Shown here: positions 1 to 64,000 of the stretch, piece after piece
How positions within the stretch are numbered: position 1 is the stretch's first letter
Layout of the letters: each line of letters starts with the position of its first letter
Assembly (NCBI GenBank): GCA_028285755.1
Contig: JANQOQ010000004.1
Coordinates: 260,720 to 324,719 of the forward strand
Direction of reading: 5' to 3'
DNA from: Puniceicoccaceae bacterium
Lineage (GTDB): Bacteria; Verrucomicrobiota; Verrucomicrobiia; Opitutales; JAFGAQ01
DNA length: 64,000 bases
Made by a program: the position numbers and the translations under genes
The notes under the pieces: model-generated
The model's database searches: none
What the model was told of the DNA's origin: nothing
Seen by the model: the letters and a program-made list of their open reading frames with translations, nothing else

Positions 1-1083
1 ATATTGATCGTGCTGGTGGTTGGCCTGGTCGTCGCGTTTGTCGCAGCGTTTGGGTATAATGCGGTCGCACGACTCTCTACGATTGCCGCACCCTGGATGA
101 TCCTGATCTTCATCGCGTGTGGTCTGGTAACCCTGCCGAAGCTCAACTCCATGGAGCTAAATGCGATCTGGACGGGTGTACCGGTCGGCGATCTACCGAA
201 ACTCGGCTTATGGCATGTAATCTTTTTCGCATGGTTGGCCAATGCAGCGATGCATATCGGGATGTCGGACCTCTCGATTTTGCGCTATGCAAAGAAATCC
301 TCGTATGGGTGGGCTTCCTCCGCAGGGATGTTTCTGGGGCATTACATCGCATGGATCTCAGCATCATTGCTCTTTGCGCTTGCAATCCAGCGCTACGGAG
401 ACAGTGCATCCAGTGCGCCTGGGCCGATGGTCTATGATGCGATAGGAGTGGCCGGGTTAATATGCGTAGTTATTGCCGGGTGGACGACTGCGAACCCAAC
501 GATTTACCGGGCAGGCCTGGCGTTTCAGGCGATCATGCCGAAGTTACCGCGATTTGGCGTAACCCTGGCAGCCGGGCTGCTAGCCACTGCTGCTGGGCTT
601 TTTCCCGCCTTTGCAATGAAGTTGCTGGGGTTTGTCGGTATTTATGGGACTATCCTGGCACCTGTGGGAGCCATCATATTTGTAGAATATTACCTGATCC
701 GGAAGCTCAAGCTACAACCAGAATACGCAAGGGAAAATGGACAATCCTTTAATATGGCTGCACTCTATGCCTATGCGATCCCCGTGGTCGCTGCCATCAT
801 CTACTGGCTGGATAATCCGGCTGCCTTTAAATCGTTTGCAACGGTGCCGGTGTGGATCGCGTGCGGACTGCTCTACATTGGGTTTAGCTTCTTCTTCCAG
901 AAAGGGCGATCATTAGCTGGCTTGTTGTCAATAATTGGCCTGATCGGTAGCATCATTCCACCCGTGTTATACAGCTTTGGAGCCATGGGTGATTTAACCA
1001 TGAAGCTCACAATGCTAGTCGCTGTGTTGATCTGGTTCATGGCGTTTCCTTTGTATTTAAATCAATCTAAATCAAACATCTGA
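1..1083 (+). CDS. NCS1-type nucleobase/cation symporter-like permease (5' partial)
   Basis: The reading frame is open to the left edge of the window, so the N-terminus is missing and the TTG at position 4 is probably not the true start. The visible 360 codons are almost wholly hydrophobic, with about nine or ten membrane spans and short polar loops. The sequence resembles the purine/cytosine/allantoin permease family (NCS1): GWTTANPTIYRAGLAFQ around residues 160-176 matches the conserved loop. The stop lies 3 nt before rhaA, so the two are surely co-transcribed. That neighbour suggests uptake of L-rhamnose or a related compound rather than a nucleobase; this is inference from position. Family assignment is fairly sure, substrate is not. 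Confidence 0.8.
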   Translation: MLIVLVVGLVVAFVAAFGYNAVARLSTIAAPWMILIFIACGLVTLPKLNSMELNAIWTGVPVGDLPKLGLWHVIFFAWLANAAMHIGMSDLSILRYAKKSSYGWASSAGMFLGHYIAWISASLLFALAIQRYGDSASSAPGPMVYDAIGVAGLICVVIAGWTTANPTIYRAGLAFQAIMPKLPRFGVTLAAGLLATAAGLFPAFAMKLLGFVGIYGTILAPVGAIIFVEYYLIRKLKLQPEYARENGQSFNMAALYAYAIPVVAAIIYWLDNPAAFKSFATVPVWIACGLLYIGFSFFFQKGRSLAGLLSIIGLIGSIIPPVLYSFGAMGDLTMKLTMLVAVLIWFMAFPLYLNQSKSNI

Positions 1084-1086
1084 TTC

Positions 1087-2373
1087 ATGGATATTTTCCA
1101 ATCACCGAGTGACTCAAGCATTGAGCAGAACTATCAATCCGCCAAGGAGAAGTATGCCGCATTTGGTATTGATACGGATGCAGCGATCAAAACAGCACTG
1201 AATAAGCCGATCAGCATGCACTGCTGGCAGGTGGATGATGTGGCAGGGTTTGAAAATCTTGAGGGGACGACCTCCGGCGGGATCATGTCCACGGGTTCCT
1301 ACCCCGGCAGGGCCCGCAATATCGATGAGGCACGCCAGGACCTGGAGGAAGTGCTACGTTTGTTGCCCGGTGAGCAACGGCTCAATCTCCATGCATCGTA
1401 TGGGGATTTCAGCGGGGGCGCTATGGAGCGGGATTTGCTGGACCACACCCCATTTGTGAGCTGGGCTGAGTGGGCAAAAGCCCAGGGCATCCAGCTGGAT
1501 TTCAACCCCACGTATTTTGGGCATCCGCTTGCCAATGACGGGTATACCCTCTCCCATGCAGACCCGGGGGTACGACAGTTCTGGATCGACCATGGAATCG
1601 CTTCCCGCAATGTGGCCACCTATCTTGCAGAGGTGCAGGGAAGTATTTGTGTAAACAATCACTGGGTGCCGGACGGGGCCAAGGATCATCCGGCAGATCG
1701 CCTGGGGCCGCGTGAGCGACTCGCGGCAGCGTTGGATGAGGTGTTGGATGAAGCGCATGGTATCTCTGAGCAGTGCGTCGATGCGGTCGAGGGTAAGCTT
1801 TTTGGCATCGGGGCCGAGGACTATACCGTGGGAACCAATGATTTTTATGCGAATTATGCGCTCAGCCGGGAAAAGACCTTGTGCATTGATCTGGGGCACT
1901 ATCACCTGAGCGAATCCGTTGCGGATAAGGTGTCTGCCCACCTACCCTTTCATAAGCAGTTGCTGGTTCATACGAGCCGCCCAATCCGCTGGGACTCTGA
2001 CCATGTGGTGCTGGTGACGGATGAAGTGCGCGAGATGTTTCAGGAAGTGATCCGCGCGTCTGCGCTGGATCGTGCCTACCTGGCACTCGATTTTTTTGAT
2101 GCGAGCATTAACCGGATCGGCGCATACGTGATCGGCACGCGTGCGACCCGCCAAGCGTTGTTGATCGCCTTGCTAGAGCCTTCAGCACTTTGCAAACAAC
2201 TGGAGGCGGAAGGTAAAAATGCCCAAAAGCTTGCCCTGATGGAACATGCGAAGGCATTGCCTCACGGTGCCGTGTGGGATAAATTATGCCTGCAGGCGGG
2301 CGTACCCACAGGGGTCTCCTGGATAGCCGAAATGGAGAAATACGAAGTAAGCGTTCTGCAGAATCGAAGCTAA
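1087..2373 (+). CDS. rhaA: L-rhamnose isomerase
   Basis: Converts L-rhamnose to L-rhamnulose in the cytoplasm, the first step of the phosphorylating rhamnose pathway. The 428-aa length matches the roughly 419-aa E. coli enzyme, and the similarity runs end to end: SMHCWQ near residue 43, an NPTYFGHPL block near 142, GIGAEDYTVGTNDFY near 237, RWDSDHVV near 303 and LDFFDASINRIGAYVIGTR near 330. These blocks carry the metal and sugar ligands of the family. It begins 3 nt after the permease stop. A GH106 gene 7 kb downstream could supply its substrate. No rhamnulokinase or rhamnulose-1-phosphate aldolase of the classical type is recognisable beside it. Confidence 0.96.
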   Translation: MDIFQSPSDSSIEQNYQSAKEKYAAFGIDTDAAIKTALNKPISMHCWQVDDVAGFENLEGTTSGGIMSTGSYPGRARNIDEARQDLEEVLRLLPGEQRLNLHASYGDFSGGAMERDLLDHTPFVSWAEWAKAQGIQLDFNPTYFGHPLANDGYTLSHADPGVRQFWIDHGIASRNVATYLAEVQGSICVNNHWVPDGAKDHPADRLGPRERLAAALDEVLDEAHGISEQCVDAVEGKLFGIGAEDYTVGTNDFYANYALSREKTLCIDLGHYHLSESVADKVSAHLPFHKQLLVHTSRPIRWDSDHVVLVTDEVREMFQEVIRASALDRAYLALDFFDASINRIGAYVIGTRATRQALLIALLEPSALCKQLEAEGKNAQKLALMEHAKALPHGAVWDKLCLQAGVPTGVSWIAEMEKYEVSVLQNRS

Positions 2374-2426
2374 GTCGAATCGTTTTGCGCTTGGGGGATC
2401 GTCTGTATTCCTGCGTCTAGGTGAGC

Positions 2427-3794
2427 ATGAATCGGCTACACTTAGTTTTTTTATTGGGCGCATGCGGAGTGTGCATCGCTACCCTTCATGCCGGGAGTCT
2501 CAAGCTCGAGGATTTCAGGCCCCATGGCGGGAATTGGCAAAGTGCCGGGGAAGTAAAAATCGATCCCGATAACGCAGAAGCAATCGTATTTACTGAGGGG
2601 GATACGCTAATCGTGAATGGAGCCCTGGGGAAAACGACGAATCTATTTACCCAAATAGAACATGGGGATGTAGAGGTCCATGTGGAGTATTTTATACCGT
2701 CGGATTCTAACTCGGGGATCTACTTTCAGGGGCGCTACGAAGTGCAGATTCGGGATAGCTATGATCGTGGGGAGAATGTGCGCCATGCGGATGCCGGGGG
2801 CATCTATCAACGATGGGATGAGGATCGGGAACCCCAAGGCTGGGGAGGTGTGCCTCCCCGCGTAAATGCAGCAAAACCTGCGGGTGAGTGGCAGACGCTG
2901 GACATCATTTTTCGTGCGCCGCGTTTTGATGAAAGCGGTCATAAGGTTGAAGATGCCCAGTTTATTCAGGTAGTGCATAACGGGATCGTGGTTCAGCAAA
3001 ATGTGCCCGTAACCGGGCCAACCCGGGCTGCCCACTTTGAAGATGAAGCCGTACTTGGGCCGCTAATGTTTCAGGGAGATCACGGACCGGTGGCCTACCG
3101 GAATATCCGCATGCGCTCGCTGGAGCTGGATCATCACGGTACGGTGATTGGGGAGTGGCAAAGCCTGGATCTCAAAAACGACTTTGATGTGATGCATGAT
3201 GGCGCCGATGATATCTCTGATGAGGAGCTATTCGAAGCAAAGGGGAGTGAGTTGCGCGCGATGTATAACTGGAATCGGGTTGGAGCCGCCCCTGAAGCAA
3301 TCTACGTGAGTAAAAAGCGCTACTCAAACTACGATATTGAGTTTGAGCTATTGCACGGGAAACGAGCGTTTGAGCCCGGACTGGACGGACCGATGAATGC
3401 GGGATTTCTCTACCATATTCCCGCAACGACTCCCGTATGGCCCCCTTGCCTGGAAATGCAGGGTCGCAAGACACGGAAAGGCATCCATTTCTCGATCCTA
3501 TGGGTGAATGCGATGCAGTTGGATGCCGCAGGCAACCTGAAGTCACTTCCTGAGCTTGAATATTCGTACGGAGCTCCCTGGCGCGAGGATTTAGAGAAGG
3601 AGAATGTAAATTTGTTTCGTATCGAAGTGCGGGAGGACCGGGCAAAGTATTTTCTGAATAATCAGCAAGTGAACGAGCTACAGGGTGCAAATTATGGCGG
3701 TATGCCCATTACTGCCGGATTTATTGCATTCCAGGCTGAATTTGCGGAGGCCACTTACCGGAATATCCGCATCCGCCAGCGCGGGCTCTACTAG
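2427..3794 (+). CDS. Secreted protein with two DUF1080 (3-keto-disaccharide hydrolase-like) domains
   Basis: 455 aa from the ATG at 2427; a GTG six bases upstream is in frame but the ATG gives the better signal peptide (MNRLHLVFLLGACGVCIATLHA). Two jelly-roll domains follow, about residues 30-225 and 240-455. Each ends with the family's YRNIR motif (PVAYRNIRMR and ATYRNIRIR). PF06439 members are known from Bacteroides and Agrobacterium work as hydrolases of 3-keto-glycosides, though many paralogues are untested. It follows rhaA by 53 nt, so it is probably in the same transcript, and would act in the periplasm. It converges on the next gene with an 8-nt gap. Confidence 0.88.
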   Translation: MNRLHLVFLLGACGVCIATLHAGSLKLEDFRPHGGNWQSAGEVKIDPDNAEAIVFTEGDTLIVNGALGKTTNLFTQIEHGDVEVHVEYFIPSDSNSGIYFQGRYEVQIRDSYDRGENVRHADAGGIYQRWDEDREPQGWGGVPPRVNAAKPAGEWQTLDIIFRAPRFDESGHKVEDAQFIQVVHNGIVVQQNVPVTGPTRAAHFEDEAVLGPLMFQGDHGPVAYRNIRMRSLELDHHGTVIGEWQSLDLKNDFDVMHDGADDISDEELFEAKGSELRAMYNWNRVGAAPEAIYVSKKRYSNYDIEFELLHGKRAFEPGLDGPMNAGFLYHIPATTPVWPPCLEMQGRKTRKGIHFSILWVNAMQLDAAGNLKSLPELEYSYGAPWREDLEKENVNLFRIEVREDRAKYFLNNQQVNELQGANYGGMPITAGFIAFQAEFAEATYRNIRIRQRGLY

Positions 3795-3802
3795 GGCTTC
3801 GC

Positions 3803-5494
3803 TTACATGTTGCGCTCGCGTGACCACTCGTAGACGCGCGGGATGAGGGCCAAGCGGAAGCCGATGCCGCCGTTGCGGCCTTCATTGAGGGCTGAGTGGC
3901 GGTATGCGGAGCGCAGGTGCTCTGCTTTGCTGCGCCAGCTGCCTCCACGCACGACCTTGCTCTTCACCCAGTGGACTTTGACAGGGTCGGTGACTTCGTG
4001 CGGCGCGTACTGGAGGTTGGTGTCGAAGCACCATTCCCAGACGTTGCCGTGCATGTCGTGAAGGCCCCAGGCGTTGGGGAGTTTCTGGCCGACGGGGTTG
4101 AGGCCGCCGTCGCTATTGTCGCGAAACCAGGCGATGGCTGATAAATCGTTATGGTTGTAGGGGGTCATCGTGCCCGCGCGGCAGGCGTATTCCCACTGGG
4201 CCTCGGTGGGCAGGGAAAAAAAGTAGCCCTCGGGCAGGCGACCAGCGGCGCGCTCCTGTTCGGTGAGGCGGCTACAGAATTCTTTCGCGTCGAGGCGGCT
4301 GACGTAATACATGGGGTAATCCGGGCCGGTCTGATACATAGGCCAGCTTTTGTTAGTCTCGTCTCTCAGGCTGGCGGGATCACTTTCCATGATGCGTGCC
4401 CATTGGGCCTGGGTGACCTCATATTTACCGAGCCAGAAGCCCTGGGATAAATTAACCGTGTGCAGGTTTTCGATGGCTTCGCGACCGGTCTCTTCCCCGG
4501 GACTGCCCATCTGAAAGGTGCCGGGTGCTATCCAGAGCATTTCGACACCGGCGACCGGGGTGAGCCAGTTTTCTCCAAAACTGGGTGCGATCTCAGGAAT
4601 TGCGGAGAGATCGATTGAAGGAGTTTGAACACTGGAAGCCGGTCCTTGCGGGAGTTCTGCGGTTAGCTGAGTTTCGGCGGGGGTTGCGGGTGTAATGACT
4701 TCGAGATTTGCACCCTGCTCGATCCAGAGCCTCAGTGTCTCCTGCTGCTCCTCGGTGAGGGGCTCGCCATCTTCCGGCATAAAGTCGGGATCCTCGGGGT
4801 GATAGGTAGTGAGGTAATAAAGGGGGCTTTCATCCGGTTCGCCCGGCACCACCGCGGGGCCGTATTCACTGCCGATTTCAATAAAGGCGAGCGTATCCAT
4901 GCGCAGCTCGGATTTTTGCTTATCCGGGCCGTGACATTCGATGCAGCTTGCTTCCAGGATGGGCAGGATATCGCGCTCAAACTGGAGCATGCCATCATCT
5001 ATTTCAACAAACTCTTCGGCTTTAAGCGGTTCACGGGCAGGTGCTGCTTGCTTTTCTGCAAACAAATGCTCGGTTAAGAAATCCCTGCCGTGCGTCATGA
5101 CCGCTCCGTGATGCGAGCCAAACACCATGAGCACCAAGGTCAGGAATAGGCAAACGCGGTAGCTTATAAACTGCCAGCGGTTCTCTCCCCTGCCCCATGC
5201 AAGCACAGTGGTAGCGGTGAGCAGCAGGGTCATGAATATGCCCAGCCATTTATGGAGCGTAACGGTGGCACCACTGTAGCCGCCCTCACTTTCGAGAAGC
5301 AGGCCAGTCACTACCGAGCCGATTGCCGCGAGCAGGGAAAGCGTCAGCAGGAAGCGACGCGCTGTCAGCAGCATCCTGACTTCGGAATCGCGCAAGAGCC
5401 ACTCCATGAGCACAACGGCAATGATGATGCCAATGGGCAAATGAACAAAAAGCGGGTGAAATCGACCCAGAGTGTATAAGATAGTTTCGAGCAC
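3803..5494 (-). CDS. Membrane protein: DUF2231-like + cytochrome c (PSCyt1) + FGE/SUMF1-like domain
   Basis: 563 aa in three parts. Residues 1-130 hold four membrane spans, with a histidine-bearing first helix typical of DUF2231-type cytochrome partners. Residues about 165-265 are a cytochrome c domain with one haem site, CIECH at 184-188, of the type found in planctomycetes and verrucomicrobia. Residues about 310-560 have the formylglycine-generating-enzyme fold (APGTFQMGS, LPTEAQWEYACRAG, MHGNVWEW, VVRGGSW, GFRLA). The cysteine pair that true FGE needs after RGGSW is absent (RSKAEHLRSAYRH), so it should not activate sulfatases. It is the last gene of the operon with the DUF1552 and DUF1592 genes, 27 nt after the first. 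Role unknown. Confidence 0.88.
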   Translation of the reverse strand: MLETILYTLGRFHPLFVHLPIGIIIAVVLMEWLLRDSEVRMLLTARRFLLTLSLLAAIGSVVTGLLLESEGGYSGATVTLHKWLGIFMTLLLTATTVLAWGRGENRWQFISYRVCLFLTLVLMVFGSHHGAVMTHGRDFLTEHLFAEKQAAPAREPLKAEEFVEIDDGMLQFERDILPILEASCIECHGPDKQKSELRMDTLAFIEIGSEYGPAVVPGEPDESPLYYLTTYHPEDPDFMPEDGEPLTEEQQETLRLWIEQGANLEVITPATPAETQLTAELPQGPASSVQTPSIDLSAIPEIAPSFGENWLTPVAGVEMLWIAPGTFQMGSPGEETGREAIENLHTVNLSQGFWLGKYEVTQAQWARIMESDPASLRDETNKSWPMYQTGPDYPMYYVSRLDAKEFCSRLTEQERAAGRLPEGYFFSLPTEAQWEYACRAGTMTPYNHNDLSAIAWFRDNSDGGLNPVGQKLPNAWGLHDMHGNVWEWCFDTNLQYAPHEVTDPVKVHWVKSKVVRGGSWRSKAEHLRSAYRHSALNEGRNGGIGFRLALIPRVYEWSRERNM

Positions 5495-5521
5495 TTGAGG
5501 GGCAGTTAAAAAAGAATCAGG

Positions 5522-6868
5522 TCAGACCATATCCAGGCCGCGCATTGTTCCCGTGGATGAGGCAAATCGATCACTCTCAATGCCCATACGCTGAATCATG
5601 GAAACGTAGAGATTGGGTAACGGGTAATTGTGTGCTCTGTCAAAGGCAATGTGCTGACCATGCCTGAAACCGCCGCCCGCGAACAGGATGGGCAGATTGG
5701 TATTCACGTGAGTATGCGCATTGCCGAGATTACTGCCGTAGAGCATCATGGTACGGTCCAGCAGGGTCTCATTGTCCTCCTTTACGGCCTTCAGATCATT
5801 CAACAGATCATCAATGAGCTTCATGTGCCAGTTATCAATCGCACGTAGTTGTGAGAGCTTTTCTTCATTTCTACCGTGGTGTGAAAGATTGTGATAACCA
5901 TTGGTGATTTCGTAGCCTTCAAGGTCAAGCGCCGGTGAGTTCACACTATCGAGCATGAGGGCGATTGAGCGTGTAGAGTCTGTCTCAAATGCCATGCGCG
6001 CCATATCATACATGAGCCGCACTTTTTCCATATATTGGCGCGGGTCCTCAGGGTTGAGGGGAACGGGTTCGTCCACCGTGGGTTTTGGCTTTTGCGCCCA
6101 CTCCTTGGACATTTCCATACGCGTCTCCAGCTCACGCACACTGGTAAAATACTGATCGAGGCGCTCGCGGTCCTTCCCGCCTACTTCACGCTGGAGCGAC
6201 TTGGTTTGGTCGGTCACGGCATCGAGGATACTCTGCCCGATGGAGAGCCTGCGGATTTGCTCATCCATCTCCTCTTCAGTGCCATCCATAAAGAGCATGC
6301 GATAGATGTCAGCGACATTTTCTTCACACGGGATGAGTACGCCCGAGTTCGTCCAGGAGAGGCTGCGTGCGCCCTGCGCTACATTTACCCCGAAATTCAA
6401 TGAAGGGAAGCGGGTAAGGTGGCCTATATGCTCCGCGATATACTTATCCAACGAGATGGTATTGCGGAAGCCGCTACGACCGGGGTTGGGTGCAGCCGTG
6501 AGAAAGCAATTGTCTGCCGGGTGACCGCCATCCACATCCGGGTGAGACACTCCGCTGAACACGGTAAAGTCGTTGCGATGCGCTTCCAATAGCTTGAGAT
6601 AGGGAGACAGCTCATAATCACGGCCCACCTCAGATGGAAAGAACTCTGTATCCAACACACCGAGGTTGTTACAGATGGCAAACATGCGGCGTGGTTTTAC
6701 AGTGGCCGGATTTAATGCGGTATTTGCAGACGCCGTGGCAAATGCAGGTTTCATGGATTCCAGCAAGGGCAAAGCCATTGCGACGCCGACGCCTCTCAGG
6801 AAACTACGCCGGGACAGGGTGCGATTGGTAGCAACATAGGGTGCATTCAGGAGTGTCTTTGTATTCAT
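5522..6868 (-). CDS. DUF1552 family protein, Tat-exported
   Basis: 448 aa. A twin-arginine signal is clear: RRSFLRG at residues 20-26, then a hydrophobic stretch and a likely cleavage near AFA at 44. The rest matches DUF1552 proteins, which occur in planctomycetes, verrucomicrobia and some proteobacteria, nearly always next to a DUF1592 cytochrome protein. The body has an alkaline-phosphatase-like feel ([35 protein letters not shown]), but no activity is established for the family. The gene starts 26 nt after the DUF1592 stop, so the two are co-transcribed. It probably works in the periplasm with that haem protein. Confidence 0.92.
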
Positions 6869-6894
6869 GGTATGGGCAAATTTGTAATCAGGAT

Positions 6895-9435
6895 TTATTT
6901 GTGCAAAAAGAGTTCACTCTGGACAATCTGGTGGATCAGCGTGCGGATACCGTAGCCGGAATACTCGGATTTTTCAAGAATCTGCTCCACTTCCGGACGG
7001 TCTCCGAATGAGACGGGTGCGCCTGTCGCGTAGGTTACGAGCTGGTTAGTCATGTTTTTTGCAAGGAGCTTTTCCTCGCCTACGAGTATGGTTTTTAATT
7101 CGTAAATATCTGCAAATTCACGGCCATCCCAAAGCTGACCACTGGCGTCGACGGGCTGCCCCCGGCTAAAATTGAAGAAGAGCCCATTGTGACCGGTGCC
7201 CTTGATGAGCTCACCGTCCCCGGTCGAACGGTAATAGTCGCGCCAACCGCCCATGACATCAAAGTTCTCAAGGGAGAAGCCGACGGGATCGATCTTAAGG
7301 TGGCAGTTGACGCAGGACGGGCTGTTACTGTGGAGTTTTAATTGTTCGCGGATGGTAGTCGCCCCGCTGGTGTCTGTTTCGACGGCCTCAATATTGGGCG
7401 GCGGTGGCGGAGGATGCATGCCGAGCAGGCGTTCCATAATCCATACCCCCCTGACGATGGGTGAAGTGTTATTGCCATCTGCAGTGACTTTCAAAACGCT
7501 CGCCTGGGTGAGGATACCGCCACGCGGACTGTCTGCCGGCAGCGTGACCCGTTGCATTTGAGCGCCCTGAGCGCGATTGATGCCGTAGTGATTTGCCAGG
7601 CGTTCATTGAGGATCGTGAAATCGGAGTCCACGATGGTTCGCACGCCGAGGTTGTGATCGAGCATTTCCCGAAAATAGAGGCGTGTCTCCCAAAGCATGG
7701 AATCTTCGAGCATGTCATCGAGCTGGTAATCCGGGTAAAGGACGGGATCAGGGGCGGTCTTGCGGATATGGCGCAGATCGAGCCAGTAATCGAGAAATGC
7801 GTATATAAACCGCTCAGAGCGATCATCATTGAGGAGGCGCTCGGTTTGCTGCTCAAGCACATGCGGAAGCATCAGCTCGCCCGTATTGGCAAGTTGCAAC
7901 AGCTCTGCATCCGGCGGGCTGTTCCAGAGGAAATAGGATAAGCGCTCAGCTACTGCGAGAGCCTCCAGCTTGCCCGCGTCCTCCTCGAAATAAATGAATG
8001 CAGGCGATGCCAAAACTCCCGTATACCCGGCAATCAGGGCCTCCGTAAAATCCACTCCCTTATCCATCGCAGCAACCACCACGTCCAGCATGGGCTGAAC
8101 CTCGGCATCCGTGACTCCCCGATTGTATGCCTTTTGCATAAAGCGCTTTAAGAGGCGCTTTGCGTCGACAGCGGACTCTCTGCTGATCACCCGGATATCA
8201 TCGCCGTGCTCTATTATGGGAAGATCGTCAAACAAGACACGATGGCTCGCAGTGGGCCACTCCTGATAGAGGGGGCCTTCCACCTCCAGCCAGCTAAAGG
8301 CCACTGCCGGACGTCCCTGAGGCACTGCCAAGGGGTTACCAAAATCGGGCGGGCGAATGCGTGGGAAACGCGTTGCATCCGGATGGATGGTCTCCCCTTC
8401 GAAGAGCCACACACGCATTTCAAATTCCTGGCGATCCGGCGTCACATCAATGGCGTGCAGCGGTCTGAGTTTGCTTGCATGCGTAGATGAATAAATCCTC
8501 ACCGGCTCTGAGCGCATGCCGCGACTGGCTTTATCGAAGGTGTTGCTGATTGTAACCGTTTTTGCGGAGAGTGTCAGATTATACCAGCCATCATGCGGCG
8601 CTTTAAACTGGCTGAACTGGCCATTGATGGGCTCAAAGTTACTCGCCATGACGGCCATGCTCTCATAAGGTTTCTGGGATTCGGGCCGCTTGGAACGGTC
8701 ATAGGCACTGCGCTCTCCGCGCATGATGTCGAGCTGCACCTCATAGTCGATCAGCGGAAAGTTGGAGCGCATAATCGGGCCTAGATAAACAGTATTCCAA
8801 AAGTGATTATCATCCCAGGCGTAATACCTGCCCTGCATGGGCTGGGGCTTATCTACCTGATGGATCATCGCCGCCCGCAGCGCATAGTCGGCAACATCCA
8901 GATAGCGCGATAACTGCACATAAGACATGTCCAGCGCTTTGCCGATTTTATTGTAGCCGTGATAAGTGGGATCCTCCGGTAGCGAATCTTTCACCTCGAG
9001 CAAGGGCAATTCAAGGAGCTCGCGCAGAGCGTTCTCGTATTCATAGCGGTTCAAGCGCCGTTTTACTGCACGTCCCTCCTTAACGATGCGGGCATCCTCA
9101 AAGTTAATTAACTCTTTTGCCAAGAGTTTACGAAAGTCTTCAATCTCGTGCTCAGCGGGCCTCGGTTTTTTCTCCGGAGGCATTTCCCCGGCAACTACGC
9201 GGTCATGAGCGAGCACCCACTTTTCATAAACCTGCGGGTCCCGCAGATCGCGCGGGAGCTGGGTCAAATCCAGCCCTGCCTCCTGGGTATCGGAATCGTG
9301 GCAGTCATAGCAGTGCCCCTGGAAAAAACCTTCCAGCTCAAAAAGCGCCTCAGTCGCCCCTATTCGACTGCAGCAAAGCAGTGTGAGCAATATTGTACTT
9401 AGCAGGCGAAAGCGTTTAGAAACAGGGGAAAACAT
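6895..9435 (-). CDS. DUF1592/DUF1588-type secreted cytochrome c protein
   Basis: 846 aa from the ATG at 9435, which begins a good signal peptide ([20 protein letters not shown]); a GTG at 9483 would add 16 residues before it and is less likely. An N-terminal haem motif CYDCH follows the signal peptide and a second, CVNCH, lies near residue 708. Between them are the DUF1587, DUF1595, DUF1592, DUF1588 and DUF1585 segments in the usual order; [14 protein letters not shown] directly after the second haem site is the DUF1588/1585 signature. First gene of an operon with DUF1552 and the cytochrome/FGE fusion. Such pairs are thought to form a periplasmic redox enzyme of unknown substrate. Confidence 0.93.
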
Positions 9436-9659
9436 AATGACCAAGTGATACTGAAGTCGTAGACGTAAGTTTAAGGAAATCACCCCAATAAAAAAGCCAA
9501 AAAAAAGGAGTTATCACCGAGATTAATGATGAGCTAAAACAGCCGTTTATTTACCGGATTTCGCTAATTAGCCCATCTTATTAGATTTAGAGAATCGCTA
9601 AAGATACCCTACAGTATTGGGGGACAACGTAAAATCCGACGTCACCGAGTTGATAAATC

Positions 9660-12578
9660 ATGAATCTACACACATTTCAACACATGTTCCCACATAAAGA
9701 AAGACCCCTAAAACTCTTCATGCTGTTCATCCTTACTTCATTTTTGAGTAGTGGACTGCTTGCGAAAAAGACTGAAGACATCTTTGAAGCTTTTGAAAAT
9801 CCTGATAAGCAATATGGGCCCTTTGTGCGCTGGTGGTGGAATGGTACCCGTGCGGAGCCCGTAGAAATTGCGCGACAGCTCGATATTATGGATGCTGCGG
9901 GAATTGGTGGCGTGGAAATTAACTCGATTGCCATGCCGGACCAGGTCCCGGCAGAGAGCCTGAATATAGCCCCTGAGCTTGAGTGGCTGAGCAAGGAATG
10001 GACGGATGTGGTACTAGCGGCCGTCGATGAAAGTCGCGAACGCGGCATGACGCCAGACATCATTATTGGCTCCGGCTGGCCCTTTGGCGGAGAATTCTTA
10101 AAACCTGAACACCGAATCAAGCGCGTAAGATCGTTGGTGATCGAAGTGGGCGGCCCCGGAGTGTATGAGGCCGATAAAGATAAACTCTGGGATCTCTTAG
10201 CTGAAAACGACCATATACTCGGCGCCGAGGGGCGTAATGATTACCGGCCGGAACGCCTGGAGGTGATCGATCTCCAGTTGCTTGATAAAACGAAAACGAA
10301 CTTATATCCGAAAAGCATAACTCTCAATCTTGCGGAGGTGTATGACCGTGAAGCGGGGCTTATCCGCATAACGGTACCGGAAGGCTATTATTCACTCCAT
10401 GCCGTTTTGCTCGAGCAGGATTACACTGCTGTGAAGCATGGATCGCTCGGCGCTTCAGGCCCTGTGCTGGATCACATGAATCAGGCGGCGGTGCTCAGCT
10501 TTTTAAATAATATGAGCGATAAAATCACCCAGCATACCGACCTGGATATGGGCGAGCTGTTTCGGGCGACCTTTATCGACAGCCTGGAACTCTCGCACTC
10601 CAACTGGGCTTATGATTTCCCAGAGCGGTTTAAGGAGCGACGGGGGTATGATATCTTTGATTGGCTGGGATATATCCTCGCTGAGCCGGATGAGGAGTGG
10701 CATGCGGCATTTGCGGAGGATGTGAAGCGTGCCAAATACGACTATTACAGTGTGCTCGTAGAGCTCTTTGAGGAGCGCTTTATCACCACGTATGCAGATT
10801 GGGCAGAAGAACACGGAATCGACTCCCGCTTTCAGACTTATGGTCGGCTGGCCCATCCCCTGAACGGCAGTTTGATCCCCACGATTCCCGAAGGAGAGAC
10901 CTGGATCTGGGAAGGGTTTACGGAAAACCCACCCAGCGTGGTGATGGACTCTACCTTCATTAACAAATATGTGTCTTCGGCTGCGCATCTGGCCGGCAGA
11001 GATACTATCACGTTTGAAGCCATAACGAACGCTGTCCCGGTATTTCGCGAATCACTTGAGGACTTTAAGCTGGGCATGGACATCTCCGTGCTGGATGGTC
11101 TCAACCACCCGGTAATGCATGGCTATAATTACACCCCTGTCGAAGCGGGCTTCCCGGGATGGGTGCGTTTTGGCGTGTATTTGAATGAACGGACGCCCTT
11201 CTGGCCCCACTTTAAGCGGTTCTCCGACTATGTATCACGTTTGTCCATGGTCTTGCGAAACTCGGAAAACATTGCCAGCGTGGGGATTTTGACCGCGCGG
11301 GGTGAGGAATGGGAACGCGCCGGGCTGCAGTACTACCCCTTCCCTACCGATCATTATCCCTGGTATGAATATCTCATGGCCCGTGCATTCCAGAAAGTGG
11401 GAGTCGGCACCGATTATCTGAGCGAGGAGGTCATTCAGGATGCTAAGATTCGTGGAGGCGAATTACGCTATAACGACCGCCGATACGAGCTTCTGGTACT
11501 TCTATCCGTCTCAGCCTTGCAAACCGATACCGCCGAGAAGATAGCGGATTTCGTAGCGAAGGGCGGAAAGGTGGTCTTTCTCGATCAATTGCCCAACCGC
11601 GGCCTCGGTCTCATGCACCAGGGTGAGAAAAAGCAGGCTGTTTCCAAAGCCATCCACAGAGCCCGTGAGGACGGCGCATTTTTCCTGCAGGCTCCCGATG
11701 CCCCTGAGATCCTGCCGGACTTCACGAATCGCAACCAGCGTGGCTTCCCCGTCGACTATTCGGGATTGATCGCACTCTCGGAGCAAATACTGGAGAAAAC
11801 CGGCGTGGAAAAACAGGTCAATATCGTGAATCCGGATAGTTATCTCTCGCAGGTCAACCACATCGACCGCAACGGCAACCACTACTTCTTTTTTGCCAAT
11901 AAGCACCGTACGGAGCCCGTAGAATCGGAGCTCACTTTTTCAAATGAGAAAAAAAATCCGCTCGATATGAATTTACACACGGGCCAGATCACCTCAAGTC
12001 CTCATTGGTCAGAGGGTATCTATCACCTGAAATTGGGACCCTTGGAGTCCCGGCTGATCGTGATTCCCGCAAAATCCAAAAAGGGGGGTGACAAGGTTCA
12101 AAACAAGGATAAGCCGAGCCACGCAAAGACGCTCGATTTCAATGGTCCCTGGGAGCTCACTTTCAAGACCGTCGATAATGGCCCGGTCTTCAGTCGCACG
12201 CTGGATACGCTCAGCGATCTCAGTCTGAGTGAAGATCCCCAGGTCTCAAGTTTCTCGGGTGCTGTGCATTATAAAAATCAATTCACACTGGACACCCTAC
12301 CCGCTTCCGCAGCCATCGATCTGGGCTTCCTGCGCGGGACCACCACGCTGATCGTGAACGGTCAAACCGTAGGCACTCATTGGTATGGACAGCATCGTTA
12401 TGAATTGCGTGATGTCCTCAAAGAAGGCTCCAATGAGGTGGAAATCGTAGTCACCACGACCCTTGCCAACTACATGCGCACGAAAAAGGACGACCCGATG
12501 GCCCAGCGTTTCAGCTTCTGGTTTAACCCGACGCGTATGGGCATCGAACAGGATATCCAAGTCAAGCTCTACGAATAA
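9660..12578 (+). CDS. GH106-family glycoside hydrolase (putative alpha-L-rhamnosidase)
   Basis: 972 aa, secreted (hydrophobic segment about residues 17-35). The N-terminal region has the GH106 pattern: PFVRWWWNG at 54-62 followed by a helix and GIGGVEI at 81-87, then SGWPFGG near 139. The catalytic barrel runs to about residue 700, a beta-rich region follows, and residues about 840-972 form a galactose-binding-like sandwich as in other GH106 enzymes. Family members cut terminal alpha-L-rhamnose from pectin, ulvan or rhamnoside decorations. The nearby rhaA fits this. Shares a 224-nt divergent intergenic region with the DUF1592 operon. Some distant members of this clan may have other substrates. 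Confidence 0.87.
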   Translation: MNLHTFQHMFPHKERPLKLFMLFILTSFLSSGLLAKKTEDIFEAFENPDKQYGPFVRWWWNGTRAEPVEIARQLDIMDAAGIGGVEINSIAMPDQVPAESLNIAPELEWLSKEWTDVVLAAVDESRERGMTPDIIIGSGWPFGGEFLKPEHRIKRVRSLVIEVGGPGVYEADKDKLWDLLAENDHILGAEGRNDYRPERLEVIDLQLLDKTKTNLYPKSITLNLAEVYDREAGLIRITVPEGYYSLHAVLLEQDYTAVKHGSLGASGPVLDHMNQAAVLSFLNNMSDKITQHTDLDMGELFRATFIDSLELSHSNWAYDFPERFKERRGYDIFDWLGYILAEPDEEWHAAFAEDVKRAKYDYYSVLVELFEERFITTYADWAEEHGIDSRFQTYGRLAHPLNGSLIPTIPEGETWIWEGFTENPPSVVMDSTFINKYVSSAAHLAGRDTITFEAITNAVPVFRESLEDFKLGMDISVLDGLNHPVMHGYNYTPVEAGFPGWVRFGVYLNERTPFWPHFKRFSDYVSRLSMVLRNSENIASVGILTARGEEWERAGLQYYPFPTDHYPWYEYLMARAFQKVGVGTDYLSEEVIQDAKIRGGELRYNDRRYELLVLLSVSALQTDTAEKIADFVAKGGKVVFLDQLPNRGLGLMHQGEKKQAVSKAIHRAREDGAFFLQAPDAPEILPDFTNRNQRGFPVDYSGLIALSEQILEKTGVEKQVNIVNPDSYLSQVNHIDRNGNHYFFFANKHRTEPVESELTFSNEKKNPLDMNLHTGQITSSPHWSEGIYHLKLGPLESRLIVIPAKSKKGGDKVQNKDKPSHAKTLDFNGPWELTFKTVDNGPVFSRTLDTLSDLSLSEDPQVSSFSGAVHYKNQFTLDTLPASAAIDLGFLRGTTTLIVNGQTVGTHWYGQHRYELRDVLKEGSNEVEIVVTTTLANYMRTKKDDPMAQRFSFWFNPTRMGIEQDIQVKLYE

Positions 12579-12601
12579 TCGCAGGGCTCAAACTTGCAGC
12601 T

Positions 12602-12631
12602 TCAAAAAATCCGGTGCTGCTACAGAGCAGC
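12602..12631 (-). terminator. Probable rho-independent terminator of the isomerase/Gfo-Idh pair
   Basis: Read on the minus strand: a 6-bp perfect stem (GCTGCT/AGCAGC) with a 4-nt loop spanning 12616-12631, followed by ACCGGATTTTTT. The stem overlaps the last codons of the TIM-barrel gene. It lies between two convergent genes. Confidence 0.5.
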
Positions 12632-13531
12632 CTGGATTGCCTTGAACCCGTCCTTCAGTGCATCTATGCGGCGTTCGAGGCTCTCCTCGTAGTCCCGGTC
12701 TTCCACTTCCAGGCACACGGGACCCTCATACCCAACCGCGCGCAAAGCGTTGAAAAACGCACTCCAGTCGATCTCTCCCCGTCCGGGAATCACCGGGCTA
12801 TGATACGTCAGCGGTGTCGACAGGATACCGTTGGTCTTCATTGCCTCCCAATCCATACGCACATCCTTGATATGAATGTGAAACAGCTTCTCCTTAAACA
12901 CCTCAATCGGTGTCAGATAGTCCATCTGCTGCCAGATCATATGTGAGGGGTCGTAATTCAGCCCAAAGTTTGCACTGGGGATCGCCTCAAACATACGCTC
13001 CCAGATCTTCGGAGAGATCGCCAGGTTCTTGCCACCCGGCCACTCATCATTCGTAAACAGCATCGGGCAATTCTCAATGCCTACATAGATCCCCTGCTCT
13101 TCCGCAAATTGGATGATCGCTGGCCAGATCTCAAGGAAACGCGGCCAGTTATCGTCGATCGACTTCGTGTGATCACGCCCGATAAAGGTATTTACCTTAC
13201 CAAGCCCCAACAACTTAGAAGCCGCGATGACACGCTTCAGGTGCGTGACCGCCACCTCCGATTCCTCTGCATCACCCGAGAGGATATTTGGATAATAACC
13301 CAGCGCACTAAGCTCAATCCCTTTCCCGCTCGCATACGCTAATAGCTTATCCGCATCTGCCTGGGTAAAATCAGTCACATCACAGTGAGTCACGCCCGCG
13401 TAACGCCGTTCCGCCTTGCCGACAGGCCAGGACATAATCTCAACGCAGCTGTAGCCAATAGCAGCCGCCTGATCGATGACGGCCTCAAAACTTAAGTCCG
13501 GAAGTATCGCACTCGCAAATCCTACTTTCAT
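12620..13531 (-). CDS. Sugar phosphate isomerase/epimerase (xylose isomerase-like TIM barrel)
   Basis: 303 aa, cytoplasmic (no signal). AP-endonuclease-2/xylose-isomerase-like barrel: metal-binding strand ends are visible as GIENCP near 154, NYDPSH near 195, FHIHIKDV near 220 and CLEVEDRD near 280. Members include inosose dehydratase, inosose isomerase and many 3-keto-sugar isomerases or epimerases. It follows a Gfo/Idh dehydrogenase by 31 nt in the same transcript; such pairs commonly oxidise a sugar and then isomerise or dehydrate the keto product. The precise reaction cannot be read from the sequence. Confidence 0.88.
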   Translation of the reverse strand: MKVGFASAILPDLSFEAVIDQAAAIGYSCVEIMSWPVGKAERRYAGVTHCDVTDFTQADADKLLAYASGKGIELSALGYYPNILSGDAEESEVAVTHLKRVIAASKLLGLGKVNTFIGRDHTKSIDDNWPRFLEIWPAIIQFAEEQGIYVGIENCPMLFTNDEWPGGKNLAISPKIWERMFEAIPSANFGLNYDPSHMIWQQMDYLTPIEVFKEKLFHIHIKDVRMDWEAMKTNGILSTPLTYHSPVIPGRGEIDWSAFFNALRAVGYEGPVCLEVEDRDYEESLERRIDALKDGFKAIQAAL

Positions 13532-13562
13532 AAATATCTCTAAATAAAAGGGTTAACAGGGA

Positions 13563-14717
13563 TTAGGTTAGACTTACCCAACGGCCTTCGCGGTTGCTTT
13601 CCACAATGGCATCGCACAGTTTCAATTCGTAATGCGCCTCATCAAACGTTGCGATGTCGGGCGGCAGATCAAACGCTTCATTGTCTATTCGCTCATAGAA
13701 AAGCCTGAAGACATTGATAAAAGTCTCCGGATACCCTTCCGCGTGTCCGCCGGGCAGGTAGGTCATTCCCCGGCTGCCTTCCAACATCAGCGCAGGGTCG
13801 CAAATCATACGCTCATTCGGTTTATCACGGTAGCCAATATTCAGATAACCCGGTTCATGACTGTCCCAGGTGAGAGTGGATTTGGAACCGGCAATCTCAA
13901 AAGTCGAACTATTCCTTTTACCGCCGCAGACTTGTGAGGCATGCATTACCCCACGTGCCCCATTGTCAAAGTGAAGCAGGAGTGCTCCGTAATCCTCCGT
14001 ATCCACCTCGATTTCATAATAATCCTCGGGCTTGAGCATCATATTCGAATACGTTTCCACTTCACCCTTAGGTCGCATACGATGTTCGTGCACGATTTTG
14101 AGATCTGCAAATACCTTCACAATCTTAAGACCCGTGATGTGGCATACCAGATCCATCCAATGCGTCCCAATGTCTGACATCACCCGCAGGGGCCCGCTTT
14201 TTTCAGAGAGCACACGCCAGTTGTAGTCAGTTTTATGAAATAGCCAATCCTGCAGATAAGTACCACTGATGTGAAAAACATCACCTACCAGCCCTGCCTG
14301 AACACGTGCCCGGGCTTCCTGGCACATCGGGTAAAAGCGCACATTATAATTCACCCCTGTCACTACGCGCTTATGCTTATGGGCGAGATCCACCAGTATT
14401 TGTGACTCCTCGACGCTCATTGCTATCGGTTTTTCGCAGAGCACATGCTTGCCCGCCTCCATAGCTTTTTTCGCATACTCAAAATGCGAATCATTCGGTG
14501 TTGTGATGTGCACGGCATCTACCTCATCATCAGCAACCAGCTCATCATAATTCGCATACGCCTTGGGTATATTGAGCCTCGCAGCGGCTTCTTGTGCTTT
14601 TTCAGGACGACTCCCTACGATGCCCACCACGGGTATTTCCATGCGCCGTAATGCACCTGTATGCGAATTGCCCATAAAGCCCGTACCGGCAATCGCCACT
14701 TTAATATCTTTTAACAT
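13563..14717 (-). CDS. Gfo/Idh/MocA family NAD(P)-dependent oxidoreductase
   Basis: 384 aa, cytoplasmic. Rossmann motif GTGFMG at 11-16, the diagnostic EKP at 95-97, and DIGTHWMDL with the catalytic Asp/His pair near 182. The closest named relatives by feel are inositol 2-dehydrogenases and other sugar dehydrogenases. First gene of a two-gene operon with the TIM-barrel isomerase. Start at the ATG at 14717; the 98 nt upstream separate it from the end of the AraC gene, which runs in the same direction. Confidence 0.92.
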   Translation of the reverse strand: MLKDIKVAIAGTGFMGNSHTGALRRMEIPVVGIVGSRPEKAQEAAARLNIPKAYANYDELVADDEVDAVHITTPNDSHFEYAKKAMEAGKHVLCEKPIAMSVEESQILVDLAHKHKRVVTGVNYNVRFYPMCQEARARVQAGLVGDVFHISGTYLQDWLFHKTDYNWRVLSEKSGPLRVMSDIGTHWMDLVCHITGLKIVKVFADLKIVHEHRMRPKGEVETYSNMMLKPEDYYEIEVDTEDYGALLLHFDNGARGVMHASQVCGGKRNSSTFEIAGSKSTLTWDSHEPGYLNIGYRDKPNERMICDPALMLEGSRGMTYLPGGHAEGYPETFINVFRLFYERIDNEAFDLPPDIATFDEAHYELKLCDAIVESNREGRWVSLT

Positions 14718-14815
14718 GTATAATAAACAGGGTAAAGGTTAACAAAAATTCAAAATGTGAATAATACGCATCGAGCGTCAAATTGTAAATACCTTTAGTC
14801 GCAACGGGATATCTA

Positions 14816-15673
14816 TTATCGCACTTTTTTAAACTCAGTGGGCGCTTGTCCCGTCACCCGTTTGAATACCCTTGAAAAGTGGTAGGGATTTTCAAAGCCC
14901 AGATCATAGCTGATTTCCTTTATGGATATTTCCGTATAGGCGATCCACTGCATGGCTTTTTCGATTTTATACTCCAAAAATGCCCGGGCCGGGCTGTTTT
15001 GAATCAGTTCCATGCACTTATTATGCAGCGTGCGTTTACTGATCTTCAGCGCCTCCGCCATCTCATCCGTTTCCAACTTCTGCGCACTGCGCTCCTCAAA
15101 CAGTCGATAAAGCCGCTCCACGAACAGTTTGTTCTCACTTTGCTGCCGAAAATGCGCAGAGACCACACTGGGCCGCAGGTTACGCAAAATTCGCCAGAAC
15201 AGGATTTCCAACACGGCATCCTGCACACTGGACGCAAAAGGTAAACCGTCGGCAGATTCTCTCTCAAGCTCCTGAAAATACATGAGCTCAGTCGGAAAGC
15301 GGTTCATGCAAATCTGCTCCTCTGGCTTCACTTCATCAATAAACAAACCAATACCGGGTTTATTGGACGAATTCTCTCCAAAGTGAAAGTGCAGCACATA
15401 GTGGAATTGCCAGGGCCTCAAGTGGTCCTGATGCCAGTCGCCCGGCTTAATGACCAGAATCTGGTTTTCCTCGAGTGACAATTCCTCGTCATTGAGTTTG
15501 CATAGATACGGCCCCTTTTGCACGTAGATAACTTCGTAGTTCGAGTGCTGATGGACGGGATACTCATAGGTACCGGTCATTTTCAGCTTATGGAAATCCT
15601 CAAATACAATTGGAATGCGGTAGCGATCCTTGGTTTCTTCCACCCGATGGTATCGCTCTTTATTTACATTCAC
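14816..15673 (-). CDS. AraC-family transcriptional regulator with N-terminal cupin
   Basis: About 285 aa from the GTG at 15673. The reading frame stays open to 15877 with ATGs at 15805-15790, but those would abut or overlap the start of the divergent aldehyde dehydrogenase at 15792 and leave no promoter, and the extra residues look uncoded. The N-terminus is a sugar-sensing cupin (HQHSNYEVIYVQKGPY, VIKPGDWHQDHL); the C-terminal 100 residues hold two helix-turn-helix units ending in YDLGFENPYHFSRVFKRVTG. It most likely controls the divergent dehydrogenase/aldolase operon, and perhaps the Gfo/Idh pair downstream. The start is the uncertain point. Confidence 0.82.
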   Translation of the reverse strand: MNVNKERYHRVEETKDRYRIPIVFEDFHKLKMTGTYEYPVHQHSNYEVIYVQKGPYLCKLNDEELSLEENQILVIKPGDWHQDHLRPWQFHYVLHFHFGENSSNKPGIGLFIDEVKPEEQICMNRFPTELMYFQELERESADGLPFASSVQDAVLEILFWRILRNLRPSVVSAHFRQQSENKLFVERLYRLFEERSAQKLETDEMAEALKISKRTLHNKCMELIQNSPARAFLEYKIEKAMQWIAYTEISIKEISYDLGFENPYHFSRVFKRVTGQAPTEFKKVR

Positions 15674-15791
15674 CTCTACATCTGAGTATTTTCCAGACGC
15701 ATTGTCAATACCTGGCCTTGCACGAATAGATATCTTTATGCTTCGAATGGCATTGTAGACAGAAACTTTTTGCTGTATATTCCATGGCATC

Positions 15792-17270
15792 ATGAGCATA
15801 AACATGCAGTCGCAATTATCAGAAAATGCACCCCATTTTATAGGGGGTAGCACAACTCCCAGCGCAAGCGGAGCCATTCTCGATGTAGACAGTCCCTGGA
15901 CAGGGCAGAAGATGGGCGAGGTCAGCGTAGGTAAGGATGAAGATATTCAAAATGCCGTACAGACCGCCCGGGAAGCCTTTAAAACCTGGGGAAGCACCCC
16001 GGTCAAACAACGCGTGCAGATCCTCTATCGTTTCAAGCAACTCGTTGAAGATGAAATAGATACGCTCGCTAAACTTATTTCCCGCGAAAACGGTAAAATG
16101 CCCGCAGAGGCTAAGGCCGAAATCGAAAAAGGCCTGGAGGTTGTCGAGTACGCATGCTCCATTCCCAACATGCCCGTCAACAACATCCTTGAGGTGAGCC
16201 GCGGGGTGGACTGCTATTCCAAACTGTTCCCGATCGGCGTGGTTGCAGGCATCACACCGTTTAACTTTCCGGCCATGGTGCCCATGTGGATGTTCCCCAT
16301 CGCCCTGGCACTCGGCAATGCATTTATACTCAAACCTTCTGAGCAGGTGCCATTCACGCCCATACGTTTGGCAGAGCTCCTGAAACAGGCAGGACTGCCG
16401 GATGGGGTTTTCACAATTATAAATGGTGATGCGGAGACGGCTAAAGCCATTACTCAACACCCGGATATCACTGCAGTGGGATTTGTAGGTTCATCAAAAG
16501 TTGCCAACTGGGTACATCAGGAAGGAACGGCACTTGGCAAACGTGTGCTGGCCATGGGCGGTGCGAAGAACCACCTCATCGTGATGCCGGATGCAGATAT
16601 GGATATAACTGCAGGCAACATCGTAGCTTCGTTTACCGGTTGCTCGGGACAACGCTGTATGGCGGCGAGCGTGCTTGTCCTGGTGGGCGATTCCGAGCCT
16701 GTTTTTAATGCGATTTGCGAAAAGGCCTCCCAACTCAAACCGGCTGAGAACATCGGGCCCCTCATTAATCCGGCTGCCGTGGAACGCGTCAAACGCTATC
16801 TGGATCTCGCAGAATCTGAAGGAGGCAAGTTCGCTGTGGATGGACGCTGGTATAAGGCCGATGTTGAAGGCGAGGGATACTTTGTGGCTCCTACAATCAT
16901 TGATGGACTAAACATAGATTCCGCCTGCGTTAAGGATGAAATATTCGCACCGGTGCTATCAGTCCTCCGCGCAAAGGATCTCGACGAGGCCCTGGAGATC
17001 GAAAATCAAAACCCTTATGGCAACGCCGCCTCAATATTCACAACCCAGGCAAGTAATAGCCAATACTTCATCCAGCGTGCCAGTTCCGGCATGGTCGGCG
17101 TGAATATCGGCGTCCCCGTTCCCCGGGAGCCATTCTCCTTTGGCGGTTGGAACCAGTCTCGCTTTGGCATCGGCGATATCACCGGCATCGGTGGCATTCA
17201 GTTCTGGACGCAAAGTAAAAAAATCACCCAGAAGTGGAGCGCCCGTTCCTCTCAAAACTGGATGTCTTAA
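15792..17270 (+). CDS. CoA-type methylmalonate-semialdehyde dehydrogenase-like ALDH
   Basis: 492 aa. The closest family is MmsA/IolA: PIGVVAGITPFNFPAMVP near 147, a GGAKNH block near 256, and the catalytic cysteine 289 in SGQRCMA, where the preceding Arg matches IolA Arg283. The second arginine linked to CoA-dependent activity (Arg107 in B. subtilis IolA, in GRGIE) is a lysine here (K113 in EKGLE), so methylmalonate semialdehyde as substrate is doubtful. First gene of a four-gene plus operon; 20 nt to the next gene. It may oxidise an aldehyde from deoxysugar breakdown, such as lactaldehyde or a semialdehyde. An in-frame ATG at 15804 is also possible. Confidence 0.88.
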   Translation: MSINMQSQLSENAPHFIGGSTTPSASGAILDVDSPWTGQKMGEVSVGKDEDIQNAVQTAREAFKTWGSTPVKQRVQILYRFKQLVEDEIDTLAKLISRENGKMPAEAKAEIEKGLEVVEYACSIPNMPVNNILEVSRGVDCYSKLFPIGVVAGITPFNFPAMVPMWMFPIALALGNAFILKPSEQVPFTPIRLAELLKQAGLPDGVFTIINGDAETAKAITQHPDITAVGFVGSSKVANWVHQEGTALGKRVLAMGGAKNHLIVMPDADMDITAGNIVASFTGCSGQRCMAASVLVLVGDSEPVFNAICEKASQLKPAENIGPLINPAAVERVKRYLDLAESEGGKFAVDGRWYKADVEGEGYFVAPTIIDGLNIDSACVKDEIFAPVLSVLRAKDLDEALEIENQNPYGNAASIFTTQASNSQYFIQRASSGMVGVNIGVPVPREPFSFGGWNQSRFGIGDITGIGGIQFWTQSKKITQKWSARSSQNWMS

Positions 17271-17290
17271 ATCTTTATTCAAATACCTAT

Positions 17291-18343
17291 ATGAAAGCTG
17301 CTGTTTACGAAGGTAAAGAAATGCTGACGGTGCAGGAACGGGATATCCCGACCATCCAATCCGGCGAGCTCCTCCTCAAAATTCACTCCTGCTGCGTCTG
17401 CGGCACCGATCTGCGCACCTACCGCAATGGCGATAAGAAGATCGCACCCGGCCGCATCCTCGGCCACGAATTCTACGGCGAGATCGTCGAATCCGCAATC
17501 ACTGAGGATCAACCCGGCGACCTCAAGGTAGGCGACCGCGTGGTCATGTATATCGTGATCCCCTGCGGTAAATGCCGTTACTGCCTCGCAGGCATGCCTA
17601 ACCTCTGTATCAATCGCACCACCATTTCCTATCAGCACGACGGCGCTTTTGCAGAATACATGCGGGTCCCCGCCGCTTGCGTGGACCGCGGGCACGTTTA
17701 CAAAATCGACCCCGAGATTGAGACTAGTAGACTGTGTGTCGCTGAGCCGCTCGGCTGTGTGATCAATGCCCACGGCCGCCTGAATGTCGGTCTCAAGGAT
17801 AAAGTCGCCATCATTGGCGCGGGTCCGATCGGAGTCATGCATGGCCTGGTATCCCGATTCAGTGGCGCTCAGGAAGTCTACATGCTCGACACCTCAGCCA
17901 ACCGCCTCAAGATCACCGAGACATTTGGCTTCGACAACTACATTCAGGTCGACAAGGACGGCAACCACTTCGAAAAAATCAACGAACTTACGGATGGCTT
18001 TGGCCCATCGGTAGTCATCGTCGCTTGCAGCTCCCCTTATGCCCAGGCAGACGCCCTCGAAATGGCAGGCAAGGCGGCACGCGTAGAATTCTTTGGCGGT
18101 CTGCCCAAAAGCAACCCATTTGCGACGCTTAACACCAACCACCTCCATTACAAGGAGCTGCTCGTTACCGGCTCGTATTCCGAGAAAAAGTCAGACTTCG
18201 AGGCCTCCCTCGCACTCGTCACCAATCCCGCATTTCCGGCTGACAAGATCGTCACCCACCGACTCCCGCTCGATCGGATCACTGATGCCTTCGGGCTCAT
18301 GGAGACCGGCGAGTCCCTCAAAGTCCGGATCGACGTTGCTTAA
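17291..18343 (+). CDS. Zinc-dependent medium-chain alcohol/polyol dehydrogenase
   Basis: 350 aa from the ATG at 17291; the frame is open further upstream but that overlaps the previous gene. Catalytic zinc ligands are Cys37 (CCVCGTD) and His59-Glu60 (LGHEF). The structural zinc site is complete with Cys92, 95, 98 and 106. GAGPIG near 176 is the NAD-binding loop. It resembles sorbitol, threonine and galactitol dehydrogenases. It sits between two aldehyde dehydrogenases with 20- and 18-nt gaps, so it is probably part of one route that oxidises a polyol or aldonate and then an aldehyde. Substrate unknown. Confidence 0.92.
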   Translation: MKAAVYEGKEMLTVQERDIPTIQSGELLLKIHSCCVCGTDLRTYRNGDKKIAPGRILGHEFYGEIVESAITEDQPGDLKVGDRVVMYIVIPCGKCRYCLAGMPNLCINRTTISYQHDGAFAEYMRVPAACVDRGHVYKIDPEIETSRLCVAEPLGCVINAHGRLNVGLKDKVAIIGAGPIGVMHGLVSRFSGAQEVYMLDTSANRLKITETFGFDNYIQVDKDGNHFEKINELTDGFGPSVVIVACSSPYAQADALEMAGKAARVEFFGGLPKSNPFATLNTNHLHYKELLVTGSYSEKKSDFEASLALVTNPAFPADKIVTHRLPLDRITDAFGLMETGESLKVRIDVA

Positions 18344-18361
18344 AACAACCCATTTACAACT

Positions 18362-19822
18362 ATGAATCTAGTAGAATCTCCCGAATCTTTCGATCTCATC
18401 ATTGACGGTGAATACCAGGCCGCAACCAGCGGGAAGGTCACCGAGGTCAAATCACCCGCCACCGGCGAGCTAGTCGGCACAGTGGCCGTCGCGTCTGAGG
18501 CGGACATCGCACGCACCATCGACTCGGCGGACGCCGCCTTCCGGGAATGGTCGGCCAAGACCGCCTATGAGCGTGAAAAGATCATAAAAAAGGCCACTGC
18601 CTACACACGCACTCAGGCAGACACCATCGGTCGTCTCATGGCGCTTGAGCAGGGCAAACCGTTCAACCAGTCCCGCTCCGAGGTCACCGCCTCCTGCGAT
18701 ATTATCGACTATTTCGCGGCCGAGGCCGTCCGCATTGAGGGCACCATCAACCCCACGGAAAAAGCCAATCTGCGCTCCTATGTAGTTTACCAGCCCGTGG
18801 GCGTCTGCGCCTTCATCACCCCGTGGAATTACCCGGTTGCGTTACTTAGCTGGAAGCTCGGTCCCGCACTGGCCACCGGCTGCACAGTCATCACCAAGCC
18901 CACCAGCATCACCCCCATGTGCCCGACCGCCTTCTGCAAGGCTATGCTTGATGGCGGCATCCCCGCAGGCGTCATCTCCGTCCTCAACGGCTCCGGCGGC
19001 TCCGTGGGTGAAGCGCTCATGAAGAGCCCGAAAATCAAAAAGGTCGCCATGACAGGCTCCACTGCCACCGGTAAGCGCCTCATGGAAGCCTATGGCCCTA
19101 CCCTCAACAAAATTTCCCTTGAGCTCGGCGGTCATTGCCCCGCAATCGTCTGCGAAGATGCCGACGTAAAGCTTGCCGCAAAAATGATCGCCTACAAAGG
19201 CTTCCGCAATCTCGGACAATCCTGCAGCTCCATAAATCGTGTCTACGTCCACGAATCCCTCGCGGACGCACTCACCACAGAGCTCAAGGAGCTCGCTGAA
19301 AATATGACCATCGGCGACGGTGTCACCGACGGCTCGGTGGACATCGGCCCCATGGCTACCGCCGATGGTGTTACCGACGTGCAGGCACACGTGGACGATG
19401 CCGTGAGCAAGGGTGCAACGCTCGTCACCGGCGGCAAAAAGCCAGACGCCTTCAAAGACTCCCGGGGCAACTACTACAGCCCTACTCTCTTAACCAACTG
19501 CACCCACGACATGCTCGTCATGCGCGAGGAAACCTTCGGCCCTGTTGTCCCCTGTCAGACTTTCACCGATCTCGACGACGCCATCGCAAAAGCAAATGAT
19601 ACTACCTATGGGCTCGTCGCATACGCCTTTACCAAAGACATGGCGACCACCATTAAAGTCACCGAAGAGCTCGAGGCCGGCACTGTCTGCGTGAATAATG
19701 GCGCGGTCAACACTCCTTACGCCCCCTACGCCGGCTGGAAGGAAAGCGGCTTCGGCGTGGAGCTCTCCCGCAAGTCCGTCTTCGAATACCTCAATACCAA
19801 GCACATCAAAATCGCTTTCTGA
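18362..19822 (+). CDS. NAD(P)-dependent aldehyde dehydrogenase (succinate-semialdehyde/lactaldehyde DH-like)
   Basis: 486 aa, full-length ALDH. Visible catalytic residues: Asn156 in TPWNYP, Glu254 in LELGGH and the nucleophile Cys288 in NLGQSCSS. It belongs with succinate-semialdehyde and L-lactaldehyde dehydrogenases (E. coli AldA/GabD group), and is clearly different from the MmsA-like enzyme two genes upstream. In a rhamnose context L-lactaldehyde is the expected substrate, since cleavage of a 6-deoxysugar phosphate yields it. This is inference. Followed after 7 nt by the aldolase gene. Confidence 0.9.
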   Translation: MNLVESPESFDLIIDGEYQAATSGKVTEVKSPATGELVGTVAVASEADIARTIDSADAAFREWSAKTAYEREKIIKKATAYTRTQADTIGRLMALEQGKPFNQSRSEVTASCDIIDYFAAEAVRIEGTINPTEKANLRSYVVYQPVGVCAFITPWNYPVALLSWKLGPALATGCTVITKPTSITPMCPTAFCKAMLDGGIPAGVISVLNGSGGSVGEALMKSPKIKKVAMTGSTATGKRLMEAYGPTLNKISLELGGHCPAIVCEDADVKLAAKMIAYKGFRNLGQSCSSINRVYVHESLADALTTELKELAENMTIGDGVTDGSVDIGPMATADGVTDVQAHVDDAVSKGATLVTGGKKPDAFKDSRGNYYSPTLLTNCTHDMLVMREETFGPVVPCQTFTDLDDAIAKANDTTYGLVAYAFTKDMATTIKVTEELEAGTVCVNNGAVNTPYAPYAGWKESGFGVELSRKSVFEYLNTKHIKIAF

Positions 19823-19829
19823 ACGAACC

Positions 19830-20834
19830 ATGCTGCTCAACCCGGATCAAGCGCGTGCCCTCCTGGCCCACGCCCTGGAAAATCAATACGCCATACTCGC
19901 GGTTAATGCGGATAGCCACGCAGCCGTCATCGATTGCCTGGAAGCCGCCCGCAGCTGCGATGCGCCCATCATCATCGAGACTAGCCTCTGGCAACTCCAG
20001 GGCCATAGCTACGGCAGGGGCGATGCCCTGCTAGGCGCCGCCCGCTACCTCGCGGATCTTCAGGTATTAGCCGGCAGCGAGCGCTATTCAGACATTCCGG
20101 TCATTTTTCATACGGATCACATCAAGGGACCCATCGCCATGCAGCTTTTATGCTTACTTATTGAGGGCTATCCCCTTATTTCTGACACCCAAAAGATGCT
20201 TTTACACCCTTCCACCATCTCGCTCGACGCGTCCGAGCTCACCGATGAAGAAAACATCGCCTCCATTTGCAAGCTAGCTCTTGCCGCCTCCGCAGCCGGT
20301 AAGAGCGTCACTCTCGAGATGGAGTCCGCCGTGGACGATGAAATCACCCCACCCGGAAAGACCAAAAAACTCATTGGCAGCGTCGAAGAGCAGTACCCGG
20401 GCGTAATACACCTCTGGGCGCCCGGCCTCGGCACCCAGCACGGTTTCAGTGCAGAGGGTTTCCCCGAATTTTCAGTTGACCACGTAACTGCGAATGTCGA
20501 GCTGCTTGAGCAACTAACGGGACGCAGGATCGGCCTCGCCCTGCACGGTTCATCCGGTCTCCCTGCAGAGCAACTCAGCGCTGCAGCACAAGCGGGCGTC
20601 ATTAAGGTCAACTGGTCTTCGGAGTCCCTCGCCATCCGATCGCAGGCCGCTCAGGAATTTTACCAGACCCACTCCGAGCAGCTCCAGCGTAGCCACAAAC
20701 AGTGGAAAACCACTGCTATGGACAACGGCCTTCAAAGCTACATCAGCAAAGCCTACATCCCCATCGTCGAAAAACGTATCTCCCTACTCCACGGTTCAGG
20801 CCAGGCCAGTTCATTTATCAGCCAAATGAGCTGA
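19830..20834 (+). CDS. Class II (zinc) fructose/tagatose-bisphosphate aldolase family protein
   Basis: 334 aa from the ATG at 19830, 7 nt after the ALDH stop. Class II aldolase hallmarks are present: HTDH at 94-97 (catalytic Asp and zinc His), Glu165 in LEMES, the GTQHG block with His204, and LHGSSG at 238-243 with a zinc His. Known relatives cleave fructose- or tagatose-1,6-bisphosphate or 6-phospho-5-dehydro-2-deoxygluconate (IolJ). Here it may cleave a deoxysugar phosphate to DHAP plus an aldehyde, which the adjacent dehydrogenases would oxidise. Last gene of the operon. Exact substrate not determinable. Confidence 0.87.
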   Translation: MLLNPDQARALLAHALENQYAILAVNADSHAAVIDCLEAARSCDAPIIIETSLWQLQGHSYGRGDALLGAARYLADLQVLAGSERYSDIPVIFHTDHIKGPIAMQLLCLLIEGYPLISDTQKMLLHPSTISLDASELTDEENIASICKLALAASAAGKSVTLEMESAVDDEITPPGKTKKLIGSVEEQYPGVIHLWAPGLGTQHGFSAEGFPEFSVDHVTANVELLEQLTGRRIGLALHGSSGLPAEQLSAAAQAGVIKVNWSSESLAIRSQAAQEFYQTHSEQLQRSHKQWKTTAMDNGLQSYISKAYIPIVEKRISLLHGSGQASSFISQMS

Positions 20835-21033
20835 CTCGCCATTCTCTTTTAGGTTCAAATATCTCAACGAGTATAGCCCAGAGAAGAGTAACAAACAAAA
20901 ACTCACGCCTTAGACCCTGTACCGGTTCAAAGACAAGCTGATTCATCTAGGCAATACGACCTGCCTCCATCTAAGAATATTAAGCAAACCCCACCCTATT
21001 AAATATCGTAGCATATTCTTTCTTGACATTTAC

Positions 21034-21048
21034 ACTACACCGTGTAGT
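21034..21048. promoter_or_regulatory. TetR operator candidate with -35 box
   Basis: A perfect 7-1-7 inverted repeat, ACTACACCGTGTAGT, starts 5 nt after a consensus -35 hexamer TTGACA (21023-21028). It lies 19 nt before the ATG of a TetR-family gene. It would block its own promoter, the usual arrangement for this family. Confidence 0.65.
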
Positions 21049-21067
21049 TTACTTATAGAGTCACAAA

Positions 21068-21694
21068 ATGAATACTACTGAGCCAATAGCCTATATTAAT
21101 AATCCTAAGCGGCTGGCCATTCTGAATGCAGCTACTGAAGAATTTCATACTTCCGGATTCTCGGGCACCAGTATGGACCGGATCGCTGAAGTCGCTAATG
21201 TTTCCAAGAGAACCGTCTATAACCATTTCCCCAGCAAAGATGATCTCTTCCAGGCCATTATTGATGAGCTCGTAAGGAAGATTGGTGAGATGCCATACTA
21301 TGAGTATTCAAGTAAGCAGCCCCTGAAGCCGCAATTGGAGCGAATCGTAGAAGCCTTTACTCGGACTATCACAGCACGAGAATTCGTTAAGCTATCGCGG
21401 GTGGTTGTTTCTCACTTTATCAGCCACCCCAAGTGGGGCAGTTCAACATACGATCAGCACAATATCCCGATAAAAAATCTAATAGATTGGCTTACTGCCG
21501 CCAATCAGGATGGACGACTCTCGATAAATGACCCTGAAAGAGCAGCTACCCATCTCTACGGTATGATCAAAGAGCTTGTTTACTGGCCGGAGCTCATGTG
21601 GGGGCAGGCACCTGCCACTACCAACGAACGCAAAGACGCAATACAGTCATCAGTAGCCATTTTCTTAAACCATTTCTCGATCAATCACGAATAA
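21068..21694 (+). CDS. TetR/AcrR-family transcriptional repressor
   Basis: 208 aa. The N-terminal helix-turn-helix is typical: AATEEFHTSGFSGTSMDRIA, then EVANVSKRTVYNHFPSKDDL at residues 41-60. The C-terminal ligand/dimer domain resembles AefR/YfiR-type repressors. A palindrome just upstream is a probable operator. Stops 21 nt before the crotonase-like gene and is surely co-transcribed with it. AT-richer than the operon before it. Inducer unknown. Confidence 0.93.
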   Translation: MNTTEPIAYINNPKRLAILNAATEEFHTSGFSGTSMDRIAEVANVSKRTVYNHFPSKDDLFQAIIDELVRKIGEMPYYEYSSKQPLKPQLERIVEAFTRTITAREFVKLSRVVVSHFISHPKWGSSTYDQHNIPIKNLIDWLTAANQDGRLSINDPERAATHLYGMIKELVYWPELMWGQAPATTNERKDAIQSSVAIFLNHFSINHE

Positions 21695-21715
21695 TTATTG
21701 AATGGAAAAACGGAT

Positions 21716-22492
21716 ATGAAAGACCAAAAGCCATGTTTCGAAAATGCTCACTTCAACTGCTATGTTAAAGGCAAAAATGCAATCGTTGAGTTCAAGCGAC
21801 AAGCCTTGCTGGGCTCAACTCTGCTGGATGAAAAAATGGAATTGAATAACTTCTTGAGTGCAGTTGAGGGAGATCAGGATATCATCTGTGTCACACTTGT
21901 GGGAAACCCGGAAAAGAGAGGTATCCCGGAAATTGCTGAACTACTGGACAAAATTAAGGCTGAAAAGAACGCTAACTTCACGATTGAGCGTATTAATAAT
22001 GCAATCAATGACTTAATCAGCCGTATATTGCTTTCGGATAAAATCTTTATTTCTGTGGATAGCGGTAATGTTACCATGCCCTACCTGAGTTTAGCCGCAG
22101 TTTGCGATTATAGTATTTTCGCAGACAACAGCGTATTTCATAAGGAATATCTGGAGTTTGGCCTTATACCCAAAGGCGGTATCATCGCATTGCTCGTGGA
22201 AAGACTCGGGTCCAGAAAGGCATTGCAGGTTTTGTTAAGTAGTGATGAGTTCACGGCTGAACAGGCACAGGAACTGGGATTGATTGATGAATTAGTCCCC
22301 TACGACGCACTTGAGCAATCTTACCAGCGCGTAGTCGACAAATACAGCAGTATTGATGACTTCATGCGTATAGGCCTCAAAAGATTGACTAATTATAATA
22401 GTACAATCCGCCCAGTCTTTCTGGAACGTGAAGACGAAGTTCTGAAAAACCTCATCAAGGGAGTAAAACCGGTTAAAATTTCTTCGTATTAA
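21716..22492 (+). CDS. Atypical enoyl-CoA hydratase/isomerase (crotonase) family protein
   Basis: 258 aa from the ATG at 21716; a TTG at 21698 is in frame but less likely. The crotonase core is visible (SLAAVCDYSIFADNSVFHK, then EFGLIPKGG and LLSSDEFTAEQAQELGLIDELV). The glycine-rich oxyanion-hole segment normally read as GGG-x-E is replaced by TMPYLS here, so one of the two usual catalytic glutamates is missing. The second (in KEYLEFGL) is kept. An internal region around residues 60-100 is longer than usual. It may be a divergent hydratase, decarboxylase or non-catalytic member. Only partner is the TetR gene in front. Confidence 0.8.
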   Translation: MKDQKPCFENAHFNCYVKGKNAIVEFKRQALLGSTLLDEKMELNNFLSAVEGDQDIICVTLVGNPEKRGIPEIAELLDKIKAEKNANFTIERINNAINDLISRILLSDKIFISVDSGNVTMPYLSLAAVCDYSIFADNSVFHKEYLEFGLIPKGGIIALLVERLGSRKALQVLLSSDEFTAEQAQELGLIDELVPYDALEQSYQRVVDKYSSIDDFMRIGLKRLTNYNSTIRPVFLEREDEVLKNLIKGVKPVKISSY

Positions 22493-22510
22493 GAGAGTTT
22501 AAGCCCAAAA

Positions 22511-22530
22511 GAGCCCCCTTAGAGGGACTC
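22511..22530 (-). terminator. Terminator hairpin, copy A
   Basis: On the minus strand an 8-bp stem (GAGTCCCT against AGGGGGCTC with one bulged G) is followed by TTTT. It belongs to the duplicated MFS gene end and now lies downstream of the antitoxin gene on the same strand, where it may end the toxin-antitoxin transcript. Confidence 0.5.
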
Positions 22531-22645
22531 TTTCTTAAAGAGCAGGGCAAAGAACACAGCCACGCCCGCCGCAAAGATCGCGGGATACATCCAGATCGAC
22601 TGCCAGTTGTGCACGTTCTCAGTGATTGCGTATGAGTCAGTGATA
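22519..22645 (-). pseudogene. 3' fragment of an MFS transporter gene
   Basis: Encodes the C-terminal 41 residues of the transporter at 23337-24554 (ending FALLFKKESL and stop), with no start or upstream part. The codons differ from the intact gene almost only at silent positions, so the fragment diverged while it was still part of a working gene. It is therefore more likely the end of an orthologue brought in by recombination than a decayed duplicate. Confidence 0.85.
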
Positions 22646-22656
22646 CTCCCCAACCC

Positions 22657-22941
22657 CTACCGCACGCTACTTTCGAGTTCGACCCGAAGGCGTGACCCGG
22701 TAGCGAGCGCGTATTTCTTGAGTGTTTTCAGCGAAGGATTCCCATCGCCTCCTTCCAGACGCGCGACGGCTCCCTGTGAAGTGTTCATGCGCTGGGCGAC
22801 TTCTGCCTGCGTCAGGTTCGCTTCCACACGGGCTTTCACTAAAGCGCGTGCAACTTCGAATTCTTCAGCTGATGCCTCATAGGCTTGTAGATACCCAGGG
22901 TCTTTCAACCATTTTTTGTGTAATTCCTTTACGGTGCTCAT
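22657..22941 (-). CDS. HigA-like antitoxin, XRE family
   Basis: 94 aa from the ATG at 22941. Cro/C1 helix-turn-helix at residues 42-68 (LTQAEVAQRMNTSQGAVARLE), the form typical of HigA antitoxins paired with Gp49-like toxins. The start overlaps the toxin stop by 4 nt (ATGA), so the pair is translationally coupled, toxin gene first. The product should bind and neutralise the toxin and repress the operon. The frame is open upstream to 23103 but that is inside the toxin gene. Located between two copies of the MFS gene end. Confidence 0.92.
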   Translation of the reverse strand: MSTVKELHKKWLKDPGYLQAYEASAEEFEVARALVKARVEANLTQAEVAQRMNTSQGAVARLEGGDGNPSLKTLKKYALATGSRLRVELESSVR

Positions 22942-23264
22942 TGCTCTATCTCCTTTGCTCTTTCCATTGCTATCTTTATCTCTCTTCCCGGGGTTTTCTG
23001 CGACTTCTTTACAAAGACCCGCAGCACGACAACGCGCTTCCCGGATGTGCTCACATATAATGCTCGGGAAATCCCGTCTTTGCCTTTGAGTCGCATTTCC
23101 CAAAGTTTGTCCTGGATGTGTCGCACATGAGGCATTCCAATGTTTTCCAGCCCGAATTCCTCGACCAGTTGTGCAATACGCACAAAAGAAGCTCTCATAT
23201 CTGCCGGTAACGCTTCAAGCTCCTGATCAACGACTTCGTTTAGTGTGATGACAGTCCAGTTAAT
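22938..23264 (-). CDS. HigB-like (RelE/Gp49 superfamily) toxin, start unusual
   Basis: The clear part, from the ATG at 23198, is 86 aa: phage-derived Gp49/HigB type (RHIQDKLWEMRLKGKDGISRALYV then VVVLRVFVKKSQKTPGREI), a ribosome-dependent mRNase family. The frame continues upstream for 22 codons that read NWTVITLNEVVDQELEALPAD, which is the normal family N-terminus, but holds no ATG, GTG or TTG before the stop at 23268. An ATT at 23262-23264 is the likely start of a 108-aa protein. If translation begins only at 23198 the toxin lacks its first strand and helix and may be weak. Transcribed toward the antitoxin gene. Confidence 0.8.
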   Translation of the reverse strand: MNWTVITLNEVVDQELEALPADMRASFVRIAQLVEEFGLENIGMPHVRHIQDKLWEMRLKGKDGISRALYVSTSGKRVVVLRVFVKKSQKTPGREIKIAMERAKEIEQ

Positions 23265-23273
23265 GATTTATAA

Positions 23274-23291
23274 TATACCATATATGGTATA
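23274..23291. promoter_or_regulatory. Perfect 18-bp palindrome upstream of higBA-like genes
   Basis: TATACCATATATGGTATA is identical to its reverse complement. It lies about 10 nt before the toxin start and contains TATA-like hexamers, so it probably overlaps the promoter and is the binding site of the XRE antitoxin. Confidence 0.65.
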
Positions 23292-23325
23292 ATTAGGTCA
23301 ATCAGTAAATATCTATTTTAAGACT

Positions 23326-23463
23326 AAAGAGCCCCCTTACAGGGACTCTTTCTTAAACAGCAGAGCAAAGAGGACAGCGACGCCCGCCGCAAAGATCGCG
23401 GGATACATCCAGATCGACTGCCAGTTGTGCACGTTCTCAGTGATCGCGTATGAGTCAGTGATA
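23326..23463. repeat. Direct repeat copy B (native MFS gene 3' end)
   Basis: The partner of 22508-22645. This copy is continuous with the intact MFS reading frame, including its stop at 23337-23339 and the hairpin at 23329-23348. Confidence 0.95.
23329..23348 (-). terminator. Terminator hairpin, copy B (end of the nine-gene operon)
   Basis: Minus-strand stem GAGTCCCT against AGGGGGCTC with a three-base loop, followed by TTTAGTCTT. The stem starts in the last codons of the MFS gene. The T-tract is weak. Confidence 0.45.
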
Positions 23464-24554
23464 AAGCCCGCAATAATAAAACCGATCAGCATGCCCACCC
23501 CATAGGTCGCCAGCGTAATCAGGCCCTGCGCAGTACTCTTTAGCTGCTCACCCGCTTTGCTGTCTGTATAGATCTGCCCGGATACAAAGAAGAAGTCATA
23601 GCAGATACCGTGCAGTAAGATTCCCGTGATCAGGAACATCTCCAGCTCACCCACATTGCCATAAGCAAACAGCACATACCGTAGCGCCCACGCGAGCATC
23701 CCGATAAGCAGCGTCCACTTGATGCCAAATCGTTTCAGGAAAATAGGGATCAGCAGCATAAACACCACTTCCGACACCTGCCCCAGTGTCATCTTACCGG
23801 TTGTATTCTCCATGCCGATTTCCACCAGAAACTGGTTGGTGTGTTGGTAGTAAAAAGCCAGAGGAATACAAATGAGGATCGACGACCCGAAAAACAAACC
23901 AAAATTGCGATCCTTAAACAGTGTAAGCGCCTTCACACCCACGATATCGCCCAGGGTCACTTTTTCACCCTTCTCCATACGCGGAGGGGTTTTGGGCAGG
24001 GTAAAGCTCATCAAACCAAGCACGGCAGAGGCAATTGCACCCATGAGGAACGTGTTCTTCAGCAGCCCTTCCGAGAGAGTCGCCTGGCTGTCCCAGCTGA
24101 AAACAAAGCTGATCATCAGCCCCGCTACGATCCACCCAATCGTGCCAAATACACGGATCACTGAGAACTCCTTCGCCGGATCCTTCATCTGGTAGAACGA
24201 TACCGAATTCACGAGCGCCAAGGTCGGCATAAACACCAGGTTATAGGCCAGGACAAACGGATAGAAACTCGCAAAGTCTGTCGATATAAAGAGCATATAC
24301 ATCAGCACTGCCCCGATCAGGTGCAGGATACCCAGCAGCTTTTCCGCGTTAAAGAAACGGTCCGCGATCAGCCCCACAAAGAAAGGTGCAATGATCGCCC
24401 CCCACGAGGACGTCGAGTAAGCCTGCCCGATCTCCGTCGCGCTTGAGTTCAGGTTATTCGCCAGAAAAGTGCCCATGGTCACATACCAGGCTCCCCAGAT
24501 AAAGAACTGGATGAACATCATGACGGACAGCTGAATTTGGGTAAATGGTTTCAT
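23337..24554 (-). CDS. MFS transporter, NupG/nucleoside-H+ symporter-like family
   Basis: 405 aa, twelve predicted membrane helices and no signal peptide. Features of the NupG branch: QLSVMMFIQFFIWGAWYVTMGTFL at the N-terminus, FFVGLIADRFF in the 2-3 loop and a central DFFFVSGQIYTD motif. In this phylum the branch also imports sugars and other glycosides. It is the last gene of the minus-strand run that starts with the SDR at 33037, 131 nt after the phosphotriesterase-like gene, so it probably imports that pathway's substrate. Its 3' end is duplicated at 22508-22645. Confidence 0.88.
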   Translation of the reverse strand: MKPFTQIQLSVMMFIQFFIWGAWYVTMGTFLANNLNSSATEIGQAYSTSSWGAIIAPFFVGLIADRFFNAEKLLGILHLIGAVLMYMLFISTDFASFYPFVLAYNLVFMPTLALVNSVSFYQMKDPAKEFSVIRVFGTIGWIVAGLMISFVFSWDSQATLSEGLLKNTFLMGAIASAVLGLMSFTLPKTPPRMEKGEKVTLGDIVGVKALTLFKDRNFGLFFGSSILICIPLAFYYQHTNQFLVEIGMENTTGKMTLGQVSEVVFMLLIPIFLKRFGIKWTLLIGMLAWALRYVLFAYGNVGELEMFLITGILLHGICYDFFFVSGQIYTDSKAGEQLKSTAQGLITLATYGVGMLIGFIIAGFITDSYAITENVHNWQSIWMYPAIFAAGVAVLFALLFKKESL

Positions 24555-24685
24555 ATCGGGTGTATCAGGGTTAATATTGAGATGCTACTCAGGCACCTGC
24601 ACAAAACTTGTAAATGCTTAAAACAAGCAAGAAGATGAGTCGATGATTGTCAATGGTTTCGCCGGGGTTTGAATATCTATTAATG

Positions 24686-25642
24686 CTACCGTTTATCTAT
24701 AAATGAATAGGTTTCTTTCGGATTCTCGATAAAGAGCGCATTCCACTGCGCCTGCGTCAGCCCTGCCTCCAGGAGTTGCTGCGTAAATGCAATCAGCAGA
24801 AAGCTCAGGCCGGGCGCTCCACCATAGCTTTTCCAATACTTAAATTTCGCAGTATCCATCCCCAGCATGATTTGGTTCGGAAACTCCTCTAAAAGCCCAA
24901 TTACCAGATCCAGTGTCGGATTATCCTCCCGGTCCTTCCAACGGAACGCGCTGTCATACTCCACCTTCACGCCTGTGGAAAGGATTTCCCGGTGGTAGCT
25001 CAGATCCGGCTTGCGATCCAGGTGGGAGATCACCACATGCCCCAGGTCTACCCCATAACCCTGCAAAAACTCCACTTGTTCAAGCCCCATCGAGCCTTCT
25101 TCGGTATGGGTCAATATCGGAGCACCGGTGATTGTGTGGGCAGTCGCCGCTGCCCCAAAGCTACGCTGCTCACGCCGCGTCCACTGCAGATCGGTTGCGA
25201 CTTTGATCAAACCTGCCTTATGCGGGCTGCGTTGCACAATCGGCCCGGTATAATCGTGAATATCAATACCCTGCTGAATATCCGCCACAAACAAATCCGC
25301 CAGCTGCTGGGCATTGTAGAGATTCCCCCAATGCCCGCTGTCGTAATACTTCGCCAAATGCAGGCCCGTCGGAGCCACGATCGACACCCCCGTATTTTGC
25401 GATACCTCCGCCAGCTTAAGCACGCTACGCCCGCAGTCACACGGCATACTGTCCACCACGGCACGCCCGCCATCCGCATAAAACTGTTTCAGCTCCTGAC
25501 TTGCCTTGTCGACCGAGTTGATGAGGAATGCCGGATTCCGGTCCGTCGTCAGCGAATCATCAATGATAATATGCTCATGCGCATAACACACGCCCAACGC
25601 ATCCGCGTCGATATCTCCCAACACTGTCCGAACGATCGCCAT
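24686..25642 (-). CDS. Phosphotriesterase-family metal hydrolase (lactonase-like)
   Basis: 318 aa, cytoplasmic. All metal ligands of the family are visible: His22 and His24 in AHEH, the carbamylated Lys147 in AGLIKVATD, His179 in THTEEG, His207 in SHLDR and Asp263 in GMDTAK. Relatives include E. coli Php and bacterial lactonases; most act on lactones, sugar lactone phosphates or N-acyl derivatives rather than phosphotriesters. It starts 1 nt after the preceding Gfo/Idh stop, so it probably acts on that dehydrogenase's product, for example a lactone. That link is inference. Confidence 0.88.
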   Translation of the reverse strand: MAIVRTVLGDIDADALGVCYAHEHIIIDDSLTTDRNPAFLINSVDKASQELKQFYADGGRAVVDSMPCDCGRSVLKLAEVSQNTGVSIVAPTGLHLAKYYDSGHWGNLYNAQQLADLFVADIQQGIDIHDYTGPIVQRSPHKAGLIKVATDLQWTRREQRSFGAAATAHTITGAPILTHTEEGSMGLEQVEFLQGYGVDLGHVVISHLDRKPDLSYHREILSTGVKVEYDSAFRWKDREDNPTLDLVIGLLEEFPNQIMLGMDTAKFKYWKSYGGAPGLSFLLIAFTQQLLEAGLTQAQWNALFIENPKETYSFIDKR

Positions 25643-25643
25643 C

Positions 25644-26771
25644 TTACTTCACCACCTTGCAACGCTCACCGAGCCTACGCGCCGTCCCGGGCACCACTGC
25701 ATTACCCGTATCTGCAGACTCAATGGCCGCAAAAGCCAGCTCCAACGATTTCAGATTATTTCGTGCTGAGTTTTCAGGCTCCCGGTCTTCCGCGATCGCA
25801 CTGAGCAGCTCGCCCATTGCCCCGAGTAACCCATCGGGAAACCACTTCCCCTCAAGACTCACTTTGCACGCACCCTCGTTATTTCGGAGCTCTAGCTCGT
25901 CAATCTCACAAACACCTCCATTACCACTGATCACCCCCTCTGAGCCGCTCACCATAAAGCCTTCACTGCCGCCTTCTTTGAGACTCGCACCATCCAGGTG
26001 CAGACTACCGATACCGTTTTCAAACCGGCAGACCGACGCCCCCGTGAGCGCAGGCTTGATTGGCTGGTTCTTCGTCGCTTCGATCGCGGCAAAGACCGAC
26101 TTCGCAGGCTTATCTCCCATATAGAGGCGCATCATATCATACCAATGGATCGCAAAATCATAGAGTAGAATATGATGAATGTATTCAAAATCCTTGCCCT
26201 GAATCCAGGTGTGGTCCCAGTTGAGACGAAAATTTACGGTTTGCACATCCCCCACAAAACCCTGTCGGATGAGCTGCGTCGTATATCTTACGTAAGGTGC
26301 CCAGCGCCCATTCTGATTTATCGCGAGCTTCACCCCCTCAGCATCGGCAAGCTCTACAATGCGTTGGCCCTCATCCAGATCCAGCACAAACGGCTTCTGG
26401 CTAAGTACATGCTTACCCGCCTTCAGGCTTGCCTCAATCACCGGTAGCCGCGGCTCCGGGTGCAGGGCAATATCCACCACATCGATATCCTCACGCGCGA
26501 GCACCTGCTCATAGTCCTGATACAATTTAGCCTCAGGGTAGAATTCCTTTTGCCGCTTAGCAGCATTATCGAGATTTAAATCGCACAGCGCTACCACATC
26601 CAGCCCCGCTTTCGTATATCCCTGCAGGTGAAAATCCGTAATCCCCCCGCAGCCGATCAACCCAATCTTCGGGCGATAACCTTCTGGCAGTTGCGGCTTA
26701 TAGGTCACCTCCGGCACGGGGATGGTCTTCTGCTCCCCGTCACTCCCTAAAGTATAATCATTATCACTCAT
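25644..26771 (-). CDS. Gfo/Idh/MocA family oxidoreductase (QKP variant)
   Basis: 375 aa, cytoplasmic, with about 33 extra residues before the Rossmann fold. Dinucleotide motif GCGGIT near 41-46. The usual EKP triad reads QKP (VLSQKPF, near 125), as in a subset of the family. The substrate domain has HILLYDFAIHWYDMM, with a conserved Asp/His. Tightly spaced in the operon: 13 nt after the other Gfo/Idh gene and 1 nt before the phosphotriesterase-like gene. The two Gfo/Idh proteins are not close paralogues and probably do different steps. Confidence 0.9.
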   Translation of the reverse strand: MSDNDYTLGSDGEQKTIPVPEVTYKPQLPEGYRPKIGLIGCGGITDFHLQGYTKAGLDVVALCDLNLDNAAKRQKEFYPEAKLYQDYEQVLAREDIDVVDIALHPEPRLPVIEASLKAGKHVLSQKPFVLDLDEGQRIVELADAEGVKLAINQNGRWAPYVRYTTQLIRQGFVGDVQTVNFRLNWDHTWIQGKDFEYIHHILLYDFAIHWYDMMRLYMGDKPAKSVFAAIEATKNQPIKPALTGASVCRFENGIGSLHLDGASLKEGGSEGFMVSGSEGVISGNGGVCEIDELELRNNEGACKVSLEGKWFPDGLLGAMGELLSAIAEDREPENSARNNLKSLELAFAAIESADTGNAVVPGTARRLGERCKVVK

Positions 26772-26784
26772 CGTTACGCCTCAG

Positions 26785-27861
26785 TTATTGCACGAGCGGC
26801 AGCGTCTTCTTCACCTGAGCACTCTGAAAAGCAGTATCCACCAACTGCTGACCCACGCGCGCCATTTCGATACCGAGCGGCCCTTTAGGAGCCTGCCCAT
26901 TATCCAGACAATGGATGAAATACGGAATCGAGTTCGACTCATGCGGCGCCAGCGTATCCACCGGATAATCCTGCCCATCCGGGCAATCCTTCGTCTGCAG
27001 CCGGATCGTGCTCTGATAGTCAAAACTCGCAATGGTTCCCTCCGTACCCACAATGATAAATCCGCAACGCGGGTGCGGCTGGTTCACCCAGGGATCGCTA
27101 AACGTCCCCCAACGCGTCTCAAACTTCGAGAGCCCCTTCTCATAGCGCGCCACTGTTACGCTGTGCTCATCCACTTCGAGTCCTTCGGGTTGATCCACCA
27201 TGCAACACACCTCGATAGGTACATCCCCACCGTGAAACCACGTACCCAGTGTCGCCCCGTAGCCCATGTAGTCGAGCAATGAACCCCCACCATATTCGCG
27301 CTTATACCACCAGCTACTCGCCTTCTTCTCAGGTGTGGGCTCCGTCACGATCTTATCTGCGCCATGATACAGCGGCCCACGGTTACCATCCTGATAGTGA
27401 ACATGCTTCACCTTGCCGATCACGCCCTCATCGATCAATCGCTTGGCCGTAATGTTCGTAGGGAACCACCGCATCGGCCAGTTGATCATAAGCTGCTCGG
27501 CCTTGCCATCCATCGCGGCGATCATGCGATCCGCCTCAGCGAGATTCGAGGCAAAGGGCTTCTCCACAAAAATATGCACATTGTGCGGGGCCAGCCGCTC
27601 CACCCAATCCGCATGCTCCGCAGTAGGCGAGCAGACGATCGCAATATCCGCATCGGTATTTGCCATACAGGCATCAAAATCCGTAAATACGCGGTCCTCG
27701 GGAATGCTGAAATTATCCATCGACATTTGCATCTCATCACGTTCCGGGTGAAAGATACCCACGATCTCCGCATTCGGATGCTCGTGCACTTGTCTCAAAA
27801 GGTCGCCCATGTGCATGTGGGCAAAATGGATTCCAACGACTTTCCAGGGTTTATTACTCAT
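26785..27861 (-). CDS. Gfo/Idh/MocA family oxidoreductase (atypical nucleotide loop)
   Basis: 358 aa. The first strand and loop read VVGIHFAHMHMG instead of the normal GxGxxG, while VEKPF near 99 is the expected EKP motif. The C-terminal domain is normal (GGGSLLDYMGYGATLGTWF). The secreted protein at 45222-46328 has a similar His-rich loop, so this is a recognisable subgroup rather than a damaged gene. Cofactor use may differ. 20 nt after the metallo-beta-lactamase-fold gene and 13 nt before the other Gfo/Idh. Confidence 0.88.
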   Translation of the reverse strand: MSNKPWKVVGIHFAHMHMGDLLRQVHEHPNAEIVGIFHPERDEMQMSMDNFSIPEDRVFTDFDACMANTDADIAIVCSPTAEHADWVERLAPHNVHIFVEKPFASNLAEADRMIAAMDGKAEQLMINWPMRWFPTNITAKRLIDEGVIGKVKHVHYQDGNRGPLYHGADKIVTEPTPEKKASSWWYKREYGGGSLLDYMGYGATLGTWFHGGDVPIEVCCMVDQPEGLEVDEHSVTVARYEKGLSKFETRWGTFSDPWVNQPHPRCGFIIVGTEGTIASFDYQSTIRLQTKDCPDGQDYPVDTLAPHESNSIPYFIHCLDNGQAPKGPLGIEMARVGQQLVDTAFQSAQVKKTLPLVQ

Positions 27862-27881
27862 AGTGGCAGGGTTTTAAAGGG

Positions 27882-28736
27882 TTAGGATTGATCCGCATGC
27901 AGGGAAAATCGCTCGCCGACTTCCAGCACACGGTAATTTTGATTTCTTCGCTCACAAGCCTCGATAAAAGCCTGCGGACTTTCAGTATTAAAGGTAAACA
28001 TATCGTAATGGCAAGGGATCACGCATTTACACCCGGCATTATGTGCCAGTGCAGCCGCCTCCTGCCCCCATAAATTACCGGACACCCGCCTTTCCTCCAG
28101 CATGCCGTTTATCGGCAGGAGTGCCACATCCAGTGCATGCGGTTTCAGCAGATTCGCCAGCCCGTTGATCGGTCGGGTATCCCCGCTGTGGTATATCGAC
28201 CATTTCCCGATATGCAGCACATAGCCCATATACAAGCAGCGCCCCTGCTTATCGCGATCGACTTCATTATGCGCCGCCGGCATCCCAACAAATCGCACAT
28301 CCCCGATGCTCACCTCCTGCCCATCATTCAGACCGACTGGCCAATCCTCAGCCACACCCAGCCGCTCCGCCACGAAGCTCCGATTGGCCTCCGGGATTAT
28401 TAGCTTCGCATCCGGCGACGCTTCAAAAAGTGGCTTGAGCGTCTCCGCATCCAGGTGATCTGTATGATTGTGCGTCGAGGTCACCCCATCGATAAAATCC
28501 AGCTTCCCCGGCTCAATTGCCAGCTCTGTCATCCGATCATGTGGCTTATCCGTTGCCGCATACTTTCGCGTCAACGAGTCTGACAGGTAAGGATCAAACA
28601 GCACACTCTGCCCCTCCGCACATGCAAGAAATCCACTCTGCCCCAACCACCAGATATGCAGACAATCGGGATGATTTGCGCGCGCCTGACGGATGTCGCT
28701 CAATAGCTGCTCACCCTTTTGCTTTGCAGGCTTCAT
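27882..28736 (-). CDS. Metallo-beta-lactamase-fold hydrolase, UlaG-like
   Basis: 284 aa from the ATG at 28736, which overlaps the MetE-like stop by 4 nt; the longer frame upstream lies inside that gene. Zinc motif THNHTDH (His89, His91, Asp93, His94), then AAHNEVD and HSGD further on. UlaG, the L-ascorbate-6-phosphate lactonase, is the best-known relative, but general MBL-fold lactonases and phosphodiesterases share the pattern. Together with the phosphotriesterase-like gene it gives the operon two candidate lactonases. Substrate unknown. Confidence 0.87.
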   Translation of the reverse strand: MKPAKQKGEQLLSDIRQARANHPDCLHIWWLGQSGFLACAEGQSVLFDPYLSDSLTRKYAATDKPHDRMTELAIEPGKLDFIDGVTSTHNHTDHLDAETLKPLFEASPDAKLIIPEANRSFVAERLGVAEDWPVGLNDGQEVSIGDVRFVGMPAAHNEVDRDKQGRCLYMGYVLHIGKWSIYHSGDTRPINGLANLLKPHALDVALLPINGMLEERRVSGNLWGQEAAALAHNAGCKCVIPCHYDMFTFNTESPQAFIEACERRNQNYRVLEVGERFSLHADQS

Positions 28737-29770
28737 GCAATCCCAAGCTCTTCCTTCACAATATTCACGCCAGCCACCATATTCGCCATCTTCTTCTTGG
28801 CCGCCCAGCGCGCCGTCTGGCTGAATCCGCAATCCGGAGCAAACGCCAGCCGGTCCGCAGGCGCAAACTCCAGGCATCGCCGCACCCGATCCGCAATCAC
28901 TTCCGGCGGCTCGATGTAGTAGCTCTTCACGTCGATTACACCTACCGCAACGTCTTTGGTCTTCGCGATCTCCTCAATCCGCTCTAACTCGCTGAACTCA
29001 CGGCTCGCCATCTCCAGATGGATCTCCTCCACCGCAAAATCCAGGAAATCCGGAAACAACGGCGCATACTGCCGCGGAGCCACCGCACGGGCCTTAAAAT
29101 TGCCAAAGCACAGGTGCGTAGACAACCGGCTCTTCCCCACTGCAGGCTCTACCGTACGGTTAAAGATATCCACAAAGCGCTTCGTATCCTCCTTGTGCGC
29201 ATAGCAGCTCATCGAGGGCTCATCCACGGTGATCTCCTCACACCCGATCTCCACGAGCTTCGCAATCTCATCGCGCACCAGTGGCAGCAAAGCCTCCGTC
29301 AATGCATAGCGATCGGGATACTGATCATTCGGCAGCAAACGCCCGCTCAGCGTATACGGTCCCGGTATGCTCGCCTTCAGGACCGGTCCCTCCGGTGCAA
29401 GGCGCTTTAGCAGTTGATACTCCTCAACGACTCCCAAACCCTTTTCGGCTCGCAGGGTATCCACTACCTTATGCTTGCCGCGTTGGTCATGCGCCGGAGG
29501 TCCAAACATCCGGGGCGATTTCGATTCCATCTCAATGCCCTGCAAGTAGCCGTAAAAGGACAGATTAAAATCAAAGCGTGTCTGCTCGCCGTCCGTAATC
29601 ACATCAAGCCCGGCAGTCATCTGATCATGGATCGCCGTGATCACTGCATCTTCTTGCATTTCTATAATGTCATTGCTGCCAAAGGCGTCGAGATAGCCGG
29701 AAGCATGCTCCAGCCATGAGGGAAATGGATAGCTCCCGATTACAGTCGTTTTTAAGGGTAATTCTTTCAT
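28733..29770 (-). CDS. Stand-alone MetE C-terminal-like protein (cobalamin-independent methyltransferase fold)
   Basis: 345 aa from the ATG at 29770 (MKELPLKTTVIGSYPFP, the normal beginning of this fold). Zinc ligands seem kept: His and Cys in THLCFGN, Glu in EEIHLEMA and Cys in PDCGFSQ. ITVDEPSMS is the homocysteine-site block. The N-terminal half of classical MetE is missing, so it resembles core-MetE and other short members. Some of these use non-folate methyl donors. In a sugar operon a role in moving a methyl group from an O-methylated substrate is possible but only speculative. Overlaps the next gene by 4 nt. Confidence 0.88.
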   Translation of the reverse strand: MKELPLKTTVIGSYPFPSWLEHASGYLDAFGSNDIIEMQEDAVITAIHDQMTAGLDVITDGEQTRFDFNLSFYGYLQGIEMESKSPRMFGPPAHDQRGKHKVVDTLRAEKGLGVVEEYQLLKRLAPEGPVLKASIPGPYTLSGRLLPNDQYPDRYALTEALLPLVRDEIAKLVEIGCEEITVDEPSMSCYAHKEDTKRFVDIFNRTVEPAVGKSRLSTHLCFGNFKARAVAPRQYAPLFPDFLDFAVEEIHLEMASREFSELERIEEIAKTKDVAVGVIDVKSYYIEPPEVIADRVRRCLEFAPADRLAFAPDCGFSQTARWAAKKKMANMVAGVNIVKEELGIA

Positions 29771-30062
29771 AAATAGGTAAGGAGAACCAATCTCAGATTC
29801 AATAAATGAACAGGGTGTGAGCAAAAAAGCGAGCAGCGCAAGGCGGCTTGTCCCGTAGTGTGCGAGCGCACATGAGGGCCAAGCCAACGCCGCGAACTTG
29901 CTTTGTTTTGCCGCATCCTTGTAGGACAATGCGTTTTACGTTTTTGAGCACGTTCGCACAGGCAGAAAAGGGTTTCAACCCAACCTTGCCTGTGCCGTTT
30001 GCTCATAAATCGTAAAATCGTCATTGCCATGTTTATTTTGGAATTTGAGATGGGTTCTAGAT
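29771..30062. other. Structured intercistronic region with two large inverted repeats
   Basis: 292 nt inside an otherwise tight operon and with no gene. Hairpin 1 at 29842-29891 pairs GGCG, GCTTG and CCC blocks and has an inner TGTGC/GCACA stem with a 4-nt loop. Hairpin 2 at about 29924-30028 is an imperfect palindrome of about 100 nt: CAATG, TTTTACG, TGAGCA and the 9-bp GCACAGGCA each find their complements in order. TGAGCAAA at 29817 and TTTGCTCA near 29998 could be terminal inverted repeats of a small mobile element (MITE). An RNA element for processing or attenuation is the alternative. Confidence 0.6.
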
Positions 30063-31433
30063 TTAAAAATTCAGTTTCCAGTCGTGCTCTCCAGTATGGG
30101 CCACATTCCCAGGCAATGCAAGGACTGCCCCCCACGAAGCGAGCCGATCCCGCAAAGCATTCACGTTGAGTCCACGAGCTGATTCATCCTTTTCCAGCGA
30201 CAGCGCTGCAGCCGTCCCGACTGCCTGTCCCATACTCATGGTCTGCCCCATCGAACGACAAGAAGCATGCGCATCGTGGGTCGCGCTGAAGCAACGCCCC
30301 GCCACCCACACGGTATCCTGCCCACGCGGCACCAGCGTACGATAAGGCACCTGATAAACGCCCCCGTCCGGCACGTAGCCCCATACGGTCTCTTCAGCAC
30401 CGCCCTCACCTTTTCGGTGATCTTCTATCGGCGCACCGCACACCAGCACGGCATCGTCAAAGGTAGCTGCACTCAGGCAATCCTCCTTGGTCAGCCGGTA
30501 TTCCCCATATACCCGTCGCGTCTCGCGCACACCGATATGATGCGAAAGCCCAATAATATTCGAGCGCTCATAGCCCGGCACACAATTCCGGAAAAACTGC
30601 TCGTAAATAAACGCCTGCCGCCGGCCTTCTTGCTCCGCGACAGTCAATTGCTCAAAATCCAGAGCATCCAGATCGCCGACACGCACAGCTACAGTCGCGA
30701 TGCACCCCTCTATATTCATGCGGTGGGCACTTCCGCTCTTGCGAGGCAGCGGGTAAGTTCCATTATCCACAGCTTCAGCCATCCGCTGCATGAGCATCTT
30801 TTTGCCTCCTGCATCCGCATAGGCCTGCAGGTCCACATTCGCCATGCGAAAGGTCGTGGTAAGCGTCTGCGCCGGGTCAATATCGCCCGCCTTCTCATAG
30901 TCAAGGCCTGCCAGATAGCACAGATCCGCATCCCCGCTCGTATCGATAAACCGCTTCGCCTTGATACGGAAAAAGCCGCGCTTCGTCCAGATAACGACCG
31001 CCTTCAGCTCGGAATCTGCTTCCACATCCACGAGATGCGCGTGAAGTAGCACTTGAACCCCTGCCTCTTGCAACAGCTCATCCCAAACCAGTTTGAGCAG
31101 CTCGGGATTATAGTTAACACCCGTCCCGGCCCCATAAGTATTGGGCCTAAGGAATACTCCATTACGATCATTAAGCGTATTAACAACCGTATCCGGAATA
31201 CCGCCCACCACTTTACGCGGGCTATCTCCCGGAGTGAAAAACCCATAGAAAGTATCGAGTATCTGTGTACTCGTTCCGCCCAAAAAGCCATAACGCTCTA
31301 CCAGGGTCACTTTTTCTGCGCCCGCCTTGCGCGCGGCCAGCGCAGCACAGCACCCCGCCGAGCCGGAGCCAACGATCAGCACATCGGTCTCCAGCAATAC
31401 CGGTATTTCCGTTTTGTTTAGAAAGGAATACAT
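30063..31433 (-). CDS. FAD-dependent oxidoreductase (PF12831 type), cytoplasmic
   Basis: 456 aa. FAD-binding motif DVLIVGSGSAGCCAALAARKAGA at the N-terminus, partner GATHR-like segment replaced by GFLGGTSTQI, and a C-terminal MSMGQAVGTAAALS that contacts the flavin. No signal peptide, unlike the two relatives at 47539 and 49487. These proteins are common in planctomycete and verrucomicrobial sugar loci, but few have known substrates. It abuts the SIS gene with no gap. The structured region follows it before the MetE-like gene. Confidence 0.9.
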   Translation of the reverse strand: MYSFLNKTEIPVLLETDVLIVGSGSAGCCAALAARKAGAEKVTLVERYGFLGGTSTQILDTFYGFFTPGDSPRKVVGGIPDTVVNTLNDRNGVFLRPNTYGAGTGVNYNPELLKLVWDELLQEAGVQVLLHAHLVDVEADSELKAVVIWTKRGFFRIKAKRFIDTSGDADLCYLAGLDYEKAGDIDPAQTLTTTFRMANVDLQAYADAGGKKMLMQRMAEAVDNGTYPLPRKSGSAHRMNIEGCIATVAVRVGDLDALDFEQLTVAEQEGRRQAFIYEQFFRNCVPGYERSNIIGLSHHIGVRETRRVYGEYRLTKEDCLSAATFDDAVLVCGAPIEDHRKGEGGAEETVWGYVPDGGVYQVPYRTLVPRGQDTVWVAGRCFSATHDAHASCRSMGQTMSMGQAVGTAAALSLEKDESARGLNVNALRDRLASWGAVLALPGNVAHTGEHDWKLNF

Positions 31434-32210
31434 CTACAGATTCGCAAAATAAGGGGCCAACCGGTGTGCATGCTCGTCATAGGCCTGCTCAAAGATCTCT
31501 GCGGCTCGCTGGCTACCCAAAATCGCGGTCGCAGCCAGAGCCTTCGGGGGTTGCCCCGCCTCCGTCAAGCGCTTGGCCACTTCCGCCTTGATGCTGTTGA
31601 TCAGCAGGCATCCACCGACCGTAGAGCCGGGAGCCACCGGCATTTCCATACCGTCGATCTGCACCATCGCATCCCCCACAGGTGCCCCACTATCCAGGGA
31701 CCAATCGCAAAAGTCCGACAGCTTCTTGCCATCCGGGTGCTTGCTCGTGCTGGCCTCCGAGTGCGCCTTGCTATGCATCCCCACCACCGGGATATTCCGC
31801 TTCTGAAAAAGCTCCGCCATTTCAATCGGTACCAGATTGCATCCACTGGATGAGATCACCATCGCACTGTCCGTATCCTTAATCGCAAAATTGCGCAGAA
31901 TACGATCCGCTAACCCGGAAATATTCTCAAGAAACATCGCCTGTCGCTGTCCGTTACAGCCCACCACCAGCTGGTGATTGGAGAGCGAGAGCTCCACAAT
32001 CGGGTTGAAACCCGGAAATGAACCATAGCGGGGCCACATCTCCTCAGTCATGATGCGGCTGTGTCCACTGCCAAAGATATGTACCAATCCTCCCGCAAGA
32101 ATCGTCGCTGCAAAGGCATTCGCCGTTTTCTGGATCTCAGCCGCCTGGGCCTCCACGATATCGATCAGCCCGCGGGCCTTGCTCAGATAGTCTTCTGTCG
32201 GTGTTGTCAT
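31434..32210 (-). CDS. SIS-domain sugar isomerase-like protein
   Basis: 258 aa. The sugar isomerase fold is visible from residue 40: VHIFGSGHSR (phosphosugar loop), AMVISSSGCN near 120 and PVVGMHSKAHSEA near 145. It belongs with uncharacterised SIS proteins related to GmhA and MurQ, which bind phosphosugars or N-acetylated sugar phosphates. Stop is directly followed by the FAD gene start. Its presence implies that the pathway has a phosphorylated sugar intermediate, although no kinase is visible in the operon. Confidence 0.86.
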   Translation of the reverse strand: MTTPTEDYLSKARGLIDIVEAQAAEIQKTANAFAATILAGGLVHIFGSGHSRIMTEEMWPRYGSFPGFNPIVELSLSNHQLVVGCNGQRQAMFLENISGLADRILRNFAIKDTDSAMVISSSGCNLVPIEMAELFQKRNIPVVGMHSKAHSEASTSKHPDGKKLSDFCDWSLDSGAPVGDAMVQIDGMEMPVAPGSTVGGCLLINSIKAEVAKRLTEAGQPPKALAATAILGSQRAAEIFEQAYDEHAHRLAPYFANL

Positions 32211-32239
32211 GGGTATTGTAATAAAAATTATTTGCGCGC

Positions 32240-33037
32240 TTATTCCTCAGGATACTGCCCCTCGGAGACACTCCAGCCGCCGTCTACAGTCAGTGTCTGC
32301 CCGGTGGTAAATCGTGATTCATCCGATAAAAAGTAAAGCGCTGCCCCATCCAGATCTTCGGGCACGCCAATACGCCCACCCTCGAGTGGCTGCTTCGTTT
32401 GGATGTAGGCCTGGATCGTATCATTCGTCGCAGCCCGCTGCGCCATGGGTGTTTCAACCAATGCGGGTGCGATCGCATTCACCCGTATCCCCTCAGTAGC
32501 ATAATAGGCTGCGATCGATTGCGTAAAGCCATACACCGCCGACTTGGCCGCCGCATACACATGCGTAGAGAAAAACTTCGGAGCGGGCGAATACCCCAGC
32601 ACCGAGGTCATATTCAAAATACTTCCGCCATGCCCCAATTCACGCAGTTTCTGCACCGCCGCACGATTCGCATACATCAGGCCATGCAAATTAATCTCCA
32701 GGGTCGCCTGGATCCCTTTATCCGTCACTTCATGCAGGGGCCCATCCCCCATTCTGCGGCCACTCCCCCCGGCCACATGATAAAGCCCGTCAAAGTCACC
32801 CCAGGTTTCCACGCATAGCTCAATCGCCTGCTTGGAAGTCTCCGGATTCGCAGCATCCCCTACGAGTGAGACTGAACACTCAGCTCCCAACTCTTTGGCC
32901 GCTGCATCGCACTTATCGGCATTGCGACCGACGACGACCACTTTTGCACCTTCCCGCACACAGGCACGGGCAGCGGATAAACCGATTCCAGCAGTTCCCC
33001 CTATCAGGACAATATATTTGTTTTCTAATCGCGGCAC
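32240..33037 (-). CDS. Short-chain dehydrogenase/reductase
   Basis: 265 aa, GTG start at 33037 (product begins MPRLENKYIVLIGG). Cofactor loop GGTAGIG, active-site Ser in LNMTS and YAAAK with the catalytic Tyr/Lys. The C-terminal TTGQTLTVDGGWSV is the classical SDR ending. First gene of the nine-gene minus-strand run; an 80-nt divergent region separates it from the GntR regulator. Probably oxidises or reduces the entry sugar or a product. Confidence 0.9.
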   Translation of the reverse strand: MPRLENKYIVLIGGTAGIGLSAARACVREGAKVVVVGRNADKCDAAAKELGAECSVSLVGDAANPETSKQAIELCVETWGDFDGLYHVAGGSGRRMGDGPLHEVTDKGIQATLEINLHGLMYANRAAVQKLRELGHGGSILNMTSVLGYSPAPKFFSTHVYAAAKSAVYGFTQSIAAYYATEGIRVNAIAPALVETPMAQRAATNDTIQAYIQTKQPLEGGRIGVPEDLDGAALYFLSDESRFTTGQTLTVDGGWSVSEGQYPEE

Positions 33038-33117
33038 AGCTTCAACAAACCTGCAGGATCAGAAAACATCAAAATTATATATACAAATAGGGCTAAAAGT
33101 GATATGATAATCAATCA

Positions 33118-34110
33118 ATGGCTAGACCCCGTTCACTGCGCATTCTCAATATCAAACAGGATATCCTCTCCCGCATCGAAGAGGGCTACCTGCGTCCCGG
33201 AGATGCTTTCTTTTCAAACCGTTCCCTGGCAAGGCGATATGATATCAGCTACCAGACTGCCCACCGCATCGTCAGTGAGCTTACCCAGGAGGGGCTGCTC
33301 ATTCGCGAGGTGGGTGCGGGCACCTTCATTGCCGGAGACTCCCGTATCCCGGAAAGCCTCGACATTATCATGAACACACGGGCGAAAATCACGGGGAGCT
33401 TTGGGCACTTCCTCATGAACTTGCTCGTCGAAAAACTGGATGCCCTCGAAATCCCCTACAGCCTGCGCTACCAATACGGCTCTATTTCATTCCAGCACCG
33501 CACCTACCCCATCCTATGGGAATGCCCGACCCTCCTGCCCAAGCTCGCAAAGTCCAAGGGTTTTGGCATGCTCCTCTCCAACCGCCCCCCGCCGGGTCTG
33601 ACAAACCCCTTTATTGACTCCGTCGAAATCGATGACTTCGCAGGGGGCATCCTCGCGGCCCAGGTCCTTAAAAAACGTACAAAATCCAAGGATATCATTG
33701 TAATTGGTGGTCCTAAAAACGACCTCCGCTCCAAACGGCGCATTCAGGGCTTTCAGGAAATCCTACCGCAGGCAACCATCCTACACACCCGCAAATGGCA
33801 CTACGAATCTGCATTGAGCGTGGTAGATAAGCTCGGACAATATCAGCCCGATGGCATCTTCTGTGCAAACGACCGCCTCGCCCAGGCCGTCCATTTCTAC
33901 TACAAAGCACAAAAGCGCAGTGCGCCGCCCATACTCGGCTTTGACGATGCTCCCATCTCCCGCGAGCAGCAGATATCCACCATCGGCATCCCCTGGGAGG
34001 AGTTCATCGACGCCGTCGCCGAACGCGCTAAGCTACGCCTCTCCGGCTACAACGGCACCGCCGCACGCACCATCCTCGCCCCCCGCATCATCCACCGCGA
34101 TACGCTCTAA
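33118..34110 (+). CDS. GntR-family regulator with LacI-type sugar-binding domain
   Basis: 330 aa. Winged helix at residues 1-75 (DILSRIEEGYLRPGDAFFSNRSLARRYDISYQTAHRIVSEL). The rest is a periplasmic-binding-protein-like sensor (DDFAGGILAAQVL, DGIFCANDRLAQAV, PILGFDDAPIS), as in AraR-type hybrid repressors. It is divergent from the SDR-led operon and its likely regulator, sensing a sugar or sugar phosphate. It converges on nagB with an 8-nt gap. Confidence 0.9.
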   Translation: MARPRSLRILNIKQDILSRIEEGYLRPGDAFFSNRSLARRYDISYQTAHRIVSELTQEGLLIREVGAGTFIAGDSRIPESLDIIMNTRAKITGSFGHFLMNLLVEKLDALEIPYSLRYQYGSISFQHRTYPILWECPTLLPKLAKSKGFGMLLSNRPPPGLTNPFIDSVEIDDFAGGILAAQVLKKRTKSKDIIVIGGPKNDLRSKRRIQGFQEILPQATILHTRKWHYESALSVVDKLGQYQPDGIFCANDRLAQAVHFYYKAQKRSAPPILGFDDAPISREQQISTIGIPWEEFIDAVAERAKLRLSGYNGTAARTILAPRIIHRDTL

Positions 34111-34118
34111 ATTATCTA

Positions 34119-34904
34119 TTAATCATACCGTTGCCACGGCAATTTATGCTGATCGATCCAGCGATAGTGATCACTGTAGTCGAGCCGTGCGGCCGCATTT
34201 TCATCCACGATGACGATCGTGCGTTTATGCATCTGCAGGGCAGAAGCCGGGCACATTGCCGTAATCGGCCCTTCAATCAAATTCGCCACCGCCTTCGCTT
34301 TGCGATGCCCAAAGGCCAACACCAAACAGCGCGAAGCATCCATGATCGAACCCACCCCCATCGTGATACAGTGGTTCGGCACGTCCTCGATGTTATCAAA
34401 TAGGTCGGAGTTATCCTTCACCGTCTGTTGAGAAAGGATCTTGATCCACGTGCGCGAATTCAGCGAACCGGTTGGCTCATTAAAGCCGATATGCCCATTG
34501 GACCCCAACCCGAGCACCTGTAGATCGATTCCCCCCGCCTCGCGTATGCTGCGCTCATATCTTCGACACTCCTCCCGCAGATTCGGTGCCACCCCATTCG
34601 GCAGGTGCGTATTCTCAGGCTTGATATTGATATGCTTGAAGAAATTCTCCTCCATGAAGTAACGGTAAGACTGCGGATGATCCGGCTGCAGGCCGATATA
34701 CTCATCCAGGTTAAAGGTCGTCACCTGCGAAAAATCGAGACCATCGTTCTTGTGAAATCGAATAAGCTCTTTATAGAGCTGCACGGGCGTCCTACCGGTC
34801 GCTAGGCCGAGCACCGCATTGGGCTTTTCTTTAAGCAAACGAGCGACAACACGCGCTGCGAGCTCGGACGCTCTTTCAGGGGTGGGTTGTATTAAGACTT
34901 CCAT
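34119..34904 (-). CDS. nagB: Glucosamine-6-phosphate deaminase
   Basis: 261 aa from the ATG at 34904; the frame is open to 34991 but the family starts here. Converts glucosamine-6-phosphate to fructose-6-phosphate plus ammonia. Motifs: GLATGRTPVQLYKEL (phosphate loop), TFNLDEYIGL with the catalytic Asp, and LGSNGHIGFNEP. The second Asp of the E. coli enzyme is Asn here, as in the short monomeric enzymes of Gram-positives such as B. subtilis. The C-terminal allosteric tail is short. No nagA is next to it. Divergent from the IclR gene. Confidence 0.93.
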   Translation of the reverse strand: MEVLIQPTPERASELAARVVARLLKEKPNAVLGLATGRTPVQLYKELIRFHKNDGLDFSQVTTFNLDEYIGLQPDHPQSYRYFMEENFFKHINIKPENTHLPNGVAPNLREECRRYERSIREAGGIDLQVLGLGSNGHIGFNEPTGSLNSRTWIKILSQQTVKDNSDLFDNIEDVPNHCITMGVGSIMDASRCLVLAFGHRKAKAVANLIEGPITAMCPASALQMHKRTIVIVDENAAARLDYSDHYRWIDQHKLPWQRYD

Positions 34905-35061
34905 ATCACGTAGACGCAGATGTATCACAAGACCCCGAATGAGAGAAGCAGAAACTTTTAAAACATACTCTGAAAAAACTTGCATATACAAAGTAATTTT
35001 GATTTTATAAAAATATAAGATCTACTCTAAGTTGTATTGCATCCCAGTTTTAACCTTGCCT

Positions 35062-35838
35062 ATGAGTAACGAACGCTACGCTATCCCCAGTGTTACCAGA
35101 GCGCTTCGGGTATTAGAAACCATATCCGAACATAAGGAGGGCCTCACATTGAGTGAGCTCGGTAGCGTCCTGGATTATCCGGAGAACAGCCTCTATCGCA
35201 TCTCTGCTACACTGATCCACGAAGGTTACCTTACTCGGGATAAACATTCCAAAAAATACCGACTCACAGGCAAAACACTTTCCGTGGGCTATCAGGCACT
35301 GAATGACTACAATATAGTAGAGCTCGCGCTCCCCCACCTCAAGACACTGCGCGATAAAACAGAAGAAACGGTCATCCTCAGCAACTTCGATGGAAAAAAC
35401 GCTACCGCGCTCGCCCAATTCGTAAGCCATTATCCCTTTAAGTTTACCATCGATATTGGTTCCAATATCAACTTCTTCTCCGACGCTGGCGGTAAGGCCA
35501 TTCTCACCCAGTTGCCCGAACACGAGGCCAAAAGTCTGGTAGAGGACATGGAATTTCACAAACTCACCCAAAACACAATCACCACCCCAAAAAAACTACT
35601 CACCGCCATCGGCAAGTATCAAAAGCTTGGCTATTCTGTGGATCTGCAGGAGCACTTCGATGGCATACACTGCGTGGGTGCAGCCATTCTCGATCATAAC
35701 AACTACCCCATTGGCAGTATCACTGTAACCGGCCCATCCGCACGCATTAGCGAAACCAAAATTGCAAAATACGGAAAGACTACCCGCAAAACCGCAGATC
35801 AGATTTCAGCTCTACTCGGCGCTAAGTTAGTCGCATAA
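35062..35838 (+). CDS. IclR-family transcriptional regulator
   Basis: 258 aa from the ATG at 35062; an upstream TTG at 35032 is in frame but less likely. Winged helix at residues 8-75 (SVTRALRVLETISEHKEGLTLSELGS), then the IclR effector domain (GYQALNDYNIVELALPHLKTL, GAAILDHNNYPIGSITVTGP). 18 nt before the large cytochrome fusion gene, so it is probably co-transcribed with it, and divergent from nagB. Effector unknown. Confidence 0.92.
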   Translation: MSNERYAIPSVTRALRVLETISEHKEGLTLSELGSVLDYPENSLYRISATLIHEGYLTRDKHSKKYRLTGKTLSVGYQALNDYNIVELALPHLKTLRDKTEETVILSNFDGKNATALAQFVSHYPFKFTIDIGSNINFFSDAGGKAILTQLPEHEAKSLVEDMEFHKLTQNTITTPKKLLTAIGKYQKLGYSVDLQEHFDGIHCVGAAILDHNNYPIGSITVTGPSARISETKIAKYGKTTRKTADQISALLGAKLVA

Positions 35839-35856
35839 CTCCCAATTCCATCGACC

Positions 35857-38800
35857 ATGAAAACACCCAAAAAGCTCTCACGGATATTCCTCCTTCTGGC
35901 ATTATTCTCGTTGCCTTTAAATGCATACGCTTCGCTCGAGTGGCAAATCAAAGTTTTTAAAGAATCACTAAATTACTTCGATCAGCAATATCCTGGCATC
36001 ATCGATGAGGGATCAATCATCGATCAATTGAACTCTATCCAAACAGAAGATGAAAAAGCAGCGGCACACGCCCTGAATGCCCTCAGAAAACAAGTTTTTT
36101 TAAAGCATCCAAAAATCGCTTCCGGGAATATCCTATTTGTCCAAATCCCTACGGATGTCCTTAAGACACAATCCGGCCTTCTGCAAAATAAGATCGGGCT
36201 CATGGAGACCCACCTATCCTTAAGCAGCATACCCAAAGATGCCCCATCCGGTTCTATTGAGCAAATGTCAGTCCGGGAGGGTAACCTTTCTCTGTCCACA
36301 TTGATCGAAGCCAATGAGAACGAGCCACTCTACGGCATTGATCTGCACTGGGATGGGCAGCGCTTCCTATTCTCACGCAGAGTCAACGACTACTGGGAGG
36401 TCTTCGAGGCAACCCTTGGCGGTAAGCTAACGATCCGGCAGGTCTCCAATGGAGGCCAATTCGCCATCGATTCCTATGACGCCGCTTACCTGCCCAATGG
36501 TAAAATTGTCTTTGGCTCCAATGCACCCATCCAGGGCGTCCCCTGCTGGCACGGGCATCCCAACATGGTCGCAAACCTCTACCTGATGGACTCCAACGGG
36601 GAGAACATCCGCCAGATCACCTACGATCAAGGCCACAACGCCCAACCCTATGTCTTGCAGGACGGGCGCATCATTTTCCATCGCTGGGACTACACCGGCA
36701 TGAACCGGGTATTTAATCAGTTTCTCATGCAAATGCGACCGGACGGCACCGACCAGCGCGTGCTCTACGGCACCAACACCTGGTGGCCGAATGGCACCTT
36801 TGCACACCGCCAGCTACCTGACAGTGAAAAAGTGCTGGGTATCGCAGGCGGATATCACGATACCGCACGCAGTGGTTATCTCGCAATCATCGACCCCAAT
36901 AAGGGCGACCGTGGCACAGAGCCTCTCACCACGATCGTCACCGGTACCCAACGTCCTCCTCAACAACCCGTTGCGGACTATTGGATTCGGGAGGTCTTCC
37001 CAAAATTCACCGACCCTTACCCCATCGATGAAGATTACTACCTCGCCAGCGTCGCCAGGGATCCTGACAATTTTCCCGACTACGAGCTCTGCCTCGTCGA
37101 CCGTTTCGGTAATATAACCCCCCTCGCCGCACCTAAGGATCATACGATACTTAATCCCATTCTCGTGGAATCCCGACCCACTCCTCATACCTTGCCCGAA
37201 AAAGTCGACCTTGAGCAAGATATGGCGAGCGTGTTCATCCAGGATGTTTACGCGGGCCCGGGCCTAAGCGGCGTACCTCGCGACGTTATCAAAAAAGTGC
37301 GCGTCATCGCCTACAATTACGGATTCCCCACACTTGCTGGCATTGATAAAATCGGCATGTCCGGCCCGTGGGAGGTCGTCGAAATTCTGGGAGAGGCGAA
37401 TGTCTATGAGGATGGCTCAGCCCACTTTAAAATTCCGGCAGATACACCGGTTGCTTTTCAAATGGTCGACAAATACGGCCAGGCCGTCCAGCTCATGCGC
37501 ACCTGGACGACCGCAATGCCCGGCGAGCAAATGAGCTGCATCGGCTGCCATGAAAACAGCACCCTGGCACCCCTGCCCAAGCAATCTCAGGCACTGCTCT
37601 TTCCCCCCGAAGACCTCACTCCCTGGCATGGACCCGCAAGGCCCTTCGATTTTGAGGTCGAAGTTCAGCCGGTTTTAAACCAGAATTGCCTCAGTTGCCA
37701 CAACGGCACGCAGGACCTGGTAGATCTTCGCCCGAGATCCCTGGCACCTGAGTATAAGGGTCCGATCATGTCCTTCTACGATCGAAATCGTATGCACGAG
37801 GATTATCTCCAATATACAGACGGTGAAAGGCGCGCAGACTATTCACCCGCCTACGAAACCCTCATCAAATACATCCGTCGCGTAGGTGTGGGCGATACCG
37901 TCTCCTTATTGACTCCCGGCGAGTATAAGGCAAACACCACACCCCTCTTTCAACTGCTGCAAAAAGGGCACTACGATGTGCAATTAACCCGGGAAGATAT
38001 GGAGCGCCTCTCCACTTGGATCGACCTCAACGGCCCCTATCACGGTTCCTGGCTGAATGTATATGACATGCCACCTGCGGACGGCCATTACGAGAGACGT
38101 TATGAGTTCCGCCAACGCTACGGCAGCAAGCAGCCGCGCTACGATCAGTCTGAACTCAGCGAAGTCCAGCTCCCTGAAAATTTTGAGATCCAAAAAACCA
38201 GCGGTGCTTTTCAGAATATCGAAGAACAACCCACTTTGGAACCCATAGAGTTTATCCAGCCAACCCCCAAATGGGTCACCAAACAAGTCCGGGAAATAAA
38301 AATTGCCGAGGGGGTTAGCTTGAGTTTCCTGAAGGTGAATCCGGGCACATTTACGATGGGTAGCACCGAGGGGAGCCTCGACGAAGTTCCGCTGCGAGAA
38401 GTTGAAATCAAGGAACCGTTTTGGATGTCCCAAACCGAAATCAGCAACAAAGTATTCCAGGCCTTTAAAGCCGAACATGATAGCGGTTACCTTCAAAAAC
38501 GCCACGACAACCGACCGGATGATAAAGGCCTGGCACTCAATCGTCCGGACCAGCCTGTCCTGCGAGTTTCCTGGGAAGAGGCCATGGCTTTTTGTGAATG
38601 GCTCAGCGACAAAACAGGCATCCCATTCACCCTGCCCACCGAAGAGCAGTGGGAATACGCATGCCGCTCCGGCAAGGACACCCCCTACTTCTATGGAAAT
38701 GCCGCCAATGATTTCTCAGCATACGCCAATTTGGCCGACTATTCATTTGCCAGAGACGGTGTGACCGGTCGCTCACGCAACAGCCAATTCTTCAGCACTG

Positions 38801-39135
38801 CAGCCGACGTCGAGATGCTTAACAGCCACCTCGTGGATCTTTCCGATACGCGCTTCCGGGACGCCTTTATCGGCACAGCCCCGGTCGCGCATTTTGAAAG
38901 TAATCCATGGGGAATGATCAGCATGCACGGCAACGTGGCCGAGTGGACTCTCTCCGACTACGTGCCACATCCGGACTCCAACTATACCCCATCCGATGAA
39001 TCCCTCAAGGTCGTCCGCGGGGGCTCCTTCAGCGATACCCCGAAACGCAGCACTTCGAGCTATCGTATCGGCTATCCCGAATGGCAAAAAGTCTATAACG
39101 TCGGCTTTCGCATCATCAGCAACGATACCCTCTAA
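35857..39135 (+). CDS. Secreted WD40-like/cytochrome c/FGE-like fusion protein
   Basis: 1092 aa with a signal peptide (cleavage near AYA at 25). Residues about 150-480 are beta-propeller-like (GIDLHWDGQRFLFSR, LMDSNGENIRQIT). Two haem-binding sites follow, CIGCH at 561-565 and CLSCH at 611-615. From about 818 to the end is an FGE/SUMF1-like domain (VNPGTFTMGSTEGS, LPTEEQWEYACRSG, MHGNVAEW, VVRGGSF, VGFRI). As in the protein at 3803-5494 the catalytic cysteine pair of true FGE is missing. The cytochrome part resembles hydrazine-synthase-alpha-like proteins widespread in this superphylum. Probably a periplasmic redox enzyme or carrier. Confidence 0.88.
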   Translation: MKTPKKLSRIFLLLALFSLPLNAYASLEWQIKVFKESLNYFDQQYPGIIDEGSIIDQLNSIQTEDEKAAAHALNALRKQVFLKHPKIASGNILFVQIPTDVLKTQSGLLQNKIGLMETHLSLSSIPKDAPSGSIEQMSVREGNLSLSTLIEANENEPLYGIDLHWDGQRFLFSRRVNDYWEVFEATLGGKLTIRQVSNGGQFAIDSYDAAYLPNGKIVFGSNAPIQGVPCWHGHPNMVANLYLMDSNGENIRQITYDQGHNAQPYVLQDGRIIFHRWDYTGMNRVFNQFLMQMRPDGTDQRVLYGTNTWWPNGTFAHRQLPDSEKVLGIAGGYHDTARSGYLAIIDPNKGDRGTEPLTTIVTGTQRPPQQPVADYWIREVFPKFTDPYPIDEDYYLASVARDPDNFPDYELCLVDRFGNITPLAAPKDHTILNPILVESRPTPHTLPEKVDLEQDMASVFIQDVYAGPGLSGVPRDVIKKVRVIAYNYGFPTLAGIDKIGMSGPWEVVEILGEANVYEDGSAHFKIPADTPVAFQMVDKYGQAVQLMRTWTTAMPGEQMSCIGCHENSTLAPLPKQSQALLFPPEDLTPWHGPARPFDFEVEVQPVLNQNCLSCHNGTQDLVDLRPRSLAPEYKGPIMSFYDRNRMHEDYLQYTDGERRADYSPAYETLIKYIRRVGVGDTVSLLTPGEYKANTTPLFQLLQKGHYDVQLTREDMERLSTWIDLNGPYHGSWLNVYDMPPADGHYERRYEFRQRYGSKQPRYDQSELSEVQLPENFEIQKTSGAFQNIEEQPTLEPIEFIQPTPKWVTKQVREIKIAEGVSLSFLKVNPGTFTMGSTEGSLDEVPLREVEIKEPFWMSQTEISNKVFQAFKAEHDSGYLQKRHDNRPDDKGLALNRPDQPVLRVSWEEAMAFCEWLSDKTGIPFTLPTEEQWEYACRSGKDTPYFYGNAANDFSAYANLADYSFARDGVTGRSRNSQFFSTAADVEMLNSHLVDLSDTRFRDAFIGTAPVAHFESNPWGMISMHGNVAEWTLSDYVPHPDSNYTPSDESLKVVRGGSFSDTPKRSTSSYRIGYPEWQKVYNVGFRIISNDTL

Positions 39136-39147
39136 TCAATAGATGAC

Positions 39148-40902
39148 ATGAGAGCTTTATGCATCTTTCTAAGCCTGACCCTCGGAGCAAATTTGACCTG
39201 GAGTAGCACCTACCGCTCTCCTGCAGACATTGCATACGACATTGCTAGTCAATCTCTGTTCATCGCTGAAAAGGAGGGCCAAAGCCTGGCACAACTTTCC
39301 TTAGATTCGAATGCCATTCAGCGCATGGACATCCCCGGTAGCCCCACTGGCATCTCTCTCCATGAGGACAGCCTATGGTTGACCTACCTGAATGAGCAAA
39401 GCATGGGCTTTTTGGCCAAAATAGACTTTAAGGGGCAAAAAATCAGCAACACACTCGAGCTTAATTACGGAGCCATACACCCCTTGTATGATCCCGAATC
39501 CCAACGGATCTACGTGCTTAATAAATTTGCCGGCACGCTATCGGTGATTGATGCAAATACCCTCCGGCTACTCTCCGAGATTGCAGTGAACCGTATGCCC
39601 GTAAGTGCAGCGCTAGAACCATCCTCAGGTCACCTCTTCATCGCCCATCTTTTGCCGGACATGGCTTCGGACCTGGATGAAGTCTATGCAACGATTTCCG
39701 TTATGGATACAGATACTTTGGAGATCGTAGAGAGAGTCCCGCTTCCGGTAGGGTCTACAGCCGTGCGTGACATTAAGATGGACCCACAGGGAACCCACCT
39801 CGTTGTATCGCATGGGCTGTCCCGTTACCAGTTACCCGTCAACCGGCTCGACCGCGGCTGGATCATCACCCACGCCATCAGCATCATAGACCTCAGAAAG
39901 CAATACGCAGTCAAAACTCTGCTCCTCGATGACGTCAACCGCGGAGCTCCCGCCCCCTGGGGCATCGCTTTTAGCGAAGATGGCAAATACCTCGCCGTAG
40001 CTCTATCCGGCAGCCATGAAGTAAGTTTGATCGACTACGAAGGCATGATCGAAGAGCTGGATTACGGCCACACCCAGCTGGCTACCGTAGCCCCTTACCG
40101 CAAGCGTCTGGCTACCCAAGGCCTGGGACCCCGTGCAGTCACCTTCGCAGGAGGCTCCCTCGTCGCGGCAAACTATTACTCGGATACACTCACGGCTTTC
40201 AATATCACTCAGGTCGATAAACTGGGTAGCGTAACCCCCCTAACCGACTCGATCGCCACCCCCTCTCTCGCAAGAAAAGGTGAAATCATCTTTCACGACG
40301 CCACCTACTCCTATCAAAACTGGGCCTCCTGCACCACCTGCCATGTAGACAGCCGGTCCGACGGTCTCAACTGGGATCTACTCGGAGACGGTATGGGCAA
40401 CCCCAAAAACACCAAAAGCCTGCTCTATTCTCACCAAACACTTCCCATGGGCTACGACGGCAGCCGCCCCCAGATCGAAGGCTCCACCTTCAACTCATTC
40501 AAATTCATACTCGAGTATGAGCCTACAAAGCAAATCACCGATGCCGTAGATGCCTACATACAATCGCTCAGGCACATCTCCATCCCAGAGAAAGGTGCCG
40601 AGGATGAAATCGCCCTCGGGCACGATCTTTTCCATGGCAAGGCCGAGTGCTATCAATGCCACAGCGGAGAATATTTTGCCGATACTCAAATATACGAAAT
40701 GGACAACGCCGGCCCCAACGACCACCAGAGCGCATGGGTCACCCCCACTCTCTTTGAAATGTGGCGCTCCGGCCCCTATCTGCATGACGGCCGTGCAAAC
40801 ACACTCAACGAAGTTTTCGACGACCCGGGCCACCGCGAATTCACTCACGAGCTCAGCCCTCGCGAACGCCAGCACCTTGTCACCTACCTCAAATCCATTT
40901 AA
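39148..40902 (+). CDS. Secreted YVTN beta-propeller plus di-haem cytochrome c (MauG-like)
   Basis: 584 aa with an N-terminal signal peptide. Residues about 20-350 form a seven-bladed-type propeller (IYVLNKFAGTLSVIDANTLRLLSEI and similar repeats). Two haem motifs follow: CTTCH at 395-399 and CYQCH at 501-505, with LHDGRANTLNEVF near the end, the pattern of di-haem cytochrome c peroxidase/MauG relatives. 12 nt after the cytochrome/FGE fusion, so the two are made together. Likely periplasmic electron transfer or peroxidase-like oxidation; substrate unknown. Confidence 0.9.
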   Translation: MRALCIFLSLTLGANLTWSSTYRSPADIAYDIASQSLFIAEKEGQSLAQLSLDSNAIQRMDIPGSPTGISLHEDSLWLTYLNEQSMGFLAKIDFKGQKISNTLELNYGAIHPLYDPESQRIYVLNKFAGTLSVIDANTLRLLSEIAVNRMPVSAALEPSSGHLFIAHLLPDMASDLDEVYATISVMDTDTLEIVERVPLPVGSTAVRDIKMDPQGTHLVVSHGLSRYQLPVNRLDRGWIITHAISIIDLRKQYAVKTLLLDDVNRGAPAPWGIAFSEDGKYLAVALSGSHEVSLIDYEGMIEELDYGHTQLATVAPYRKRLATQGLGPRAVTFAGGSLVAANYYSDTLTAFNITQVDKLGSVTPLTDSIATPSLARKGEIIFHDATYSYQNWASCTTCHVDSRSDGLNWDLLGDGMGNPKNTKSLLYSHQTLPMGYDGSRPQIEGSTFNSFKFILEYEPTKQITDAVDAYIQSLRHISIPEKGAEDEIALGHDLFHGKAECYQCHSGEYFADTQIYEMDNAGPNDHQSAWVTPTLFEMWRSGPYLHDGRANTLNEVFDDPGHREFTHELSPRERQHLVTYLKSI

Positions 40903-41109
40903 ATTCGGCCTAAGTTAAGCGAGCTTCATCGACATTGCTCGGTCTCAACATTCCAGCGAAACCCGCTGAAAATAATTCAACTTCAGCATTTGATTCCCGT
41001 GTTTATCTGTGACAATATCACAACAATGCTCAAATAAGCTTCATTACCAGGGCTTCCTTAAGCTAGCATTGAACGCAACACAGCAACTAACTTTTTGCCA
41101 TCTTACATC

Positions 41110-42510
41110 ATGAGTATTAACCGACGTGATTTCATCAAAACCTCAGGAGGCCTCGCACTCGGCTTCGCAGGCTTGCGCGCCTTTGTGCATGCAGGCAGCA
41201 CTTCCAAACCAACAATGCTCATTAGTAAGGGATACGGCCCGCTCATGCCGGACCCCAATAAGGTTTTTGACCTACCCAAAGGTTTCAGCTACAAAATCCT
41301 GGCTACCAAAGGCCAAACCATGGACGACGGCTTTATACTGCCTGCGATGACGGATGGCATGGCTGCGTTTCCTGGCACCGACGGCAAAATCATCCTGGTG
41401 ATCAACCATGAAAATAGCGACGACTCAGACCCCAAAGACGGCCCCTTTGGAGAAAAAAATGAGCTCTTCACGGATGAACTGCACGATAAAGTCTTCGATA
41501 AGGGAAAGTCTAAGCCCATGCTCGGCGGCACTTCGACGCTGGTTTACGATCCGAAAAAGCAGGAAGTGGTTAAACATTACCTGAGCCTCGCAGGCACCGA
41601 GCGTAATTGTGCGGGCGGCCCAACCCCTTGGGGCAGCTGGATCACCTGTGAAGAGACTACCACCCTGGCAGGTGATGACTGGCTGGAAGACCATGGATAC
41701 AATTTTGAAGTCCCGGCCAAAGAAGATATCGGGCTCGTAGATCCCGTACCGCTAAAGGCAATGGGACGTTTTCGCCACGAAGCCGTTGCAATCGACCCCG
41801 CGACCTCGATCGTGTACCAGACTGAAGATACCGGCAACGGCCTCATCACCCGCTTCATCCCCAATGTTAAGAAAAAACTGCACAAAGGGGGCAAACTCCA
41901 GGCACTCGCAATAAAAGGGATGAAAACCTGCGATACCCGTAATTGGCCCGATCTCAAAGCACCCAAATTCCCTGCCGGCGAAGCGCTCGACGTAGAGTGG
42001 ATTGATCTCGAAGATGTCGAATCCCCCAACGAGGACCTGCGCCTCCGCGGTCAGGAAAAAGGAGCCGCAATCTTTGCACGCGGAGAAGGCATGTGGTATG
42101 GCAATGATGAAATTTATTTTGCCTGCACCAACGGTGGCCCTGTGCTGGAAGGCCAAATATTCCGCTACAAACCCAGCCCCTACGAAGGCACCGAACGTGA
42201 GGCCGAGCAACCTGGCAAACTTGAGCTCTTTGTAGAGAGTGAAGACGCCGAAATCCTCTCCAAGGCGGATAATCTCACCGTAGCAAACTGGGGTGACCTT
42301 TACATCGCCGAAGACACTTATGATGCACGCTTCTGTAAGCTTGTGGGCGTCACCCCGGAGGGTGCCTGCTACGACTTTGCGCAAAACTCCTACAACTCGT
42401 CTGAGCTTGCGGGCGTTTGCTTCTCACCCGATGGGCAGACTATGTTCGTCAATATTCAGGTCACCGGGCATACCCTCGCCATTACCGGCCCCTGGGACCA
42501 AAAAGCCTAA
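41110..42510 (+). CDS. Tat-exported PhoX/DUF839-family protein
   Basis: 466 aa from the ATG at 41110. Twin-arginine signal NRRDFIKTSGG. The body matches DUF839/PhoX: MLGGTSTLVYDPKKQEVVKH, TPWGSWITCEET, GRFRHEAVAIDP and AGVCFSPDGQTMFVNIQ. PhoX members are calcium/iron-dependent alkaline phosphatases, but this short form may only share the propeller. 207 nt after the cytochrome gene, so it may have its own promoter. Confidence 0.88.
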   Translation: MSINRRDFIKTSGGLALGFAGLRAFVHAGSTSKPTMLISKGYGPLMPDPNKVFDLPKGFSYKILATKGQTMDDGFILPAMTDGMAAFPGTDGKIILVINHENSDDSDPKDGPFGEKNELFTDELHDKVFDKGKSKPMLGGTSTLVYDPKKQEVVKHYLSLAGTERNCAGGPTPWGSWITCEETTTLAGDDWLEDHGYNFEVPAKEDIGLVDPVPLKAMGRFRHEAVAIDPATSIVYQTEDTGNGLITRFIPNVKKKLHKGGKLQALAIKGMKTCDTRNWPDLKAPKFPAGEALDVEWIDLEDVESPNEDLRLRGQEKGAAIFARGEGMWYGNDEIYFACTNGGPVLEGQIFRYKPSPYEGTEREAEQPGKLELFVESEDAEILSKADNLTVANWGDLYIAEDTYDARFCKLVGVTPEGACYDFAQNSYNSSELAGVCFSPDGQTMFVNIQVTGHTLAITGPWDQKA

Positions 42511-42568
42511 CATAATTATCCATCCCCCTACTTGCAATCATAGGAGTGTAATCATACAATAAATCATT

Positions 42569-43306
42569 ATGAGCATTACCCTTAATCAAGTCGTAGTAAT
42601 CACCGGAGCCAGTAGCGGAATTGGAGAAGCCACCGCACGTCTCTTAGCCCAAAATGGAGCAAAAATTGTCGCAGTCGCACGCCGCAAGTCCCGTCTGGAT
42701 CAGCTGGTCAATGATATTAATGCCGCCGGAGGCCAAGCGATTGCCATCGAAGCCGACGTGACGTCCATCGACGATATGAACATGGCTGCCCAAACCGCCA
42801 GGGATACCTACGGGAGCCTGGATGTCTGGGTGAACAATGCCGGGGTGATGCCTCTCTCCCCTGTTGAGATGAATCGTCTCGACGAATGGAATTGGATGGT
42901 AGACGTAAATATCAAGGGAGTTCTCAATGGCGTTGCTGCAGCCCAACCCATCATGCGTGCTCAGGGCAGCGGTCAATTTATCAATGTGAGCTCGGTAGCG
43001 GGCCACCTCGTGTTCCCGGGAGCCGCCGTTTATTGTGCAACCAAATTTGCCGTCCGGGCACTCAGCGAAGGGATCCGCATGGAGTCAGATGGTTCCATCC
43101 GCGTTACCAATATCAGCCCGGGTGCTGTCAAGACCGAGCTTACTGATCATATTGGAGTACCTGAAGTCAAAGAGGGGGTACAGGCTTTCGTGGACATTGC
43201 GATCGATGCAGATGCCGTAGCCAGAGCCATCCAATATGCCGTTGAACAACCTGCAGATGTGGACGTCAATGAAGTCATCATACGCCCCTCCAGGCAGGCT
43301 CTATAA
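42569..43306 (+). CDS. Short-chain dehydrogenase/reductase
   Basis: 245 aa. ITGASSGIGEATARLL cofactor loop, NNAGVMPLSP, active-site Ser in INVSSVAG and YCATK with the Tyr/Lys pair. Resembles the YdfG/serine-dehydrogenase-type oxidoreductases with broad specificity. 58 nt after the PhoX-like gene on the same strand. No pathway link is evident. Confidence 0.92.
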   Translation: MSITLNQVVVITGASSGIGEATARLLAQNGAKIVAVARRKSRLDQLVNDINAAGGQAIAIEADVTSIDDMNMAAQTARDTYGSLDVWVNNAGVMPLSPVEMNRLDEWNWMVDVNIKGVLNGVAAAQPIMRAQGSGQFINVSSVAGHLVFPGAAVYCATKFAVRALSEGIRMESDGSIRVTNISPGAVKTELTDHIGVPEVKEGVQAFVDIAIDADAVARAIQYAVEQPADVDVNEVIIRPSRQAL

Positions 43307-43361
43307 AGCGAACAATAGTTTGCCTGGCGAATTTACTTCAAAATATATTTTTAAACTCGGT

Positions 43362-45113
43362 TCAATCCGTCTTCTTACCGATTGCGCGGATTAATACCGC
43401 CGCAGAAATAGGAAAAAGCAGAAAGAATATCCAGGGGGTAAGCCCAAAGAGCGCCACTAAGCTATACCCGGTGAGGCTGGCCAAAACCATCGTCGCAACC
43501 GCATACGGCAGCTGAGTGCCAACATGATGCAGGTGGTCGCAACCGGTAGCGACTGAGGAAAGCACAGTCGTATCTGAAATAGGGCTACAATGATCGCCAA
43601 AAATAGCACCATCCAGCACCGCAGCCGCAGTTAACACAAAGAACGTCATCTGCATGGGGTCGCCCGCTCCCAGCTCCCAGACAAAAGGCAGCATGATCGG
43701 GATCATCACACCCATCGTGCCCCAGCTCGTGCCAATGGCCATTGCCATCCCTGCCGCAAGCAGGAATGTCAATAGAGGCACCGTAGCCACCGGCAATGCA
43801 TCACCGACCAGCGAGAGCATATAATAGCTCGTGCCCAGCGAGTCGCAGATGCTTTTCATCGCCCAGGCCATCACAAGAATAAAAATGGTCACCCCAAGTG
43901 TTGGCAGCGATGCGCCATATGCTTTAGTCGCCTGCCAGGGGTTCAACAACCGTTGAACAACCGGCAGGAGTATCGCTACAACACCTCCTGCAATGGCTGC
44001 CCAAAAAAGCACAAGGGGCACCCCCGGCCCGCCGTCAGGCAAACTGGGATCGTAAACTACAATACCAAAGATCTCGCGCAAACCCGCCGCTGAGAAAAAT
44101 TCAACCGGCAGGCCATCCCGCGTAAGTCGTTGCCAACCGACATAGAGGATTCCCCCAATGAGGCCAAACATCACTACAGCCAGTGGCACCACAGCGTTCC
44201 ACCAACGGTGAGGAATGCCGGGCGGCGGCTCCATACTCTCCGAACGCTCCCTCAATAGCGGGCGAGCATCATCCGCGATGACTTTTCCGGTAGAGCGGGC
44301 ACGCTCTTCGGCCCTCAACATAGGACCAAAATCCCGTTGCATAAATACGATGAGCGCCAGGAAGATCAGCGTACCCCAACAGTAAAAACGTACGGGCAAC
44401 ATCTGTATAAACAGGGCATACCCCCCCGTTTCCAGTCCCAGGGATTCTGCTGTCGATCCCAGCAACCATACCTCATAGGCAATCCAGCTCGAAATAATCG
44501 CCACCCCCGCAATGGGCGCTGTGGTAGAGTCGACCAGATACGCCAGCTTTTCCCGGGATACACGCCATTTATCTGTCAAACTCCGCATCGTTTGCCCCAC
44601 TACGATGGTATTGGAGTAGTCATCAAAAAATATCATAAACCCCGCACCCAAAGTTGCCGCTTGCGCACTTTTAGCACCTTTCGCAAAGCGCGAAAACAGT
44701 TGAACGAGCCCCTGTATGCCCCCGCTTTTGTAAAGCACATGCACCATGCCCACCAGCGCAAAAAGAAACCCGAAAATATAGAGCGAAAACTGGCCCAGCA
44801 TGTTGACGATTATAAACTGATTCAACGCATCCGGAATAAAAACGAGCGGATTATACCCAAAACTCAAGAGAGCTCCGACCAGAAATGCACAGCTTAATGC
44901 GACCACTAAGGAGCGAAAACAGACTGCAATCACCACGGCGACTAAAGGCGGCATAAGCGATGTCCAGTGCCCCTGCCCCATCGCTGCACTATCGGGCAAC
45001 GGCCCGGTTGGCAACGCCCACAATAACAGACAGATCGCCGCAAGCCCAGCAACACACCATATCCAGCGTTGCGGGGAACGCCACAGGGATATCAACGGGG
45101 AGTCTTCAGTCAT
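43362..45113 (-). CDS. NhaC-family Na+/H+ antiporter-like membrane protein
   Basis: 583 aa from the ATG at 45113; a TTG at 45158 is in frame. About twelve to fourteen membrane spans. NhaC family blocks: FFDDYSNTIVVGQTMRSL, SWIAYEVWLLG, GTSWGTMGVMIPIMLP and AVLDGAIFGDHCSPISDTTVLSS. Exchanges sodium for protons, or takes up an organic anion in some relatives. Isolated in context; it would fit a marine sodium-based physiology. Confidence 0.92.
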   Translation of the reverse strand: MTEDSPLISLWRSPQRWIWCVAGLAAICLLLWALPTGPLPDSAAMGQGHWTSLMPPLVAVVIAVCFRSLVVALSCAFLVGALLSFGYNPLVFIPDALNQFIIVNMLGQFSLYIFGFLFALVGMVHVLYKSGGIQGLVQLFSRFAKGAKSAQAATLGAGFMIFFDDYSNTIVVGQTMRSLTDKWRVSREKLAYLVDSTTAPIAGVAIISSWIAYEVWLLGSTAESLGLETGGYALFIQMLPVRFYCWGTLIFLALIVFMQRDFGPMLRAEERARSTGKVIADDARPLLRERSESMEPPPGIPHRWWNAVVPLAVVMFGLIGGILYVGWQRLTRDGLPVEFFSAAGLREIFGIVVYDPSLPDGGPGVPLVLFWAAIAGGVVAILLPVVQRLLNPWQATKAYGASLPTLGVTIFILVMAWAMKSICDSLGTSYYMLSLVGDALPVATVPLLTFLLAAGMAMAIGTSWGTMGVMIPIMLPFVWELGAGDPMQMTFFVLTAAAVLDGAIFGDHCSPISDTTVLSSVATGCDHLHHVGTQLPYAVATMVLASLTGYSLVALFGLTPWIFFLLFPISAAVLIRAIGKKTD

Positions 45114-45221
45114 ACGATCAAACCAGCAGTAAGTATGCCTTAAAAAAGAAAGCTTCAATCGACACCAGTGTCTAGCTCATTATAGCTACCGAGCAAGCAT
45201 ACAGTCCAACAAAACCAGATG

Positions 45222-46328
45222 TTACTCTCTCAGACGAATGGTCTCACCCGTTTCTGCCGATCGAATGGCAGCTGCCAGTATTTCTACGACGAGCCGGTTG
45301 TTTTCAAGTGAAGATAGACTATAAGGCTCCTCCTTGATTTTCCCTCGGATTAATGCGGCCATATATGCAAAAGGATCATCAAACGGATCTTCCAACTCAG
45401 CAAAAGTTTCCTCCTTTGGCTTTTGGTTCTGCTTATGTATCTGCCAATCGCTTCGGTTCGCCTGGTATATCTTACCCGTTTGCCCATAGATTTCCGTATC
45501 CTTGCGGTTAAATGGCCAATTCCAGGACGCCTGAATGATCACCTGGGCTTTGGGATAAGTTAAAATAATGGTAGTCTCGTCATCCACTTTGGGATAGATT
45601 TCCGGCTTAATTTGTTGACTAACCGCGTATACGCTCAGCGGAGCCTCGCCCTTCATGAGCCAGGTCGCAATATTAGCTCCATAACAACCAAAATCAACCA
45701 GGGCCCCTGCCCCATTTTGCTCCGGATCCGTCAGCCATTCCAGAAACTCAGAGTTCACCCCAATCTCCTGCGGGCCTTGATGGCCTGTCATGAACACGAG
45801 TTTGCGCAACTCGCCAATGGCCTTTTCTTCATGGATTGCATCGTAAGCCCTGTGCAAAGTCGGATACCAGGTGGTTTCATAATTGGTCAGCAATCGAATG
45901 TTATGCTTTTCGACCAACGCTTCCATTCTCTCTAGATGATCCAGCCGGTAGGTAAGCGGCTTCTCAACCATTACGTCGATACCCAGGGGCGCGCAGGCTT
46001 CTACCGTCTCGAGGTGCCCATAAATGCTATTAAATGCCAATACTGCTTCAGGTTGGGTTTCGGCCAGCATAGTTGCTAAATCCTCATACAACATCGAATC
46101 CGGCAACCCATATTGGCCTGCGTAACGCTTGGCCAGATCCCTGTTTTCCTCGGCGATCCCCACAAGTTCAATATCCCCCCGGTCCTCGCGACCCAATATC
46201 CAATGCACATGGGTATGCGTCAAGCCGTGGATTGCCACTCGCAGAGGTTCATGGATCGATTGTCCATGAGTTAGCAGATTAGAGCAGAACATGAAGATTA
46301 AGGGTAATAGATAACGGGTAATATTCAT
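45222..46328 (-). CDS. Secreted Gfo/Idh/MocA family oxidoreductase
   Basis: 368 aa from the ATG at 46328, which starts a signal peptide (MNITRYLLPLIFMFCSNLL). The Rossmann loop is the unusual VAIHGLTHTHVHW rather than GxGxxG, while VEKPLT near 105 is standard. This resembles the loop of the protein at 26785-27861. Export of an NAD-type dehydrogenase usually implies a tightly bound cofactor, as in glucose-fructose oxidoreductase. Divergent from the TIM-barrel gene at 46533 across 204 nt; the two may act together on a periplasmic sugar. Confidence 0.88.
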   Translation of the reverse strand: MNITRYLLPLIFMFCSNLLTHGQSIHEPLRVAIHGLTHTHVHWILGREDRGDIELVGIAEENRDLAKRYAGQYGLPDSMLYEDLATMLAETQPEAVLAFNSIYGHLETVEACAPLGIDVMVEKPLTYRLDHLERMEALVEKHNIRLLTNYETTWYPTLHRAYDAIHEEKAIGELRKLVFMTGHQGPQEIGVNSEFLEWLTDPEQNGAGALVDFGCYGANIATWLMKGEAPLSVYAVSQQIKPEIYPKVDDETTIILTYPKAQVIIQASWNWPFNRKDTEIYGQTGKIYQANRSDWQIHKQNQKPKEETFAELEDPFDDPFAYMAALIRGKIKEEPYSLSSLENNRLVVEILAAAIRSAETGETIRLRE

Positions 46329-46532
46329 CACCAAAGAATATGAACTAAAATATCTAACAGGCAAAGCACACAGTTATAATTATCAGAAAACGCTCAGTTG
46401 ATAGTATCTTATAAAGCACATTAACGCGCTTTTTTATTGGATAATTGGGACATTTTGTGCAACTAATTTGCATAGGCTCTTCAAACATGGGCTGTAGCCA
46501 ATACTCAGAACCAACAGTATACCCAATTAAAT

Positions 46533-47414
46533 ATGAAACGACGCGCCTTTATTAAAACCACCCTGGCAACCACATTAGCTAGTTCAGCAACTTTGAAAGC
46601 ATTCGCACTCGCAAAAAACAATCCCTACCGCAAGAATATCGGCATTCAGCTATATACGCTGCGTAACGAGATAAAGGAGGATACGGTAGCAACGATTAAA
46701 GCCGTAGCCGAAGCTGGCTACAAGCAGGTGGAAGCTTATGGCTTTCCCAATGCCGAAGCGATGATTAAAGCGTCAAAAGACCACGGCTTGGAAGTAAATT
46801 CTTCTCACTTTGCATGGGAAGCGGTTACCAGTCCCGACAAGGCAGAAAAAGGCGCCTTTGATAAGATCCTTGAGCAGGCTCAAAAAGACGGCTTATCCCA
46901 TCTGGTCATCCCTTACCTGCATAATGAAGAACGTGCAACCCTCGACGATTACAAGCGCGTTGCCGAACGCTGCAATAAGGCTGCTGTAAAAGCCAAAAAA
47001 GCCGGCATTCAACTCGCTTACCACAACCATAGTTTCGAATTTGCGCCCATGGAAGGCAAAAAGTCCGGATACGATATCCTCATGGCTGAATTTGCCGATG
47101 AAATGCAGTTTGAGATCGATGTTTTCTGGGTAAAGCTGGCAGGTGTAGAGCCCGTTGATTTGATGAAAAAATTAAAGGGCCGGGTTTCCCAGCTCCACCT
47201 CAAAGATCTCAAGGCGGGAATCGACATCCCCCATTTCGAAGGAGGTGTGCCTAAGGAAGCATTTAAGGAACTCGGCAACGGGATTATCCCTATGGAGCCG
47301 ATCATCAAAGCCGCGAAGGCCGTGGGCGTCGCCCATTGCCACGTAGAGCAGGATCAATCACCAGACCCACTAGCTAGCGTCCAAGAGAGCATCAAGCATT
47401 TGGCAACGCTGTAG
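46533..47414 (+). CDS. Tat-exported sugar phosphate isomerase/epimerase-like TIM barrel
   Basis: 293 aa. Twin-arginine-like signal KRRAFIKTTLATTLA. The barrel has IGIQLYTLRNEI near residue 36, LAYHNHSFEF near 165, FEIDVFWVKLAG near 195, QLHLKDLKAG near 220 and HCVEQD-type metal site near the end (AHCHVEQDQSPDP). Members often pair with a secreted Gfo/Idh, as here with the divergent neighbour, in 3-keto-sugar metabolism. Reaction not determinable. Confidence 0.88.
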   Translation: MKRRAFIKTTLATTLASSATLKAFALAKNNPYRKNIGIQLYTLRNEIKEDTVATIKAVAEAGYKQVEAYGFPNAEAMIKASKDHGLEVNSSHFAWEAVTSPDKAEKGAFDKILEQAQKDGLSHLVIPYLHNEERATLDDYKRVAERCNKAAVKAKKAGIQLAYHNHSFEFAPMEGKKSGYDILMAEFADEMQFEIDVFWVKLAGVEPVDLMKKLKGRVSQLHLKDLKAGIDIPHFEGGVPKEAFKELGNGIIPMEPIIKAAKAVGVAHCHVEQDQSPDPLASVQESIKHLATL

Positions 47415-47538
47415 AATCCAATATCGGATAGATAGCAGCGTCGCCTAAGCTCGCGGACAGCCAAAAATCTCAATTTTGACCATCCGCTCGACGCAACTGC
47501 GCAATCCCCGTATCGGTACGGATAGAAAGAGTAGTTAG

Positions 47539-49167
47539 CTATTCTTCAATCGGCCAGCTCAGTCTCTGGTTAATTGCTTTCAGCCGATCCAGTAATTGCT
47601 CTATATCGATTTCCTGTACGGCAACATCACTCTTGATCGCCAACGCAGCCGCTTCTCCTGCTGACTCTCCGACAACCATAAATACGGGCTCCATCCTGGC
47701 AGACGCATACCCCAAATGAGTTGCCGAAAAGCAAACGGGCACCAGTAGATTAGTGCATTCACTCGATCGCGGTGTAATCATACGGTAGGATATGGGGTAC
47801 GGTTTCCGTGTGGGGCCTTCGTGTTGCCCGATAAACATATTACCCTCATTCGCCACATAGGTACTGCCATTGTAATCAAACCATATGCGCCTGACCGGAT
47901 AGATATCCACCCCATATTGGGCCAGACCGATAGGATCGGACACATGGGTTTCATTATATATATCCTTTAGGGTTAACGTATAGGGGGCATCCATCCTCCG
48001 GGTCACACGGACGTAAAGTTGATGAGGCCAACCATTCGTCTCGGGGTGGTATCTGGCATCCAGGCCCAACTTTGCAGTTTGCTCCTTAAAGAACTGGGGT
48101 ACACGTGGGTCTTCCAATAGGTAATGATAGAGCCCTTTAATGTAGTCCTGGTGTTGTTTCCATACACGGGCCTTCTCAGCGTAATCACCATCCGCATAAA
48201 TATGGCTAATCCCCAAAGGTGAGATGGAAAATAAATCATCGCGCGCATAATTCCGGTCTCCCCGTTGCATTTTTCCGGGAAAAATCCATCCCAAATGGTC
48301 TACTAACTGCCTGCTGTTGTAGCGATCATCCAGGGCCTGGATATAGCGCCCTATCAGCTCGAAGTCTGCAGGGTCGTAGTTATCCGGCTTATCAATCTCC
48401 ACCCGATGTGCGGGATCCTCAGTCACATAAAAACGGTAATTGTATGCTTGGGTATACGCGTCACCCGCTCCCAGTGGTTTTCCATGATCATCCTCCACGA
48501 ATGAGAGGAGACCACTATTACGATCACCGGGAACCACGAATGGATCGAGCGGGGTTATGCGATTAAGCGTTGTCACCCCTGCGACGGGTTCATCAAAATC
48601 CTGACTGCTCTCTCGACCGACCCGGTAGCTCACACCACTCCGCGCCATGAGTTCTCCCTCATAACTGGCATCAATAAAGACCTTTGCCTTCACAATCGCA
48701 GTATGTGCGACTTTCGGCTCTGCAAACGGAACGCCTGTAGAGTCAGGGGGTGCATAATCGAGCTGAATACCTTGTATCTCACTATTTTTAACATCCACGC
48801 TCGATACGCGATGTTCGTAGACTACCGGTATATCGTGTTTTTCAATCAACGCCTGGTAGCGAACACGCACTTCTAACGGGTCTTCACCCAGTGATTTTAG
48901 CAGGCTCCGGGTCATACCTCCCACCGCCTCATAATTGGGGCAGTCCTGCATGGGCTTAATACCTGCGCCCAGAATACCTCCGAGCCATCGGCTCGGCTCA
49001 ACCACTAATACATCCAGGCCGTTACGTTTACTGGCTATAGCTGCATTAATTCCAGAAGGAGTCGCAGCATAAATACACACGTCAACCGAATACACTTGCG
49101 TCTGTGTTTCCGCAAAAACAGACATGAAACTAATGGCCAGGGTATAGGCATATAACTGAATTTTCAT
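47539..49167 (-). CDS. Secreted FAD-dependent oxidoreductase (PF12831)
   Basis: 542 aa with an N-terminal signal peptide (cleavage near VFA). FAD site VDVCIYAATPSGINAAIASK, then WLGGILGAG; the C-terminal MEPVFMVVGESAGEAAALA contacts the flavin. Clear paralogue of the protein at 49487-51151, the two sharing the [28 protein letters not shown] block with few changes. Often called xanthan lyase-like FAD proteins in databases, but no activity is proved. Converges on the TIM-barrel gene. Confidence 0.9.
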   Translation of the reverse strand: MKIQLYAYTLAISFMSVFAETQTQVYSVDVCIYAATPSGINAAIASKRNGLDVLVVEPSRWLGGILGAGIKPMQDCPNYEAVGGMTRSLLKSLGEDPLEVRVRYQALIEKHDIPVVYEHRVSSVDVKNSEIQGIQLDYAPPDSTGVPFAEPKVAHTAIVKAKVFIDASYEGELMARSGVSYRVGRESSQDFDEPVAGVTTLNRITPLDPFVVPGDRNSGLLSFVEDDHGKPLGAGDAYTQAYNYRFYVTEDPAHRVEIDKPDNYDPADFELIGRYIQALDDRYNSRQLVDHLGWIFPGKMQRGDRNYARDDLFSISPLGISHIYADGDYAEKARVWKQHQDYIKGLYHYLLEDPRVPQFFKEQTAKLGLDARYHPETNGWPHQLYVRVTRRMDAPYTLTLKDIYNETHVSDPIGLAQYGVDIYPVRRIWFDYNGSTYVANEGNMFIGQHEGPTRKPYPISYRMITPRSSECTNLLVPVCFSATHLGYASARMEPVFMVVGESAGEAAALAIKSDVAVQEIDIEQLLDRLKAINQRLSWPIEE

Positions 49168-49486
49168 TTTAGCTTAGTAAAAATTACTAAATCTCATAAG
49201 CTATACAAATTATATGCGAATCTAACAGTTATACTAACCCGTTGCGGCAAAGCTATATCCGGTTTTAACACCGCATAACGTTGCCGCAATGCTGCTCAAA
49301 TCCTAGCCATTTACCAGTGTAGAGTATCCGGTTAACGGGACATTACCACGAGGGAGGCAAGCCGTTTCAATTTGATGTAAACTTAACTTATCTTTTGTAA
49401 AAACATAGAGTTAGTAATTCGAGAAGCTCACTGATACACCAAAACATAAAAAGCCGGCACAGATTGGTTTGTAGATTCTGGCTCCC
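49168..49486. other. 319-nt intergenic region
   Basis: No gene seen. It holds a 9-bp perfect inverted repeat, TTGCGGCAA at 49242-49250 and TTGCCGCAA at 49281-49289, with a 30-nt spacer that includes a small CGGT/ACCG hairpin. It lies between the two secreted FAD oxidoreductase genes and should contain the promoter of the one at 47539 and the end of the transcript from 49487. No TTTTGAGTAT motif is present here. Confidence 0.5.
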
Positions 49487-51151
49487 CTACTCCAAGACTT
49501 GATTACCTGCTAGAAGGCGATCTCTAAGCTTACTATAATCCACTTGTTGGACAAAAGTGTCATATTCGATAGCGAGACTTGCAGCCGTTGCTGCACTCTG
49601 GCCCAAGACCATGAATACGGGCTCCATTCGCATCGATCCAAATGCAATGTGGCTTGCACTTATGCAAATCGGGACGAGCAGGTTCGTGCAGTCCTCAGCT
49701 TTCGGCCTAATGGCCTTGTAACTAATGCTATAGGGCCCAGGCACACGACATTCCACATTGCCTTCATTCTTAACCCACCCTTCGGGTGTAATATAGCGTT
49801 GCACATTATGGGAATCCATTGTGTAAGCAGCCATACCGATAGAGTCATCTACAACCTTAAGCCCCTCACAATAGTGTTGGGTCATCACAAAATCACTCAC
49901 CATGCGCCGTGCTTCACGCACGTAGACCTGGTTCTGCCAGCCATCTTCGGTATCATACTCGTCCTTGCAGGTACCCCAACGAGAAATCTCATCCCGTATA
50001 TGCTGAGGAATCCGCGAGTGATTCGCCAGTGTCCACATGAGGCCTTGTTGATGTTTACGGATACGATCTCTGATCTCCTCACGCTCTTGGTAGGTGCCTT
50101 CCGGGTAACCGTAATTACCCCCCACCAGATTCGTCGAAAACCCGGTGCGATTGTTAGTATCGGTCTTGCGGTTGGGCATACTTGAGTTAATCCAGGGGAA
50201 CCCGTCAAAGCCCGCTTCGTAATTGCGGAAAAGAAGCTCATAGTTGATCTCGTCATACCCTTCCGGCTTAAAAAATGGGATACGATTCTCAGGATGATCC
50301 GTTAAGGTCATGCGAAAACAATAGGCCTGGATGCGCTTGTCACCAGCTCCGCTTTCACCGGGGCCATTTACATCAATTCCTGGCAAAACACCACTACCGG
50401 GGTCGCCGGGTATAATGTAGGGATCCACCCCGTCTACGAAATTATGATTGCGCTGGTTGCGGGACTGGGTGCCGAGCAATGAGGTGCCCATATAATTATC
50501 CTGCACACCATTCAGGGTTTCACCATATTGGCTGTTGGGTTCACGGCCAATCGCGTAAGTCACTCCTGCCGAAGCCATTAGATCTCCCTCATAGGTCGCA
50601 TCAATAAAGACCCTTCCGGTATAAATCTCACCGGATTCCATCTCAATGGAGACAATTCGCCCACCTTCGACGATTACTCCGGTTTCCCGATTCAGGCGTT
50701 GCGCATATTCAAACGATATATCCTCCTCAGCCAGCATTTTGTGAAAAACAGTCAATCCTGCAGAGGGCTCAAAGGTCCATTTGGTATCTTCATCCGGATC
50801 CGTTCTTGCCTGGCCAACATCCCGAAAGTCCTCTTTTTTTTGCCAGCGCCAATTTGCAGGATTATCATAGTATTTACGGATCCCCTGATAAAATTCGCGG
50901 GCTATACCCCCAATAGACTGCTTATTGCCAATGTCTGTCTGCCCCAACCCACCGGTCGTCAGCCCCCCCAGGCGATTGGTTGGCTCAATAATGACCACGG
51001 AATGATCCATCCTTGAAGCTTGAATAGCTGCAGCAATTCCGGCAGAGGTGCCTCCATAAATCACAATATCGTAATGATTTTCCGGTTCAGCAAAGAGAGG
51101 TTTAAAGAGTGCCAGTATAAAGACAATGCCTAGAATAATGTGAGACTTCAT
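49487..51151 (-). CDS. Secreted FAD-dependent oxidoreductase (PF12831)
   Basis: 554 aa with a signal peptide ([19 protein letters not shown]). FAD site [20 protein letters not shown] at about 27-46, then [29 protein letters not shown] near 190 and [19 protein letters not shown] at the end. Paralogue of 47539-49167. A TTTTGAGTAT motif lies 94 nt before the start in coding orientation, shared with the beta-helix, sigma and TonB-receptor genes, so it may belong to their regulon. Substrate unknown. Confidence 0.9.
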
Positions 51152-51245
51152 GAATGTTTAATTGATTTACGAATTGAGAAAATGCCCCATGCGAATAGGG
51201 CCTTGAGCCGATGGCTCAATATTAATGACAGTCAGGAAAGATTTA

Positions 51246-51255
51246 ATACTCAAAA
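51246..51255 (-). promoter_or_regulatory. TTTTGAGTAT motif upstream of the FAD oxidoreductase
   Basis: One of four identical 10-mers in the same orientation relative to a gene start; 94 nt lie between it and the ATG at 51151. It is followed by TAAATC, as is the copy before the beta-helix gene. Confidence 0.5.
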
Positions 51256-51353
51256 GAAAATGCACCCGGGCATCAGAAATTTCGCTCTTGGTAGTACGAA
51301 AAAGCGGGAAGGCTGATTTTAACAACCTCCCCGCAATTAATAACTCTAATTCC

Positions 51354-53540
51354 CTACAAAGTAGTAAACTCGATCCAGTTGACACGGCTTTGGCCGCCCG
51401 TCTTCACAATCACAAGGGTCTGAATGCCGCTTGTAGTCGTTACAGCCATATCCTTGTTCTGATAAGTGGTCCACCCCCCAGTAGTGGGGTTGATCGTGCC
51501 AATTAATGTTCCGGTTTCACTGCCTAACCGCACTTCCAACCCAGGCGTAGTGCCTGCATTCGAAGAGCAGCGAAAGGTTATAGTATCGATGCCGCTTCCG
51601 AGATCCACGTTGTTAAATCTTGTCCAGGCACTTCCACTGTCATAGGAAACGCTCACCCCACCGTCATTATTCTTAAGCGATGTAGAGTTTTGGGCGTTGT
51701 AATCTTCCGTTTGTATCCGGGTGGTAACACCCCCTCCGCTTCCACCGGCTGCGTAGTCAAACTCGAACCAGTTGAGTCGGCTTTGGCCACCGGTTCTTAC
51801 GATTACGAGATCATTTACTCCGGTAGTATTAGTGATATTTACCGTCATTTCCTGATAGCCAGTCCAACTGCCGGTGAACGGATTTACGGATCCCAGCAAT
51901 GTGCCGGTTTCGCTGCCCAGGCGGAATTCCAGACCTGGAGTAGTTCCTGCATTTGAGGATACCCTTACCCTGATTTGGGTAACGCCACCGTGGAAATTCA
52001 CGTTGTTAAATTTGATCCAGCTACCGCTACTATTAAAACCAACGGTCGTTCCGCCATCGTTGGTATATAGGGTTATTCCGTTTTGGCTGTTATAAGACTC
52101 TGCTTCTACAGTCGTCGTGCCTCCAGACCCACCAGTACCCCCTGAATCAGGGCCATACAGTGGCCACGAAGCCGCATAAGCGGGCTGAGCGGTCAGGAAG
52201 AGAGACTCTGGGATATCGTCCGTTGCGCTAAGCGCACCCCATACCATCGTTCCGCCATTGCCATTGGCATCCGTATTTTTGCGATTGGCACCGACATAAT
52301 GGTTGGTTCCGCTGGTCTTAATACCATTGGCTTCGACTTCATTGCCAATGAGATTCATCTTACTATTCAGAGGTTCCTCAGATCCTACCTTAACCTTTGC
52401 ATGATTACGGAAATATGTAGTGTATTCAGTGCCAAAATTATCTCCGAAATTATCATTATAGAGCTCTTCACCAAAATTTCCTTCCCACAAGTTGTTGTGG
52501 CATCCCTTTGAGTTGTGCTCACCGAAGTCCGCATAAGCATTATAGGGAGCATTCGCTACATTGTAAGCGATTACGCAGTGGCTTGTGCCAAACTGAGTTG
52601 AGTAATGGTGGCGCAAATCCGCTGCAACGTTATTGATGACATTTACGCGGGTGCTGCTTGGTATGGTGATACCATATTCCCAGCCACCGCCCCCACCAAA
52701 GCCATCGGCTACATCACATTGGGTAATCAAACCATCACGACAGTTTCCAACTTTGATATGCGATTGCGGAGATTTCCTACTGACAATATCTGTAACCAGT
52801 ATGTTTCGTGCCTTACTGATCACCAGGTTGTTAGAAAATTTGCCATTCGCGCGCACGCGCTCCATTTTGAAGTCACTTACTTTGATATTAGCAATGAGGT
52901 TAGTCTCGTAAACAGTAGTTTTGGTCTTATCAAAGACCACACCCAGTTTCATATCGAGAGTCAGGGTATTCCCATTTTTGGCGGTCACCCTGACAATCTG
53001 CTTCATGGTTTCATCCGCATCATTACCTTTTTGATGTTCCAGACGAAGGTAGTCGTTCACTGCAATACCTGCTGAGTTTGTCAGGGTAATTTGGTTATCT
53101 CCACGATTTGCGTTCGCATTCAGTGTATAAGTGGTCGCCTCATCACCCCCTTGAAAAACAATGCCGCTTATGACCTGAGTGCCTGGGAAGTCCAATTTAA
53201 AGATCGTCGTAGGACCATCCCCCTTGATCTGAACCCCTCCCTTCGTAATCTGGCACTTGGTCTTAAAATGATAGGTACCCGCAGGGAAATAATAAATCTT
53301 ATTGCCAGTATTTGCGGCTACAAGACTCTGAAGGACCGCACCTGCATCTACGGTATTATCATTTTTCGGAATTCCATTATTATTAACGTTAATCGTGGTC
53401 CATCCGCCGGGATCATTCCACTGAGTGTCTACCCAGCCTGCAGGGGGGAATTTGTTGGCATCAAGATCACCGTAGTCAAAAGCGTAGGAGCTCAGGGATA
53501 GGAGTGCACAAAAGCACGTTAGGAGTATACGTATTTTCAT
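51354..53540 (-). CDS. Secreted right-handed beta-helix (pectate-lyase-like) protein with two CBM6-type modules
   Basis: 728 aa. Signal peptide MKIRILLTCFCALLSLSSYA. Residues about 25-460 are a parallel beta-helix: GAVLQSLVAANTGNKIYYFPAGTYHFK at the cap, then repeated N/V-rich rungs (SRNILVTDIVSR, STRVNVINNVAAD). This is the pectate lyase 3/glycosyl hydrolase 28-like class; no catalytic residues can be named. A Gly/Ser linker near 465 leads to two CBM6-like modules, about 476-600 and 605-728, each ending SR-x-NWFEF or NWIEF. The same pair of modules ends the protein at 60993. A TTTTGAGTAT motif precedes it by 69 nt. Confidence 0.85.
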   Translation of the reverse strand: MKIRILLTCFCALLSLSSYAFDYGDLDANKFPPAGWVDTQWNDPGGWTTINVNNNGIPKNDNTVDAGAVLQSLVAANTGNKIYYFPAGTYHFKTKCQITKGGVQIKGDGPTTIFKLDFPGTQVISGIVFQGGDEATTYTLNANANRGDNQITLTNSAGIAVNDYLRLEHQKGNDADETMKQIVRVTAKNGNTLTLDMKLGVVFDKTKTTVYETNLIANIKVSDFKMERVRANGKFSNNLVISKARNILVTDIVSRKSPQSHIKVGNCRDGLITQCDVADGFGGGGGWEYGITIPSSTRVNVINNVAADLRHHYSTQFGTSHCVIAYNVANAPYNAYADFGEHNSKGCHNNLWEGNFGEELYNDNFGDNFGTEYTTYFRNHAKVKVGSEEPLNSKMNLIGNEVEANGIKTSGTNHYVGANRKNTDANGNGGTMVWGALSATDDIPESLFLTAQPAYAASWPLYGPDSGGTGGSGGTTTVEAESYNSQNGITLYTNDGGTTVGFNSSGSWIKFNNVNFHGGVTQIRVRVSSNAGTTPGLEFRLGSETGTLLGSVNPFTGSWTGYQEMTVNITNTTGVNDLVIVRTGGQSRLNWFEFDYAAGGSGGGVTTRIQTEDYNAQNSTSLKNNDGGVSVSYDSGSAWTRFNNVDLGSGIDTITFRCSSNAGTTPGLEVRLGSETGTLIGTINPTTGGWTTYQNKDMAVTTTSGIQTLVIVKTGGQSRVNWIEFTTL

Positions 53541-53609
53541 ATTTGTAACAGATTTTAGTGGGTATCTACGAGCTTAAGCTCTGCAGCTAGGACTTATGGG
53601 GAGGATTTA

Positions 53610-53619
53610 ATACTCAAAA
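53610..53619 (-). promoter_or_regulatory. TTTTGAGTAT motif upstream of the beta-helix gene
   Basis: Identical 10-mer, 69 nt before the ATG at 53540 on the coding strand; preceded by a T-run and followed by TAAATC. Confidence 0.55.
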
Positions 53620-53704
53620 AAATCTTTAGCGCTTGCGGGGAAATAGCTTCTTAACGGATAACAGCTGCAGCGTAATTTAACCACCCCACTTTTTTATGTG
53701 TTTT

Positions 53705-53714
53705 TTTTGAGTAT
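53705..53714 (+). promoter_or_regulatory. TTTTGAGTAT motif upstream of the sigma factor gene
   Basis: Identical 10-mer after a run of eight T, 71 nt before the ATG at 53786. It suggests autoregulation of the sigma/FecR pair. Confidence 0.55.
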
Positions 53715-53785
53715 AAACAGATGTTGGTTCGTCAAGAGTGTTGTCTGTGTGTGATTATTCTAATATTACCAAGGACAAATTGAAC

Positions 53786-54349
53786 ATGAATTTACCCCGG
53801 TTAAGCGCTAAAGAAAATGAATGGTTTATGAGGGAATTATACCCTCATCAATCCGTGCTAAACGCTTGGTTAAGAAGCCGTTACCCAACGATTCCACATA
53901 TCGACGATATTATTCAGGATTCATATTTGCGTGTATTGAAAATCAACCGGGAAACCAAGCTGAAGGCCCCTAAGGCCTACCTGTTTTCCACCGCCAGAAA
54001 TATTTGTATCGATTTTCTGAGGAAGGAAAAAATCGTTAAATTCCAGAACCTTTCGGATATGAGTGATGATATTTTCCCGGAAAATGATTTGGGCGTGCAG
54101 GAAGGGATTATCCGCAAGGAGGAATTTCAGATTTTGGCTGAAGCCATAAAGAAACTCCCTAAAAAATGCCGACGGGTATTCACACTTCGAAAGGTTTACG
54201 GCTTAAGCGTTCAACAAATCTCAGAAGAATTAAAGATCTCAACACGCACCGTGGAAAACCAGCTCTTCATAGGGGTAAGGAAGTGCCGCGACCATTATGC
54301 AAGTGTTGACCGGGAACTAGAATTTAATAGCATTAAGCAAGCAGGATGA
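53786..54349 (+). CDS. ECF-type RNA polymerase sigma factor (FecI-like)
   Basis: 187 aa from the ATG at 53786, preceded by AAGGA at a suitable distance; a GTG at 53738 would add 16 residues. Sigma region 2 lies at 20-85 (DDIIQDSYLRVLK, APKAYLFSTARNICIDFLRK) and region 4 at 115-168 (KKLPKKCRRVFTLRKVYGLSVQQISEELKISTRTVE in parts). It overlaps the FecR gene by 4 nt, which gives the standard FecI/FecR/FecA order with the TonB receptor. It would be released by FecR when the receptor binds its ligand. Confidence 0.94.
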   Translation: MNLPRLSAKENEWFMRELYPHQSVLNAWLRSRYPTIPHIDDIIQDSYLRVLKINRETKLKAPKAYLFSTARNICIDFLRKEKIVKFQNLSDMSDDIFPENDLGVQEGIIRKEEFQILAEAIKKLPKKCRRVFTLRKVYGLSVQQISEELKISTRTVENQLFIGVRKCRDHYASVDRELEFNSIKQAG

Positions 54350-55359
54350 AAGGCAATTACAGTAAAACTCAGCTAGATGAGGCATCTCGATGGGTCATTC
54401 TTCACGAAGAGGGACTTACTGAGAAACAGAAACGAGCCTTCGAAGACTGGTTGAAGGCAGACCCTGAAAATGAATCCTGCTTCTTCGAGCATCAGATGGC
54501 ATGGAGCAGCTTTGACTCAATGTCCACCTGGAAGCCCCAATACAGCAAAAACCCGAACCCGGATTTGTTTGATGAGCCCAAAAGGGGAAATCTGCGTCAG
54601 TGGCTGCCCTACATGAGCCTTGCGGCAATATTAGCCCTATGTTTTACATTCATCAACGCGTTTAATCTTAATAACCGGTCAAATTCATCTGAAGACAACC
54701 TACTATCCGTCGCCAGTGAAAAATACTTTCTCGAGGACGGCTCTTCATTTTACTTAAAATCGGGAAGCGAGTTCAGCGTCTCTTATACGAGTGAACAGAG
54801 AACCGTTTTTCTCGGAACGGGGGAAGCCATATTTACTGTTGCTCACGATTCGCTTCGACCCTTCGTGGTTTCAGCGGGCAATTCCCGCGTCACCGCACTC
54901 GGCACCGTTTTTTCGGTGCGATCTGGTTTCGAACACCTTGAGGTATATGTAACTGAAGGGCGTGTAAGGGTGGACAATAACACAGAAACTCAATCCGCCG
55001 ACCCTGATGAGAACATCATCGTTCCTGAATTGGTAGCTGGAGAAAAACTCACACTGGATAACAACCTGACAGAGGCCCCCCTGATTCAAAAATTCGCCCG
55101 CCAGGAATATGACAAGCAGACTTTATGGAAGGACAATTTGATCGATATGGTATCCGCGCCCTTATCGGAAATTATCAGTGAGTTTAACAAACACAATGAA
55201 CGAAAAATCATTATCAATGATACTGATATAAACAGCATAAGGATGTCAGTTTCAGTGAAACCGGACAATCAGGTGGAGTTTCTGGAATTACTCGAAGCCA
55301 CCTTGGGCATTCACACAGATATTCAGGAATCAGGGGACTATGTATTGTCTTTCCATTGA
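54346..55359 (+). CDS. FecR-family anti-sigma factor/signal transducer
   Basis: 337 aa. N-terminal cytoplasmic DUF4880-type domain at 10-55 (ASRWVILHEEGLTEKQKRAFEDWL in parts), one membrane span at about 86-107, FecR domain at about 125-225 (SGSEFSVSY, VVSAGNSRVTALGTVFSVR) and a C-terminal DUF4974-like part near 270-335 that would touch the receptor's STN domain. ATGA overlap with the sigma gene. Passes the signal from the outer-membrane receptor to the sigma factor. Confidence 0.94.
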   Translation: MKGNYSKTQLDEASRWVILHEEGLTEKQKRAFEDWLKADPENESCFFEHQMAWSSFDSMSTWKPQYSKNPNPDLFDEPKRGNLRQWLPYMSLAAILALCFTFINAFNLNNRSNSSEDNLLSVASEKYFLEDGSSFYLKSGSEFSVSYTSEQRTVFLGTGEAIFTVAHDSLRPFVVSAGNSRVTALGTVFSVRSGFEHLEVYVTEGRVRVDNNTETQSADPDENIIVPELVAGEKLTLDNNLTEAPLIQKFARQEYDKQTLWKDNLIDMVSAPLSEIISEFNKHNERKIIINDTDINSIRMSVSVKPDNQVEFLELLEATLGIHTDIQESGDYVLSFH

Positions 55360-55377
55360 GATAATTGTGTACATATT

Positions 55378-55387
55378 TTTTGAGTAT
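55378..55387 (+). promoter_or_regulatory. TTTTGAGTAT motif upstream of the TonB receptor gene
   Basis: Identical 10-mer, 72 nt before the ATG at 55460, lying just after the FecR stop. It is the expected place for a promoter that lets the receptor be expressed separately from the sigma/FecR pair. Confidence 0.55.
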
Positions 55388-55459
55388 ATTTAAAAATCCA
55401 TCCGTCCTGTGTGCGAATCATTGCACACATGATAGGCGAGATACCCCATAGATACACTG

Positions 55460-58400
55460 ATGCTACCCAAAACACATTTTTGTGGTATTGCACGAGCTGT
55501 AGCTGTGCTACAACTGACAGCTTGGAGTGTTCTTGGTGGATGGATGGCAACCGCAAATCCGTTGAATATCGATATACCCCGAGGCTATGCAATCATTACG
55601 CTGAAGGAAATCGCAGATCAGACGGGAATACAGATCATGTATTCGGACGCAGCTGTCGAGGGTATCGTAACCAATGCAGTACACGGCAGCTATCAGCCGG
55701 AAAAAGCACTGTATATCATGTTGGAAGATACAGGCCTCGAGATTGTTCAGACACAATCAAACACCATATATGGCGTGAGAGTGAATGAGCATATCGAGCC
55801 GGTAATCAGCAATGAAGACCTAAACCCAAAAGCTGATTCCAGTATGAAAAATATACAAAACAACCGAAAACCGAACAATACATTATTCGCAACTCTTCTT
55901 GCGGGTCTTATTGGTTCCACAGGCTCTGTCGTCGGGCAAGATGATCTTGCAGACGATGATATCCTGCTACTATCCCCATTCGTAGTCGATGCCGCTGAGC
56001 AGGATGGCTATGTAGCATCAACCACCCTTGCAGGAACTCGCCTGAATACACGGGTTGAGGACTTGGGGGCTGCCATATCCATTTATACCGAAGAATTCGT
56101 GGAAGACATTGGTGCGACCAATGGTAATGAGTTACTCATCTATGCCGTCGGTATTGAAGCAGGCGGTTCTCAGGGTAACTTTGCTGCCTCAGGCGCGAAT
56201 ACTGCGGGCATAAGAACCAACCCCCAAAATGCGGTCAGAACACGGGGACTGGCTGCACCCAGTCTAACCCGGGGACTTTTCGTGACTAACATTGGTTTTG
56301 ATAGCTACAATACCACTTCGGTTACCGTAAATCGTGGCCCCAATGGAATACTGTTTGGAATCGGTAGTCCTGCCGGTATCATAGACGCTTCTGTAAAGCA
56401 GGCGTCATTGTACGATAATTTTGGGGATATCTCTTTCCGGATTGGAGACAATAATAGCTTTCGTTCAACCTTGGATGTTAATCGCACACTCCTTGAAGAT
56501 AAATTGGCCGTTCGCATCGCATTGCTTTATGATGAAGAGCGCTTTGATCAGAACCCTGCTTTCGATATTGATGAGCGTTTCTTTGCTACGTTTACCTTCA
56601 AGCCGACTGAAAACACAACACTCCGCGCAAATTTTGAAGACGGCGAGATCTACGCGAACCGCCCGATCAACGTTTTACCATTACAAGGCTATAGTGATAT
56701 CTGGCTAAATGGCGGAAGACCTACCAATGACTGGACCTTTTGGGATGATCCCTCACGTAACCCCAATGCAGCCTCTCAACTGGCGCAACGGGAACGGGAT
56801 AACTCACTGATCGGTCAGCGAGACTTCTTTCTGCGTCCTGGCTTTATTTATAACGACGGCTCGATTGCTGGAGCAGGTCCCGATAGTGGGATCATGGGCG
56901 TAGTTCAAAACAGTGCAAATCGTGCAGGTCGTATCCGCCCCGGAATCTTCCACCCAACTGCTAATCAGGATAGTGCAAATGACGTATTTCAATGGCTGGC
57001 TACACGTAACATCAATACGGTCGCAGGCAGCCAGTTTCCTGGGGGTGAGCGCCCTCTGGGCATTGTTCCCCAGGGATTTACCGATTACAGTGTATTTCCT
57101 TTCAATGAACAGATGCTGGACGAAACGGCACGTCAGTTTAATGATTTCTATGCTGCGAATGTAGCGCTGGAACATCTCATCCTTGATGGTAACGCCGGTG
57201 TGGAAGTGGCCTATGACAAACAGGAATATAACTCGGATGGTCAAATTGCATTTGTAACCAATGGGGGCTCCAATCAAATACGTATAGATGTAAATGAGCG
57301 GCTTCAGGATGGAACGCCGAATCCAAATGTAGGACGGCCCTATCTGGTCAATGCTTCGGGCACCCAGAATAATCAGAGTATCGGGCGTGAGACTTACCGA
57401 GTTACAGCCTTCTTCAAGTTTGATTTTGCGGATATCAATGATAAATGGGGCAGTTGGCTCGGCCGTCACACGGTGACTGGTCTCTGGGAGCGCAATGAAA
57501 TTGACAATCTGAACTACGATACCCGCTTCACCAGTAATTTCATAGAGGACTCGGCACTCAGCCCTGCCTTCCAGAGTGGATCCCGCACGCCCTCACCGAT
57601 TGTGTATCTGGGACCCTCTATCCTGGACGGTAGCGATGTAAGATTGAACCCGATCCGGGTGGCCCCATTCGTGGATGGCACCTCAGTCAGCACTCGCTAT
57701 TTTGCTGCCACACCCAATGATCTCTCCCAGGGTGAATTCATCAATCGTGATATAACTGCGATTGAGTATACACGCCAGGGGCAATACACCAACGAGGTGA
57801 TCGAGTCTCAAGCCATAGTGCTTCAAAGTTACTGGCTTAATGATCTCATCGTAACTACTTTCGGCTGGAGAAAAGATACCTCTGAGGCACGGGCTTTTGC
57901 ATTGCCACAAACCTTGGATCAAACCTCATGGAGCTTTGATGATTTCGACCTATCAGGCAACGAACCCAATCGCGACAGTGGAAAGCCAACGAGCATGGGC
58001 ATTGTCCTTAAATGGCCGGAGCAGTTAATATCATTACCTGAAGGCACTTCATTTAGCTTGTTCTACAATGAATCAGATAACTTCACCCCAGCGGGCACCC
58101 GTATTAACCCTTACGGAGATAACCTTACTTCACCGAGCGGAGAAACCAAAGATTACGGCTTCAACCTCTCTATCAACGAAGGGCAGTTCAATGTAAGGTT
58201 TAATCTGTTTGAAACGGCTTCGGTTAATAACAGCTTCAATCCCGGCAATGTTTTGAGCCGGGCGACGCGTGATGGCAGCATTCAACTCGCCAATTTCTGG
58301 GCGGATGATTTGAATGATGTCGATGAGAACGGTAATCCGGCTCCGATTGATCGTCGTGCGGATTTCCAAAGGATTCTCGATGCCATGCCACCTAACTATG

Positions 58401-59182
58401 CAGAAGTTTATAGTTGGACCGGGTTTGTGCAGGATGATGCAGGTCTCTGGTTCGCAAACTTTACCGCACCGGGAGGAATCACCGACACGCAGGATTTTAC
58501 CGCTGAAGGTATGGAGCTTGAGCTCGTATATAACCCAACCAACAACTGGAGAATCCTTGCAAATGTAGCTCGCCAGGAAACCGTCAGAACCAATGTTGCA
58601 CCCTGGACACAGGACGCCGTGAATCGCCTCACGCCGGTTTGGAATGCATTGGCTGACGAACCCCGCGGAGCTTATCCGGACGGTTTTGCCCCTGGGGATA
58701 CCCTTCCGGATGGTACGGTTACCGTGGGCTCATGGATTCTTGAAAATGTTACCGTTCCACTTGCAGCAACTCTCGCAAACGAAGGACTGCCCAATAATGA
58801 GCAACGTGAATGGCGATTCAACATCGTTACCAACTACAAGTTTACCGAGGGTGTATTGGAAGGATTCAACGTCGGAGGTGCTTACCGCTGGCAGGATGAG
58901 GTAGGTATCGGTTTCCCATTCGAGCGAGATGCGAATGGCAACGTGGTCGCTGTCCAGGACAGCCCTTATACCGCCCCTGCAGAAAGCAATTTTGACTTCT
59001 TCATGGGGTATCAGCGCCGTATCATGGACGATAAGATCAATTGGAAGCTTCAGCTGAACATGAAAAACGTCTTTGGGGATGATGATCCTATTCCGGTAAC
59101 CTCCCAATATGACGGCACACCGGCAACAGTCAGAATTCCGCCAGAAAAGCGTATCTATCTGACCAGCACCTTTGAGTTTTAG
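55460..59182 (+). CDS. TonB-dependent outer-membrane receptor with N-terminal STN signalling domain
   Basis: 1240 aa. A first signal-like segment at 10-32 is followed by an STN domain at about 35-110 (ITLKEIADQTGIQIMYSDAAVEGI), which in FecA-type receptors signals to FecR. A second hydrophobic, signal-like segment follows at about 140-160 (TLFATLLAGLIGSTGSVVGQ) after Met129. Then comes the plug from about 180 (LAGTRLNTRVEDLGAAISI, VTVNRGPNGILFGIGSPAGI) and the beta-barrel ending in TFEF with the terminal Phe expected by the BAM machine. Likely imports an oligosaccharide or chelate. The neighbours (beta-helix and lyase-like proteins with sugar-binding modules) favour a saccharide. No SusD is present. 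Confidence 0.93.
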   Translation: MLPKTHFCGIARAVAVLQLTAWSVLGGWMATANPLNIDIPRGYAIITLKEIADQTGIQIMYSDAAVEGIVTNAVHGSYQPEKALYIMLEDTGLEIVQTQSNTIYGVRVNEHIEPVISNEDLNPKADSSMKNIQNNRKPNNTLFATLLAGLIGSTGSVVGQDDLADDDILLLSPFVVDAAEQDGYVASTTLAGTRLNTRVEDLGAAISIYTEEFVEDIGATNGNELLIYAVGIEAGGSQGNFAASGANTAGIRTNPQNAVRTRGLAAPSLTRGLFVTNIGFDSYNTTSVTVNRGPNGILFGIGSPAGIIDASVKQASLYDNFGDISFRIGDNNSFRSTLDVNRTLLEDKLAVRIALLYDEERFDQNPAFDIDERFFATFTFKPTENTTLRANFEDGEIYANRPINVLPLQGYSDIWLNGGRPTNDWTFWDDPSRNPNAASQLAQRERDNSLIGQRDFFLRPGFIYNDGSIAGAGPDSGIMGVVQNSANRAGRIRPGIFHPTANQDSANDVFQWLATRNINTVAGSQFPGGERPLGIVPQGFTDYSVFPFNEQMLDETARQFNDFYAANVALEHLILDGNAGVEVAYDKQEYNSDGQIAFVTNGGSNQIRIDVNERLQDGTPNPNVGRPYLVNASGTQNNQSIGRETYRVTAFFKFDFADINDKWGSWLGRHTVTGLWERNEIDNLNYDTRFTSNFIEDSALSPAFQSGSRTPSPIVYLGPSILDGSDVRLNPIRVAPFVDGTSVSTRYFAATPNDLSQGEFINRDITAIEYTRQGQYTNEVIESQAIVLQSYWLNDLIVTTFGWRKDTSEARAFALPQTLDQTSWSFDDFDLSGNEPNRDSGKPTSMGIVLKWPEQLISLPEGTSFSLFYNESDNFTPAGTRINPYGDNLTSPSGETKDYGFNLSINEGQFNVRFNLFETASVNNSFNPGNVLSRATRDGSIQLANFWADDLNDVDENGNPAPIDRRADFQRILDAMPPNYAEVYSWTGFVQDDAGLWFANFTAPGGITDTQDFTAEGMELELVYNPTNNWRILANVARQETVRTNVAPWTQDAVNRLTPVWNALADEPRGAYPDGFAPGDTLPDGTVTVGSWILENVTVPLAATLANEGLPNNEQREWRFNIVTNYKFTEGVLEGFNVGGAYRWQDEVGIGFPFERDANGNVVAVQDSPYTAPAESNFDFFMGYQRRIMDDKINWKLQLNMKNVFGDDDPIPVTSQYDGTPATVRIPPEKRIYLTSTFEF

Positions 59183-59199
59183 TCCCAAGAGTAAAATAC

Positions 59200-59229
59200 G
59201 CAGAACCAACAGGGGGTAGTTGGTTCTGC
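59200..59229 (+). other. Stable hairpin after the TonB receptor gene
   Basis: Perfect 11-bp stem GCAGAACCAAC/GTTGGTTCTGC with an 8-nt loop, 18 nt after the stop codon. Not followed by a T-run, so it probably protects the mRNA 3' end or adds to the terminator just downstream. Confidence 0.6.
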
Positions 59230-59243
59230 AAAATCTCATGTGT

Positions 59244-59295
59244 GACTCATCGGATTATCCACTGCGTTTGCATTTAATCCGGTGAGTCATTTTTA
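59244..59295 (+). terminator. Rho-independent terminator of the TonB receptor gene
   Basis: 14-bp stem, GACTCATCGGATTA pairing with TAATCCGGTGAGTC with a single G-T wobble, a 17-nt loop, and then ATTTTTAT. Confidence 0.75.
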
Positions 59296-59331
59296 TATCT
59301 GCTTATCCGTCACAACCTTAGGTAAGTGAAT

Positions 59332-59484
59332 TTATAGATCTTTACTGGTATACAACCGCTGGAAGCGAATCCACGAATCAGAAAGCTCTACGCCAGATAC
59401 ATTGTTCAAAAAAAACGATGGTCCAAAGATATACCCAACAACGTATAATTGCCGTAGGGTCTTCAATTCACCAGCGATCAAATT
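59332..59484 (-). pseudogene. Possible 3' remnant of a secreted-protein gene
   Basis: 50 codons open on the minus strand, bounded upstream by TGA and without ATG. The end, NNVSGVELSDSWIRFQRLY and onward, has the look of the last strand and tail of an extracellular jelly-roll protein. Short, so chance is possible. Confidence 0.2.
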
Positions 59485-59552
59485 TCAGAAAGATAATAAC
59501 TCTTTCGCCGAGTATTAAATGATTGGGCATCAAAGCACTGCTATTGGGCACG

Positions 59553-60932
59553 CTAAGTCATTAATTCTGCTACATTGGCTACAAATACCTGCCGATACTT
59601 TCGCTCTGGCACACCGTTAAAACAGACCTTGCGGTAGTCCCTGCTCCATACCGGATGGGGATCTACACGCAATAGGCCTGCTTTATCGGAGGGAGGAGAA
59701 TAAACCCTGCACAAATGGATTTCATCTTCGTTGGTCAGATTAATGAGTCGCAATGGGATCATACCGTCATCTCCAACAAATTGCGTTTCAAAGGTGTAGC
59801 AATCGGTGATCAGATGGCGGGTATCCGGAGTCACACTGGGGTGACCGGATCCTGCCAGTTTATCGCTCAATAAACGAAAATCACTCCCATCATGATTGAC
59901 AATAATGAATCTGAGTATGTCATCTCCAAATTGTTTGGGAGTGAGATTCATTACGATCTGTTTTCCATCCGGATGCCAGTTCGGGTGGTGCCCAAACGCC
60001 TGCCACTGCTCGTGAGTGATAGTCGTCTGGATATCCCTGCCATTTGCATCCAGATTCATAAGGATTGCATTACGCTTGAGTGACTGCGAGCGGGAGTAAT
60101 TCGGATCCTGCATTTCACCCCCATCGGGAATGAGGCAACGCACTACCTGCATGATTCGCGTGCCCTGCCGATTGTATTTAGAGTGAAAAAGAAACCAGTT
60201 ACCCCCTGCTAATAATTCGAGAACCCGAGGGTCCATTGCGTCCCTTATGTCCCGAAGACTGGTAATCAATTTGCTTTTTCCGGTTTGAGTATCGGTTTGC
60301 CAGAGACCTTCATTACCGGGAGCTCCCTGAATCGGCATATTGTTGACCTTGGGATTATACGGCACCCCATATCCGACTTGGGTCTGATTGATGGTATCCA
60401 AAGGAAAGCCGACTACATTTTGCTCTTTGGGATGGATGTGATACATGGGGCCATCGATAGATACTGCTTCACCCGTCTCCACATCGATCTGTATGCTTAC
60501 CGCTTTGCCATTGATCCAGTCGTTGGTATATAGATGCCGGTCAGTTGCTCCCCAATTGAGATTCGCGCCAATCTGGATTGCCCAACCCTTGGTTGAGTAG
60601 ACAGACTTAATAGCCTGTTCCTGAAGATCGATCACACACACTTCGGCTATATCTCCATAGCTCACATCTCTATCTTCAAATGGGAACTTCGTAACGGCAA
60701 GATATCTACCGGATGGACTGAAAGGACAAACATCAAAAAAAGTATGCAGGTAAGCGCCGTCCTGCGGAGTTACACACAACACTTCAGACGGGCTGCTCTT
60801 TGGCTGATAAGAACGAAATTTATAGTGTTTCCACTCACTTTTTGGTGTGTTTACTCCCCAAGTAAATGGGGTCAGCGCCACTGCGGAAAACCCTGCGCTG
60901 GTAGTTTTAATAAAAGCTCTTCGGTTCATCAT
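59553..60932 (-). CDS. Tat-type secreted beta-propeller protein, oligogalacturonate lyase (PL22)-like
   Basis: 459 aa. Signal with twin arginines (NRRAFIKTTSAGFSAVAL). The body is a TolB/PD40-like propeller with PL22-like His-containing blades: FGHHPNWHPDGKQIVMN near 318, GSGHPSVTPDTRHLITD near 362 and DPHPVWSRDYRKVCFNG near 427. In PL22 such His residues bind the metal and product. Assignment to PL22 activity is tentative. 60 nt after the PF14099-like lyase gene, with a hairpin between them, so the two are probably expressed together. Confidence 0.75.
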   Translation of the reverse strand: MMNRRAFIKTTSAGFSAVALTPFTWGVNTPKSEWKHYKFRSYQPKSSPSEVLCVTPQDGAYLHTFFDVCPFSPSGRYLAVTKFPFEDRDVSYGDIAEVCVIDLQEQAIKSVYSTKGWAIQIGANLNWGATDRHLYTNDWINGKAVSIQIDVETGEAVSIDGPMYHIHPKEQNVVGFPLDTINQTQVGYGVPYNPKVNNMPIQGAPGNEGLWQTDTQTGKSKLITSLRDIRDAMDPRVLELLAGGNWFLFHSKYNRQGTRIMQVVRCLIPDGGEMQDPNYSRSQSLKRNAILMNLDANGRDIQTTITHEQWQAFGHHPNWHPDGKQIVMNLTPKQFGDDILRFIIVNHDGSDFRLLSDKLAGSGHPSVTPDTRHLITDCYTFETQFVGDDGMIPLRLINLTNEDEIHLCRVYSPPSDKAGLLRVDPHPVWSRDYRKVCFNGVPERKYRQVFVANVAELMT

Positions 60933-60940
60933 GATATTTT

Positions 60941-60967
60941 CGAGGAGCCGCTATAAACAACTCCTCG
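60941..60967 (-). other. Hairpin between the two lyase-like genes
   Basis: Perfect 7-bp stem CGAGGAG/CTCCTCG with a 13-nt loop, ending 9 nt before the start codon at 60932. It lies where a ribosome-binding site would be, so it could limit translation of the second gene or protect an mRNA end. Confidence 0.45.
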
Positions 60968-60992
60968 AATACTATTTTTAGTTTAGTTGGAT

Positions 60993-62567
60993 CTAGAGTG
61001 TAGTGAACTCGATCCAATTAACGCGGCTGTAGCCACCAACCGCTTTAATCACAATATCCTGAACCCCGGTGGTGGTAGTCACTGTCATATTCTTTTCCTG
61101 GTAGTTGGTCCAACTGCCCGTAGAGGCATTTATAGTTCCCAGTAAAGTGCCTGTTTCACTGTTCAGGCGCACTTCCAGAGTCGGTGTGACCCCTGCATCG
61201 GAGGCGCATCGGAATTTAATACTATTAATACCCGTTCCCAGATCAACGTTATTAAACTTCACCCATGCACTACCCCCCTGAAACTCCACGGTTTGCCCTC
61301 CGTCGTTGCTCTTAAGCACAGTAGCATTCTGACTATCGTAGGATTCCGTTTGCAATCGGGTAGTAACGCCACCACCCCCTGCGGCATAATCAAACTCAAA
61401 CCAATTCATCCGGGTTTGTCCTCCGGTCCTTACAAAAACCAGATCCTGAACACCTGTAGTATTTGTTATACTAAAGGTCTTTTCAGTGTAGTTCGTCCAA
61501 GATCCATTGTGAGTAGCAACACTGCCCAGGAGAGTCCCCGTATGGCTGTTTAACCTCAACTCAAGGCCCGGGGTCGTGCCTGCATCCGAGGCGATACGAA
61601 CTTTTATCTGATTAACGCCTCCCTGGAGATTCACATTATTATACTTGGTCCAACTGCCACTATTCGTAAATCCAACGGTTTGCCCACCATCGTTACTATG
61701 CAGCGAAGTTCCGTTCTGACTATCATAGCTTTCAGCTTCCACTTGAGTGGTTCCTCCGCCGGTTCCTCCCGGAGTTCCCCGAGGGGCGACTTCATTGTAG
61801 CTGCTGAAGGCGTCACCGATACGGATTTCATCATGATAGATCCAGCGCTTATCGACATCTGCAAAACCATCCCTCCAGTCTGGCTGATAAATGCCAAACT
61901 TTACATTATAACCAGGGCCTTCATTTCCGAAAATGAAATTGGATTTATCGACTTTCAAGGTGCCGTTATGCCAGACTTTAATGGCGCAATTCGCTGGATT
62001 GGGCGGATCAAACTTCATGTAGAGCACGAAGTCATGCCAGATACCTTTGGTAACCGTTCCCAAAGAAGAGGATGTATATACCCGGCTTGAGGATGTGTGA
62101 GGATTTACAGTCGAACCCCCATGGGTAATCGTAAACTCATTATTGCGGATATGCATTTTAATGGGATATCCCTTGGGCGATTCCCCGAGATTAAAATCCG
62201 CCTGATGCAAAATCTGGAAAAAAATGGAATCATGACTGTATTGATCGAAGATCCAATCCTCAGTCCCGCCATCCACGATGTAGACACTGAAACCCACCCA
62301 GTATTCACCGAAATCATCCAGATCGGTTACCCTCCAGGACTCATTCTTGAAGCCTGCCTGAACACCCACCTGACCAATAAGCGTGTGCTTGCCCGCATAA
62401 TTTCCTGATCGAACATAATTAGTCACTACACTGCGTGGGCCATTGGTGAGCAACCAGTCATTGAGGTTTTGATCCTCAAAGGTTTCGCTCTTGATGATAG
62501 CAGCCTGGACATGGCAAAACGCCATGGATACGAATAATATCGGGATAACGATTTTTTTGTGTAACAT
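60993..62567 (-). CDS. Secreted polysaccharide-lyase-fold (PF14099-like) protein with two CBM6-type modules
   Basis: 524 aa from the ATG at 62567, which begins a clean signal peptide (MLHKKIVIPILFVSMAFCHVQA). Residues about 25-265 form a jelly-roll of the heparin-lyase-I/PF14099 type: TFEDQNLNDW, YWVGFSVYI, FFQILHQAD, GIWHDFVLYMKF, IKVWHNGTL and KFGIYQPDWR. After a Gly-rich linker come two CBM6-like modules at about 275-395 and 400-524, closely related to those of the beta-helix protein (both contain NDGG, NNV and RxNWFEF or NWIEF). Likely binds and cuts an acidic polysaccharide. Catalytic residues were not identified. Confidence 0.84.
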   Translation of the reverse strand: MLHKKIVIPILFVSMAFCHVQAAIIKSETFEDQNLNDWLLTNGPRSVVTNYVRSGNYAGKHTLIGQVGVQAGFKNESWRVTDLDDFGEYWVGFSVYIVDGGTEDWIFDQYSHDSIFFQILHQADFNLGESPKGYPIKMHIRNNEFTITHGGSTVNPHTSSSRVYTSSSLGTVTKGIWHDFVLYMKFDPPNPANCAIKVWHNGTLKVDKSNFIFGNEGPGYNVKFGIYQPDWRDGFADVDKRWIYHDEIRIGDAFSSYNEVAPRGTPGGTGGGTTQVEAESYDSQNGTSLHSNDGGQTVGFTNSGSWTKYNNVNLQGGVNQIKVRIASDAGTTPGLELRLNSHTGTLLGSVATHNGSWTNYTEKTFSITNTTGVQDLVFVRTGGQTRMNWFEFDYAAGGGGVTTRLQTESYDSQNATVLKSNDGGQTVEFQGGSAWVKFNNVDLGTGINSIKFRCASDAGVTPTLEVRLNSETGTLLGTINASTGSWTNYQEKNMTVTTTTGVQDIVIKAVGGYSRVNWIEFTTL

Positions 62568-62665
62568 ATTTATAGGTATATATTTAGATAAAGCAGTAGC
62601 TACGTTGCGCAGATGATAGCGCAATCATTGAGACCTTAGTTTGGCGAAATGGGTTTTGCCTAATC

Positions 62666-63694
62666 TTAGGCTTCGCAGTCGATTAGTATGTGGAGAGCGT
62701 CATTATTGGGATCTGAGCGTAATTCAAAGGCTTCCTGTATATTCCCTAATGGCAGTGTGTGGGTAACCATTTCCCGTGTATTCACGAGACCGTCCAGGGT
62801 CATTTGGATTCCCTCATTAAAGAAACGTCGCATCTCCATGTCGCTGCGAGGTTCTGTGGAATAAATATTCAGGCGCTTACGATGAACTTTAAAAAAATCA
62901 AACGGACGATTGCAGGTGCCAATACATCCGTACATCACCACCTTACCGCCAAACGCAGCAGCATCTACTGCATCCATCATTCCATCCCCTTCCAATAAGC
63001 AGGGTATCACCACATCAAACCCATCCGGGAAGTCTTTGCCAACGACATCCATCGTAGAATCCGTCGTGTTGGGTATTTGATAGGTGTGCGTCGCTCCATA
63101 TTTACGGGCAAGGATAAGGTTCTTCTCATTTAGGTCGGTAACTGCCAATACTTTGGGGGAAAATAGGCTGATCACCTGAGTAATGACTAAGCCACTGACA
63201 CCTTGGCCGGTTATAAGGACACTTGAATGAGGTTTAATTTCTGAAAGCTCTGCAGTGTGAATTACACCTGGAAGCACTTCCAGGAGACTGGTTTCAATGA
63301 GTGGAAAGTTTTCCGGCACCACCTTAACATTAAATGCACTACAAACTATATATTCAGCAAAAGCACCCCATACATAACGGCAGGTCACCTGATCCCCCAC
63401 CTTTAGGCCTAAAATATTTCCGCCAACCTTATCGATAACTCCTGCAACTTCATGTCCCAAACGACTGGGGGTCGATAAAAACTCAGGTGCCCTGGCTCCC
63501 CGAAAAGCTTCCACATCGGAACCACATATGCCAACCCATTTGATTTTGACTCTAATTTCATCCGAACCAGGTTCAGGAATTTCGGCATAGGAAAGCTCAA
63601 TTTTACCGGTTTCTGCTAAAATCGCAATCCTTTGGGAGTCTGCACTGCCCTTGCGAACTGTATTGAGCTTAGGTTGAGACATCATTGTTGCCAT
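62666..63694 (-). CDS. Zinc-type medium-chain dehydrogenase lacking the structural zinc loop
   Basis: 342 aa. Catalytic Cys57 (GICGSD) and His81-Glu82 (RLGHEVAG) are present. The four-cysteine structural zinc lobe normally found after LKVGDQV is missing; the sequence goes straight from TCRYVWG to AFAEYIVC. GQGVSG near 160 is the nucleotide loop. Resembles sorbitol/threonine dehydrogenase relatives from sugar loci. Divergent from a cupin regulator at 63768 across 73 nt. Confidence 0.88.
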   Translation of the reverse strand: MATMMSQPKLNTVRKGSADSQRIAILAETGKIELSYAEIPEPGSDEIRVKIKWVGICGSDVEAFRGARAPEFLSTPSRLGHEVAGVIDKVGGNILGLKVGDQVTCRYVWGAFAEYIVCSAFNVKVVPENFPLIETSLLEVLPGVIHTAELSEIKPHSSVLITGQGVSGLVITQVISLFSPKVLAVTDLNEKNLILARKYGATHTYQIPNTTDSTMDVVGKDFPDGFDVVIPCLLEGDGMMDAVDAAAFGGKVVMYGCIGTCNRPFDFFKVHRKRLNIYSTEPRSDMEMRRFFNEGIQMTLDGLVNTREMVTHTLPLGNIQEAFELRSDPNNDALHILIDCEA

Positions 63695-63767
63695 ATTTGT
63701 ATTATACCCTAAAATAATATAAAAAAAATGGCATAATCTGCTATAAATTTAACAATTCCTTAGATTT

Positions 63768-64000
63768 GTGACTCAGACCGAAGCCTCTTTCCAAAAGCCT
63801 CTACTGCCCGAGGTATTGTATCATCGTAAGGATAAAGCCACACAAGGTTATCGGGTAGGCAACCATGACCACGCTTTTTGGCAAATTGAGTATATCAAAT
63901 CAGGAAACACGGACTTTCGATTATCCAACCAGACCGTAAAAATTCAGAGTGGTGAATGGTTACTCATCCCTCCTAAAATCGTGCATAGCATCAGATATAA
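63768..64000 (+). CDS. Start of a cupin-containing regulator, probably AraC family (3' partial)
   Basis: The frame from the GTG at 63768 is open to the window edge (77 codons). It reads as the N-terminal cupin of a sugar-responsive AraC regulator: RVGNHDHAFWQIEYIKSGN, then GEWLLIPPKIVHSIRY, which matches the His-metal and proline turn of the AraC protein at 14816. The DNA-binding part is outside the window. Divergent from the dehydrogenase gene, which it may control. Confidence 0.65.
   Translation, partial: MTQTEASFQKPLLPEVLYHRKDKATQGYRVGNHDHAFWQIEYIKSGNTDFRLSNQTVKIQSGEWLLIPPKIVHSIRY

Follow-up and report, generated by a model that had tools for sequence, protein, structure and literature searches.

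The only long gap in the operon, between the genes for a FAD-dependent oxidoreductase and a cobalamin-independent methionine synthase-like (MetE-like) protein, is occupied by a mobile element in the 64,000-nucleotide stretch of the Puniceicoccaceae genome analysed here (the window). Probably this is a MITE mobilised by the IS5 family, carrying a bulged hairpin core that is selected for its fold, stranded in its present host and inserted in the operon. By category the element is a bacterial MITE, being shorter than 500 bp, devoid of a transposase gene and present in multiple copies that share terminal inverted repeats (TIRs), with a target duplication in relatives. That category is already known; the surprise is the portable core, which crosses phyla, and no description of such a bulged hairpin core was found in the literature searched. 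The copies, their ends and target flanks, the pairing, the conserved bulges and, in a relative, an IS whose ends match closely are all observed directly; movement in trans, selection on the fold, the reader of that fold and any influence on expression are inferred.

The element (Table 1) consists of two hairpins of about 105 nt each inside TIRs of 17-19 bp, and in the RNA fold an outer helix built from the element ends encloses both hairpins. Without the element the FAD and MetE-like genes would be only about 16-18 nt apart. The open reading frames of at least 80 aa across its span are a 5'-extended MetE-like frame and one of 122 aa, neither of them transposase-like as judged by length and inspection, and no promoter- or terminator-like sites were detected in 29700-30150. 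When folded as RNA, positions 29771-30062 reach -133.1 kcal/mol, compared to -81.5 +/- 4.4 in 200 dinucleotide shuffles of the same region (z = -11.6; none of the 200 as good). The large inverted repeats noted in a preliminary description are thus real, while the extent given to them (29842-30028) cuts hairpin 1 in half, the true unit being 29784-30057. Both exact repeat pairs listed there are present, GCACAGGCA (29956-29964) with TGCCTGTGC (29987-29995), and TGAGCAAA (29818-29825) with TTTGCTCA (29998-30005). The latter pair had been taken for possible terminal repeats, a proposal ruled out by the fold and by the alignment of copies, which identify them as internal stem parts, one per hairpin, and place the true ends at GAACCAATCTCAGATTC and GAATTTGAGATGGGTTC.

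Table 1. Positions of the element, its parts and the adjoining genes in the window.
Feature	Position	Strand	Basis
MITE-like element, whole (274 bp between flanking TA dinucleotides)	29784..30057	+ (strand of the hairpin 1 motif)	aligned span of five other genome copies, one internally deleted
Left flanking dinucleotide, GA (decayed)	29782..29783		TA in other copies
Left terminal inverted repeat, GAACCAATCTCAGATTC	29784..29800	+	copy comparison
Right terminal inverted repeat, ending GAATTTGAGATGGGTTC at 30057 (minus strand GAACCCATCTCAAATTC)	30041..30057	-	copy comparison
Right flanking TA, intact	30058..30059		sequence; copy flanks
Hairpin 1, bearing the conserved bulged motif CAG-CGC-AA-GGC ... 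AAC-GCC-GCG-AA	29814..29918	+	fold; covariance model; column conservation
Bulged motif, 5' half (GCAGCGCAAGGCGG)	29833..29846	+	column conservation in 37 hairpins; pattern scan; position read off the sequence
Bulged motif, 3' half (AACGCCGCGA)	29887..29896	+	column conservation in 37 hairpins; position read off the sequence
Hairpin 2, hairpin 1 design inverted and further diverged	29924..30030	-	hairpin 1 model matches in relatives; fold
FAD-dependent oxidoreductase gene, upstream in the operon; stop codon about 3 bases outside the right TA	30063..31433	-	PF12831, E 5e-102
MetE-like gene, downstream in the operon; start about 11 bases outside the left edge	28733..29770	-	PF01717, E 1e-26

A BLAST search of the region against its own genome returns eight matches, six of which are substantial copies, including that in the window (74-100% identical), the remaining two being a 36-base fragment and a hit on the opposite strand at the end of one of these copies. 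The copies begin and end at a common inverted repeat, GAACCYATCTCAAATTC (in the copy L006 the variant GAGGGTATCTC), adjoined by TA, and this end pattern occurs 21 times in the host genome versus three times for the reversed pattern. Copy L005 has lost internal sequence but retains its ends. Two host elements of 60 bp (L051, 1501-1561, and L054, from 1501) hold little beyond two terminal repeats and are possibly minimal mobile derivatives. Two further host loci, L069 and L070, are recovered by a covariance model of hairpin 1 (E 6e-8 and 2e-7) and likewise have two long hairpins enclosed by ends, here of a different sequence, TAGGTAGTGTTAACGATTT and TAGGGAGTGTTAATGATTT. The MITE-like nature suggested in the preliminary description is borne out by the copies in the genome (five besides that in the window), the shared TIRs, the duplicated target bases in relatives and the closely matching IS ends in a relative's genome, and the pairing is likewise conserved in relatives, where covariation is found. 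Both conditions set there for a refutation, a lack of other copies and a lack of conserved pairing, are thereby contradicted. A DNA search of the host's family detects the element in one of five genomes, the host itself, and genes of the PF13358, PF13340, PF01609 and PF01797 families were not found in the host genome (assembly 97% complete). As no IS5-type transposase is found in the host, its copies look stranded. PF01609 genes do occur in the host's family (eight loci in two of the five genomes), but were rejected as partners as none has window-like ends.

The distribution of the core was followed with the covariance model of hairpin 1 (R1), built from the six host copies, which finds matches in 26 of 372 genomes of the order (E <= 0.01), among them Cerasicoccus frondis (Verrucomicrobiota, class Opitutia, order Puniceicoccales in the NCBI taxonomy). 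At four loci (L085, L078, L075 and L086) the model also matches the second hairpin on the opposite strand, and the element is therefore an inverted pair of hairpins. In a wider scan, a degenerate core pattern (GCAGCGCAAGGCGG N30-60 AACGCCGCGA) retrieves 98 stretches from the genome_contigs collection, of which 80 were examined as loci and 48 have paired ends according to a script and a hand count of the table. The paired-end loci comprise 29 in C. frondis and others in C. maritimus, three Opitutales/Opitutaceae MAGs, Lampropedia hyalina, three Kribbella species, Nocardioides speluncae, an Actinomycetes MAG and a Lachnospiraceae MAG. The other 32, which are partly sorted, include loci cut by contig ends, gammaproteobacterial and Chloroflexi right ends lying too near for the script, and chance matches in coding sequence (for example L116, L122, L123, L134 and L146). 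In the gammaproteobacterial copies the ends lie nearer the motif than the script allowed, and three loci were confirmed by end sequence. Five gammaproteobacterial loci (L259, L261, L263, L264 and L266, from genomes G373 and G374) carry core variants with one arm enlarged by a further GGGAAGAGCGAAGCGAAGGGTTCCC-like block or by another hairpin. The core motif is thus seen from Verrucomicrobiota to Actinomycetota and Proteobacteria, with other ends in Lampropedia, Kribbella, Nocardioides and Gammaproteobacteria, and beyond the order the elements measure about 140-170 bp, with one hairpin and stems unrelated in sequence. This set was picked by the motif and is uninformative on motif conservation, but does show that ends and stems vary. 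The core pattern has no matches in viral_contigs, the Lampropedia element has none in the plasmid collection, and a short exact pattern of the host hairpin 1, being too narrow, has none in genome_contigs.

Conservation of the fold was analysed in 27 hairpins detected with R1, including its six training copies, all aligned by fitting to the model. In this alignment 91.7% of the cells form standard pairs, 38 of the 42 base pairs have changed on both sides, none of 500 shuffles reaches any of five pairing measures, and pairing falls to 38-40% when the partner is slid by 1-3 columns. Double-sided changes are evident even among just five host copies (21 of 110 pairs). The unpaired bases, counted in 37 hairpins (41 rows minus four reverse-palindrome rows), are close to invariant, with AAC at 97/100/100%, AA at 89/92% and CAG at 91/83/84%, and in the short CGC/GGC helices most positions exceed 90% (lowest 59%), against an identity of 30-75% in most stem columns. 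A G-U pair at the base of the hairpin is retained in 24 of the 26 rows with letters. Among wobble combinations G-U outnumbers A-C by 84 to 22, with 42 of the G-U cases derived from two fixed pairs; the ratio is 42 to 22 without these and 30 to 22 without two more, a strand bias too weak to serve as proof in deciding between RNA and DNA. The recurrence of the folded core in distant phyla under different ends hints that the fold itself is protected by evolution, and most likely the folded core is under selection as RNA or single-stranded DNA. The conserved pairing and unpaired bases belong to a mobile element found across genomes and loci, not to the FAD/MetE-like operon.

Other sources of structure in this position were considered. 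A known structured RNA family was rejected, as neither the window nor 10 related loci contain anything at the gathering score of Rfam 15, two tRNAs excepted, and the matches at relaxed thresholds are weak and all far below the cut-offs. The element resembles the Rfam families in having conserved pairing with covariation but differs in this lack of a gathering-score match. A Rho-independent terminator or riboswitch of the operon was likewise rejected, given the lack of terminator-like sites noted above and the presence of copies at other loci.

The target sites and ends point to the mobilising system. In C. frondis, 27 two-ended copies read Y-TA[element]TA-R, with Y in 27/27 and R in 27/27 and one TA altered on each side, the TA being either duplicated or part of the element end. 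Twenty-six C. frondis copies are 97.6% identical on average, and 142 end matches are found versus none in the controls; amplification has therefore been recent in this species. Many C. frondis contigs start inside an element copy (L201-L212, L214-L216), and copy number in draft genomes is therefore underestimated. Of 12 copies in three gammaproteobacterial genomes, 8 are bordered on both sides by the same 3-bp TNA (TTA, TAA, TGA), which reads as a target duplication. IS5-family subgroups duplicate TA or TNA. One of the gammaproteobacterial genomes (G372) contains an 865-bp IS with perfect 18-bp ends, GAACCTATTCAATATCTT, and TAA on both sides, encoding two ORFs of the DUF4096 and DDE_Tnp_1 types, the second above the NCBIfam IS5 cut-off (transpos_IS5_3). 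Among the MITE ends of G372 are GAGCCTATTCAATATCTC and GAGCCTGTTCAATATCTC, and its MITE ends depart from those of the IS at 2 or 3 of 18 positions (up to 16/18 matching). A similar case is an 887-bp DUF4096/DDE IS in Cerasicoccus (L224), one end of which matches the left end of the core-bearing locus L150 over 21 of 22 bases, although L150 is truncated without a matching right end, the match spans two Cerasicoccus species, and this and the G372 match both come from genomes other than that of the window. The DUF4096 + DDE_Tnp_1 (transpos_IS5_3) elements hence agree closely with the MITEs in ends and target flanks in two lineages, but differ in that the G372 IS lacks the core motif, and the core is therefore more than an internally deleted form of that IS. 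Empty sites were not found, a comparison of joined flanks to the retrieved loci giving one partial match and no clear case. An IS630-type element was rejected as partner: its gene is found beside a C. frondis element (L217), yet this IS has different ends (GTGTGGTGTCAGC) and is located outside the element at its TA, which makes it a neighbour. Elements of this type abut MITE ends at TA at two contig ends of C. frondis (L217 in contig C9 and L205 in C53), as if the MITE's own TA were the IS630-type target.

Competing explanations for the conserved structure have to be weighed against selection on the fold. An origin of the palindromes by chance, in an intergenic region of unusual length, is ruled out for practical purposes by the z-score of the fold, the copies elsewhere and the double-sided changes among the host copies. 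Another alternative is a plain MITE in which stem compensation arises by template switching between single-stranded DNA arms with no selection on the fold. Quasi-palindromes are known to be corrected by template switching, covariation in palindromes can arise from such arm-to-arm switching, and the arms are complementary along nearly the entire element in every lineage examined. However, template switching should remove mismatches and bulges, and yet AAC, AA and CAG rank with the most strongly conserved positions, and the G-U at the hairpin base is equally kept, which makes this explanation unlikely. The retention of bulges that such switching should erase is the main reason to suspect a reader of the fold, and some factor may read the folded form. 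One candidate would be an HUH (RAYT-like) or other hairpin-binding enzyme acting on the bulged motif in a functional single-stranded DNA hairpin. Inverted bulged hairpins resemble the REP/REPIN design, and PF01797 genes occur in 20 of the 26 element-bearing genomes versus 165 of 346 others (p 0.004), although this association may arise simply from differences in genome quality and from genomes with abundant mobile DNA. With a host that has element copies yet no PF01797 gene, and with TIRs and duplicated TA/TNA targets that are DDE features, we regard the HUH possibility as improbable.

The structure may alternatively be an RNA feature of gene ends, tolerated or kept as a shield of transcript 3' ends, which in this operon would make the FAD portion of the transcript more stable. 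Such shielding has been proposed for REP repeats. Fifteen of the 22 intergenic C. frondis copies lie between convergent genes, as opposed to 9 of 126 other intergenic regions at the same loci (Fisher p 1e-9), and when length is accounted for, 15/22 exceeds a 22% share (p 5e-6); several copies are also located less than 20 bases from a stop codon. REP repeats are placed likewise (PMC3733652). However, this placement may equally be explained by least harmful insertion sites, simple ORF calling was used and puts 4 of 26 C. frondis copies inside a called ORF, and the host copies are not mainly between convergent genes. We therefore consider a role as 3'-end shield possible but rather doubtful. The C. 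frondis ends start with TAG and the target is YTAR, and insertion into a TAA or TAG stop therefore recreates a stop codon; several copies are found exactly at stop codons.

Under the favoured explanation, a MITE moved by the IS5 family with a fold-selected core, an IS5-family (DUF4096-type) transposase would move the element in trans by recognising its TIRs, and insertion would take place at a TA-containing target, the element having no transposase gene of its own. The interior would be an inverted hairpin pair in which the stem sequence is free to change as long as it stays complementary, while a few unpaired bases and the flanking G-C pairs would be held near constant, presumably by something that recognises a folded transcript or single-stranded DNA. 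In the operon the element would add 274 nt of very stable structure between the FAD and MetE-like genes, and may in this way affect operon expression, conceivably the balance of upstream and downstream products suggested in the preliminary description.

Several known repeat classes share parts of this design. Bacterial MITEs that have been named include QMITE2 of Coxiella, Chunjie, NEMIS, RUP and ERIC (PMC10969869, PMC3733652). Like the present element, bacterial MITEs are short, lack a transposase gene, have TIRs and a small target duplication, are expected to form a very stable transcript stem-loop and are often located near genes; here, by contrast, a bulged core recurs across phyla and the TIRs vary between lineages and within one genome. 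The likeness to NEMIS/Correia, RUP and ERIC is a general one (TA target, folding). REP/REPIN/BIME repeats with RAYT share the bulged hairpins, the inverted pair and, in C. frondis, the position near gene 3' ends, but the present element has long TIRs, TA/TNA flanks and a length of 140-280 bp, in a host without PF01797. A REP/REPIN is a 20-40 bp palindrome with a GTAG/CGTC end tag and no TIR, and the element is set apart by its hairpin length and its TIRs. The palindrome-associated transition elements (PATEs), derived from IS200/IS605 (PMC4853749), are similarly palindrome-rich and non-autonomous; the present element differs by its TIRs and target duplication and by a host without an HUH transposase.

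The recurrence of the core with different ends allows a further, tentative proposal, for which the case is suggestive though short of probable: the bulged hairpin may be a portable and ancient module that outlives its transposases and has been repeatedly coupled to new IS5-type ends in several phyla. Such repeated re-coupling would be understandable if a conserved protein, of the host or of transposition, recognises the fold (unpaired CAG, AA and AAC around CGC/GGC stems) and aids persistence of the element. MITEs are usually viewed as leftovers of IS elements, with their ends as the sole conserved part. Here the ends vary between lineages while unpaired bases within a fold are constant across an order. 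For the study of intergenic regions this carries a warning, as covariation may be the mark of a mobile element and not of a regulator acting on the adjacent genes. The fold also constitutes a concrete ligand for protein-binding or transposition assays. If the core is indeed a portable module, it would represent a class of hitch-hiking element that is defined by its structured core and not by its ends.

Follow-up and report, generated by a model that had tools for sequence, protein, structure and literature searches.

Predicted two-box promoters link a FecI-like ECF sigma factor to its own gene and three neighboring genes in a Puniceicoccaceae bacterium

INTRODUCTION

In Escherichia coli, the sigma factor of the ferric citrate system, FecI, serves a single promoter, the fecIR genes are under Fur and are not autoregulated, and changes downstream of the fecA transcription start strongly reduce transcription (PMC9249621). 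Extracytoplasmic function (ECF) sigma factors typically recognize a −35 element containing AAC and a −10 element with the core CGT, and FecI-like ECFs have been named as an exception to autoregulation (PMC8103513). In Bacteroides polysaccharide utilization loci (PULs), such as PUL24, an ECF sigma factor and its anti-sigma factor control an importer together with saccharide-degrading enzymes (PMC11501099). TonB-dependent carbohydrate loci are also known from Verrucomicrobia, and sulfatase and planctomycete-type cytochrome genes have been noted in such genomes (PMC5615132).

Here, we analyze a cassette from a Puniceicoccaceae bacterium that encodes a FecI-like sigma factor, a FecR-like regulator, and a TonB-dependent receptor. 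It lies within a stretch of 64,000 nucleotides, the whole of which is referred to below as the window. We conclude with considerable confidence that a 10-mer repeated in the cassette, TTTTGAGTAT, forms the −35 part of promoters read by the sigma factor (positions 53786-54349), and we propose that the cassette works as an autoregulated surface-signaling system.

RESULTS

Gene content of the cassette

The sigma factor gene (53786..54349, + strand) encodes a FecI-like protein with sigma2 and sigma4 domains and the recognition helix STRTVENQL. Both Sigma70_r2 and Sigma70_r4_2 scored above cut-off, the NCBIfam FecI models matched with an E value of about 3e-16, at scores below their curated cut-offs, and the ATG start at 53786 is consistent with that of the ortholog. 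The gene for the FecR-like sigma regulator (54346..55359, +) follows directly, overlapping by 4 nt, and contains DUF4880 and FecR domains, both above cut-off, and a weak FecR_C domain. The TonB-dependent receptor (55460..59182, +) combines a plug domain above cut-off with an N-terminal STN-like signaling domain (E value of 2e-5; 24.7 bits, under the curated cut-off of 28.4), and the FecA model aligns to its residues 31-110. Two genes on the opposite strand encode an FAD-dependent oxidoreductase (PF12831; 49487..51151, −), which has an N-terminal signal-like segment by eye, and a secreted protein with a putative beta-helix fold and two CBM6 modules (51354..53540, −).

A polysaccharide lyase gene (PF14099; 60993-62624, −) located near the receptor gene encodes the same CBM6 pair as the beta-helix-type protein and is without the promoter motif described below. 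The presence of the lyase, the beta-helix-like protein with its two CBM6 modules, and the FAD oxidoreductase in this neighborhood suggests that the receptor's ligand may be a polysaccharide. Elsewhere in the window (3803-9483, −), a cluster was seen by eye to resemble the planctomycete-type cytochrome and DUF1501/1552-like proteins of Verrucomicrobia and Planctomycetes.

A predicted two-box promoter motif upstream of four genes

Four exact copies of TTTTGAGTAT, each oriented toward its own gene, are located at 51246-51255 (−), 53610-53619 (−), 53705-53714 (+), and 55378-55387 (+), at distances of 94, 69, 71, and 72 nt from the respective starts at 51151, 53540, 53786, and 55460. These sites, orientations, and distances are the same as those given in the initial annotation, which had further stated that the window holds no other copy and that about 0.1 copy is expected by chance. 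A fifth exact copy, which lacks a −10 box, lies within a reading frame of the Gfo/Idh/MocA type (14475-14484, −), and the expectation was too low: 55 copies are present in the 4.25-Mb genome, or ∼0.8 per 64 kb, while the reversed 10-mer pattern occurs 15 times. With 55 copies, nearly all of them in reading frames, TTTTGAGTAT by itself is only suggestive as regulatory evidence and is weaker than first claimed. On these counts, the 10-mer could simply be a common coding word (codons Phe-Glu-Tyr) that happens to precede these genes.

The doubt over the 10-mer is removed by a second box, since the sequence NGTC is located exactly 15 nt beyond TTTTGAGTAT at all four sites. The overall shape of the predicted promoters is a T tract, GAGTAT, 15 nt, and NGTC. 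The predicted promoter of the FAD oxidoreductase gene, TTTTGAGTAT-N15-TGTC, spans 51227..51255 (−), with the −35 box at 51246-51255 and the −10 box at 51227-51230. That of the beta-helix/CBM6 gene, TTTTGAGTAT-N15-AGTC, spans 53591..53619 (−; −10 box at 53591-53594). The predicted autoregulatory promoter of the sigma gene (53705..53733, +; −10 box at 53730-53733) and the predicted sigma-dependent promoter of the receptor gene (55378..55406, +; −10 box at 55403-55406) both read TTTTGAGTAT-N15-CGTC. The initial annotation had thus described the −35 part correctly and missed the −10 part.

In contrast to the 10-mer alone, the two-box form is restricted to the cassette. The pattern TTTTGAGTAT-N16-GTC has exactly four exact matches in the 4.25 Mb, every one in this cassette, and its reversed control has none in the same genome. 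The −10 box accompanies 4/4 of the cassette copies and 0/51 of the other 10-mer copies (probability, 2.9e-6), and a trinucleotide common to the sites at any of 16 spacings was obtained in 5/20000 random draws. The two-box form is also kept across genera in diverged intergenic DNA (see below). The explanation by chance is thus refuted, and we assign it a negligible probability. Across 86 related genomes, the exact two-box pattern gave five scattered single matches, which is not above the reversed control. Among the one-mismatch matches in the genome, inspected in part, several lie in reading frames and two precede genes of AAA-ATPase-like and TPR-like type, respectively; these matches yielded no convincing extension of the regulon. 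Within the window, the real sites have motif scores of 20.7-23.3 and the next best site scores 13.9; given this clean separation, the polysaccharide lyase gene at 60993-62624 is not predicted to belong to the regulon.

The second box corresponds to the canonical ECF −10 element at an ECF-like spacing, with C as its first letter in 2/4 sites here and in 4/4 sites of the orthologs, whereas the −35 box departs from the canonical AAC, being GAGTAT here and GAGTA in the orthologs. The sites might also be read as housekeeping sigma-70 promoters, with TTGAGT as a poor −35 box that shares four bases with TTGACA and a −10 box at 17 nt, a spacing that is about right. The sigma-70 −10 element needs the A of TAnnnT. 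The −10 positions here are CGTCAA, CGTCCT, AGTCCT, and TGTCAT, always with G in place of A. A housekeeping promoter, moreover, would be neither restricted to one cassette nor expected to track the tree of ECF sigma factors, and we regard sigma-70 as a very improbable reader of these sites.

Conservation of the promoter with the sigma factor clade

One relative of the sigma factor, from a different genus of the family, is 58% identical, and another, from a different family, is 49% identical. The upstream regions of these orthologous cassettes were compared, a check suggested in the initial annotation, and in both of these other genera the two-box motif lies upstream of the sigma gene as well as the TonB gene. 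The cassette of the 58% relative has TTTTGAGTAA-N15-CGTA before the sigma gene and TTTTGAGTAG-N15-CGTG before the TonB gene, and that of the 49% relative in the other family has ACTTGAGTAG-N15-CGTC and TTTTGAGTAT-N15-CGTG, respectively, so that TTGAGTA-N16-CGT is retained before both genes in both cassettes with equal spacing. In the stretches read, the orthologous cassettes carry the motif at the sigma and TonB genes only; the FAD oxidoreductase and beta-helix genes are predicted targets in this genome alone. Two further sigma relatives (49-51% identical) have AGGGGT or AAGGGA, followed after about 15 nt by CGTT.

When mapped onto a tree of 47 sigma factors, the five −35 classes can be explained by four changes, which is the minimum, compared with a mean of 12.5 after shuffling; the classes of the paralog promoters were assigned by eye, two GTGAGT members after their recognition helices had been seen. 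All GAGTA users fall in a single clade (support, 100/99), which is nested among sigma factors of the AGGG class. The sigma4 recognition helices are STRTVENQL, SHRTVENQL, and SSRTVENQL in the GAGTA class, xKTVE(A/T/V)(Q/H)I in the AGGG class, and HTVS(A/S)(Q/H)L in the GTGAGT class. A Mantel-type test of helix identity against the best shared promoter word over all cassettes gave no correlation, because the best word is picked from so many pairs that the measure becomes too noisy. Two TonB leaders from different families, L112 and L173, both have TTTTTCACCTGA with CGTC 14-15 nt on, and the associated helix, VNTVATQLK, is identical; TTTTTCACCTGA...CGTC is thus a candidate further promoter class kept across families.

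A position 69-94 nt upstream of the genes would also suit an activator site, and the motif could accordingly be an operator at which some other DNA-binding protein regulates the four genes together, and not the promoter of the sigma factor. The motif, however, is neither palindromic nor directly repeated, and a second box follows it at a fixed ECF-like spacing. Its distribution tracks the sigma clade, and the sister cassettes place other motifs in this same arrangement. We consider such an operator unlikely, if less so than a housekeeping promoter. The initial annotation had predicted a promoter or operator class read by this sigma factor, and a promoter class is the best-supported reading, given the spacing of the second box, its conservation in two genera, and a −35 box that follows the sigma phylogeny. 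We infer that the sigma factor recognizes all four predicted promoters.

Predicted private promoters in sister cassettes of the same genome

Cassettes with this gene order recur across the genome, which has 38 FecR paralogs and about 39 FecI-like sigma paralogs. Four of the ∼38 FecI/FecR cassettes in the 4.25 Mb form two divergent pairs (C3:33066/33733 and C15:789420/790174). At least six other cassettes have the same promoter geometry with private −35/−10 sequences at their sigma and TonB genes. For example, TTTTCAGGGT-N15-CGTT has two genome matches, one ahead of the sigma gene and one ahead of the TonB gene in a single cassette, and TAGTGAGT-N14-RGTC has six, all in two cassettes (two and four matches). 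In the cassette with four matches (L120, C15:883515-888682), the predicted promoters are located at genes for a sulfatase, the sigma factor and FecR, a secreted lyase-like protein, and the TonB receptor, making this cassette a second predicted four-promoter private regulon.

To compare cassettes without fixed −10 letters, all spacings from 9 to 35 were scanned. Promoters of the sigma and TonB genes match better within than between cassettes (0/20000 permutations), with an excess that is highest when 21-22 nt separate the T tract from the −10 box and that holds with the window's cassette omitted. A stricter version, which demanded GT among the −10 letters and made no use of a T tract, gave no overall signal (p of about 0.10), since the −10 boxes of several sister cassettes are different (AGTC, TCAC, and GCTC). 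The within-cassette effect stems from a subset of the cassettes: a clear private promoter pair is present in about 7/38, and such pairing is not general among the cassettes.

Stem-loops in the leaders of target genes

In the first 40 nt past the −10 box, short stable stem-loops are predicted for all three target genes in the window. The FAD oxidoreductase leader contains TTGAGCC-ATC-GGCTCAA (51203..51219, −; −9.1 kcal/mol, z of −1.6), the beta-helix leader contains CTGC-A-GAGC-TTAA-GCTC-GTAG (53566..53586, −; −8.8 kcal/mol, z of −2.2), and the receptor leader contains TGTGTGCGA-ATCA-TTGCACACA (55408..55429, +; −11.6 kcal/mol, z of −2.4). The same 40 nt of the sigma leader contain no stable stem-loop. 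Over eleven cassettes, the mean z was −3.0 for 14 target leaders versus +0.1 for 11 sigma leaders (rank test, p of 3e-5), and in a second set, picked on promoter letters only, z was below −1.5 in 7/11 TonB leaders. The stem sequences vary among cassettes, with the pairing retained. In many sister TonB leaders, the stem-loop is followed by ATGA or GTGA.

No Rfam family matched the leader stem-loops. A function as terminators was ruled out, as no T tract lies behind them and they are positioned just after promoters. We suggest that the stem-loop marks high-output targets, acting through mRNA stability or at a step after polymerase binding. A role in the start region is plausible because changes downstream of the fecA start cut transcription (PMC9249621). 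As far as we found, a stem-loop restricted to target promoters is undescribed, and it raises the question of how the expression of the sigma factor and that of its targets are set apart.

DISCUSSION

Because the two-part form is found at only four places in the genome, upstream of the sigma gene and of three neighbors, the cassette very probably switches itself on through a private promoter. The initial annotation proposed a regulon that joins the four genes, and their membership in one private regulon is supported by the genome-wide uniqueness of the two-box pattern. From what the DNA itself displays, namely, the predicted promoters, their uniqueness in the genome, their conservation with the sigma clade, and the stem-loops, we infer the ligand, activation, and transcription steps as follows. 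A ligand, possibly a saccharide, would bind the TonB receptor, and the signal would pass via the STN domain to FecR, which would free or activate the sigma factor. The sigma factor would then transcribe its own sigma-FecR operon, providing positive feedback, as well as the genes for the receptor, the beta-helix/CBM6 protein, and the FAD oxidoreductase. A stem-loop on the three target transcripts, with none on that of the sigma factor, may raise target output by affecting mRNA stability or promoter clearance. The three neighboring targets would serve uptake and, probably, sugar breakdown.

A broader proposal is that dozens of paralogous cassettes coexist in this genome, their promoters co-evolving and mutually private, and that a conserved, target-only stem-loop raises or stabilizes target output. 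We advance it tentatively, at somewhat less than even odds. With the present analysis, what began as a sequence observation becomes a regulon open to experimental test. The set of paralogous sigma factors that one genome pairs with matching promoters would be useful for deriving an ECF recognition code and for building orthogonal gene switches, and the approach offers a prediction, made from sequence only, of which degradative genes go with a given nutrient receptor in bacteria for which manipulation is not yet possible.

With FecI/FecR/FecA of E. coli (PMC9249621), the cassette shares a sigma factor, a FecR-like regulator, and an STN TonB receptor in the same gene order, as well as a promoter of the sigma factor before the receptor gene (predicted here) and a start region that matters in fecA. 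It differs in its predicted autoregulation, with the sigma gene carrying this promoter motif here and in the two other genera; in two neighboring enzyme-type genes that also appear to have the promoter of the sigma factor; and in its surroundings, where no iron link was seen and the neighbors are carbohydrate-type genes. The positive autoregulation predicted here and the CGT −10 box are features shared with autoregulated ECF sigma factors, although the −35 box is GAGTAT in place of their AAC, and this FecI-like cassette is predicted to be autoregulated in spite of the exception made for its group (PMC8103513).

As in Bacteroides PULs (PMC11501099), an ECF sigma factor and its partner would control an outer membrane importer and neighboring enzyme-type genes. 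The PULs have SusC/SusD importers and Bacteroidetes promoters, whereas no SusD-like gene was noticed here, and many private promoters are predicted in one genome. The TonB-dependent loci of Verrucomicrobia (PMC5615132) likewise have receptor genes beside secreted degradative proteins; they were described by gene content only, in a text that mentions neither a sigma factor nor FecR. For specialists, the features most worth testing are the target-only stem-loops and the private promoters of the different paralogs. Overall, the cassette is predicted to work like FecI/FecR/FecA, from which it would differ in its autoregulation and its non-AAC −35 box.
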